Part shown: positions 1 to 36,232 of the stretch, in pieces | Position numbering within the stretch: position 1 is the stretch's first letter | Layout: the number at the start of each line of letters is the position of its first letter | IMG/VR virus record: IMGVR_UViG_3300034521_000284 | Coordinates: 1 to 36,232 of that record | Source of the DNA: a virus | DNA length: 36,232 nucleotides | Direction: 5' to 3' (one strand) | The notes under the pieces: generated by a model | What the model saw: the letters and a program-made list of their open reading frames with translations, nothing else | What the model was told of the DNA's origin: nothing | The model's database searches: none | Position numbers and translations under genes: made by a program

Positions 1-127
1 TGAAACGGAATACGATCCTTGGGTTTATATTGAGAATGATCCGGTTTATGGCGATTGTTATTTCACAGGAACGATGCTCTACGTGCGTAACCCGACCGAT
101 GAGCAAGCGTCGTTCGGAGTCGATTCG
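1..127. repeat. Terminal direct repeat, copy 1 (contig overlap)
   Basis: This stretch is identical to 36106-36232. The open reading frame running off the right edge continues in frame from base 2, so joining the two ends restores one gene. The length of exactly 127 bp equals a common assembler k-mer size, so I read it as an assembly overlap from a circular or circularly permuted genome, not a biological terminal repeat. Confidence 0.93.
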
Positions 128-349
128 TTTTATGTGGGGGGGGCGTTTCGTGTCCATCGTTTCGGTTATCAAGAGTATTACGCGGTCTTGTGTGGGGCGA
201 GGACTTATTGGAGCGATCCGTTCCGGTGGGATTGTACAGACCTCGACAAAGAATTTGAGGCGGATTATATAAAGCGTGTGTGGGGCAGCAGCGTGTGGGT
301 ACAGGAGGGACCGTCAGGCGTTTATTTTAGGATTCGGCTTCAGTTATGA
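1..349 (+). CDS. 3' end of the cysteine-rich tail-tip protein (wraps from 34811)
   Basis: This is the C-terminal part of the gene that starts at 34811. Base 1 is the last base of a Phe codon and codons run from base 2 to a TGA at 347-349. Joined across the circle (34811-36105 plus 1-349) the protein is about 547 residues. This end contributes roughly 115 residues rich in Tyr, Trp, Arg and aromatic-Gly motifs with three Cys. The stop overlaps the ATG of the next gene (ATGA at 346-349), which indicates translational coupling. A short internal ATG at 74 is not a real start. Confidence 0.85.
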   Translation, partial: ETEYDPWVYIENDPVYGDCYFTGTMLYVRNPTDEQASFGVDSFYVGGAFRVHRFGYQEYYAVLCGARTYWSDPFRWDCTDLDKEFEADYIKRVWGSSVWVQEGPSGVYFRIRLQL

Positions 350-1794
350 GTGTTTGTAGCCTCAAACCTTTATCGAATGGCTTAGGTTATTGTCCGGTTT
401 GCGACCCGTTTGCCAGAAGGCCTATTCCCTTGACTGTCCGGCGGCAATGCGGCGGGCGACCGATTTTTAATGTTCATGCCATCCAGGAGGGTAGGCCCGG
501 CCCAGGCACGGTTTTAAGCGGTCTCTTGGCCCGGTTTGGGATTGTTCCGACTGATAAATGCGGCTGCAAGGATTTGGCCAGGCAGATGGATCGGAACGGC
601 CCAGACTGGGTTTGGGCTAACGCCCGTAAGATTGTCGACCACATGCTTCAGGAGGCCGCGAAGAGGCCGATTCTGAAGAGGATTCCTGGCAAGCGACTGA
701 TTGCGTATTTGCTGGTTTGGTACGCTGCCTGGAGGGGACCGATTCCGACCGCCAGGCAGGTTGGCCAGTTGCCCTGTTGTGGAAATGGCGGGCAGCCGGA
801 ATCGCTGACCGTCGATTTTAAGGACGGCGTTGTTAACGTTGTCCACTGCGTGTGGCAGAAAAATTGGCAGGATATGGGACGGCGGTCGCAGAACGCGTTA
901 GGCCCGGGGTTTAAGACGCATCAGATTGTCAAACCGCCGTTGGATATTCTCCGGCAAATGGCCGAACAGGCTCCTGGCCCTACTGTCTTCGTGAATCATT
1001 CGTTTATTGTCCCGGTTACCGACTGGCTAGATGTCGTCGCGAGTTTTCCGCAGCATAGGTTTCTTGTTATAAACCATTGTTCCTTGAACCATATGACCCG
1101 TTGGCCAAAATATTTTGCGGATGAAAAACTTCTGTTGGCCTCGTTGAGCAAATACCGTAACCTGTTTTACGCTTGTCCGGACCAGCAAACGGCGTGGGGA
1201 GAGTTGGGTTATGACCGCTATTTCCATTGGCCTAATCCGGTTTATGTTCCGGACGGAATCAATGCCAGGTGGAAGGAAATTAGCCCACCGATGATCGTGA
1301 TTGTCGGCCGTGACGACTGGAGTAAAGCGTTTGCAACTCAGATATTTGCGATGGGGTTAATGGCGAAAGCCAGGCCGGACCTCCGGTTTGGGGCGTGTAT
1401 TCGTCCGGACACGAAAAACAATTGGTTTTACGATTTGGCTGACTCCTGCCGGATTACCTTGGAAAAACTGGAGTGGAAGGAGCACGACGGCTGGTACGAT
1501 ATGTTGACTACGAAGATTAGCCTTGTGCTCCAGGCGTCTTTGGCAGAGAGTTTTAACTACGTGTCTGTCGATGCGGCCTTGTGTGGTCGGCCGTTTGTCG
1601 GCAGTGGATCGATCCGGCACACGCCGCCGGAGTGGAAGGCGGAACCGTGGCAGCCGAGTGATATTGCCCGTGTCGCCCTCCAGATACTCGATGACTATGA
1701 TGAAAATTGTCGGAAGGCTTTGGAAATTGGTCGGGCGGTCCGGGCGGAGAATAACCGGAAGTACCGGCAGTTGTTTGACAGAATTCTTGCGTAG
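346..1794 (+). CDS. GT4-like glycosyltransferase with N-terminal Cys-motif domain
   Basis: 482 residues. The N-terminal third carries a motif with the pattern FGI-x4-KCGC...QMDRNGPDW, which I recognise from phage and bacterial proteins that sit beside tail genes and often precede glycosyltransferase domains. The C-terminal half looks like a GT-B retaining glycosyltransferase: a Rossmann strand (MIVIVGRDDW), then ESFNYVSVDAALCGRPFVG with Glu401 in the position of the family's nucleotide-sugar-binding E-x7-E segment. The expected role is transfer of a sugar from a nucleotide donor to a protein or other acceptor. It starts within the stop of the tail-tip gene, so a virion or tail protein is a plausible acceptor, but this is inference. 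The second Glu of E-x7-E is replaced by Asp, so the family call is moderate. Confidence 0.65.
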   Translation: MSVCSLKPLSNGLGYCPVCDPFARRPIPLTVRRQCGGRPIFNVHAIQEGRPGPGTVLSGLLARFGIVPTDKCGCKDLARQMDRNGPDWVWANARKIVDHMLQEAAKRPILKRIPGKRLIAYLLVWYAAWRGPIPTARQVGQLPCCGNGGQPESLTVDFKDGVVNVVHCVWQKNWQDMGRRSQNALGPGFKTHQIVKPPLDILRQMAEQAPGPTVFVNHSFIVPVTDWLDVVASFPQHRFLVINHCSLNHMTRWPKYFADEKLLLASLSKYRNLFYACPDQQTAWGELGYDRYFHWPNPVYVPDGINARWKEISPPMIVIVGRDDWSKAFATQIFAMGLMAKARPDLRFGACIRPDTKNNWFYDLADSCRITLEKLEWKEHDGWYDMLTTKISLVLQASLAESFNYVSVDAALCGRPFVGSGSIRHTPPEWKAEPWQPSDIARVALQILDDYDENCRKALEIGRAVRAENNRKYRQLFDRILA

Positions 1795-2056
1795 CCCGAA
1801 GAAAGTGATTGCGGTTGTCGTAAAAGATTCTCTGTTGGCCGGGACGGACCTTCCCTTGACCGAGATTGCTGGGTTAAGGGGTGTCGTGCGGTCGGAACAG
1901 GATAGGCCGGCCTTTAAGATTGAGCTAACGTATGATGATCTTAAATCTGTAGCCTGTTCGTACGGGTCTTATTCGTTGGAACACGTTAGGGAATTGTTTA
2001 AGCACAAGGCACGCTTTACACGGATTTTCATCCAGCGGAAGCAAAAGGAGGTTTGA
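1775..2056 (+). CDS. Small unknown late protein
   Basis: I do not recognise this product. The frame stays open far upstream inside the glycosyltransferase gene, but a TTG at 1775 with a purine-rich GGAAG stretch before it would give about 93 residues overlapping the end of that gene by 20 bp. Another TTG lies at 1787. The protein starts with basic residues followed by a hydrophobic VIAVVV strand, and ends in a basic helix (RKQKE). The next gene's ribosome binding site (AAAAGGAGG) lies over its end, as expected for a compact operon. The start is uncertain because there is no ATG in a good position. Confidence 0.5.
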   Translation: MTEFLRSPKKVIAVVVKDSLLAGTDLPLTEIAGLRGVVRSEQDRPAFKIELTYDDLKSVACSYGSYSLEHVRELFKHKARFTRIFIQRKQKEV

Positions 2057-2059
2057 AAG

Positions 2060-2221
2060 ATGGCTGAAAACATTTTTGCGATGGCGGATCGTTTAGATGA
2101 TGCTAGGAACGCGAAGTTAGCCTTTGAGCAAATGCGGGCTGCTGTGGCCACAATTCAGGCCGCCAGTGCGGATTGGGCAAAGATACCCGATCCCGACGCT
2201 TTTCTGAGGGAAATGGCTTGA
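2060..2221 (+). CDS. Small helical protein of 53 residues
   Basis: A short gene with a strong ribosome binding site (AAAAGGAGG at 2043-2051, 8 bases before the ATG). The product is Ala- and acidic-rich, predicted mostly helical (MAENIFAMADRLDDAR...), with a C-terminal DPDAFLREMA. There is no signal peptide or membrane segment. It lies between two late genes in the same direction, so it may be a tail or assembly accessory protein, but no function can be named. Confidence 0.65.
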   Translation: MAENIFAMADRLDDARNAKLAFEQMRAAVATIQAASADWAKIPDPDAFLREMA

Positions 2222-2293
2222 TCAGAACAACGGAAGAATTCATTTGTCTTATTAGGATATTCTGGTAGATAAACGTGAAAAAAGGAGATTTCC

Positions 2294-2923
2294 ATGACGC
2301 TTCGTGAGTTAATTCGCCAGCACAATCTCAGCGGCACCCCTGAAGAGATTGCCGCCGCTTTGAACGAGAAAACGGTTCCGGTAGCTAACTCCGAAATGTA
2401 CACGAGTACTGGGGTCCTTTTAGAGCTAGGTCCTGATCTGGCTCGTCAGGCCCTTGCGGGATTTTTAGCGGTAGCCGAACGTGACCCGCTTCTTCAGTCT
2501 CAGTATGATAAGCTCAACTCGACGGGTATTGACTTTTCGCATCCCCTCACCCAGCAAATGATTGACGATTTAGCTGCTGCAGGGGCCTTTTCGCAGGAAG
2601 TGGCTACGGCATTAAAGGGAATCGGCATCAAATATAAGTCGCCCTACGAAGTTGCTTTCGGCGATGGTGCAACCGTTACGCCGCAGCAGGTTGAAGCGGC
2701 TTTACAACCGCCGACTGTAACCGGCAAACGGTTGATGCTTTCCTGCGTAATCAATCCAAATAATCAGACATGCAGCCTGATTATCAACGAGCTCGCAGGT
2801 GATGAGGTGCTATCGACTGCTACGTATGGTTCCGTCAATGGTATGTCGTCTGGGAATGCAGCGGTTGATGGTGCTTTCAATACGATTAAATCAGTCCTTG
2901 AGCAATTGATCCAAAATACATAA
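2294..2923 (+). CDS. Unknown late protein upstream of the tail fibre
   Basis: 209 residues, starting at ATG 2294 behind AAAAGGAG. The N-terminal 90 residues are helical (LRELIRQHNLSGTPEEIAAALNEKTV), then comes a section ending in TPQQVEAALQPP, and the C-terminal 70 residues look like beta strands (GKRLMLSCVINPNNQTCSLIINEL) followed by a Gly/Ser-rich part. No catalytic motif is seen. Its position directly before the repeat-rich fibre suggests a tail-associated or fibre-assembly protein. A 72-bp gap upstream (2222-2293) holds only a weak promoter-like pair and no terminator. Confidence 0.6.
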   Translation: MTLRELIRQHNLSGTPEEIAAALNEKTVPVANSEMYTSTGVLLELGPDLARQALAGFLAVAERDPLLQSQYDKLNSTGIDFSHPLTQQMIDDLAAAGAFSQEVATALKGIGIKYKSPYEVAFGDGATVTPQQVEAALQPPTVTGKRLMLSCVINPNNQTCSLIINELAGDEVLSTATYGSVNGMSSGNAAVDGAFNTIKSVLEQLIQNT

Positions 2924-2935
2924 TGAGGGTGCGTT

Positions 2936-4855
2936 ATGGCTCTCGTATATGCAGTCCAAAACGGTAATTGGTCAAGTACTAGCACTTGGAATACGGGCTC
3001 ACTACCGACAAACGACGATGATGTCTACACCGACGGCAAGATCGTCACGATTGATATTGACCTGGTGGGACAGTATCGGCCGAAAACGCTGTATGCCAGA
3101 AGTCGTGGAACGGGAGGTACGGCAGGTGGACGATTTGAGGTAACAACGACGCGGCAGATCGGCGAGTCTGGGTATCCGGTGAATATTTATGGGCCGGAAT
3201 TGTCTGGTGCATATTACGGTTGTATACAGTTTATGGCAGCATCGCCGGATACGTTGACTGTATATGGGAATGTGTATGGGGGAAGAAGTGGTTACTGTTA
3301 CGGCATTAATAATACTAATACAGGAGCAATCTATATCACTGGTAACGTAACCGGCGGCAGTAGTAGTTACGCGTACGGCATTGGTAACACCAGTACTGGC
3401 TCGATTTACGTCACTGGTAACGTAACCGGCAGTAGTAGTTACGCGTCGTACGGCATTGGTAACACCAGTACTGGCTCGATTTACGTCACTGGCAACGTAA
3501 CCGGCAGTAGTAGTAATAGTAGCGCGTACGGCATTGGTAACACCGGTACTGGCTCGATTTACATCACTGGTAACGTAACGGGAGCAGCTGCTCCCGGCAT
3601 CTACTCACACGCCAATGGCACCCTCGTTGTCATCGGTGACTGCTATGCCGATCCTGCTCCTGCTGTTTTCTGGATTGGAAGCGCGGCCTACTGTGAGATT
3701 CACGGCAACCAATATGGTGGCACTAGTGGTGCTGCAACGGGTAGCATGGCAGTTGTGACATACAAACAAGCGATTCCGCAAGCGGCTCAATACAAAATCC
3801 GTTGTGTTGAGGCAGGCTCACAACCAGGAACCTATTCGGGTAACGTGGCGTGGCTATACGGTGCCCTTGCCGGACCTTATGGCCATCCTGCTCAATCGGA
3901 TGTTCGCTATGGTACAACCTATGGACCAGAGAACGAGTTAACCGGTACATGCCATGTTCCTCCGCCTCAATCGGTTGCTTACGGTGTGCCTGTTGACAAT
4001 ACAACAGGCACTGCAGCTTTAACACCGAGCGATATTGCGGCGGCTGTTTGGAATGCCTTACGCGCCGATTACGATGATCCCAATACATTTGGTGCTGTCT
4101 CGGAATGGGCAGGCGGAGGTGGTGTAATTGATTACGAGGCTATTGCTGATGCCGTATGGGATGAGGCACGTAATCAACATACGACCAGTGGCACATTTGG
4201 GGCTGTTTCGGAATGGTCTACTGCTAGTAGTATAACTCCGGAGCAGATCTGGACCTATACGACCCGTACACTGACCGCTGCAACAAACATCACTTCAAAT
4301 GGAAGTACTATTGATCAAACAAAACTGGCCAATCTGGATGCTGCAATTTCGACACGTTTGGCTGCTTCCAGTTACACAGCCCCGGATAATGCCTCGATTG
4401 CCGCGATCAAAGCTAAAACCGACAAGCTTACATTCAACGACGAAAACTATGTCTATGCGATTGCGGAGATAGAAGTGTCCGGTGTACAAGTCATTGTTCA
4501 GCCTCTTGCTGCTCGCGTTCAGTCCCCGACCGGCGACGGGGGGATTGTCTTTTGCTGGCAGAATGCTCAGCTCGATGCGTCGTGGACGCTTGAGAATGTT
4601 GACCTGTCTGGCGACCAGTTGGCCGTTGTGCTGTATCTGGAAACGCGGCCCGATGAAATGGTCGCCCAGTATTCCGAGGGTGATTTAACCGTTACCTACG
4701 ACCCAGGATCGAGCAGTACGCTCGTTATGTTGTCTGTGCCAGATAGCCGCGTTCCACCGCCGGGAAATTACCGGTATCTCTTATGGGATTTGACCCTTGA
4801 CCAGGTGCTTGTCAGCGGTTATGTGGTCGTACGGGCGGCACCTAACCCGACATAA
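2936..4855 (+). CDS. Repeat-rich tail fibre / adhesin
   Basis: 639 residues. The first 60 residues contain a G-N-W-S-x-x-S-T-W-N opening typical of proteins that form a beta-helix. Residues about 123-220 hold four near-identical repeats of about 25 residues (YGIGNTSTGSIYVTGNVTGS), the pattern of a right-handed parallel beta-helix. Residues about 360-430 contain two copies of an AVWxA/E...GTFGAVSEW motif common in phage fibres. The last 120 residues form a beta-rich domain (WTLENVDLSGDQLAVVLYLE) resembling Ig-like domains of fibre or baseplate proteins. It is the last gene of the late operon and its end overlaps the convergent repressor gene by 14 bp. It probably binds the host surface. Confidence 0.75.
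   Translation: MALVYAVQNGNWSSTSTWNTGSLPTNDDDVYTDGKIVTIDIDLVGQYRPKTLYARSRGTGGTAGGRFEVTTTRQIGESGYPVNIYGPELSGAYYGCIQFMAASPDTLTVYGNVYGGRSGYCYGINNTNTGAIYITGNVTGGSSSYAYGIGNTSTGSIYVTGNVTGSSSYASYGIGNTSTGSIYVTGNVTGSSSNSSAYGIGNTGTGSIYITGNVTGAAAPGIYSHANGTLVVIGDCYADPAPAVFWIGSAAYCEIHGNQYGGTSGAATGSMAVVTYKQAIPQAAQYKIRCVEAGSQPGTYSGNVAWLYGALAGPYGHPAQSDVRYGTTYGPENELTGTCHVPPPQSVAYGVPVDNTTGTAALTPSDIAAAVWNALRADYDDPNTFGAVSEWAGGGGVIDYEAIADAVWDEARNQHTTSGTFGAVSEWSTASSITPEQIWTYTTRTLTAATNITSNGSTIDQTKLANLDAAISTRLAASSYTAPDNASIAAIKAKTDKLTFNDENYVYAIAEIEVSGVQVIVQPLAARVQSPTGDGGIVFCWQNAQLDASWTLENVDLSGDQLAVVLYLETRPDEMVAQYSEGDLTVTYDPGSSSTLVMLSVPDSRVPPPGNYRYLLWDLTLDQVLVSGYVVVRAAPNPT
3302..3595 (+). repeat. Tandem coding repeats in the fibre gene
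   Basis: Four tandem units begin at 3302, 3377, 3452 and 3530 with lengths 75, 75, 78 and about 66 bp. Each starts GGCATT(A/G)..., contains ATCACTGGTAACGT or GTCACTGGTAACGT, and ends in a variable AGTAGTAGT serine tract. Units 2 and 3 are nearly identical, indicating recent expansion or homogenisation. All lengths are multiples of three, so copy-number change would keep the frame. Confidence 0.9.
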
Positions 4856-5297
4856 CCGCTTGATTGCTGGACGATTTGATTAAAGCCAGCCACTCGTCAC
4901 GCTCTTTCGCGTACCGGTCGATATTGTCCCCGAAGACGGTTTTGAGGCGGGCGAGGATTCGCTTTCCAGGCGGTTGGGTTAGTTTTTCCAGATAGGACAC
5001 GTACGTCTGTTTTAGGCCGATTAGTCGCCCGAAATCTGATTGATTGTAGCCTTTCTCTTGCCGGAGGCGACGGAGAAATTGGCCGAACGTTTCGGGCAGC
5101 ACGATATTGGCTAGCCTGCGACGGACGACCTGGTGCGACGGATATTTCCCTGCCCATGACAGTTGGAAGGTTGCGTCCGGGTATGGAAGACTGGCCACCT
5201 TTTCGTCCCGGTGATAGATTACGATGCGGGAAACTGTGCATTGGACGGTGCACAATCGGCCGTTGTACCACATGGGCAGCGTTTCGAGTGTTTTCAT
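4842..5297 (-). CDS. XRE-family transcriptional repressor
   Basis: 151 residues, the only minus-strand gene. I chose the ATG at 5297 because AAGGAAGG lies 8 bases upstream; a GTG at 5306 would overlap that site. Residues about 69-122 form a Cro/CI-type helix-turn-helix (LRRLRQEKGYNQSDFGRLIGL...YVSYLEK). The first 65 residues are beta-like and could bind a partner or a ligand. It is divergent from the replication initiator gene, the classic position of a CI- or Cro-like repressor acting on the shared control region at 5298-5415. No RecA-cleavage or protease domain is present, so induction by self-cleavage is unlikely. Its end overlaps the fibre gene. Confidence 0.8.
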   Translation of the reverse strand: MKTLETLPMWYNGRLCTVQCTVSRIVIYHRDEKVASLPYPDATFQLSWAGKYPSHQVVRRRLANIVLPETFGQFLRRLRQEKGYNQSDFGRLIGLKQTYVSYLEKLTQPPGKRILARLKTVFGDNIDRYAKERDEWLALIKSSSNQAVMSG

Positions 5298-5415
5298 AGG
5301 TGTCACCTTCCTTTACGCACGTCGTCTCTTTTTGTCACCGATATTATTGCTGGGCTAAATGTATTATATTACCCTTTAAGTTGCGGTGGGTCTACCAGCA
5401 TGAGGATTACGACGT
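5298..5415. promoter_or_regulatory. Divergent control region between repressor and replication operon
   Basis: The 118 bp between the divergent genes is AT-rich in the middle. Around 5361-5370 the sequence GTATTATATT gives -10-like hexamers on both strands (TATTAT on +, TATAAT on -). No good -35 box with standard spacing is visible on either strand. The heptamer TGTCACC occurs at 5301 and 5333, 32 bp apart, about three helical turns, and could be a pair of operator half-sites. Both readings are tentative. Confidence 0.4.
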
Positions 5416-6780
5416 ATGAATCGCATGAAGGAGAAATGGTTTGACGTCGGCTTGCTGTCTGGGTTAAGTGTCTTGGCGAAAGGAGTGTGGCTTGAGTTGT
5501 GGACGATCGCCGAACGGAGCGGGTACGTCGAGGGGTCGTCTGACAATCCGATTAGGTTGGATTCTGGCGCCGAGTGGCTGGAGAGTGGACTGGCTGAGCT
5601 TGCGGCACGAGGATTGATTACCGTCTCTGATTCCGGGATCGTTGTCCAGATTGTGGAACAGGTTAGCCGGGTGTCAAAAATCCGTCGGTTAGCTGGCCAG
5701 AAAGGTTTGGCCAGTCGCTGGAGGAAGGCTGTCAATAATCCAGAAGAAAATCAGAAACCGGATAGCAAACCGGATAGCAAAATGGATAGCAAAACGGATA
5801 GCAAAATGGATAGCAAAATGGACGGCTGCCAAAAATCGGCGGAATTGACACAAGTGCCGGATTCTCCTGAACTTCCGGCAAGACAGAAAAACAATGGGCG
5901 GATAGCAAACCGGATAGCAAAGCCGATAGCAAACCGGATAGCAAAACCGATAGCAAAATTGACGGCTGTCAAAAATCCAGAAATAAATCAGGAAATGCCA
6001 CAAGTGTCGGAACCACCGGCACTTACGGCGGCGGAGCGGGTCGAAGAGGGGGCGGGTCTGATAGCAAAATCCGGCCAAAATTCGGGAAACGGCGAGTCGT
6101 GCTTAGTGAATCATAACTTTAATTTTGGTTTGGAACGTAATTGTGTTAAACCATTAGTTAAGATTCAAACCAATAATACACTTCCTAACCGTAATGAATT
6201 TAATATCAAACTTAAAGAAAGTATCCAGGAAGGGGGGGATTATAAGGGGGGGAAACCTACATCGCGATCGGCTCCCGGCCTCATAGCAAAATCCGAGGTG
6301 GATTGTCACGCCCTTTTGCCGTTGGACGGGGTGGAGGAATTGGCTTGTCCTGAGCGGGTGTCAAAAAATGGCCTGGCCCGCGGGCAGCTGAAGGAGGCGA
6401 AAGCGAAATTGGAAGAGGCGTGGAATAGCCAGCCGGAACTGCCAAAAATCGTGAAATGGACTCCGACCCGGGAGCGGGCACTACGGGCTAGGCTGCTGGA
6501 AGACGCCGGTTGGCTGGAGTTAGCCCTCAAGGTTATCCCCTTGATTCCTAAATGCCCTTTTCTTTGCGGCAGGAACGATTCTGGCTGGCGGGCGACGATC
6601 GATTGGGTATTGAAACCTAATTCTGTCACCAGGCTGTTGGAGGGGCAATTTTCCGCAAATAAACGCGTAGTAGGTTCTGGGGGGTCGATAACTGAAATGG
6701 CAAGACGGGCGGCTGAAAAGGTTAAGGCAAAAAAAGCGACGTCTACTTCACTGTCAACTGAAAAGGAGGAGAAACGATGA
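5416..6780 (+). CDS. Replication initiator (lambda O-like, carries the origin)
   Basis: 454 residues. The first 100 residues form a winged-helix-like domain typical of phage replisome organisers (KWFDVGLLSGLSVLAKGVW...LAARGLITVSDSG). The central part, about 110-300, is low complexity and encodes the iteron clusters and the AT-rich stretch. The C-terminal 100 residues contain the pattern W-x-A/T-x-I-D-W-V-L-K-P-N...LLEGQF seen at the end of many phage initiators (W...dWilk..N...ilEG). It likely binds the internal iterons, opens DNA at the AT-rich stretch and recruits the host helicase. The ATG at 5416 follows TGAGGA; its stop overlaps the next ATG (ATGA). It is the first gene of the early operon and presumably a target of the repressor. 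Confidence 0.75.
   Translation: MNRMKEKWFDVGLLSGLSVLAKGVWLELWTIAERSGYVEGSSDNPIRLDSGAEWLESGLAELAARGLITVSDSGIVVQIVEQVSRVSKIRRLAGQKGLASRWRKAVNNPEENQKPDSKPDSKMDSKTDSKMDSKMDGCQKSAELTQVPDSPELPARQKNNGRIANRIAKPIANRIAKPIAKLTAVKNPEINQEMPQVSEPPALTAAERVEEGAGLIAKSGQNSGNGESCLVNHNFNFGLERNCVKPLVKIQTNNTLPNRNEFNIKLKESIQEGGDYKGGKPTSRSAPGLIAKSEVDCHALLPLDGVEELACPERVSKNGLARGQLKEAKAKLEEAWNSQPELPKIVKWTPTRERALRARLLEDAGWLELALKVIPLIPKCPFLCGRNDSGWRATIDWVLKPNSVTRLLEGQFSANKRVVGSGGSITEMARRAAEKVKAKKATSTSLSTEKEEKR
5761..5820 (+). repeat. Iteron cluster A (5 x 12 bp)
   Basis: GATAGCAAA begins at 5761, 5773, 5785, 5797 and 5809, an exact 12-bp period. The unit is roughly GATAGCAAAMYG. Here it is read in the frame Asp-Ser-Lys-Xaa. 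The cluster is followed by GACGGCTGCCAAAAATC, which recurs after cluster B. Spacing close to one helical turn and location inside the initiator gene match phage and plasmid origin iterons. Confidence 0.85.
5901..5960 (+). repeat. Iteron cluster B (5 x 12 bp)
   Basis: GATAGCAAA begins at 5901, 5913, 5925, 5937 and 5949, again every 12 bp. This time the same DNA repeat lies in a different reading frame and encodes Ile-Ala-Lys/Asn-Xaa. It is followed by GACGGCTGTCAAAAATC, matching the flank of cluster A with one change. A further copy lies at 6060 and a one-mismatch copy (CATAGCAAA) at 6282. Confidence 0.85.
6107..6225. other. AT-rich stretch, candidate DNA unwinding element
   Basis: About 120 bp inside the initiator gene, clearly richer in A and T than the surroundings (for example ATCATAACTTTAATTTTGG and AATTTAATATCAAAC). 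It encodes a low-complexity Asn/Lys-rich linker. It lies just downstream of the iterons, the arrangement of lambda-type origins, where the AT-rich part melts first. The call rests on composition and position only. Confidence 0.6.
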
Positions 6781-7409
6781 GTAAAACCGAAGTAATTACC
6801 GGGATCGCTCCTGACGTTGGAATTGCCCTTTTGCGGCTGGACGAATCGATTCGCGAGCGGTTTGTCGAGGAAATCGAGCAGGTGCTTGAATCGTACAGCG
6901 ACTCGGAAGTTGCCGAGGCGGTTAGGTGTCTGATCCGGACGGATTCCGTGCCGAAGCAATTGGGGAAAATTCCCTACGCGATCCGCGATCAGATTGTCAA
7001 GCGGCAGGCCGCCATCGAGAATAGCCGCTGGCAGAGGATCGCCGACGGCCAGGAAACGGTGAAATGCGTGAAGTGTGGGGACACGGGTATTAGGACAACT
7101 TGGACACCCGAAGCGTTGAGGATCGTCCTCCAGGCGTACAAAAATGGGGATTTTGAACCACCCACATTCCCGTGTGGCACGAAGCTATCATTTCGTTGCC
7201 CGTGTGAATCTGGGCGGCGGTTTAGTTGGCTGCGGATTTACGATGAAAACGATCCGCCTTTGCCGGAATTGACGACGCTTTACGATGAGAACGGCAGCGT
7301 TGTGGCGATTGATTCGGTCATGGAAATCGAGCAGCAGCGCCTGGCCCTCCAGTGGATTGCGGAAAAATCCAGGAAGGTCTTGGACGCGGTTAGTTTGCCT
7401 TGGGAATGA
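6777..7409 (+). CDS. Zinc-ribbon protein, possible helicase loader or replication accessory
   Basis: 210 residues. The middle contains CVKCGDTGI (CxxCxDTG) and later CGTK...FRCPC, a likely four-Cys zinc site. The CxxCxDTG pattern is known from the N-terminal domain of DnaI-type helicase loaders and similar phage proteins. No Walker A motif is present, so it is not a complete loader ATPase. The N-terminal 100 residues are helical and acidic. The start overlaps the initiator stop (ATGA) behind GGAGGAGAAACG, so it is tightly coupled to the initiator and probably works with it. Confidence 0.55.
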   Translation: MSKTEVITGIAPDVGIALLRLDESIRERFVEEIEQVLESYSDSEVAEAVRCLIRTDSVPKQLGKIPYAIRDQIVKRQAAIENSRWQRIADGQETVKCVKCGDTGIRTTWTPEALRIVLQAYKNGDFEPPTFPCGTKLSFRCPCESGRRFSWLRIYDENDPPLPELTTLYDENGSVVAIDSVMEIEQQRLALQWIAEKSRKVLDAVSLPWE

Positions 7410-7424
7410 GCAACGGAGTTGGCG

Positions 7425-7808
7425 ATGAAACGAGCGATTCAACGGACCCTTGAGGCGCTTAGGAAAATGGGTTACGACGCGGATATTTGCGAGCGGTGGG
7501 TCAACGGTGCCAGGATTAGGAAGGATTTGTTTGGCTGGGCGGATATTATCGCGATGGACGGCCGTCAGATTGTCGCCGTCCAGGCGTGTATGTCTGGACT
7601 CCGTGACCACCAGAGAAAAATGGCTGGGTACCACAAGACTATTGCCCGCTGGATTGAATCCGGGGGACGGGTCGAATTATGGTTCTGGAGGCACGTGCGA
7701 AAAAAACGCAAGTACGTTGCCAAGGTGTATGCAGCCGTCGTAGAAAGTGATAATATAATAGGGTGGCGGTTAATTAGCGACGGGAGTTGTGGTAATCGTG
7801 AAAAATGA
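7425..7808 (+). CDS. PD-(D/E)XK-like nuclease-fold protein (putative)
   Basis: 127 residues. The ATG at 7425 follows GGAG by 6 bases; a TTG at 7419 is too close to that site. A basic N-terminal helix (AIQRTLEALRKMGYDADICERW) leads into RKDLFGWADIIAMDGRQIVAVQAC, the signature of small phage proteins that resemble restriction-endonuclease or VRR-type nuclease folds: Asp in the WADI strand, then a beta strand in place of ExK. The ExK pair is not conserved (AVQAC), so activity is doubtful. It lies just before the YqaJ/RecT recombination pair. Confidence 0.5.
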   Translation: MKRAIQRTLEALRKMGYDADICERWVNGARIRKDLFGWADIIAMDGRQIVAVQACMSGLRDHQRKMAGYHKTIARWIESGGRVELWFWRHVRKKRKYVAKVYAAVVESDNIIGWRLISDGSCGNREK

Positions 7809-7820
7809 AAGGAGGAGCGT

Positions 7821-8753
7821 ATGAGAATCGATGCGGAAAAACGCAGGTCTTACGTTGGAGCAAGCGACGTCCCGATTATTATGGGTTTGTCCCCATGGAA
7901 GACGGCCTACGATTTGTGGGCGGAAAAAACGGGATTGATCGAACCAGCCGAACCGAATGAGCACATGCAGCTTGGCACTTATCTGGAAGATGCCGTGTTT
8001 CGCATGGCGAGTAACGCTATCGGACCGTTGACCAGGCGGGGAACGGAACGGAGGGTCAAGGGGACACCGATCCTCGTTCACCTGGACGCTATCAAGGAAG
8101 GTACTGGCGAACCAGTCGAAATGAAAACGTCGGGGATTCTGTCGCACTATCGTGGCGATTGGGGCGACGGCGACGATGAAATTCCCGAATATATTATTGT
8201 TCAGGTCCAAACCCAGATTTTGGCCGTGAAACCGTCCGGGATCGAGCGAGCGTATGTCGCTGCCCTAGTCGGTGGTTTGGGGTTTAGGTTGTACACGGTC
8301 TGGCACAACGAAACGATCGAAAAGGCGATCCGTCACTACGTGGAGAAATTTTGGAAGTGTGTCGAAACGCAAACGCCGCCCGATTGGGTCGGTCCTAGTT
8401 TTGAAGTCTGGAAGGCGCTTAAGCCAGGAAGCAGCCGGGGAATAACCACCGTCAGCGGCGAATTGATTCGCAGACTGGACGAGCTCCGCGAGGCGAAAAG
8501 GCGATTGGAAAAGGAGGAGGAGGAAGTACGGTCCCAATTGATTCAGCAATTGGGGCAGTATGAATACGGAATGCCTGATGATGATGACACGCATCTTGCT
8601 GTCCGAGTTAGCCGGTCGGTGGTCACGAGCGTCAACACCCAGAAGGTTAAACAATTGTTTTCGCCGGAGGATCGCCCGGATTTGTACATGACGTCTGAGC
8701 GGTATTTCCTGCGTCTAGTCGATAAATCGAAGGTTGTTAAGGTAACCGATTGA
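7821..8753 (+). CDS. YqaJ-family (lambda Exo-like) recombination exonuclease
   Basis: 310 residues, with ATG 7821 behind AAAGGAGGAG. The N terminus has the YqaJ hallmark R-x-x-Y-V-G-A-S-D-V-P-I-I-M-G followed by SPWKTAYDLW and LGTYLEDAV. Catalytic-site residues of the PD-(D/E)XK fold are visible: Asp89 in HLDA and Glu100-x-Lys102 in VEMKTSG. The C-terminal part has a charged coiled coil (LREAKRRLEKEEEEV). The enzyme digests one strand of duplex ends to provide single strands for the RecT annealase, whose gene follows directly. Confidence 0.9.
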   Translation: MRIDAEKRRSYVGASDVPIIMGLSPWKTAYDLWAEKTGLIEPAEPNEHMQLGTYLEDAVFRMASNAIGPLTRRGTERRVKGTPILVHLDAIKEGTGEPVEMKTSGILSHYRGDWGDGDDEIPEYIIVQVQTQILAVKPSGIERAYVAALVGGLGFRLYTVWHNETIEKAIRHYVEKFWKCVETQTPPDWVGPSFEVWKALKPGSSRGITTVSGELIRRLDELREAKRRLEKEEEEVRSQLIQQLGQYEYGMPDDDDTHLAVRVSRSVVTSVNTQKVKQLFSPEDRPDLYMTSERYFLRLVDKSKVVKVTD

Positions 8754-8773
8754 CAACTGAAAGGAGGAGCGTT

Positions 8774-9550
8774 ATGTCGAGTCAAAGCCAAAATGGTAAT
8801 GTTCCCACGACGGAAGTAAAGGACGTGAAACCGTCGCCCATCGCGATTGGCCACAATGGATTGATTTTCACGTCGCTGGAGGAAATTTGGCGGTTTGCCC
8901 AGTTTGCCGCCAGAAGCCAAATGGTCCCTCAGACCTTTACGAACCCGTCGGCGGCCTTAGTGGCTATCCAGTATGGTTTGGAATTGGGGTTAACGCCTGT
9001 TGCCGCCCTCCAAAACATCGCGGTGATTAATGGTCGCCCGGCTCTCAATTCAGAAACCATGTTGGCCTTGGCCTACTCGTCTGGCCAGTTGGAACGGTTT
9101 GATGAATTTTTCGAGGGGGAGTTTCCGAAAGAGGATTTTCGTGCTGTCTGCGTCGTTAAGCGTCGGGGATATTCCGAGGTTAGGCGGGAGTTTAGTATCG
9201 CCGATGCGATGATCGCCGGATTGTATGGCAGCGAGTCGTTCGCGTGGAAACGCTGGCCTAAACGCATGCTCCAGATGCGGGCGAGGAGTTGGGCACTGCG
9301 GGATTCCTTCCCGGACATGCTGAAAGGGATTCGCTCTGTTGAGGAGTTGCAGGACGAACCGATTGACCAGCCGCGTGTCGTTGTCTGCGAGCAACCTCCG
9401 CAGCAAATTGAACAGGTTGAACAGCAAAATGGTCAGGACGATAGTCCTTTGGTGTCGGAACCTACGCCCGAACCGGCTGCCAAACCGCAGCGAGGACGAA
9501 AGACGGAAGCGTTGGCTAAGCGGTTGTCTGATGGGTTGTTCGATGAGTGA
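8774..9550 (+). CDS. recT: RecT-like single-strand annealing protein
   Basis: 258 residues. I chose ATG 8774 behind AAGGAGGA; an upstream start at 8750 overlaps the exonuclease stop and has no binding site. The core contains W-R-F-A-Q-F-A-A-R-S, then AALVAIQYGLELGLTPVAALQNIAVINGRPALN, the pattern of phage RecT/annealase proteins, and RMLQMRARSWALRDSFPDML near residue 180. The C-terminal tail is Gln/Glu/Pro-rich with a basic end (PQRGRKTEALAKR). It anneals complementary single strands made by the YqaJ nuclease. It is the last gene of the early operon. Confidence 0.85.
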   Translation: MSSQSQNGNVPTTEVKDVKPSPIAIGHNGLIFTSLEEIWRFAQFAARSQMVPQTFTNPSAALVAIQYGLELGLTPVAALQNIAVINGRPALNSETMLALAYSSGQLERFDEFFEGEFPKEDFRAVCVVKRRGYSEVRREFSIADAMIAGLYGSESFAWKRWPKRMLQMRARSWALRDSFPDMLKGIRSVEELQDEPIDQPRVVVCEQPPQQIEQVEQQNGQDDSPLVSEPTPEPAAKPQRGRKTEALAKRLSDGLFDE

Positions 9551-9654
9551 TAGAGAGGAGCAGAAACAAGAGGGAATGAAATCGGCTACCGGTTGTCAAA
9601 AATAGGTCGCTAGCCGGGATTTGTGCCGAAAACGGCCGACTGAAACGCAAAATT

Positions 9655-9709
9655 AAAAATGGCTGGAAAATGGCAGGGAAATCTCCCCTGAATTTCCGGC
9701 CATTTTTTT
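9655..9709 (+). terminator. Rho-independent terminator after recT
   Basis: The left arm AAAAATGGCTGGAAA (9655-9669) pairs with the right arm TTTCCGGCCATTTTT (one G-U pair), and an inner CAGGG/CCCTG stem extends it, followed by a run of seven T. A run of A on the 5' side makes it potentially bidirectional. It ends the initiator-RecT operon. Confidence 0.85.
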
Positions 9710-9898
9710 ATTTCTGACAAAAATCCCAAAGCGCGTCGGTTGGCGTGGAAATAGCCGAGTTATCCGGTTGCACGTAATTCCGGAAAAAAATCGGCGGAAA
9801 TTTCGGGATTTTTCAAAATCGGAAAAATTCGGTTGCGGCGGTGGACAGCGGAAATCAAAAAATCTTCGTTTCAAATACGCACTTAGGACAAATCGCAG

Positions 9899-9927
9899 TT
9901 GACAGCCAAAATGACACGTTATAATAT
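9899..9927 (+). promoter_or_regulatory. Sigma70-type promoter of the second operon
   Basis: A perfect TTGACA (9899-9904) is followed by TATAAT (9920-9925, 15-bp spacer) or TAATAT (9922-9927, 17-bp spacer). Nothing in between is coding, and the first gene of the operon starts at 10011. The sequence AATATTAAG at 9923-9931 recurs at 16305-16313 in the next promoter candidate. Confidence 0.75.
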
Positions 9928-10010
9928 TAAGTGTGGGGCGGGGGAAAAGAGAAAACGCTAGGGAAACGAGAGTTGAGTTGAAAGGTTACCAGAAAGAAAG
10001 GAGAGAAACG

Positions 10011-10646
10011 ATGGCGAGCTGGAAACGAGTTGTGGTCAATGGTCGGAACGAGCACGCGTGGCTTTGGAAGGGTTATTCAGTGGTCCTTGGCCGGGTCGTC
10101 ACGGACGAGGAAATCTTGACCTACCATGCGGCACCGGCGTTGAAAGAGGGGGAAAACAAAAAGGGATTCATTTTGTTCGTTGTTCGCGAACGGCGTGCGT
10201 ACAACGAAAACGACGTCGTGTATCAGATCCTTGGAAATGCCTTCCAAGGGGAATCTGAGTACTACCACGACGAAACCGAAATACCTGACAACGTCAAGGC
10301 GGACCTCCGCAGCCTGGTGGATCGGTGCTCGGGCTACTTCGAGCACGACGACGGGATTGTGGTCATCATGGCCAGGTACGAGAAACTAATCTCCAAGGCG
10401 GGCGGCAGGTATTACTTGGCGGCTGCCTTCCGGAATGGGACACCTGGTTTCGCAGCCCTCCTTCGTAACGGCGACTCGTTTGTCTTTCGTGCGGTGGCTT
10501 GGACTGGGATTGACGGAACGACCTACACCAACAGCAAATTCACGCGAGTCAAGGCGGTGTTAAACCGCTTGTGCGAGGAGGCTGAGAGAAAGCAGCAGTT
10601 AGCTACGTCGTATGAGCTCCACTGGGAAAATTGGGTCGACGGGTGA
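10011..10646 (+). CDS. Unknown protein, first gene of the second operon
   Basis: 211 residues. ATG 10011 follows AAAGGAGAG; the longer frame from 9933 lacks a binding site and would overlap the promoter. I do not recognise a family. The protein is soluble, mixed alpha/beta, with no Cys-rich or nucleotide-binding motif. Visible strands include GFILFVVRERR, DGIVVIMARY and RYYLAAAFRNG, and the C-terminal part is a helix rich in charged residues (RVKAVLNRLCEEAERKQQ). As the first gene under a strong promoter it may be made early and in quantity. Confidence 0.65.
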   Translation: MASWKRVVVNGRNEHAWLWKGYSVVLGRVVTDEEILTYHAAPALKEGENKKGFILFVVRERRAYNENDVVYQILGNAFQGESEYYHDETEIPDNVKADLRSLVDRCSGYFEHDDGIVVIMARYEKLISKAGGRYYLAAAFRNGTPGFAALLRNGDSFVFRAVAWTGIDGTTYTNSKFTRVKAVLNRLCEEAERKQQLATSYELHWENWVDG

Positions 10647-10669
10647 ACAGAAAGAGAAAGGAGGAAATT

Positions 10670-10927
10670 ATGACCGATCAGGAATTGGAAAAATTGTTGG
10701 CAATGGCGATGGCGATGAAAATTGAAATTTTTGTCCTACCGTTTGGGACAGTGATCGCCAGCCCGGTCGAGGAAGACGAAGAAAAGGATAAGGAAATTGC
10801 CGACGTCGTCAAGACGATCGCGAAGAATGTGACGGCGATTGTGGATTACGTAAAGCGTAATCGTGCTGCCTGGGATAAGTATGTTGCGAAAGACGCGGAA
10901 GACAAGCCTGATTACCGTCTCAATTGA
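10670..10927 (+). CDS. Small acidic helical protein
   Basis: 85 residues behind AAAGGAGGA. The N terminus is a helix with a Met/Ala repeat (LLAMAMAMKIEIFVLPFG), then an acidic stretch (EEDEEKDKE) and a long amphipathic helix (VVKTIAKNVTAIVDYVKR). The net charge is near neutral to acidic. There is no known family. The size, acidity and position resemble small phage regulators or inhibitors of host proteins, but nothing specific supports this. Confidence 0.6.
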   Translation: MTDQELEKLLAMAMAMKIEIFVLPFGTVIASPVEEDEEKDKEIADVVKTIAKNVTAIVDYVKRNRAAWDKYVAKDAEDKPDYRLN

Positions 10928-10966
10928 AAAATGGGTTTAACAGTCAAGATGAAAGGAGAAACGGCT

Positions 10967-11017
10967 ATGGCGTTGAATCTGGCGGATTTGTGGCGGAAGG
11001 TAAATGTGTGGGTTTAG
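10967..11017 (+). CDS. Possible 16-residue leader peptide
   Basis: An ATG at 10967 lies behind GAAAGGAGAAACGGCT and opens a frame of 16 codons (MALNLADLWRKVNVWV) that stops at 11015-11017, just before the binding site of the DUF3150-like gene (AAAGGAG at 11026-11032). It could be a translated leader that couples or delays the next gene, or a remnant. The good binding site is the only support. Confidence 0.35.
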   Translation: MALNLADLWRKVNVWV

Positions 11018-11037
11018 CGACACGAAAGGAGAGTGGT

Positions 11038-11901
11038 ATGGTCGAGAAAATCAGAATTCTGAAAGATATTGTCTGCATACGATTGGTCTTTCGCCGCCCG
11101 TCGATTTTCAGGAAACTTGAACCGGCTGCGTTGGCCGAAATGAAAGGGATTGACGGGTACTTCATCCGAACGCTTGTCCGGATTATTGATTCGGAAACGA
11201 TGGACGAAATTGGCCGGCTCGTCTCCAAGGCACATAAGTACCTGAAGATGAGGGATCTCCGTTATGGCAGTTTGGTCAGGAAGTTTATGAATACCTACCT
11301 CATTCCGGCCAAACTCTATGACCAGGTCCTCGAAAAACTCCAGAAGGTCGAGCAGGCGTATAACGAGCTTGCCGACCAAATGATGGAAGAATATCCGGAC
11401 ATGCGGGATCGGATTATTAAGCAGGTCGAACAGGCGAAAGCAAACGCGGAAATGGTATTGGAACTGTATCCATCTCCGGAAGAATTCCGCAAGCGGTTCA
11501 GCATGGAAATGTTGGCGTACATCATGGTACCGGAGGAGCGGTCGGCCGCCCAGGCGGCTAGCTTAGTGGACGCGATCGCGGACGGCCTCCGTAACCGCTT
11601 CAACGATTTGGTCGAGTCGCTTAATGATCGGCTTGATAAGGTCGTCAAGCAGGAAGCGAAAAAATTGAGCAAAAGCCAACTCAAGGCGATGCAGGATTTT
11701 GTGGGTCTTTTCGACTCGTTAAATGTCACGGAAGACAGTGAATTGGCCGGGCTTGTGTCTGCGGTCAAGGCGATTTTGGCCGATTACAACCCGGCTGACC
11801 TGCGGGAACCGTTGATTGCCCAACGGGCACAGGAACGGTTGGCACCGGTCGTGGACGCTTCGAGAAAACTGCGGAAATTCTGCTGGGACGATGAGAATTG
11901 A
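11038..11901 (+). CDS. DUF3150-like protein
   Basis: 287 residues, ATG 11038 behind AAAGGAGAG; the frame upstream to 10924 has no good start. The protein is almost entirely helical. The segment NTYLIPAKLYDQVLEKLQKVEQAYNELADQMMEEYPDMRDR resembles the conserved core of DUF3150 (a tyrosine/leucine-rich helix, then FxxxYP-type spacing). DUF3150 genes in phages and plasmids commonly sit close to an AAA+ ATPase gene, as here (12456). It may be a substrate or adaptor of that ATPase; this is inference. The gene ends at 11901, 23 bp before the next start. Confidence 0.55.
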   Translation: MVEKIRILKDIVCIRLVFRRPSIFRKLEPAALAEMKGIDGYFIRTLVRIIDSETMDEIGRLVSKAHKYLKMRDLRYGSLVRKFMNTYLIPAKLYDQVLEKLQKVEQAYNELADQMMEEYPDMRDRIIKQVEQAKANAEMVLELYPSPEEFRKRFSMEMLAYIMVPEERSAAQAASLVDAIADGLRNRFNDLVESLNDRLDKVVKQEAKKLSKSQLKAMQDFVGLFDSLNVTEDSELAGLVSAVKAILADYNPADLREPLIAQRAQERLAPVVDASRKLRKFCWDDEN

Positions 11902-11924
11902 GAATTCAGAAAGGAGCGTGGAAG

Positions 11925-12410
11925 ATGCCTTGCTGGACGATCCAAACGTTTGCGTGTGATATGGTGAATGTCAGGCTAGTTAAGATGACGGCCGAGTCGC
12001 TCGGTTACCACGTCAAAGAAAATGGGTCGGTATTGAAGCTCGACGGACCCGCGGGTATTATAATAATTGATTTTGCCCAAAAAGTGATAACCGGTCAAGA
12101 ATCGGCCGTCAGCAGATTGAAAATGGCGTACACCAGGTTGGCTTTGGTCGAGGCGTGTAAACGGTCGCACTGGCGATTGATCGCCAGAGAAAATGGGTGG
12201 ATCATTAGGCGGAACAACACGGCCATGACGGCGGAAATTCTGGAAGACGGAAAGTTAGCCATTACGGTTGCCGGAACGGTACCGAAAACGGATCACATTT
12301 CCGCTGATGAATTGATGGCGTACTTGGAGAAAATGCTCGGTGGTCGGTCGGTGAAACCGATTAAGGATAACCATCACCACCACCACCACACGAGTCACGT
12401 GCATGAGTAA
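11925..12410 (+). CDS. DUF1257 (Ycf35)-like protein with DUF2997-like C terminus and His-rich tail
   Basis: 161 residues, ATG 11925 behind AGAAAGGAG. The N-terminal half (ALGYHVKENG-type segment, then GIIIIDFAQ and a helix AYTRLALVEACKRSHWRLIARENGWIIRR) follows the pattern of DUF1257/Ycf35. Residues about 105-145 (MTAEILEDGKLAITVAGT...ELMAYLEKMLGG) follow the pattern of DUF2997, normally a separate small protein encoded next to DUF1257. The tail carries six consecutive His plus two more (DN-H6-TSHVHE), a natural metal-binding stretch. In cyanobacteria and planctomycetes these families are known near Ycf46-type ATPases, and here such an ATPase gene follows 45 bp downstream. The family calls are by pattern and not certain. 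Confidence 0.5.
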   Translation: MPCWTIQTFACDMVNVRLVKMTAESLGYHVKENGSVLKLDGPAGIIIIDFAQKVITGQESAVSRLKMAYTRLALVEACKRSHWRLIARENGWIIRRNNTAMTAEILEDGKLAITVAGTVPKTDHISADELMAYLEKMLGGRSVKPIKDNHHHHHHTSHVHE

Positions 12411-12455
12411 GGTTAAGGTTGTGGTTTCAGAATGAAACAGAAAGGAGAGAATCGT

Positions 12456-13928
12456 ATGAAAGCGACAACCGACATGCTGTCTGTTCTTAAGCATGCTTTT
12501 CGAGTCGGCGTCCCTCTCGTGAATGTCAGCACGCCGGACCAGCAGAACACGATCTTGAAGGTAGCCAGGGCGTTCAACGGCGACAAAACGATTGTCACCT
12601 GGAATATCGTTAGTGGATTCGAGGCGACTGCTCCGATCCCCCAGGATATTGTTGACGATGGAACGATGGGACCGGAAGCAGCGATCAACGCGATCAGGCG
12701 GCTACCGGACCGGACGATCGTCATCCTGGAGAACTTCGATTTGTTCATCGAGTCGCCGACGATCCGGCAGGGGCTGGCCCTCCTGCGGGAAGACGGGAAG
12801 GCGAGAAATAAAATGGTTATTATGTTGTCGCGTTTCCCGATGCGGCTGACGGGTCAGCTGATCGATGACGTCATTCAGCTTGAGGAGGAAATACCGGACG
12901 TTGACGAATTGAAAATGATTGTGGCTAACCTTGAGCAGGCACGTCAGGAGGCGGGCGGCGAAAATCCATTGGGTGATAAGGATATTGAGCACGTAGCCCA
13001 GCTTTTACGCGGCGTGTCGGCGTTTGCTGCCGAACAGATTGTCGCGATTAGTAGCTCCAAAAACGGGGTGGATTTTAATCAGATTAAGCGACTGCGAAAG
13101 CAGCGGATCGAGGCGGTCCGTGGTCTGACCCTGTTCGAGGCGCAAGAGAATTTTTCCAGCCTTGGGGGATTGACGGGGATTAAGGAGTATCTGCGGATGC
13201 TGTTTAACGGCCGCTGTCGGCCTAACGTCGTTGTCTGGCTTGACGAGATTGAAAAGACAGGTTTGGCGGCAACCAACGATACGGCAGGCGTTAACCGCGA
13301 CCAGGAGGGCACTCTGTTGTCCTACATGGAAGATGCCGACGTTTTTGGGGTCATGCTGCTTGGCGTGCCGGGTACCGGTAAATCGGCATTGTGCAAAGCG
13401 ATTGCGGGCGAATATCCCGACACAACGGTTATCCGGTTGGATTTGGGGGCGATGCAAGGAAGTTTGGTCGGCCAGTCGCAACAGAATCTCCGCGAAGCAT
13501 TGTCGATTATCAGATCGTTGGGTAACCAGCAGTTGTGGATCGGCTCGGCGAATAGTATCAATGCCCTGTCTGGAGCGATGCGAAGCAGATTTATTGACAC
13601 GTGGTTTTACGACTTGCCGCCGAAAGAGGAGCGAAAGGCGATTTGGGATATTTGGACGGCGAAATACTTCGGGCAGCCGGTGGACGAGGGGGCACTCCCG
13701 GACGATGAAGGCTGGGTTGGCCGGAATATCCGGCGGTGCGTCGAAAAGGCTTGGCGGTTTAATTGTTCCATTAAGGAGGCGGCTCGGTATATCCAGCCGG
13801 TTGGCCTTCTCGAAATGAAAACGATTGAGCAGCTGCGGGCTGAGGCGGATAAAAGATACCTTGACGTTAATACGGGAACGGTGTATCAGAAACCGCAGGT
13901 CGGCGGCAAGAGGCGGTTTGTCGAGTAG
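12456..13928 (+). CDS. Ycf46-like AAA+ ATPase with Walker B before Walker A
   Basis: 490 residues, ATG 12456 behind AAAGGAGAG. The N-terminal 200 residues resemble the degenerate first half of Ycf46 (PLVNVSTPDQQNTI..., DRTIVILENFDLFI, SRFPMRL, EEIPDVDEL). A linker FSSLGGLTGIKEYL leads to the ATPase core. There the motif order is unusual: a Walker B-like VVVWLDEIEK (Asp263-Glu264) comes before the P-loop GVPGTGKS (303-310), then sensor 1 Asn366 (IGSANS) and an arginine-finger-like MRSRF. I recall the same order in some phage ATPases, so it is a conserved variant, not an error. It probably remodels a protein complex together with the two preceding gene products. Confidence 0.8.
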   Translation: MKATTDMLSVLKHAFRVGVPLVNVSTPDQQNTILKVARAFNGDKTIVTWNIVSGFEATAPIPQDIVDDGTMGPEAAINAIRRLPDRTIVILENFDLFIESPTIRQGLALLREDGKARNKMVIMLSRFPMRLTGQLIDDVIQLEEEIPDVDELKMIVANLEQARQEAGGENPLGDKDIEHVAQLLRGVSAFAAEQIVAISSSKNGVDFNQIKRLRKQRIEAVRGLTLFEAQENFSSLGGLTGIKEYLRMLFNGRCRPNVVVWLDEIEKTGLAATNDTAGVNRDQEGTLLSYMEDADVFGVMLLGVPGTGKSALCKAIAGEYPDTTVIRLDLGAMQGSLVGQSQQNLREALSIIRSLGNQQLWIGSANSINALSGAMRSRFIDTWFYDLPPKEERKAIWDIWTAKYFGQPVDEGALPDDEGWVGRNIRRCVEKAWRFNCSIKEAARYIQPVGLLEMKTIEQLRAEADKRYLDVNTGTVYQKPQVGGKRRFVE

Positions 13929-13947
13929 ATTTGACCGGAGGTGCTGT

Positions 13948-14148
13948 ATGAATGATTCGGACTATGAAAGGTTGAAAAAGGAATTGCATGAATTCATGGC
14001 TGATTTACAAAGCGACGTACACTATCTTGGGAAAGCGTTCGAGGATGCTTATCAAATTATTGACCGGCAGTTACTCTACCTGTGGTTTCTGGGGGCAATT
14101 GCCGCTGGATTATCCGTAGGTGCGTTTACCCTTGCTGTTTTACAATAA
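13948..14148 (+). CDS. Small membrane protein with one transmembrane helix
   Basis: 66 residues, ATG 13948 behind CCGGAGG. The first 40 residues are charged and helical (LKKELHEFMADLQSDVHYLGKAFEDAY), followed by one C-terminal transmembrane helix (LYLWFLGAIAAGLSVGAFTLAVLQ). There is no signal peptide cleavage site. The topology, a cytoplasmic coiled helix plus a membrane anchor, resembles small phage membrane proteins such as holin-like or superinfection-exclusion proteins. The location outside the late region argues against a holin. Confidence 0.65.
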   Translation: MNDSDYERLKKELHEFMADLQSDVHYLGKAFEDAYQIIDRQLLYLWFLGAIAAGLSVGAFTLAVLQ

Positions 14149-14161
14149 GGAGGAGTGGAAA

Positions 14162-14398
14162 ATGGCAGTGGGGATTTTGATCGAAGGAAACGGCGGGAAG
14201 GACGTCAAAAAGGCGTTTGGTCATCCGCTCAAGGAAATTCCGTTGGGGGACTTCCGGTATTTGGTCTATACGGACGGGAAATTGTCTCCGGAACGGGCGA
14301 TTTATTGGGCACAGTCGTATTCTGGGAACGTGCAGATTTGGGAATCGACCGTCAGACATTTGTTCAAACGACGGTTGTTTGCACGTAGTTATTGGTAG
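14162..14398 (+). CDS. Small unknown protein
   Basis: 78 residues, ATG 14162 behind AAGGAGGAG. I do not recognise it. It has a beta-rich look (VGILIEGNGG, IPLGDFRYLVYTDGKL), then a helix (SPERAIYWAQSYS) and a basic C terminus (HLFKRRLFARSYW). An alternative ORF in another frame over the same bases has worse composition and is set aside. It sits between a membrane protein and a glycosyltransferase gene in one operon. Confidence 0.55.
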   Translation: MAVGILIEGNGGKDVKKAFGHPLKEIPLGDFRYLVYTDGKLSPERAIYWAQSYSGNVQIWESTVRHLFKRRLFARSYW

Positions 14399-14427
14399 TT
14401 AGCAACCACACGAAAGGAGGAGTTGTT

Positions 14428-15588
14428 ATGAGTTTGGCTTGCGTTGTTATTCCGTCGATTCGAGAGACTATGCTCCGTCAGTGGCTTGCGGAGTGGAAGC
14501 GTGACCTGTGGGACGTGACATTCACGTCGGAACTCCACGGGGATACGCAGAACTGGGGTATCCATCTCGTCATTGTCGAGGATAACCCAGAGAAAACCTT
14601 CCAGCTTGACGATGAACTTCTCGAGGGGATTGATTACGAGCACGTCAGCTGGAAGGAAATCGACGATGAGCTTGGCAAACGGAGTTGGATTATCCCCAGG
14701 CGGACGGACTGCATTAGGTCGTTTGGTTTTTATCGGGCGGCCAAGCTCGGTGCACAGGCCGTGATCACGCTCGATGATGACGTCAAACCGTATCGTGAAG
14801 ATGATGACGAGGGAACGGTCATCGAGGAGCACTTGGCGAACCTTCATATTCCGACTGCCGCGACTGCCGCGATTCCGGCCTGGACCTCGACCATTTCGCC
14901 GATCAAGGATCACGAATTAGAATTAAAGGTTAGGGGTTACCCGTATCGCCAAACGAAGCGGCAGCAACGGGTTGTCATTAGCCACGGTATGTGGACCGGC
15001 TACCCGGACCTCGATTCTGTCACCCAGCTTGTCATTAGCCACGGTATGTGGACCGGCTACCCGGACCTCGATTCTGTCGCCCAGCTTGTGGAAGGCTGGA
15101 TCGCGGAATGTTGTTACCAGCCGAAAAATCGGTATATCCCCATGGGAATCTACTACCCAATGTGCGGCATGAATCTGGCCTTTGTCCGCGAGCTAATCCC
15201 GATAATGTATTTCCTGTTAATGGGGGAATCGCGGGACGGCGAAAAATGGCCGGTCGACCGCTTCGGGGATATTTGGGCGGGCATTATCTCCAAAAAGATC
15301 ATTGATTACTTCGGTTGGGCGGTATGGTCTGGTTTTCCTTACGTCCACCATACCAGAATGTCTGACGTCTGGACAAACTTCGAGAAAGAACGGGTTGCCA
15401 TCCGGATCAATGAGGACTTTTGGAAGGTCGTCGATGCGGTCGCTCTGTCGCGGACCCTGGCTGATTGTTACTATTTGATCGCGGGTGCAATCGGCCGCTG
15501 CACGCTCGGTGGGGAAGTACGGTATTGGAAAACGCTCGCTACGGCCATGCAAGAGTGGGTCGATTTAATTGATATGGCAATGGTTTGA
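14428..15588 (+). CDS. GT75 / reversibly glycosylated polypeptide-like enzyme
   Basis: 386 residues, ATG 14428 behind AAAGGAGGAG. The sequence follows plant reversibly glycosylated polypeptides (UDP-arabinopyranose mutases) in order: CVVIPSIR near the N terminus, LVIVEDNP, the DDD motif at 116-118 (TLDDDVKP), RGYPYR, SHGMWTGYPDLDSxxQL, YPMCGMNLAFVRELI, then DIWAGIISKKIIDYFG and SGFPYVHH. Family members bind UDP-sugars and either interconvert UDP-arabinose ring forms or glycosylate themselves. What a phage does with it is unknown; a sugar donor pathway or DNA/protein modification is possible. It contains a 57-bp tandem duplication (14974-15087), adding 19 residues compared with the usual single motif. 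Confidence 0.8.
   Translation: MSLACVVIPSIRETMLRQWLAEWKRDLWDVTFTSELHGDTQNWGIHLVIVEDNPEKTFQLDDELLEGIDYEHVSWKEIDDELGKRSWIIPRRTDCIRSFGFYRAAKLGAQAVITLDDDVKPYREDDDEGTVIEEHLANLHIPTAATAAIPAWTSTISPIKDHELELKVRGYPYRQTKRQQRVVISHGMWTGYPDLDSVTQLVISHGMWTGYPDLDSVAQLVEGWIAECCYQPKNRYIPMGIYYPMCGMNLAFVRELIPIMYFLLMGESRDGEKWPVDRFGDIWAGIISKKIIDYFGWAVWSGFPYVHHTRMSDVWTNFEKERVAIRINEDFWKVVDAVALSRTLADCYYLIAGAIGRCTLGGEVRYWKTLATAMQEWVDLIDMAMV
14974..15087 (+). repeat. 57-bp tandem duplication inside the RGP-like gene
   Basis: Units 14974-15030 and 15031-15087 differ at one base (CACCCAG versus CGCCCAG), changing Thr to Ala. Each encodes VISHGMWTGYPDLDSV(T/A)QL. Plant family members have this motif once. Near identity shows a very recent event. 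Confidence 0.95.
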
Positions 15589-15605
15589 GCGAAAGGAGGA
15601 GCATG

Positions 15606-15827
15606 ATGCTAGTTTTGACCAGAAAACCCATGGAATCGATCCTGTTTTTCGTCCCGGGTAAGGGGAAGATAACCGTCACGGTTACCAGGATTCGGGGCAA
15701 ACAGGTTAGCCTTGGGATTGAATCTGACGATAAGAATATCATCGTCAAACGCTCAGAACTTCTGCAGAAGGAGAAAGAAAGGAGAAAAGCTAATGGGTCG
15801 TCTCGGGGAAAATCAAATCAGCGATAA
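15606..15827 (+). CDS. csrA: CsrA-family RNA-binding translational regulator
   Basis: 73 residues. The start MLVLTRKP is the canonical CsrA N terminus; an ATG three bases earlier (15603) is also possible, both behind AAAGGAGGA. The body follows the family through a strand pair (ILFFVPGKGKITVTVTRIRGKQVSLGIES) and ends in a longer basic tail (KEKERRKANGSSRGKSNQR). CsrA binds GGA-containing loops at ribosome binding sites and controls translation. In a phage it could act on host or phage messages, whose binding sites nearly all contain AGGA. No FliW-like antagonist is present. The end overlaps the next gene by 35 bp. Confidence 0.88.
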   Translation: MLVLTRKPMESILFFVPGKGKITVTVTRIRGKQVSLGIESDDKNIIVKRSELLQKEKERRKANGSSRGKSNQR

Positions 15828-16158
15828 TCTGACTGAAATTGTCCTGAAGTGTGGCCCTGTACCCGTCTCGTTGGCCTCTGAATTGGTCGGCCAGCCCTGG
15901 TGGCTGGTTGTTATGGCCGCCAAAAATAGCTTGAACCTGACCGTTGTTAAGGGGGAAGGCGGCCAAGACGTTATCGCGTTCGATGAAAAAGTATTTGACC
16001 CGGATTATGGGATTGTGTATCGGAAGGAGGCAGACCACTTACGGAAGATAGGGGAATTGCCGCTCAGGGAAATTCGGCAGCGTGCCAGAGCGGTTAGACT
16101 GGCAAATGAAATGAAAAAGGCCTCATCCATGAGGCAGAAAGGAGAGTGGATTATGTGA
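15793..16158 (+). CDS. Unknown protein, possible winged-helix
   Basis: 121 residues, ATG 15793 behind AAGAAAGGAG. The N-terminal 55 residues (ISDNLTEIVLKCGPVPVSLASELVG...NLTVVKGEGGQDVIAFDEKV) have the helix-helix-strand spacing of a winged-helix domain, which would suit a transcription regulator, but this is weak. The C-terminal part is a basic helix (REIRQRARAVRLANEMKKAS). It is the last gene of the second operon and is followed by a terminator at 16248. Confidence 0.6.
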   Translation: MGRLGENQISDNLTEIVLKCGPVPVSLASELVGQPWWLVVMAAKNSLNLTVVKGEGGQDVIAFDEKVFDPDYGIVYRKEADHLRKIGELPLREIRQRARAVRLANEMKKASSMRQKGEWIM

Positions 16159-16247
16159 CGTGTGACAGCGAGAAGACATACAGTTGAGGCTGTTGAGGCT
16201 TGCGACGGGTGGGTCACGCATTCGCCAGCTAAGTGTGATTATACCAG

Positions 16248-16292
16248 GCAGCCGGGTGTCAGCAAGAGAACACTCGGCTGCTTCTTTTTTTT
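16248..16292 (+). terminator. Rho-independent terminator of the second operon
   Basis: GCAGCCGGGTGT (16248-16259) pairs with ACACTCGGCTGC (16270-16281) with one G-U pair and a 10-base loop, followed by TTCTTTTTTTT. A 74-codon frame across it (16162-16386) is not a gene. Confidence 0.92.
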
Positions 16293-16313
16293 ATGGCGTG
16301 CTACAATATTAAG
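16279..16313 (+). promoter_or_regulatory. Probable promoter of the terminase/ParB operon
   Basis: TACAAT at 16302-16307 is a good -10 box and lies within ACAATATTAAGAG, sharing the 9-mer AATATTAAG with the promoter at 9899. No clear -35 box lies 17 bp upstream (TGCTTC), so activation by a phage factor is possible. It lies directly after the terminator and 33 bp before the ATG at 16340. Confidence 0.55.
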
Positions 16314-16339
16314 AGAGTTGCCTAGGAGGAGATTGATAT

Positions 16340-17260
16340 ATGGCCAAAAAACTGCGTTCTGCACTGTCCCCAAAAAAAGACGGTAAGGCGGTCAAAACGG
16401 ATGAATTGTCGGTAACGTGGGTCGAAATTGGCGACGTGAAACCGTATGAGCGGAATCCCCGGGTTATTTCCAAGCGGGCGGTTGAAGCGGTAGCCGAGTC
16501 GATTAGGCGGTTTGGGTGGCGGCAGCCGATCGTCGTCGATAAGGATTACGTCATTATCGTTGGCCACGTTCGTTACGAGGCGGCCAAGCAGTTGGGACTA
16601 AAGAGGATTCCGGTCCACGTTGCCACTACGCTGACACCGCAGCAGGTCGCAGCGTACCGGATCGCTGACAACAAGACGAATGAGTTGACGCGGTGGGATT
16701 CCGATTTATTGGGGCAGGAGTTGGCGGACCTCCTGGCCCTTCCCGACGTCCAATTCGATTGGGTTACGTTGGGTTTTTCGCAGACTGAGTTGGACAAATT
16801 GTTTCTGGACATTGACAACGCCGAGGATCGGGAAGCACGCTACGTCAATATCGCCAAGTCGATTTTTTACCAGCCGCGAATGAGCGAACCGCCAAAAATT
16901 GAGGAGCTTTTCGACGACTCGGAGGCGGCTCCCTTGCTGGAAAAGGCCAAGGAAGTACCGGAACCACTCAGAACGTTATTGACGTATGCCGCAGTCCGGT
17001 TTGTAAGGTTTCGGTTTGACAAAATCGCAGAGTTTTATTGTCATGCCGACGACCAGACTAAGCGATTGTTCGAGGATATGTGTTTGGTGATCGTCGATTA
17101 CGACAAGGCGATTGAGAAAGGTTGGCTCCAGCTTATCAAGGGTCTGGGCGAATTGATTTACAAATCCGTTGTGGAGGGTGACGAAAATGCCAAGGAAGCA
17201 GCAAGGTCGGAAGAGGAAGACGGGGAAGACGGCGAAATCGACGACGCCGATGCCGAATAA
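16340..17260 (+). CDS. ParB-like N-terminal domain protein with conserved phage C-terminal domain
   Basis: 306 residues, ATG 16340 behind AGGAGGAG. Residues about 25-140 form a ParB/sulfiredoxin-like domain (PYERNPR...VAESIRRFGWRQPIVVD, IIVGHVRYEAAKQLGL, AYRIADNKTNEL). The second half (PPKIEELFDD, LLTYAAVRFVRFRFDKIAEFYCHADD, DMCLVIVDYDKAIEKGW) matches a domain I recall in phage proteins encoded close to DNA base-modification genes. The C-terminal tail is very acidic (EEEDGEDGEIDDADAE). It lies before a TET-associated-type glycosyltransferase and the terminase, an arrangement described for phages with hypermodified DNA. No ParA is present, so partition is unlikely. It overlaps the next gene by 74 bp. 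Confidence 0.75.
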   Translation: MAKKLRSALSPKKDGKAVKTDELSVTWVEIGDVKPYERNPRVISKRAVEAVAESIRRFGWRQPIVVDKDYVIIVGHVRYEAAKQLGLKRIPVHVATTLTPQQVAAYRIADNKTNELTRWDSDLLGQELADLLALPDVQFDWVTLGFSQTELDKLFLDIDNAEDREARYVNIAKSIFYQPRMSEPPKIEELFDDSEAAPLLEKAKEVPEPLRTLLTYAAVRFVRFRFDKIAEFYCHADDQTKRLFEDMCLVIVDYDKAIEKGWLQLIKGLGELIYKSVVEGDENAKEAARSEEEDGEDGEIDDADAE

Positions 17261-18143
17261 TTATCCCGTCAGGGAACGAGTGGGCGGCGTCTTCATCATC
17301 ACCTACAAGCGTCCTGATCCGAAGCAGCAGAAGACGCTGAAATTGCTGGAGAGTATGGGTTACAGCGGCCGGCTGAAATTGGTCCTGTCGAATGACGACC
17401 CGACGGTCGACAAATATATTGAGAACTATGGCCGCGATAGGGTCTACGTGTTTGACCGTGAAAGTGTGGATTGTGATTACTTCGACAATGAGTACCCTTA
17501 CACCGGCTGTTGTGCCGTCCGAAATGCCGCCTGGGATATTGCCGCTGACCTTGGCTGGACGCACTTTCTCGTGCTCGATGATGATTACACGGCGTTAAAG
17601 TGGAACAAGCCGCTCCTCGTGCCGAAGAAAATCTGGACTGGCCCGCAGAAATGGACGGCGTTGGGCGTCTGGGAAAAGGTAAATGACTTAATGTGGGACG
17701 CCTTGGACGCGATTCCACGGCTGATTTGTGTCGGAATGGCACAAGGAGGGGATAACCAGGGGCGGGGCGTGAAAAAGCCTTGTAGACGGAAAGTTATGCA
17801 GACCTTTTACTTGCGGACGGACCGTCGCTTCCCCTTTATGGCCAGATTAAATGATGACGTTACGGGTTACTTCAACGTCAACCTTCAGGGAAGGTTTTTT
17901 ACCCTCCAGCACGCTCTTACGGTAGTTATGCAGCCGCAAACCCAGTCGCGGCCCGGAGGAGTAACGGAAGAGTACCGTAGGCTTGGAACGTACAGAAAAT
18001 CTATGTATACAATGTTGCGGTGGCCCGGGCACGTGCGGGTAAAGTACCAGCCGATGCTCGGCCGGATTCACCATTTTATTGTTCCTTTTGCGTACCCACA
18101 GATTTTGGAATCGGCCTATGGCACGTCCACGGAAAGAAATTGA
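17187..18143 (+). CDS. TET-associated-type glycosyltransferase (TAGT-like)
   Basis: 318 residues. ATG 17187 has GGAGG 9 bases upstream; the longer TTG start is less likely. After a very basic N terminus (PRKQQGRKRKTGKTAK) comes GGVFIITYKRP, a GT-A-like opening, then FLVLDDDYTAL with Asp131-133, MAQGGDNQ, RLNDDVTGYFNV and a late PGGVTEEY...GTYRKSMYTM block. This set fits the glycosyltransferases that sit near TET oxygenases in phages and transfer sugars to modified cytosines. The known reaction needs a hydroxymethylated base; no TET/JBP oxygenase is visible in this genome. The acceptor is therefore open: host-modified DNA, another base, or protein. It overlaps the small terminase gene by 26 bp. 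Confidence 0.7.
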   Translation: MPRKQQGRKRKTGKTAKSTTPMPNNYPVRERVGGVFIITYKRPDPKQQKTLKLLESMGYSGRLKLVLSNDDPTVDKYIENYGRDRVYVFDRESVDCDYFDNEYPYTGCCAVRNAAWDIAADLGWTHFLVLDDDYTALKWNKPLLVPKKIWTGPQKWTALGVWEKVNDLMWDALDAIPRLICVGMAQGGDNQGRGVKKPCRRKVMQTFYLRTDRRFPFMARLNDDVTGYFNVNLQGRFFTLQHALTVVMQPQTQSRPGGVTEEYRRLGTYRKSMYTMLRWPGHVRVKYQPMLGRIHHFIVPFAYPQILESAYGTSTERN

Positions 18144-18480
18144 TAAACCGTCGGTCAGAAAGTTGGCCGGGTATGGATTGACTGTCAGCGAGATAGCTGA
18201 TCTTCTCGGCGTGTCGGAAGCGACCATCAAGCGTCGGTGCAGAAAGGAGCTTGAAGAGGGGCGGGCGAAGTTGAAAGCGAATATCCGCATCCGGCAGCTT
18301 CAAGCAGCGGAAAGGGGTAATGTGGCCATGTTAATCTGGCTGGGTAAGCAGTATCTTGGCCAGCGGGATTATCCAGTCAATATCACGACGGACAATACCC
18401 GGATAATAATTGAGCATGTCGAAGACGCAAATAACACCGACGATTCACGTCAGGCTGACGAGGAAGCAGGCGCAGTTTAG
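18118..18480 (+). CDS. Small terminase subunit (putative)
   Basis: 120 residues, from ATG 18118 (MARPRKEIDKPS), overlapping the glycosyltransferase end. The segment GLTVSEIADLLGVSEATIKRRCRKEL is a clear helix-turn-helix, followed by a helical region (IRIRQLQAAERGNVAMLIWLGKQYLGQRDY) typical of small terminases of this type. The C terminus is acidic. It recognises the packaging site and stimulates the large subunit, whose gene overlaps it by 65 bp. An earlier ATG would extend the frame upstream but lacks family resemblance. Confidence 0.8.
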   Translation: MARPRKEIDKPSVRKLAGYGLTVSEIADLLGVSEATIKRRCRKELEEGRAKLKANIRIRQLQAAERGNVAMLIWLGKQYLGQRDYPVNITTDNTRIIIEHVEDANNTDDSRQADEEAGAV

Positions 18481-19681
18481 CCGGTCTGTCAAACGACGAA
18501 TTGCGTTTGTTGGGGGGCGTGGGAGCGGAAAGACATTGGCCGGAGCATACCGCACGGTCGTTAGGACGCCGGAGAATTGTCACGGCTTGATTGTCGCTCC
18601 AACGTACCGAATGCTGATGGACTTTGCCTGGCCCGCCGTCAGACGCTGGGCGATGGATTTGGATATTCTCGCTGAAGAGAAAGTTGGCCGCATGGCCATT
18701 TATTTGAGCACTGGAGCTACGCTTTACTTCCGGAGTGCCGACAAACCGGATTCCTTGAGGGGTCTTACGGTCGCTAATTGTTGGCTGGACGAGGCCAGTT
18801 TAATGGGTCGCGACGTGTTTGATACGGTCCGGTTCTGCGTTCGCGAAATCAACAACGGGTGGATCGCTGCCACGTTCACGCCGATGGGGACGAAGCACTG
18901 GACGTACAAAGAGTTTGGCCCGGACCGTGGCGACTGCGAGTTTGTTCACGCCCGGAGTTTTGATAACCCGTTTCTGCCGGCCGATTTTATCGAGGAGTTG
19001 AGAAAGACCGACCCGGGTCCGTTGGCCCAGCAGGAAATTTACGGCATGTTCGTCGATATTGAGGGGGTCGAGTGGCCGAGTGAATTCTGGGGCGATTGGG
19101 TCTTCGTTGACACGTTGCCGAATGATTTGGACGTCCGCGTCATCGCTGTTGACCCTAGTCTTGGCAAATCAGATAGACAGGGGGACTACTCGGCCATTGT
19201 GTTTGTGGGGATAGGCCGGGGGTTAATTTGGGTCGATGCCAACTTGGAACGGCGTAGTCCGGCGAAAATCGTAAGCGATACGATCCGATATTGTAACCAG
19301 TATAACCCGCATTTCGTTGGAATTGAGGCGAACCAGTTTCAGGAATTGTTAGTGCACGAGTTTGAGCGGCAGACACAAGGCCAGTTTGCGGTTAAATGGC
19401 CGACATTTAAGATAGTCAATAGGACGCCGAAATTGGTACGGATCAGGCGGCTTGGCCAGTACATTGTCCGGAGGGAATTGAGGGTTAAGCGTAATCCAGG
19501 CGGGCTGGAATTGGTCGGCCAGCTCCAGGAATTTCCACACGGCGCACATGATGATGGCCCGGATGCCTTGGAAATGGCTTTGCGGTTAATTATGGAAGTT
19601 AGCGGCGGGAGGATAAGCGATGAGTACAGCACAACCGAATCCGATCATCGAGGCGATTCAGTACGCAATGAGCTGGTTTGA
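18416..19681 (+). CDS. terL: Large terminase subunit
   Basis: 421 residues from ATG 18416 (a TTG two codons earlier is less likely). Walker A GGRGSGKT at 33-40, Walker B CWLDEA with Asp125-Glu126, and the nuclease domain with Asp246 in VDPSLGKSD, a second acidic strand in FVGIEANQF and the C-terminal HDDGPDALEMA. It packages DNA into the prohead by ATP hydrolysis and cuts the concatemer. The small subunit gene precedes it and the portal gene follows with a 62-bp overlap. Confidence 0.95.
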   Translation: MSKTQITPTIHVRLTRKQAQFSRSVKRRIAFVGGRGSGKTLAGAYRTVVRTPENCHGLIVAPTYRMLMDFAWPAVRRWAMDLDILAEEKVGRMAIYLSTGATLYFRSADKPDSLRGLTVANCWLDEASLMGRDVFDTVRFCVREINNGWIAATFTPMGTKHWTYKEFGPDRGDCEFVHARSFDNPFLPADFIEELRKTDPGPLAQQEIYGMFVDIEGVEWPSEFWGDWVFVDTLPNDLDVRVIAVDPSLGKSDRQGDYSAIVFVGIGRGLIWVDANLERRSPAKIVSDTIRYCNQYNPHFVGIEANQFQELLVHEFERQTQGQFAVKWPTFKIVNRTPKLVRIRRLGQYIVRRELRVKRNPGGLELVGQLQEFPHGAHDDGPDALEMALRLIMEVSGGRISDEYSTTESDHRGDSVRNELV

Positions 19682-20969
19682 CCGGGAAGATGATTTGCCG
19701 TCCTGGATGCCGGCTGGCGGGTCGTCGGGGAAGTACCAGAGCGTCCCCTACAACACCGAATCGGTGTTGGATTCTATCCGGTCCGAATCCCGGTGGTTTG
19801 CGACCTACCATCCGTTCGCGATCGCCGCGATTGAAACCAGGATTAGTTATGTCGTTGGGGCGGGGCATAACTACAAAGTGCGTCCGCGTCCGGGGGCTGA
19901 GATTGATCCAGAAACACTGGAGAAAGTTAACGCCGAGATTTTGGCCTTCCAGGAGCAGAATAATTGGTTTCGTCGTCAGCAGGAAATTCAGCGGCGAATG
20001 GATCGGGACGGCGAGGTTTTTCTGCGGTTGTTTGAGCACGATGGGAAATTGATCGTTCGCTTTATCGAACCGGAATACGTTCGGACTCCGCAGCGGGTCG
20101 CTGGCCAAGTTGACTTTGGGATCGAGTACACTGATCAAGACGTCGAAAGTGTCGTTGCCTATTGGGTTAGCCAGGGTAATAGTGGCCCGGGCAGTCAGGA
20201 ATTTGAGCGGGTACCGGCCGAGCAGATTCAACACCGGAAAAATAATGTTGACATGACTGTCCCCCGGGGGATTCCGACTCTGTGGGGCGTCAGAAATAGC
20301 CTCCGTCGAGCGTGGAAGTTATTGAGAAATATGTCAACTGTCGCCAGCATTCAGGCTGCTATCGCGATTGTCCGTAAACACACGGGTATTACAGGGGGAT
20401 CGGTCCAGCAGTACGCAGCGGCTTTGGCGACCGGGTTGCGGAAGGATCAAGAGGGGAACGTCCAAACGTACACAAAATACCCGGCGGGGACGATTCTCGA
20501 CACGCCTCCAGGAGTGGAAATCACCTTTCCGGCGGCCGGGATTGATACGTCTAAGTACGTCGAATGTATTCAGGCTGAACTGCGAGCGATCGCTGCCCGG
20601 TTGTGCTTGCCGGAGTTTATGTTGTCGGCTGACGCGAGTAATGCAAATTATTCTTCGACATTGGTCGCCGAAGGTCCGGCAGTCAAAATGTTCGAGCGGC
20701 TCCAGTCGGATATGATTTGGCATGATAGCCAGATTATTGTCGCTGCCCTGAAGGTTGCGGAGCGATATGGTCGGCTGCCCGCCGGGATTGTCGATATGGT
20801 GGAAATTGACGCCGAGGCTCCGACCACGATGATTAGGGATCGGCTGAAAGAGGCACAGGCCGACCAGATTTTGTTGACGTTGGGTTTGGTTTCTCCTCAG
20901 ACCGTGGCGGCTCGGTACGGCTACAGTTACGACCAGGAAAAGGAACTGATGTCGCAGCAAGAGGAGTAA
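19620..20969 (+). CDS. Portal protein
   Basis: 449 residues, ATG 19620 behind GGGAGGATAAG. It shows the phage portal pattern: HPFAIAAIETRISYVVG in the first 80 residues, a stem region, MDRDGEVFLRLFEHDG, FIEPEYVRTP, then GIPTLWGVRNSLRRAWKLL and a crown with LPEFMLSADASNANYSSTLVAEGPAVKMFERLQ. Twelve copies form the ring at the capsid vertex for DNA passage, docking terminase and later the tail connector. The length is typical of siphovirus portals. Confidence 0.9.
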   Translation: MSTAQPNPIIEAIQYAMSWFDREDDLPSWMPAGGSSGKYQSVPYNTESVLDSIRSESRWFATYHPFAIAAIETRISYVVGAGHNYKVRPRPGAEIDPETLEKVNAEILAFQEQNNWFRRQQEIQRRMDRDGEVFLRLFEHDGKLIVRFIEPEYVRTPQRVAGQVDFGIEYTDQDVESVVAYWVSQGNSGPGSQEFERVPAEQIQHRKNNVDMTVPRGIPTLWGVRNSLRRAWKLLRNMSTVASIQAAIAIVRKHTGITGGSVQQYAAALATGLRKDQEGNVQTYTKYPAGTILDTPPGVEITFPAAGIDTSKYVECIQAELRAIAARLCLPEFMLSADASNANYSSTLVAEGPAVKMFERLQSDMIWHDSQIIVAALKVAERYGRLPAGIVDMVEIDAEAPTTMIRDRLKEAQADQILLTLGLVSPQTVAARYGYSYDQEKELMSQQEE

Positions 20970-20973
20970 TCCG

Positions 20974-23253
20974 GTGGCCCGAACCGGACCGTTGTCCAAA
21001 TCGGCGAAGGCTTTCAACGCGACGTTGACCGCCCTCTTCCACCAGCGGCAGGCGAGTCTTCTCGTCCGAGTGGACAAGCTCGTCAAGAGGATCGATCAAA
21101 TTTTTGGCCGTCTTGCCGATGAAATCGGGCAGAAATTGGCGGCTGCCGGGAAGGTCGATTACCAGACCATCAATTCGATTCTCGCGAACCTGATCGAAAA
21201 AGCGTTGAAGGAAATATCGGCTGGGTTTGTGACGTTGGCCCAAGTTGGCCATGCGACGGCGGCGTCGGCGATTGTTAAGGCGATGCCGCTCCCGTGGCTT
21301 TACTTCATGTATGGAATGGCGATTCAAGCGGCCCAGGACAGCGGAATTGACGTTTCGGAGGGGGTCCAGTGGCCCTTTTATCGCCGCGACGAATTGGGGA
21401 AGGTCATTAGCCAGGCTATCGACCCGGAAGAGGCGAGGAAATTGATCGAAAAGATTGTCCTCCCGCCGCCGTCCGAGGAAGACGTTCGGAATTGGCTGAC
21501 CAACGAGATTCCGGGCGGAATGAGTTGGGGCGCTCGGCTACGGAAATGGTCAGAATTGGCCCGGGCTGCCATGTTGAATGAATTGACGGTCGGGCTGGCG
21601 AATGGAGAGAATGTCGATCAGTTGCGGGAAAGGATTAGGCCTTTTGCCGACGGCGTCAAATGGAAGGCGCAGAGAATCGCCAGGACGGAAGGGAATCGGG
21701 TCGCCGAACGAGCGGCACGGAGGGTCTTTTCGTCGTTGGGAAGTATTGTCGGTGGCCTCCAGATAATTGCCGTGATGGACGAGCACACGCGACCTCACCA
21801 CGCTCTTCGACACGGCAAAATTTACTGGAAGAGGGAAGGGGAAGACGCTTACCGGGACGAGAGCGGCCAGCCTCTGCCTGACTTACCGGACGAACCGAAT
21901 TGCAGGTGTATGACCATTCCCGTCATCTACTTGCCGACCGAACTCGACACGTATGATAGCCTGTCCGATTGGGCGTCGGCGTCGCTCTTGCTCACGAAAG
22001 GGTTGCCGGGAAGCTACGACGAATGGTGGGAGAATGCCACGGAAGAGGAGAAGCGAAAGGCGGTTGGGGCTACTCGCTACGATGCGATTAAACAGAAATT
22101 GGGCGGCGTCACACCGCTGTGGCAACATTTTGTTTCGCCGGAAGGAAAACTGCTGTCCCGCAACGCGATCGCTGGAATGACCGGCGACCAGATTGTCAAA
22201 AATAGTCTGGAAGTTGAGAAAATCATGCGGGAGCGGTCGAAAGATATTTACCGGCTTTACCAGGTCCGTGGCCCTAGGCCGAAAGCCAGAACGGCCGATG
22301 AGGCGACGGAAATGGAAAAGTTTATGCGTGACCTCTTGAGGCTGTCGAATAATGAGGCGGCCCGGCAGGCTGAGTGGGCGGCGGGTAAGCGAAAAGTTGA
22401 CGAGGCTGTCGAGGAAGTTATCCAGCGGGTGGATTATTGGGAACAGAGGGTCCGCTGGATTCCGGAATTTGATTCGACGGCCATTTCCACTGATGATGAA
22501 ATTCGATTGCTCGACCTCCGGAATGAGTTAATCCGGAGAAATGCCTACCAGAATATCCGCGAACCATTGGTCATTCCGAAAAAGGATCGCGTCGTTTTTG
22601 AAAGGGTATTTGACCTGAAGGCGGGGGAAGAAAAGTATTTGGCGGAACTGGAGGAGGGGGCAAATTTTGTTCAGCAATTTGTCCATAAGGGGGTTGTTTC
22701 CAATCCCAAATTGTCCTTGCATACGTCCATGTGGACTGCGGACCATTCCGAATACGACCGGACGGATCCGAAGAGGGGGATTATCAAAATAACCACGGCG
22801 GCGTCAAGTAAGGCAAAAGATATGGTTCACGAAACCGGCCATTATGTCGCTGACCTGTCGGCCAGATATTTTAACCGGGCGAGGGACTTTGGCCATAAGG
22901 CGACCGATGGTGGTAGAATAATTTATGATGAACAGCTTAAGTGTTATATCTGTACCCGTACCGACGGACGGCCGTTCCGGTCGCCGGGTCAGCGGTACAC
23001 GATGCGGCTTTACCAGAATGAGTTGAATCGGATTGAGCGAATGAGGGGGTTTACCGTCGCTGGAGGCGTGCTGAAAGACGTGAAGGAAACGGCTGTCCAT
23101 TTCGAGGAGTGCTCCTCGATGCCGTTCCAGAATTGGTTTGCTGATCCGATTGCGATGGTCCGAAACGACCCGGATCAGCTTAGGGTTTTGGCCATTGGCA
23201 CTAGGCCGGAAGGATGGACGACCAGCCCGAAGAGAAAGAAAGGGAGAGAGTGA
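20974..23253 (+). CDS. MuF-type head protein fused to an HExxH metallopeptidase-like domain
   Basis: 759 residues with a GTG start at 20974 behind AGAGGAG. Residues about 195-320 are a Mu F/SPP1 gp7 domain: KWKAQRIARTEGNR (Arg237), MDEHTRPHHALRHGKIYW (Asp269 on), DLPDEPNCRC. Such proteins sit inside or on the prohead and may leave with the DNA. The remaining 440 residues are not needed for that family. They include a helical part and, at 619-623, HETGH in MVHETGHYVADL, an HExxH zinc-peptidase motif, with downstream acidic residues and NWFADPIAM as possible third ligand region. MuF proteins with C-terminal enzyme domains are known and often act as toxins; this domain may be injected into the host. 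Confidence 0.8.
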   Translation: MARTGPLSKSAKAFNATLTALFHQRQASLLVRVDKLVKRIDQIFGRLADEIGQKLAAAGKVDYQTINSILANLIEKALKEISAGFVTLAQVGHATAASAIVKAMPLPWLYFMYGMAIQAAQDSGIDVSEGVQWPFYRRDELGKVISQAIDPEEARKLIEKIVLPPPSEEDVRNWLTNEIPGGMSWGARLRKWSELARAAMLNELTVGLANGENVDQLRERIRPFADGVKWKAQRIARTEGNRVAERAARRVFSSLGSIVGGLQIIAVMDEHTRPHHALRHGKIYWKREGEDAYRDESGQPLPDLPDEPNCRCMTIPVIYLPTELDTYDSLSDWASASLLLTKGLPGSYDEWWENATEEEKRKAVGATRYDAIKQKLGGVTPLWQHFVSPEGKLLSRNAIAGMTGDQIVKNSLEVEKIMRERSKDIYRLYQVRGPRPKARTADEATEMEKFMRDLLRLSNNEAARQAEWAAGKRKVDEAVEEVIQRVDYWEQRVRWIPEFDSTAISTDDEIRLLDLRNELIRRNAYQNIREPLVIPKKDRVVFERVFDLKAGEEKYLAELEEGANFVQQFVHKGVVSNPKLSLHTSMWTADHSEYDRTDPKRGIIKITTAASSKAKDMVHETGHYVADLSARYFNRARDFGHKATDGGRIIYDEQLKCYICTRTDGRPFRSPGQRYTMRLYQNELNRIERMRGFTVAGGVLKDVKETAVHFEECSSMPFQNWFADPIAMVRNDPDQLRVLAIGTRPEGWTTSPKRKKGRE

Positions 23254-23255
23254 CT

Positions 23256-23546
23256 ATGCGAGCGTCTGCTACCATCCGGTTTAATGGGATTGAAGCGACG
23301 ATTCAAGATTACTGGCCCAGCGGCGAAGGGTTTTGGCGGTGCGAAGACGCCGACTGGGAAAAGCAGTTGAACTTGCTTACGAAGAGATTGATTGCGGAGG
23401 GTCGGGTGTCGGATCCGGCTGAAGTGTTTCCAACTAATTTTCCGATTGAAACAGCTCGGATTGTGGCCCAGATTGTTGGAGGAGTGATCGTAAGGGAAAA
23501 GCCATGTCAAATCAAATGGAGCGAACGCCCGGGAACGGTGGCGTAA
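23256..23546 (+). CDS. Small unknown head-region protein
   Basis: 96 residues, ATG 23256 behind GGGAGAG, immediately after the MuF stop. It starts with a beta strand pair (SATIRFNGIEATIQDYW) and continues with a charged helix (WEKQLNLLTKRLIAEGR) and IETARIVAQIVGGVIV. I do not recognise the family. The location between MuF and protease suggests a head-assembly accessory role. The end overlaps the next gene by 43 bp. Confidence 0.6.
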   Translation: MRASATIRFNGIEATIQDYWPSGEGFWRCEDADWEKQLNLLTKRLIAEGRVSDPAEVFPTNFPIETARIVAQIVGGVIVREKPCQIKWSERPGTVA

Positions 23547-23740
23547 AAAAGGCGGAAAAAAAGGGTAGGGCAGCCGATGACCATCTTGCTGCCATGATGG
23601 AAAAGGCCATCCAGAAGTTGACGCTGCTCTATGGCGAGGCCATAGCGGCCCGGTTTTACGGTAAGATGCGGATTGAAATCGACTTTGAGAATGGTAGGCC
23701 GTACTGCATTCGGTACTCGAAAGAGGGAGTTGAAAAATAG
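23504..23740 (+). CDS. Small basic unknown protein
   Basis: 78 residues, ATG 23504 with only a weak purine-rich site (GTAAGGGAAAA). The N terminus is basic (KKAEKKGRAADD), followed by a helix (AMMEKAIQKLTLLYGEAIAARFYG) and two short strands (RIEIDFENGRPYCIRY). No family is recognised. It is followed by a leader and terminator, so it ends this transcription unit. Confidence 0.55.
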   Translation: MSNQMERTPGNGGVKKAEKKGRAADDHLAAMMEKAIQKLTLLYGEAIAARFYGKMRIEIDFENGRPYCIRYSKEGVEK

Positions 23741-23749
23741 TAGGTTGCC

Positions 23750-23778
23750 TTGACAGGCCGGATTCTCTCGCGTAACGT
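23750..23778 (+). promoter_or_regulatory. Promoter candidate before the capsid operon
   Basis: A perfect TTGACA at 23750-23755 is followed after 17 bp by TAACGT at 23773-23778, a weak -10 box, with AAAAATAAATT just after. If used, the transcript would pass through the terminator at 23809-23841 before reaching the protease gene. Confidence 0.45.
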
Positions 23779-23808
23779 AAAAATAAATTCCCGGTGTAGG
23801 GACTACCT

Positions 23809-23841
23809 GGCCGAGTGGTTTATGACCATTCGGCCTTTTTT
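23809..23841 (+). terminator. Terminator or attenuator in the leader of the capsid operon
   Basis: GGCCGAGTGGT pairs with ACCATTCGGCC (one G-U pair, loop TTATG) followed by six T. It lies only 22 bp before the protease ATG at 23864. It may end the upstream operon, or attenuate the transcript from the TTGACA at 23750. Confidence 0.88.
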
Positions 23842-23863
23842 GTTGCGGAGGAGGATCAGCTTT

Positions 23864-25459
23864 ATGGCCGATAAGCCGATGAAAACGGAAGATGGCGTTC
23901 AATTTCCGGCTGAGGCTTATGCATACGTGCCCGATCCAGATAGACCTAGTACGTGGAAGTTGCGGCTTTGGGAGGATCCCCAGAAGAAAGAAACGGCCCG
24001 ACAGGTTGGTCTTGCGATTGCTGCAATTGGTAAAGGGTTTCGAGGAAATAAGGTCGATATTCCGGAAGAGGATATGCCGGCTGTAAAAGCGAGGATTCGG
24101 GCAGCCTGGAAGAAAACCCATTCCGATGCCGACCCGGAAGATATGCCGGCCATTCTGAAGGAAGGAGTTGCTGACAAGATGGACGCGACCCATTTGCTGG
24201 AATATGTGGCGAATACCGGCGTCAAGTTGAACATTAATCGGGATAAGGGGGTTATCTACGGGGTTAAGGTCCTCGGCCTCGAAAGCCAGAATAACCGGAT
24301 TTATACCGTTGAGGCTGTGACTAAAGCCAAGCATTTGTATGAGGGGAAACCGGTTAATATTGACCATTTGGACGGGAAAGCACGGCGGAGCTATCGCGAT
24401 CGGATCGGGCGGTTGGTCAATATCCGTGTCGGCGGCGACGGTTTGTACGGCGACATGATTGTTAATCCCCGCCATCCTCTTGCCGAGCAGTTGTTTTGGG
24501 ACGCGGAGAACTGCCCGGAAAATGTTGGCCTGTCCCATGACGCTCAGGGGAAAACCAGGGTCGCCAATGGGAAGATGATCGTCGAATCGATTGATTTTGT
24601 GCGGAGTATCGACCTTGTGGCGGAACCGGCGACGACCCGTAGCCTCTATGAGGGGAAGGAATCAGGGAATGATGCCGCGGCGGGTGCCGCAGTTGCCGAC
24701 CCAGATGCGGAACCTGATGCGGATAAGGAGAAAAAGACGCTTCCCAAATTGTCCGATGTTGCTAAGCCCGGCTACCTCGATGATACCGGCACGGAAGATG
24801 ATAGCGACATTGATGTTGATAGCCTGCCTGATGATGCTTTTGCCCTTGTGCTACCGGGTGGCGTGAAGATTCGGAATCGCACCTACCCGCTTCATAAACG
24901 CTACTTCCCCATTCATACTCCTGCGGCGATCAAACGGTCGCTCCAGGCGATCAAAAATAATAAAAAGTTGTCGGAGCACCACAAACAGTTGGCGTGGCAA
25001 AGAATTGTTCAGACGGCCCGTGCCGCTGGTATCCCCGTTTATGAATCGTTACAGAAGGAGTGCGATATGGACTTGAATAGCTTGACTGTTGAGCAGCTCA
25101 AAGAGGCCCGGCCTGACCTTGTCGCTGAGATTCAGGCCAGCAGTGCCGTCGAGGCCGAATTGATCGCGTTGAAAAAAGAACGCGATGAGTTGGCCGCCAA
25201 GTTGCGGGAGGCCCAGATTAGCCAGGAACTCCAGGCTGTTGTCCAGGAAATTGGTTTGTCGGTTGGGGATATTCCCCAGACTATTCGCGAGTCGATCGTG
25301 AAGGAGGCTGATGACGCACGACGACAGGCGTTGATCAATGACCTGAAGCAGCTTTTGGCCAGCCGTGTGGCTGGGAATGTTACTGTGCCGAAATCGTCCC
25401 GGCCGCAGCAGTTTAACCTTCCGGGCACGTTTGAAGAGCGAATTCGTCTTTGGAAATAA
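23864..25459 (+). CDS. Prohead protease with fused scaffold domain
   Basis: 531 residues. ATG 23864 has GGAGGAGG upstream; the frame is open to 23750 but that part crosses the terminator. Residues about 15-90 form an N-terminal domain (PEEDMPAVKARIRAAWKKTH). Residues about 120-270 look like a head maturation protease: GVKVLGLESQNNRIY, VNIDHLDG, GRLVNIRVGGDGLYGDM, NVGLSHDAQGK and SIDLVAEPAT, with His in NIDHLDG and Ser in GLSHD as likely catalytic residues. Then an acidic linker, a helical domain (YFPIHTPAAIKRSLQAIKNN), and a C-terminal coiled-coil scaffold region (LTVEQLKEARPDLVAE...LKKERDELAAKL). It cleaves scaffold and capsid proteins during maturation. Confidence 0.8.
   Translation: MADKPMKTEDGVQFPAEAYAYVPDPDRPSTWKLRLWEDPQKKETARQVGLAIAAIGKGFRGNKVDIPEEDMPAVKARIRAAWKKTHSDADPEDMPAILKEGVADKMDATHLLEYVANTGVKLNINRDKGVIYGVKVLGLESQNNRIYTVEAVTKAKHLYEGKPVNIDHLDGKARRSYRDRIGRLVNIRVGGDGLYGDMIVNPRHPLAEQLFWDAENCPENVGLSHDAQGKTRVANGKMIVESIDFVRSIDLVAEPATTRSLYEGKESGNDAAAGAAVADPDAEPDADKEKKTLPKLSDVAKPGYLDDTGTEDDSDIDVDSLPDDAFALVLPGGVKIRNRTYPLHKRYFPIHTPAAIKRSLQAIKNNKKLSEHHKQLAWQRIVQTARAAGIPVYESLQKECDMDLNSLTVEQLKEARPDLVAEIQASSAVEAELIALKKERDELAAKLREAQISQELQAVVQEIGLSVGDIPQTIRESIVKEADDARRQALINDLKQLLASRVAGNVTVPKSSRPQQFNLPGTFEERIRLWK
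25067..25459 (+). CDS. Nested in-frame scaffold protein (internal start)
   Basis: An ATG at 25067 is in frame with the protease and has AGAAGGAG (25053-25060) 6 bases upstream, as good as the sites of real genes here. It would give 130 residues starting MDLNSLTVEQLKEARPD with a long coiled coil. This is the layout of lambda C/Nu3, where the scaffold is made separately from the 3' end of the protease gene. Confidence 0.65.
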   Translation: MDLNSLTVEQLKEARPDLVAEIQASSAVEAELIALKKERDELAAKLREAQISQELQAVVQEIGLSVGDIPQTIRESIVKEADDARRQALINDLKQLLASRVAGNVTVPKSSRPQQFNLPGTFEERIRLWK

Positions 25460-25483
25460 CCTTTAGACAGAAGGAGTTAACCT

Positions 25484-25933
25484 ATGGCTGATGTGAATCG
25501 TTATATCAAAGGTAACACGGAAATTAAGGTGTTTCCTGTTTACGGCTCGGACGTGATTGAAATTGGTGACCTGTTGTTTTGGGACGGCACCAATAACGCT
25601 GTCCGGAATGCCGAGAGTGTCTCCGGTGCCGACTATGCTGCCAAAAAGGCCAACTTTGCCAACGCGTTTGTTGGGGTGGCGATGCAGCGGAAGGAGGCCA
25701 CTGATTCGGCGCCTATTTCCGTGGCCACGATGGGGGAATTCTTGTATGACTGCCCATCTGGAGCGGAGTATGACGTGAATGATACCGTTGCCATTGGAAA
25801 TGGGACGGCTGTAGCCGACCAAACGGTCGCGAAAGATGCGACTGCGTCAAACGCGATTGGAAGGGTAACGGCTTTGAAAGCCTCGTCTGGTACGAAGGTC
25901 CAAATCCAAATCCTGTCGAAGATTCACCGTTAA
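25484..25933 (+). CDS. Capsid decoration / head-stabilising protein (putative)
   Basis: 149 residues, ATG 25484 behind AGAAGGAG. The composition is beta-rich and Ala/Val/Gly-heavy: VIEIGDLLFWDGTNNAV, FVGVAMQRKEA, GEFLYDCPSGAEYDVNDTVAIGNG, AIGRVTALKASSGTKVQIQILS. This resembles the DUF2190-type or lambda D-like decoration proteins encoded just before the major capsid gene. No catalytic motif is present. The position between protease/scaffold and capsid genes is the main support. Confidence 0.7.
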   Translation: MADVNRYIKGNTEIKVFPVYGSDVIEIGDLLFWDGTNNAVRNAESVSGADYAAKKANFANAFVGVAMQRKEATDSAPISVATMGEFLYDCPSGAEYDVNDTVAIGNGTAVADQTVAKDATASNAIGRVTALKASSGTKVQIQILSKIHR

Positions 25934-25954
25934 TGAAAGATAAGGAGTTTGACT

Positions 25955-27148
25955 ATGGTAAGGGTTGCTGAATTAGCCAAAGCTTATGATTCAAATCCGA
26001 CGCAAACGCTTGAGGATATTCGCGAAGCGTTGGAGCGGCATTTGAACAAACAACCGGGCGGCTTAAAGCCAGAAGAGTTTAGTTTTCGGGATTTGGCCGC
26101 CTACTTTATCCGCACGAAAGATGGCGAACCTATCGGCTATCACGGTGTCAAAGCACTGTGGGAGGGGACGCTCCTCGAAGACGGCGTCAGCTATACCGCC
26201 TTCAGTGCGATCACTAAGCAGGTGATCAATGTTGCCGTGATGGAAGGGTATCAGTTGCCTGCGTTCAAATTGTCCCAGGCAGTCAGGACGATTACCGGCC
26301 AAACCCGCCAGGGGCAATTGGTCGGCTCTTCGATTCCGCTGACGGATAACAAGGATTTGACCGTAGGGGAAAACCAGGAATATCCGAGCGTTAGCCTCTA
26401 TGGTGAATATGTCAAAACTCCGTTGGCGGAAAAGAAAGGGTTTGTCCTGGAAGTTACGAAAGAGACTGTCACCTTCGACAATACGGGAGTTGTGCTCGAG
26501 CAGGCCCGGAATGTCGGCACGACTCTTGGATTGATCAAGGAGCAGTTGCTCGTTGACTACGTCATCGGTGCTGTCGCCAATTGTGTGATTGAGAAACGGG
26601 TCGGTGATTCGTCTGAAGGGACGTATAACCTGTTCTACACGAGCGGTCGGTATGTCAATCAGCAGACGAACCCGTTGGCCGACTGGACTGATATTGATGC
26701 GGCAGAAGATTTGTTCCTTGGCATTACGATGCCCGCGACGCAAACGCCGCCGGTACTCGTTAACCGGTTTCTGTTAGTGCCGCCTCAGCTTCGTTCGACG
26801 GCCGTCCGGATTGTTAATGCGACCGAAACGCGATCCGGCACTAACAATGTTGTCGCTGCCGCGAATCCCTTGGCCGGGAAGGGGATTCAGGTCATCGACA
26901 GCGAGCTTGTCTATTCCCGGTTAGTCGCTTCTGGAGTGGCCGGTGCAACGGCGGCGGGAACCTGGTTTTATGGTGACTTGCCGCGGGCGGCTGCGTGGTA
27001 CGAGATTTGGCCGCTGCGGGTGGAAGAGGCGGCAACTACCAGCGAACGGAGCTTCTACCGTGATATTGTTGCGGCCTACAAGGCGTCGTACTACGGCACG
27101 CCTGTGATTATTGAACCGCGGCTTTGGTCGAAGCAAGTGCCGAGCTAA
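25955..27148 (+). CDS. Major capsid protein
   Basis: 397 residues. ATG 25955 lies 7 bases after TAAGGAG; a TTG at 25949 is too close. The position, length and pattern fit an HK97-fold capsid protein: an N-terminal helical arm (LEDIREALERHLN), an E-loop-like strand region (VGENQEYPSVSLYGEYVKTPLAEKKG), a long spine-type helix region around VLEQARNVGTTLGLIKEQLLVDYV, and a P-domain/A-domain C terminus (FYRDIVAAYKASYYGTPVIIEPR). It is followed by hairpins at 27153-27200, so this transcript may partly end here. Confidence 0.85.
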   Translation: MVRVAELAKAYDSNPTQTLEDIREALERHLNKQPGGLKPEEFSFRDLAAYFIRTKDGEPIGYHGVKALWEGTLLEDGVSYTAFSAITKQVINVAVMEGYQLPAFKLSQAVRTITGQTRQGQLVGSSIPLTDNKDLTVGENQEYPSVSLYGEYVKTPLAEKKGFVLEVTKETVTFDNTGVVLEQARNVGTTLGLIKEQLLVDYVIGAVANCVIEKRVGDSSEGTYNLFYTSGRYVNQQTNPLADWTDIDAAEDLFLGITMPATQTPPVLVNRFLLVPPQLRSTAVRIVNATETRSGTNNVVAAANPLAGKGIQVIDSELVYSRLVASGVAGATAAGTWFYGDLPRAAAWYEIWPLRVEEAATTSERSFYRDIVAAYKASYYGTPVIIEPRLWSKQVPS

Positions 27149-27172
27149 TAGCCACCCTGTCTCCCGGGTGCC

Positions 27173-27200
27173 AGTGGGCACGGAGGCCCACTTTATTTTG
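27173..27200 (+). terminator. Terminator after the capsid gene
   Basis: AGTGGGC (27173-27179) pairs with GCCCACT (27186-27192) around a 6-base loop, followed by TTATTTTG. A second hairpin (CACCC 27153-27157 / GGGTG 27166-27170) lies just upstream. The T-run is interrupted, so read-through is likely. Confidence 0.65.
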
Positions 27201-27238
27201 TACAGTGTGTTAGGTGATTGATCGAAAGGAGGAGTAAA

Positions 27239-27682
27239 ATGGCCGGTCGATTGCACATTCTTGACCTTCTCAGGCTTTTACGCGATGCGAAAGCTATTTT
27301 GGAGCGGGCGTCGGATTTGTTGACGTTGCCCGATTTGTCTGACCCGGAGGCGGTTTACGCCTGGTGTCGAAAGGTTGTGGCCGTTGCGAACAGCTTGGCG
27401 GTCATCACGCCGAACACGTACGACGATAAGGTTGTCATTTTCCTTAACACGCACGTTTTCTCGTCCTACGAGGCGTTCAAACCGTGGTACGACGTGTTTC
27501 GGGTGATTATTTCCCTCTTGCATTCGGAAGATGATGACGCGATTGTCGCCGATAAGGCCCTTTACTATGCTAACGAGTCGGTGCGTGACGAGTTGGCGGC
27601 CGTTGAGGCGGGCGTCGATCCGGTGACTATTCTGTCAGTTGTCGTGACGCTGATCCGTTTGATCGTAAGGGTGCTGAAATGA
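27239..27682 (+). CDS. Unknown helical protein with hydrophobic C terminus
   Basis: 147 residues, ATG 27239 behind AAAGGAGGAG. It is mostly helical (LLRLLRDAKAILERASDLLT, AYFVWCRKVVAVANSLAV-like), and ends in VDPVTILSVVVTLIRLIVRVLK, a hydrophobic, basic C-terminal helix that could insert into a membrane. No family is recognised. It opens a four-gene cassette lying between capsid and tail genes, behind a terminator, and overlaps the next gene by 4 bp (ATGA). Confidence 0.6.
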   Translation: MAGRLHILDLLRLLRDAKAILERASDLLTLPDLSDPEAVYAWCRKVVAVANSLAVITPNTYDDKVVIFLNTHVFSSYEAFKPWYDVFRVIISLLHSEDDDAIVADKALYYANESVRDELAAVEAGVDPVTILSVVVTLIRLIVRVLK

Positions 27683-28350
27683 AACGGATGATTGCTGTTG
27701 TAGTCCTGTTGTGTGTTTTGTGGCCGGGCTATCTAGCCGGCCAGGAGTTGGCCAGGGAAGTTGCCTTTTCTGTGCCGCTGGCTGATGGATCGTCCGGCAC
27801 GGGGATCGTGATTGACGGCAAGCGGATGCCGCTGTTAGTGGTCGCTACCGCTGACCAGCCGCCGAAATTGATTATCAAGTATCTGGCCGACCCGGACCTG
27901 GGTCCTGATCCGCCTCCGGACCCGATTCCCGATCCTGATCCTAAACCGGTGGGGTCGCTGCACGTCGTAATCATTGAGGAAACTGAGCAGCGAACCCAGG
28001 AATTGGCCGACGTGATTGTTAGCCAAGAGTTACGGAAGGTTATTGCGGACGCCCAGGCTACGCTGCTGATTGTCGATGACGATATTGTCGATGAAAATGG
28101 CCAGGTGCCTGCCGAGTTGTCGAGTTTGATTGAGTTGGCCCGGAAGAGTGGCCTTCCCCGTCTATTTGTGACCGATGATGCTGGGACTGTGCTTTATAAT
28201 GGGGCGGTCCCGAAAACCGTGTCGGAGGTTAAGGGGGTTTTGGATAAATTTCGGTCTTCTGGCCGTCCAGCAGGCTGTCCTAGCGGCAATTGTCCGGTGC
28301 CTAACCAGCCAGCCAGTACGACGACCCGTTGGCGGTTATTCAGGCGATAA
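27679..28350 (+). CDS. Secreted thioredoxin-fold-like protein (putative)
   Basis: 223 residues. It opens with a signal peptide (MKRMIAVVVLLCVLWPGYLAGQ, cleavage likely near AG-Q), followed by a beta-rich part, a Pro/Asp-rich linker of about 20 residues (DPDLGPDPPPDPIPDP...) and a C-terminal domain with LHVVIIEE, LLIVDDDIVD and RLFVTDDAGTVLYNG, strands that resemble a thioredoxin-like fold. There is no CxxC active site, so redox activity is not expected. It ends in a basic Pro-rich tail with CPSGNCP. Export by the host Sec system places it outside the cytoplasm, which fits a role in lysis or host-envelope interaction. Confidence 0.6.
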   Translation: MKRMIAVVVLLCVLWPGYLAGQELAREVAFSVPLADGSSGTGIVIDGKRMPLLVVATADQPPKLIIKYLADPDLGPDPPPDPIPDPDPKPVGSLHVVIIEETEQRTQELADVIVSQELRKVIADAQATLLIVDDDIVDENGQVPAELSSLIELARKSGLPRLFVTDDAGTVLYNGAVPKTVSEVKGVLDKFRSSGRPAGCPSGNCPVPNQPASTTTRWRLFRR

Positions 28351-28359
28351 GGAGGCGTT

Positions 28360-29142
28360 ATGGCGGACGTGAATCCGGTTGTTATCGACGGTCGAGAGTA
28401 TTTTCTGGGTTGCCTGGAGCGGGTTGCCGCTCCCGGAACTGTTTACCCGGTGTTTGGGGAACGGCCGTACACGGTGCTGATTCCGCGTCAGCAGTGGCGA
28501 CCGATTGATATGGCTCCGTACGTGTCGGAGGTTTTGAATCAGCAGCGGACGAATGCGTGCAACGCGTTTGCTTCCGTCCAGTGCCTTCACGTACTCCGGA
28601 ATATTGCCGGGTTTCGTTACGTGAAGTTGTCTGCGGGCAGCCTGTATGGCCAGATTAATGGCGGAAGGGACGCCGGATCGTACCTGTCGGATGCCATCCA
28701 GGCGTTAGAGAAGACCGGCGTTTGCGACACGGCGACCGTTCCGGAGTTGGAATGGCATGTTCGTCGTTGGCCGCCTAATTGGAAGGAGAACGCGAAGAAA
28801 TATCGGGTCCTGGAGGCGTGGGACTGCCCGACCTTTGACCACATTGGGTCGGCTCTTCAGTTGGGGTTTTTGGTCAACGTCGGCATTCTCGTTGGGAATA
28901 ATTTCACGCCGGACGGCGACGGTTGGGTACCGGATTATCGAAGGGGTGGCGGTGGCCATGCCCTTTGTGCGGTCGGTATGACGTACAAACAAGGGAAGGG
29001 TTGGGGCGTCAAAATTGTGAATAGCTGGGGGGCTAATTGGGGCGTCAACGGCTACGCTATTATTCCGGAAAGTTATTTTAGGGCGTCGCCTTTTACGGAT
29101 GCTTGGGCGATGCGTGGAGTTGTTTATGGACGAAACGTTTAG
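28360..29142 (+). CDS. Papain-like (C1-type) cysteine peptidase
   Basis: 260 residues, ATG 28360 behind AAGGAGG. The full catalytic set is visible in C1 order: Gln61 of the oxyanion hole, Cys67 in QRTNACNAFA, His200 in GGGGHALCAVGM and Asn221 in KIVNSWGANWG, followed by GYAIIP. There is no signal peptide, and the first 45 residues could be a short pro-region or substrate loop. It should hydrolyse peptide bonds in a protein or peptide substrate. It lies between a secreted protein and a coiled-coil membrane protein, so it may be the lytic enzyme of the phage; processing of virion proteins is the alternative. No lysozyme, amidase or transglycosylase is seen elsewhere. Confidence 0.85.
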   Translation: MADVNPVVIDGREYFLGCLERVAAPGTVYPVFGERPYTVLIPRQQWRPIDMAPYVSEVLNQQRTNACNAFASVQCLHVLRNIAGFRYVKLSAGSLYGQINGGRDAGSYLSDAIQALEKTGVCDTATVPELEWHVRRWPPNWKENAKKYRVLEAWDCPTFDHIGSALQLGFLVNVGILVGNNFTPDGDGWVPDYRRGGGGHALCAVGMTYKQGKGWGVKIVNSWGANWGVNGYAIIPESYFRASPFTDAWAMRGVVYGRNV

Positions 29143-29162
29143 GCAGCGAAATAGGGATTGTT

Positions 29163-29429
29163 ATGCAGCAAGAACAAGAAGTGCTCCAGCGGCTTATTGA
29201 TATTCAGACTTCACTCCAGGAATTTCGCACGGAGATTGAAGCGATTTATGATAGCCACAGCAAGCGTCTTTCTGCGATTGAGAAAGACGTCACTGTCGTC
29301 AAAAAGACGTTGTTCGGGAATGGGTCAATTGGGTTAGTGGCGAAGGTCACGGCGATAACCTGGCTGATTTGGTTTGTTTCTGGGGCAGTCGGTATGGTCA
29401 TTGGGAACGCACTGTCGTGTTATTTTTAG
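29163..29429 (+). CDS. Holin-like protein: coiled coil plus one membrane helix
   Basis: 88 residues from ATG 29163; the frame extends upstream to 29103 but that part overlaps the peptidase gene without a binding site. The first 50 residues form a coiled coil (LQRLIDIQTSLQEFRTEIEAIYDSHSKRLSAIEKDV), followed by a single C-terminal transmembrane helix (AITWLIWFVSGAVGMVIGNAL). This layout resembles XhlA/hemolysin-type holin helpers. It directly follows the peptidase gene, supporting a lysis cassette. Confidence 0.65.
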   Translation: MQQEQEVLQRLIDIQTSLQEFRTEIEAIYDSHSKRLSAIEKDVTVVKKTLFGNGSIGLVAKVTAITWLIWFVSGAVGMVIGNALSCYF

Positions 29430-29437
29430 GCTGAGTT

Positions 29438-29656
29438 ATGAGCATTCAATCTGACCTTCAGGCCCTGTACGAAATTCGCAGTAGGTATCTGGCGGAGTTG
29501 AATACGCCGGGCGGCCCAGAATATTCTCGGCATGAGTATGAGGAGGCTTTGCTGGCGAAGCTCCAGCAGGTGCAGTCTTTGATTGTCCAGTTGGAGCAGC
29601 AGCTTGCCAATGATTTGAACCAGTCGCCCGAAGCTATTTCGATCGGATACACGTAA
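29438..29656 (+). CDS. Small head-tail region protein
   Basis: 72 residues, helical, with a coiled-coil part (EALLAKLQQVQSLIVQLEQQLAND). Weak ribosome binding site. Its stop overlaps the next start (TAATG). Position before the gp10-like gene and size suggest a connector or gpW-like accessory, but no motif confirms it. Confidence 0.6.
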   Translation: MSIQSDLQALYEIRSRYLAELNTPGGPEYSRHEYEEALLAKLQQVQSLIVQLEQQLANDLNQSPEAISIGYT

Positions 29657-30099
29657 TGGCTGTCACGTTCCAATGGTACGGGAATATCCTCTCTGAGAGA
29701 ATGAGGCGGAATGCGTGGGAAGGGGTTAAATCGGCCGCCTCTATTCTCCAGACGCGGGCTAGGATTTTGTGTAATCGGCCGGCCAAGAGGATCAGGGTTA
29801 AACGGATACGGAACACGTCGGCCGGGAAAAAGGGGAGCACTTATACGGTCTTCCGGCCCAGTGCTCCTGGCAGTCCACCGGCGTTAAGGACTGGATTCGG
29901 ACGGCGAAATATTTTGATTGAATTTGATCAACCGGCTTTGACTGCGAGGATCGGCCCGTCTAGGAACGCGATTTACATGGCCTATTTGGAAGTTGGGTCA
30001 CAGTTTTACCGGCCGAGGCCCTGGCTGAGTGTGGCCGTCCAGCAAACGCAGCGGCAGATTGATTTGGTGATTATGGCCTATCTGAAAAGAGGGTTGTAA
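29656..30099 (+). CDS. HK97 gp10-like tail completion protein
   Basis: 147 residues. The pattern fits HK97 gp10-type proteins: an N-terminal helix (WEGVKSAASILQTRARILCNRPAKRIRVKR), then GSPPALRTGFGRRNI, a strand with ALTARIGPSRNAIYMAYLEVGSQF, and PRPWLSVAVQQTQRQI at the end (the family's R-P-x-L/W motif). It acts at the head-tail joint or in tail-tube completion. TAATG overlaps on both ends show a coupled cluster. Confidence 0.8.
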   Translation: MAVTFQWYGNILSERMRRNAWEGVKSAASILQTRARILCNRPAKRIRVKRIRNTSAGKKGSTYTVFRPSAPGSPPALRTGFGRRNILIEFDQPALTARIGPSRNAIYMAYLEVGSQFYRPRPWLSVAVQQTQRQIDLVIMAYLKRGL

Positions 30100-30503
30100 T
30101 GGCGTCGATTATCGACAACCTTCGGACGGTATGGGGGTCGGTCGAGGAGTTGGATAGCCTCGTTCCGGCTAGCCGGGTTGTCATCGGTCCGCTGAATGAG
30201 GGGCAGGCCCTCCCGGTGGTCGGGATTACCGGCCTGACGGCCCGAAAGAAACTTCGGTCGAGCGGCCAGGATATTCACACTGTCGTGGTCACGGTGGTCA
30301 CCGAAGCCAGGGATATTGTCTTTTTGACGATGCTCGGTCGGCTGATGGAAAAGAATCTTCAGCACCTCGACGGCGACGATTACCAGACAATTTCCATGCA
30401 GATTGACTGGGATATTGCGGCTGGGGAAGTGATTCCACCGGCGACCCAGATTTGGACGGCGACTTATCGGCTGGAATACGATGCGGTTTGTAAGGTAGGT
30501 TAA
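30099..30503 (+). CDS. Tail terminator-like protein
   Basis: 134 residues. A mixed alpha/beta small protein (IIDNLRTVWGSVEELDSLVPASRVVIG, IHTVVVTVVTEARD, QTISMQIDWDIAA, ATYRLEYDAV) of the size and layout of tail terminator or DUF3168-like proteins, which end the tail tube and join it to the head. It lies between the gp10-like gene and the tube protein gene, the standard place. Confidence 0.65.
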   Translation: MASIIDNLRTVWGSVEELDSLVPASRVVIGPLNEGQALPVVGITGLTARKKLRSSGQDIHTVVVTVVTEARDIVFLTMLGRLMEKNLQHLDGDDYQTISMQIDWDIAAGEVIPPATQIWTATYRLEYDAVCKVG

Positions 30504-30519
30504 TAAAAGGAGTTGAATT

Positions 30520-30900
30520 ATGGCGTTATTCAGCGGTAAAGACGGTTCTGTTAGTGGCCCTACTGGCATTGCGAACGTTACGAAATGGACGTGCGATTTG
30601 ACTGTCAGCACGTCACGGGTTGGCCATTCCAACAGCTTAGGTTGGAAGGCGACCGTCGCCGGTACGAAAGAGGGGACGGGTAGTTATGAGGCCAAGCTCG
30701 ACTCGGGCGGCACTATTCCGAATATTGGGGATTCGGTGTCTTTGACCCTTAACACTGGAGGGTCGGGCACGCTGCAGTTGAGTGGAAGTGCTATTATCAA
30801 AAGCGTTCACGTCGAGGTCGATATTGACAACGGTGAAGCGGTTGGATATTCGGCCTCGTTTGAAACCGATGGCCCGTGGACGGTTGGGCAGGTAACGTGA
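30520..30900 (+). CDS. Major tail tube protein (putative)
   Basis: 126 residues, ATG 30520 behind AAAAGGAG. Beta-rich (GIANVTKWTCDLTVSTSRVGHSNS, GSYEAKLD, GDSVSLTLNTGGSGTLQLSGSAIIKSVHVEVDI, AVGYSASFETDGPWTVG), with the small-residue content of tail tube proteins that stack as rings. It is small for the role but lies directly upstream of the tail chaperone gene, as the tube gene does in siphoviruses. Confidence 0.75.
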   Translation: MALFSGKDGSVSGPTGIANVTKWTCDLTVSTSRVGHSNSLGWKATVAGTKEGTGSYEAKLDSGGTIPNIGDSVSLTLNTGGSGTLQLSGSAIIKSVHVEVDIDNGEAVGYSASFETDGPWTVGQVT

Positions 30901-30933
30901 TTTTAACGTTTGCAATTAAAAGGAGGAGTGAAA

Positions 30934-31383
30934 ATGGACGGTTTGGCCCGGATTAGCGGAACGTTGTTTCGGAATGTGACTGTTGGGGGGAAGGAGTATC
31001 GGTTGGCCTGCCCACGGCTCCGCGATTTTGCGGAGTTGGAAGCACAGATATTGGCCCACTTGCCGGATCCCCTGGAGGCAGCGTTTGAGAATGCCGCCAA
31101 AGTGCCAAGCAATCAAGTTGAGGCTTACTGGAAGGCGGTTTACCAGGCGGCTGCTAATCGGTCGTTTGGGATAGCCAACCTGTCCCAGTTGCCCTTTAAG
31201 ATGCAGATTGCAGCGAACGCCTTTATTGTCCTTCAGCGGTATCACAGCGACGAAATTAGGACGCTCAATGATGCGGTTGACTGGGTGGAAAAGGCCGAAG
31301 AGGAGTACGACGTTCCGGTCTTAATGGGCATGTTTGAGCGACTGATGAAAGGGGCTGAGCAACCGTCACTAAAAAACGGTTAG
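30934..31383 (+). CDS. Tail assembly chaperone, short form (gpG-like)
   Basis: 149 residues, ATG 30934 behind AAAAGGAGGAG; the frame upstream to 30910 lacks a binding site. Predicted largely helical after a short beta start (ISGTLFRNVTVGGKEYRLA). It ends LKNG with codons CTA AAA AAC GGT TAG. It corresponds to lambda gpG, which coats the tape measure during tail assembly. The last codons form a slippery site, so a longer form is also made (see 30934-31586). Confidence 0.8.
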   Translation: MDGLARISGTLFRNVTVGGKEYRLACPRLRDFAELEAQILAHLPDPLEAAFENAAKVPSNQVEAYWKAVYQAAANRSFGIANLSQLPFKMQIAANAFIVLQRYHSDEIRTLNDAVDWVEKAEEEYDVPVLMGMFERLMKGAEQPSLKNG

Positions 31384-31586
31384 ATGGCGGTGCGACCGAA
31401 CCGCCTGACTGGGCGATGTTGTTCAACACGCTCGCTGAGCGGTACGGTTGGCCGCCACAGGTGATTATGGATTTAACGCCTGCTGAAATTACGGCCGTTT
31501 TGACTGGCCACGATCCGGCCCGACGAACCGTTTGGGTGTCGTACCACGAGTACATGGCGATGAAGCGAGGGAAGGTCCGGCTATGA
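30934..31586 (+). CDS. Tail assembly chaperone, -1 frameshift form (gpGT-like)
   Basis: Slipping back one base at A AAA AAC (31371-31377) joins 148 residues of the short form to about 69 more (RLDGGATEPPDWAMLFNTLAE ... in the -1 frame), giving about 217 residues ending at TGA 31584-31586. The extension has no start or binding site of its own, and its stop overlaps the tape measure ATG (ATGA at 31583-31586). The T-like extension normally binds the tube protein. Confidence 0.8.
31371..31377 (+). promoter_or_regulatory. Programmed -1 frameshift site A AAA AAC
   Basis: The heptamer is in the correct zero-frame phase (ctA AAA AAC), four bases before the TAG at 31381. Downstream pairing such as GGCGGTGCGACC...GGTCG-like segments was not clear by eye, so stimulatory structure is not claimed. 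Confidence 0.85.
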
Positions 31587-33343
31587 CCGTTTTGGCTAAT
31601 CTTTATGTGCAGTTGGGCGTCCAGGGAATTGGGGGCGTCCTTGGAGCGTTGAACCGGGTTAAGGCTGAGCTAACCAGCTTTGCGGCTACTGCGACTGCAC
31701 CGATTCGTAGAATTGGGTCTACTTTTCTCGGGTTAGTCAACCCGATGTCTCTTGTCGGCGGTGCGTTGGCCGCTGCTGGTGTCGCTGGTACGGCAGGCAT
31801 AATGTCTTTGGCGGCGGAAACGGAGGCGTTGGCCACGAGCTTCGAGGTCCTGCTGGGGTCTGGACAGGCAGCGGCCAAGATGATTCAGGACATAAATAAA
31901 TTCGCTGCCGAAACGCCGTTCGAGCAGGCCGAGTTGGGGAAGGCAGCCAAACAGTTATTGGCCTTTGGAACGTCGGCTCAGGATATTATTCCGACCATGC
32001 GGCGGTTGGGTGATATTGCCGCCCTTGCCGGCGTTCCGCTCCAAGATTTGGTCATGATCTACGGGAAAATCCAGTCCCGTGGCAAGATGACCGGGGAAAC
32101 CTTGATTCAATTCCAGGAGCGAGGGATTCCGGTCACGCGGGAGTTGGCCAAGGCGTTTGGGGTGACCGAGGCCCAGGTCGCCGATTTAGTTAGCCAGGGG
32201 AAAATCGGCTTTGCCGATGTGCAGAAAGCGATTGAAGCGTTGACGAATGCCGGTGGCCAGTATGCCGGTGGTATGGCGAAATTGGCCCTTACGACAGGCG
32301 GCTTGTGGTCGACGGTGACCGGTAACTTGAAGACGGCTTTGGCGACGTTCGGTCAGTCGCTGATTGATACCTTCAACATTAAAGATGTCTTGGCCAATTT
32401 GGGTACGTGGCTGGATAGCCTTGCTGGGCGGATTAAGGGGTTTTTCGATGAGTGGGGTCCGGTCATGAAGCAGTGGCTGTCCAGTTTTGTGGCCTGCCTG
32501 CGAATGTGCTGGGAAATGATTTCGTCGCTAGTCACTGGGTTTCTGAACTTAATCGGGGTGACCAGTGCCTTGGGGAAGATTGATTTGAAAAAGGCCATTA
32601 TGGACGGGCTAATGGCCCTGGAATTTTTTGCGTCGAATTGGCGGCTGTATTTCCAGATTATGGCTGAGCGGGTGCGGTTGTGGATCAGTAATGCGGCCGA
32701 GCGATTTAAGACGTTCTTCAACAACATTGTCATCCTTGTCGGGTGGTTTGCGGATAATTTTTGGGATATTCTCAAGACGGTCGGAAACGCGATTTACACG
32801 GTGTTTTCGAATATTGTTACGAATGTGAAAAATTTGTGGTCTTCTGTTTGGGACTACATTAAGAGTGGCGGCACAAAGGATTTTGAATTTAATTACACGC
32901 CGCTTTTGGAGGGGTTTGAAAGTGCGGTTAAGCAACTGCCTCCGTTTGTTGAGGCGGCGGTCAAGGATTCGACTCCGTATCTGGATCAGTTGACGGAAGA
33001 GTTGGAAAAGAGGCGGAAGGAGTTTTACGCGAAAAAGAGGGAAGGGGAAAAGCCAGAGGAAGCGGCTGGAGAAGCTCCTCCGCCTACAGCTGGACCGGCC
33101 GGTCCGGCCGGACCAGGTCTGGCTGGCCCGGCCACCGCTGTAGGTAAGGCGGGGATTAGTTTCGTTGGGTTGGCTGATTTGGCCAAACAGATGCAAGAGG
33201 AGGCGGGCAAACGCATCCAGGAACAGATAGCCAAAGCCTCTGAACGTAACGCGGCGGCCACTGAAAAACTGGCCCAGGCGGCTGCTGGTGACCGGTTGCG
33301 TGTCGAGGTTGTGTCTGAACCGACTGGGAGGTTTGCGCCGTAA
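31583..33343 (+). CDS. Tape measure protein
   Basis: 586 residues from ATG 31583 (a GTG at 31532 lies inside the chaperone extension). Long helices with hydrophobic stretches (MSLVGGALAAAGVAGTAGIM and a segment near FLNLIGVTSALG), and the typical N-terminal tape measure region ETEALATSFEVLLGSGQAA...FAAETPFEQAELGKAAKQLLAFG, then ERGIPVTRELAKAFGV. About residue 490 a Pro/Ala/Gly linker (PPPTAGPAGPAGPG) precedes a last helical part. It sets the tail length; using the rule of thumb of about 1.5 A per residue, the tail would be near 90 nm. Stop and next start overlap (TAATG). Confidence 0.9.
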   Translation: MTVLANLYVQLGVQGIGGVLGALNRVKAELTSFAATATAPIRRIGSTFLGLVNPMSLVGGALAAAGVAGTAGIMSLAAETEALATSFEVLLGSGQAAAKMIQDINKFAAETPFEQAELGKAAKQLLAFGTSAQDIIPTMRRLGDIAALAGVPLQDLVMIYGKIQSRGKMTGETLIQFQERGIPVTRELAKAFGVTEAQVADLVSQGKIGFADVQKAIEALTNAGGQYAGGMAKLALTTGGLWSTVTGNLKTALATFGQSLIDTFNIKDVLANLGTWLDSLAGRIKGFFDEWGPVMKQWLSSFVACLRMCWEMISSLVTGFLNLIGVTSALGKIDLKKAIMDGLMALEFFASNWRLYFQIMAERVRLWISNAAERFKTFFNNIVILVGWFADNFWDILKTVGNAIYTVFSNIVTNVKNLWSSVWDYIKSGGTKDFEFNYTPLLEGFESAVKQLPPFVEAAVKDSTPYLDQLTEELEKRRKEFYAKKREGEKPEEAAGEAPPPTAGPAGPAGPGLAGPATAVGKAGISFVGLADLAKQMQEEAGKRIQEQIAKASERNAAATEKLAQAAAGDRLRVEVVSEPTGRFAP

Positions 33344-34146
33344 TGCTGAACGAAATTAGCGGTTCTAATTCGTCTCGCCACGGTATTGGCCAGGGAAATA
33401 CAGCGTCCCGGCAGTTTATTTGTGACTGGGGTGAGCGGTTTGATCAGGCGGAAGCCTTGCTCGGGGCGCCTCATCCGGAGATACCCAACTGCTGGTGCTA
33501 CGAAGTACAGATTAAGCCTTTTCCGACCGAAGACCCGGCTGGGGCTGGTATGCCGATCGCCTACACGAGAGCATTGTTGGAGGCGAGTTATGGAACTGAT
33601 TTTACTCATGCCAGTGCGAATCAATGGCCTTCGAGTATTCCGCGGCCTACGATCCGGCAAAATACTAGCCTCCAGATAGCCATTTCGTCGTCGGTCGAGA
33701 TTATGCGGTTTCCGGCTGGGAATGTTCGCTGGGCGGATAATACCGCTGGGCAGCCGGATAAACCCGTCCCGGAAGATGAATCGCCTGCCGGTCGGTTTTT
33801 TGTTAGCCAGCAGGAGATAACCCTGACTTGGAATTATGTTGACGATCCGCCGGATTTTCAGCAGTACGAAGGGGCGGTGAATAAATCGACTTTTCTCGGT
33901 AAAGCTCCGCAGACGCTTTTGTTTGGCGGGTATGAACTGAAGGAATCGACGAAGGCGGAAATTCTTAATCCCGGTTCTTGGACGGTGACAGTTAAGCTTC
34001 AGTACAGAGCGATAAAGGTTGGCACGCAGACCTACGGCTGGAACCACGAGTACAGGGCTGACGGTTGGAAGGAAGTGCTGATGTATGACGGCTCCAGTTG
34101 GGTGCCGCGGTATCGAGTTGTCGATTTCACGAATATGTTCTTATGA
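33343..34146 (+). CDS. Minor tail protein, possible distal tail protein
   Basis: 267 residues. Beta-rich, with aromatic strands (RFFVSQQEITLTWNYVD, SWTVTVKLQYRA, WKEVLMYDGSSWVPRYRVVDFTNMF). The C-terminal repeat of WNxxYRADGW-type aromatic motifs is typical of tail tip proteins. The first gene after the tape measure usually encodes Dit, which supports this reading, but no specific domain is recognised. It overlaps both neighbours by 1-4 bp. Confidence 0.65.
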   Translation: MLNEISGSNSSRHGIGQGNTASRQFICDWGERFDQAEALLGAPHPEIPNCWCYEVQIKPFPTEDPAGAGMPIAYTRALLEASYGTDFTHASANQWPSSIPRPTIRQNTSLQIAISSSVEIMRFPAGNVRWADNTAGQPDKPVPEDESPAGRFFVSQQEITLTWNYVDDPPDFQQYEGAVNKSTFLGKAPQTLLFGGYELKESTKAEILNPGSWTVTVKLQYRAIKVGTQTYGWNHEYRADGWKEVLMYDGSSWVPRYRVVDFTNMFL

Positions 34147-34814
34147 CGAAGTTTATCCGCAAGCCCAAGGCGGGCGATCCCATTTCCGCGAAGGCGATAG
34201 GCAGCCTGATTGATATTGCCAGGGGAGCGTCGCAGTTGACGGTCGCCGGTGGCGACGCTTTTTCTACTACGAGTGGCCAGGCGGTAGCTGTTCCCAGGCA
34301 GAAGACGCTTCGGATTGCGGAGGTGACGAGCGATTGGACTAAAAATGAGGGGGAACCGCTTCCTAGGCCTTATGGCCCAGCGAATTGGTATTTTGCAACA
34401 GCGAAGTTTATTACGCTCTACAAGACCGGCTGGGCAGTGGAATTGCCGGAACGGCAGATAACGATCTGGGCGCCTACTTTGACGGCCAGAAATGAATCTG
34501 GCCCGGTTGCTCCTCCGTCGATTGCGCCCGGTAATTGGGTTTTCGTGACCTACCAGAATGATGTATGGGTTGTCGTCGGGGCGAGGGTTTCCCGGCCGAT
34601 TCCGTTTATGTTGGCCGAGCAGTTGGAATCTGGCAGTTACGCGAATGCCTATATTGTCGATGCAGCCGGCCAATCGACTGGCGTAACAATTAAAGTGTTT
34701 GACCATCCGTTAGGTTTGTTTTACGGTACCGTGGGGACGCCTGGTTTGGCCCTTTACGACCCGGAGTTTGACAGGTTTGTTGTTATTGCGATCGGTTGTA
34801 GTGTTCAAATATGA
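34143..34814 (+). CDS. Minor tail protein
   Basis: 223 residues from ATG 34143 (ATGA overlap with the previous stop). Helical N terminus (DPISAKAIGSLIDIARG), then a beta-rich body (WYFATAKFITLYKTGWAVELPERQITIWAPT, NWVFVTYQNDVWVVVGARVS, FDRFVVIAIGCSVQI). It resembles structural proteins of the tail tip but no family is certain. Its stop overlaps the ATG of the Cys-rich tail protein. Confidence 0.6.
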   Translation: MTKFIRKPKAGDPISAKAIGSLIDIARGASQLTVAGGDAFSTTSGQAVAVPRQKTLRIAEVTSDWTKNEGEPLPRPYGPANWYFATAKFITLYKTGWAVELPERQITIWAPTLTARNESGPVAPPSIAPGNWVFVTYQNDVWVVVGARVSRPIPFMLAEQLESGSYANAYIVDAAGQSTGVTIKVFDHPLGLFYGTVGTPGLALYDPEFDRFVVIAIGCSVQI

Positions 34815-36232
34815 CGCATATCCCCTTTTTTCCCTGGTGCTGTAGAGAACAGGAAGTTACGGATTGTCCGCACTGCCTTGCCTCTGCTCCGTTTTGTCTT
34901 CGGGTGGAAATTGCCTATTTGGGCGATGTCTGCGACGGCTACGGCTACACTGGTGAATACGGCTACACTGGTGAATATTGTCCGACTTATACTGGGATTT
35001 ACTTCCTCCAGTGGTACGGAACGGCGTACCATTTTTATTATCCTGACTATTGTCTTGACCCAGGCCAAAGGTATGGGGACGGATATTTCACGATCAGGGA
35101 CGCCTGTATTTGGTCTGGGTACGTGTGCAGTCCGAAGCGTCGTTGTGGCCCGGAACCTTGCCACGAGTATGACCGGATTGCGGTTGTGATCGGGAACCGT
35201 CTTTTCAGTGGGTATGGCGGCTACGATGAGTATGTTGGGGAGTTAATGTGCAACGTCATCCTCTACGACTCGTTGCAAGCACCGTGGGGGTTGCCGGGAA
35301 TACCGTCGCCCAATTCGGCATTGGGGAAGCAGCAGGTTTTTGAATTCTTCCTGCAGACCGATAATAACGGCCAGATTAATTGCGAAACGCTGCTGGTGCA
35401 GTGCCACTGTAATGCACCGCTGACTCCGAAGTGCTTCACGACCGGTAACAGCTGTTGTAATTTACCGGCGTGCCACTTTCCTGGAATGGTACGGGTGTCG
35501 GCTTGGCCGTGCGGAGATTATTTGTCCGGTTGCCAAAGCCACCCCTGTGAATCGTGCTGTCGAGGGGCTAGGGAACCGAAAAATTTGCGGGCGACCTTGT
35601 TCAATCTGCCGTCCAGCCTTAATTGTTTAGACGGTTGGCCGCATAAAGTACCGTTGATCAACACGCCGAATTGCACGGAGAAATGCTTGTACTATGCCCG
35701 TTTTCCGTGTGTCGGGACCGACGAATACGGGATTTATGGCGAAGATGATGACATTACCGTCGAAGTTGTTCGCGACTGGGAAAAGGCGAAATTGGCCATT
35801 TCTGCGGACGTTTTTGGGGCGAAGTACTACACGGAAACGGATGATAAGTGCAGTGAATTGCAGTCGATTGAGTTGCCTTACCAGAGCGGTGATATTCTCC
35901 GTGTGGCGCCCGTTGATTCAGTGCTGCGATTGGAGGCCAACGCTGGCGGCAACACGGTGTCTGGAAATGGGTTTTACGGGATTTGTGACCAGGTATGCCA
36001 GCCACGTTATGTGATTGTGTCTGTCCGTGGTTTCACGGGGTTTGAGGCTGCCCTGAATGGTGATTATATCCTCGACGCCGGTCCGACGTGCCGGATGTAT
36101 TGGTTTGAAACGGAATACGATCCTTGGGTTTATATTGAGAATGATCCGGTTTATGGCGATTGTTATTTCACAGGAACGATGCTCTACGTGCGTAACCCGA
36201 CCGATGAGCAAGCGTCGTTCGGAGTCGATTCG
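34811..36232 (+). CDS. Cysteine-rich tail-tip protein (5' part; continues at 1-349)
   Basis: The frame is open from ATG 34811 to the window edge and continues at 2-349, giving about 547 residues. I count about 36 Cys, many in CC, CxC and CxxC arrangements between residues 10 and 260 (PWCCREQ, QCHC, CCNLPAC, ESCCRGAR), plus many Tyr and Gly. There is no signal peptide. The Cys could bind zinc or form disulfides that stabilise a tail tip exposed outside the cell. A GYTGEY unit is repeated in tandem near residue 50. The position after minor tail proteins and before a glycosyltransferase gene supports a tail-tip or adhesion role. No known domain is recognised. Confidence 0.75.
   Translation, partial: MTHIPFFPWCCREQEVTDCPHCLASAPFCLRVEIAYLGDVCDGYGYTGEYGYTGEYCPTYTGIYFLQWYGTAYHFYYPDYCLDPGQRYGDGYFTIRDACIWSGYVCSPKRRCGPEPCHEYDRIAVVIGNRLFSGYGGYDEYVGELMCNVILYDSLQAPWGLPGIPSPNSALGKQQVFEFFLQTDNNGQINCETLLVQCHCNAPLTPKCFTTGNSCCNLPACHFPGMVRVSAWPCGDYLSGCQSHPCESCCRGAREPKNLRATLFNLPSSLNCLDGWPHKVPLINTPNCTEKCLYYARFPCVGTDEYGIYGEDDDITVEVVRDWEKAKLAISADVFGAKYYTETDDKCSELQSIELPYQSGDILRVAPVDSVLRLEANAGGNTVSGNGFYGICDQVCQPRYVIVSVRGFTGFEAALNGDYILDAGPTCRMYWFETEYDPWVYIENDPVYGDCYFTGTMLYVRNPTDEQASFGVDS
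34943..34978 (+). repeat. 18-bp tandem repeat (GYTGEY x 2)
   Basis: GGCTACACTGGTGAATA(C/T) occurs at 34943-34960 and 34961-34978 with one difference in the last base. It keeps the reading frame. Confidence 0.9.
36106..36232. repeat. Terminal direct repeat, copy 2 (contig overlap)
   Basis: Identical to bases 1-127. It marks the point where the circular genome was opened, inside the Cys-rich tail-tip gene. Confidence 0.93.

Follow-up and report, generated by a model that had tools for sequence, protein, structure and literature searches.

The gene at positions 14428–15588 of the window (by which we mean the whole 36,232-nucleotide stretch analysed here) encodes a further member of the known GT75 family, which by sequence is of the bacterial rather than the plant type. 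The gene appears intact and its product is probably active. We consider it rather likely that this product is a Mn2+- and Arg-dependent NDP-pyranose mutase that supplies an NDP-furanose for glycosylation, probably of a virion or host glycan. The reading frame starts with an ATG, ahead of which lies the ribosome-binding site AAAGGAGGAG.

14428–15588, + strand: GT75/RGP-family NDP-pyranose mutase-like protein, 386 amino acids (PF03214 E 5.7e-44; model pTM 0.82)

The Pfam profile for reversibly glycosylated polypeptides (RGP, PF03214) scores 151 bits on the protein, the cut-off being 23.8. The match consists of two pieces, corresponding to profile positions 30–176 and 157–337 of 342, and these overlap in the profile because residues 184–221 form a tandem duplication. 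Searches of PHROGs and NCBIfam with the protein matched no family. All of the motifs listed in an earlier, sequence-only reading of this DNA are found in the protein, and the membership of GT75/RGP which it proposed is backed by the sequence profile, the fold and the active-site residues. Phage genes of this kind have been annotated before, since a protein of an uncultured Caudovirales phage (UniProt A0A6J5N5Z7) is already named 'Reversibly glycosylated polypeptide'; among titles and abstracts, a literature search combining that name with 'phage' returned none about a phage gene.

The protein was modelled using AlphaFold2 with 11 viral homologues, resulting in a mean pLDDT of 77.5; confidence is low (pLDDT <50) for residues 145–176 and 194–231. 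The model was used to search the PDB with Foldseek, and the highest-ranking hits were MtdL, a GT75 GDP-sugar mutase from Marinactinospora thermotolerans (PDB code: 7xpr; E 1e-18), and UAM2 from Oryza sativa (PDB code: 8cid; E 6e-18), with the next fold at 5e-5. Structural alignment with VIA-align gave Z-scores of 32.4 for MtdL (322 residues, rmsd 2.9) and 30.0 for OsUAM2, against roughly 15 (15.3) for the next GT-A folds. The predicted fold is that of GT75 and not a generic GT-A fold.

For MtdL, roles have been assigned from mutants and structures to D109–D111, R159, D195, S228/Q229, R257, D260, H287 and R289 (PMC9937993). R159 corresponds to the autoglycosylated arginine of plant RGPs and is the proposed nucleophile, D260 is the proposed general base, H287 is a ligand of Mn2+, R289 binds phosphate and R257 is essential (PMC9937993). 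The equivalent residues of the window protein were identified from an alignment of 75 homologues.

14773–14781, + strand: DDD, residues 116–118, equivalent to MtdL D109–D111, putative Mn2+/nucleotide-sugar site (alignment of 75; PMC9937993)
14932–14934, + strand: Arg169, equivalent to MtdL Arg159, invariant in 75/75 homologues (PMC9937993)
15259–15270, + strand: R278 and D281 (RFGD), equivalent to MtdL R257 and the proposed base D260 (alignment; PMC9937993)
15349–15357, + strand: H308 and R310, equivalent to the MtdL Mn2+ ligand H287 and phosphate-binding R289 (alignment; PMC9937993)

Asp194, Asp281 and His308 are, like Arg169, invariant across the alignment, and the DDD motif, R97, R278 and R310 are likewise present. 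MtdL D195 is matched by D194 and also by D213, and the places of S228/Q229 are taken by G247/M248, Gly-Met being usual for the family. Each residue needed in MtdL is accordingly either present or replaced by the family-typical one. The residues of the nucleotide site are mixed, with a plant-like Pro9 and with Thr93 and Asp94 nearer to the GDP-using MtdL, and base specificity is ambiguous from these three positions.

If it works like MtdL and the plant UAMs, the protein would bind an NDP-pyranose and Mn2+ through the DDD motif and His308, and Arg169, helped by Asp281, would attack the anomeric carbon. The sugar ring would then open and reclose as the furanose, and the NDP-furanose would be released for transfer of the sugar by a glycosyltransferase to a virion protein or surface glycan. 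We infer the mutase activity, as well as the sugar, the nucleotide and the recipient. Within this genome the best-placed recipient would be the phage's own GT4-like gene beside the tail genes.

1–127 and 36106–36232, + strand: 127-base exact end repeat (ends identical)
346–1794, + strand: probable GT4-like glycosyltransferase, C-terminal half (relatives L090 E 2.9e-15, L092 E 1.3e-4)

The identical 127-base ends, together with a 547-residue reading frame that runs across the join, indicate that the contig is a closed circular genome of 36,105 bp; within what sequence searches can detect, a gene reported here as absent is therefore absent from the genome as a whole. Its content is that of a phage genome, and genes for terminase, portal, a Mu F-like protein, capsid and tape-measure are found downstream in the window. 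In the closed genome we recognised no gene for NDP-sugar synthesis, and the host must therefore supply the substrate. Searches of viral contigs by exact pattern and with the large terminase subunit (TerL) and TAGT as queries found no second copy of this phage. Directly downstream of the GT75 gene lies a CsrA-like RNA-binding regulator (15606–15827; PF02599 E 7.9e-13). Elsewhere, a papain-family cysteine protease (28360–29142; PF00112 E 6.5e-9) is encoded among the head and tail genes, and the region 10924–13928 holds a DUF3150 protein (E 3.8e-13), one intervening gene and an AAA ATPase, a pair resembling sets of MoxR-like ATPases and their partners.

The frame at 346–1794 is a probable GT4 transferase as judged through its relatives, with L092 being clearly GT4 (PF13692 E 1e-25) and L090 weakly so, below cut-off. 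An E-x7-E motif was spotted in it by eye. Direct Pfam and PDB sequence searches gave no match, and a single-sequence model (pLDDT 36) was unusable. The gene adjoins the tail genes and lies apart from the GT75 gene; its product is a candidate acceptor-side partner of GT75 and, as recipient, a rival to TAGT. Near it, a fibre-like protein carrying a 75-bp repeat in 3.2 copies (3336–3579) is encoded at 2936–4855 and is a candidate glycosylation target.

The nearest relatives of the window protein, at about 35–41% identity, come from Acidobacteriota, Chloroflexota, Planctomycetota and Patescibacteria and from about 40 other viral contigs, the top values being 41% for viral L055, 41% for Acidobacteria L018 and 40% for Anaerolineae L019. 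Viral GT75 loci numbered 13 with the protein query alone and 37 with an alignment query, in partly overlapping sets, and a further 37 loci lie in bacterial or archaeal genomes. Plasmids from Planctomyces and from haloarchaea carry additional homologues, as do cyanophages and an uncultured phage of 595 kb. Identity to rice UAM2 is 22%, so that the description of the enzyme as plant-type does not hold and a plant origin of the gene was rejected on identity. The statement that plants are where the family is best known holds for members that have been characterised, but many others are bacterial or archaeal. On the tree, the labels virus and bacterium need six changes, suggesting several transfers between bacteria and phages in one direction or the other; the branch of the window protein is long, and none of its neighbours is firmly supported.

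The neighbourhoods of viral GT75 genes point to glycan building, not DNA modification, as the general service of the phage family: among the recognised families around them, the commonest are GT2 (25 of 157 neighbouring reading frames), GT4/group 1 transferases, NAD-dependent epimerases and methyltransferases, and other sugar-tailoring genes occur as well. Genes for a portal, capsid or protease protein are also close by, and the homologue of cyanophages S-T4 and Sf-CH8 forms part of a heptose/epimerase/transferase cluster. In five loci (L005, L009, L010, L063 and L078) the GT75 frame shares its first bases, from a few up to some tens, with an epimerase-family gene. The sugar could not be identified from these neighbouring epimerases, whose matches were scattered over several epimerase/dehydratase families with none above cut-off. 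In the related viral contigs L003, L004 and L008, the GT75 gene lies between portal and prohead-protease genes, after which comes a B12-binding radical SAM gene, as annotated in L008. A group of 13 viral GT75s (including L005, L009, L010, L063, L071 and L078) has Gln at the position of MtdL R257, and 12 have Lys at that of R289. This Gln-257 subclade, which is apparently the one with an epimerase-family gene directly upstream in several members, possibly has a changed activity.

The sequence-only reading overlooked that the SHGMWTGYPDLDSV segment is duplicated in the window protein.

14972–15089, + strand: 57-bp in-frame tandem duplication, 2.1 copies, 1 mismatch (absent from 75/75 relatives)

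The duplicated unit adds 19 residues (VISHGMWTGYPDLDSVxQL), so that the motif SHGMWTGYPDLDSV is present twice and the equivalent of the catalytic Asp195 is copied, giving D194 and D213. The repeat is near-perfect and therefore recent, and it is flanked by TTGT microhomology; such microhomology at repeat ends is typical of slippage, and the duplication looks like a recent event of this kind. The loop that bears it has 35 residues here, against 11–17 in the relatives measured, and since loop length varies among relatives the extra 19 residues may be tolerated by the enzyme. The enzyme could also be impaired, as the duplication falls in an active-site segment that is modelled with low confidence. 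We judge an assembly artefact unlikely. The array measures 118 bp and the end overlap 127 bases, so that, if the assembler's k-mer is what left this overlap, single k-mers would cover the array from end to end.

Within 3 kb of the GT75 gene lies a TAGT-like gene, which forms part of a module with ParB and terminase genes.

16340–17260, + strand: ParB-like protein, first gene of the ParB–TAGT–terminase module (PF02195 E 5.5e-10; phrog_620 E 4.8e-54)
17187–18143, + strand: TAGT-like DNA glycosyltransferase, start ATG 17187 or TTG 17169 (PF20691 E 8.8e-17; phrog_842 E 1.4e-32)
18118–18480, + strand: HTH protein, probable small terminase subunit (TerS; weak PHROG terminase small-subunit and HTH matches; position)
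18410–19681, + strand: large terminase subunit (PF04466 E 7.3e-12; phrog_2 E 1.6e-37)

The order ParB–TAGT–TerS–TerL–portal is that of Lactobacillus phage jlb1. ParB homology is found immediately upstream of TAGT in six of seven TAGT phage regions, the seventh having a short ParB piece, and the best ParB matches among phage records are largely TAGT carriers. The ParB–TAGT–(TerS)–TerL module (window 16340–19681; L079–L083, L088) occurs in phages of Lactobacillus, Haloarcula, Escherichia and Nocardia, and where these were searched no GT75 was found. Relatives of the ParB protein in other phages carry the annotation DNA methyltransferase, which suggests that the ParB domain may direct TAGT to DNA.

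The sequence-only reading had paired the two enzymes, proposing that they supply or transfer an unusual sugar for DNA or virion modification. Of this proposal a sugar role stays likely, but joint DNA modification fares poorly. It would require GT75 to provide an NDP-furanose which the neighbouring TAGT then transfers to a modified base of the phage DNA, and we regard this as unlikely. The TAGT match is solid and the two genes lie close together in one genome, DNA is glycosylated by the TAGT of T6 and solitary TAGTs are frequent (PMC13216743), and phage DNA that is arabinosylated, and reportedly also arabinofuranosylated, exists (PMC6024577, PMC13390438; the arabinofuranosylation is reported in doi 10.1038/s41589-026-02150-z, as given in the reference list of PMC13390438). 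Co-occurrence in either direction is nonetheless lacking: TAGT was found above cut-off in 0 of 34 other GT75 viral records, many of which are fragments, with one sub-threshold match, and GT75 in 0 of 6 TAGT phage records searched whole. These counts do not support TAGT as the partner of GT75, its company being ParB and terminase, and the proximity in the window looks incidental. Moreover, the closed genome gave no match to the thymidylate-synthase family (PF00303), which was matched in 9 of 14 control genomes, and none to TET/JBP, for which no control genome was matched either; on these searches no known route to a hydroxylated base is in evidence. A version in which furanosylated DNA arises from GT75 and the ParB-associated TAGT, with no recognisable phage hydroxylated-base synthase, is very unlikely.

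It is also quite unlikely that the protein is a transferase or autoglycosylating carrier devoid of mutase activity, passing sugar to its own arginine or to another protein. GT75 enzymes do autoglycosylate the conserved arginine, and some NDP-sugars yield transfer only (PMC9937993); the loss of R257 in the Gln-257 subclade further indicates that viral GT75s diverge in activity. The window protein, however, keeps R278 and all other residues tested for mutase function, except at 247–248, where it has the usual Gly-Met. Finally, the gene could be a bacterial passenger in decay, with the in-frame duplication as an early sign, as might be supposed from the near-perfect, recent repeat with its TTGT microhomology and from the single known copy of the phage. 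We find this very unlikely, as the frame is open behind a strong ribosome-binding site, the catalytic residues are all intact and the insertion falls in a loop of variable length, while the long tree branch speaks against recent acquisition. The preferred reading remains an active mutase that serves glycosylation, probably of a virion or host glycan.

Sugar-nucleotide enzymes of phages reveal the glycans that are put on virions, DNA or hosts. As of 2023 only two bacterial GT75 enzymes had been described as characterised (PMC9937993), which makes the phage branch, with about 40 examples and a subclade without a residue essential in MtdL, a useful resource for enzymology. The ParB–TAGT–terminase module of Lactobacillus, Haloarcula, Escherichia and other phages likewise offers a context for testing the substrate of solitary TAGTs.

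In comparison to known systems, the TAGT (PF20691) modules of Lactobacillus phage jlb1 and Haloarcula HHTV-2 have ParB upstream and terminase downstream as in the window, but phages of this type are without GT75. Conversely, the other phage GT75s (L008, L003, L004 and L055; 35–41% identity) are without TAGT and lie in glycan and head-gene neighbourhoods of unrelated phages. The uncultured bacterial GT75s (Acidobacteria L018, Anaerolineae L019 and Planctomycetota L020) are 39–41% identical over the whole length; unlike the window gene they lack the 57-bp duplication and are chromosomal, often near GT2 genes. MtdL shares the catalytic set of Arg, Asp, DXD and His at 23% identity, whereas the window protein has CGMN for NSQN and Pro for Thr13 and carries the 19-residue duplication. 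The plant RGPs, represented by OsUAM2, have the same family and fold and share the motifs RGYP, SHG.W and PMCGMNLAF, although the bacterial homologues are nearer (about 40%), and the position equivalent to 87 is Asp in the window protein and Ser in the active AtRGP1-3.
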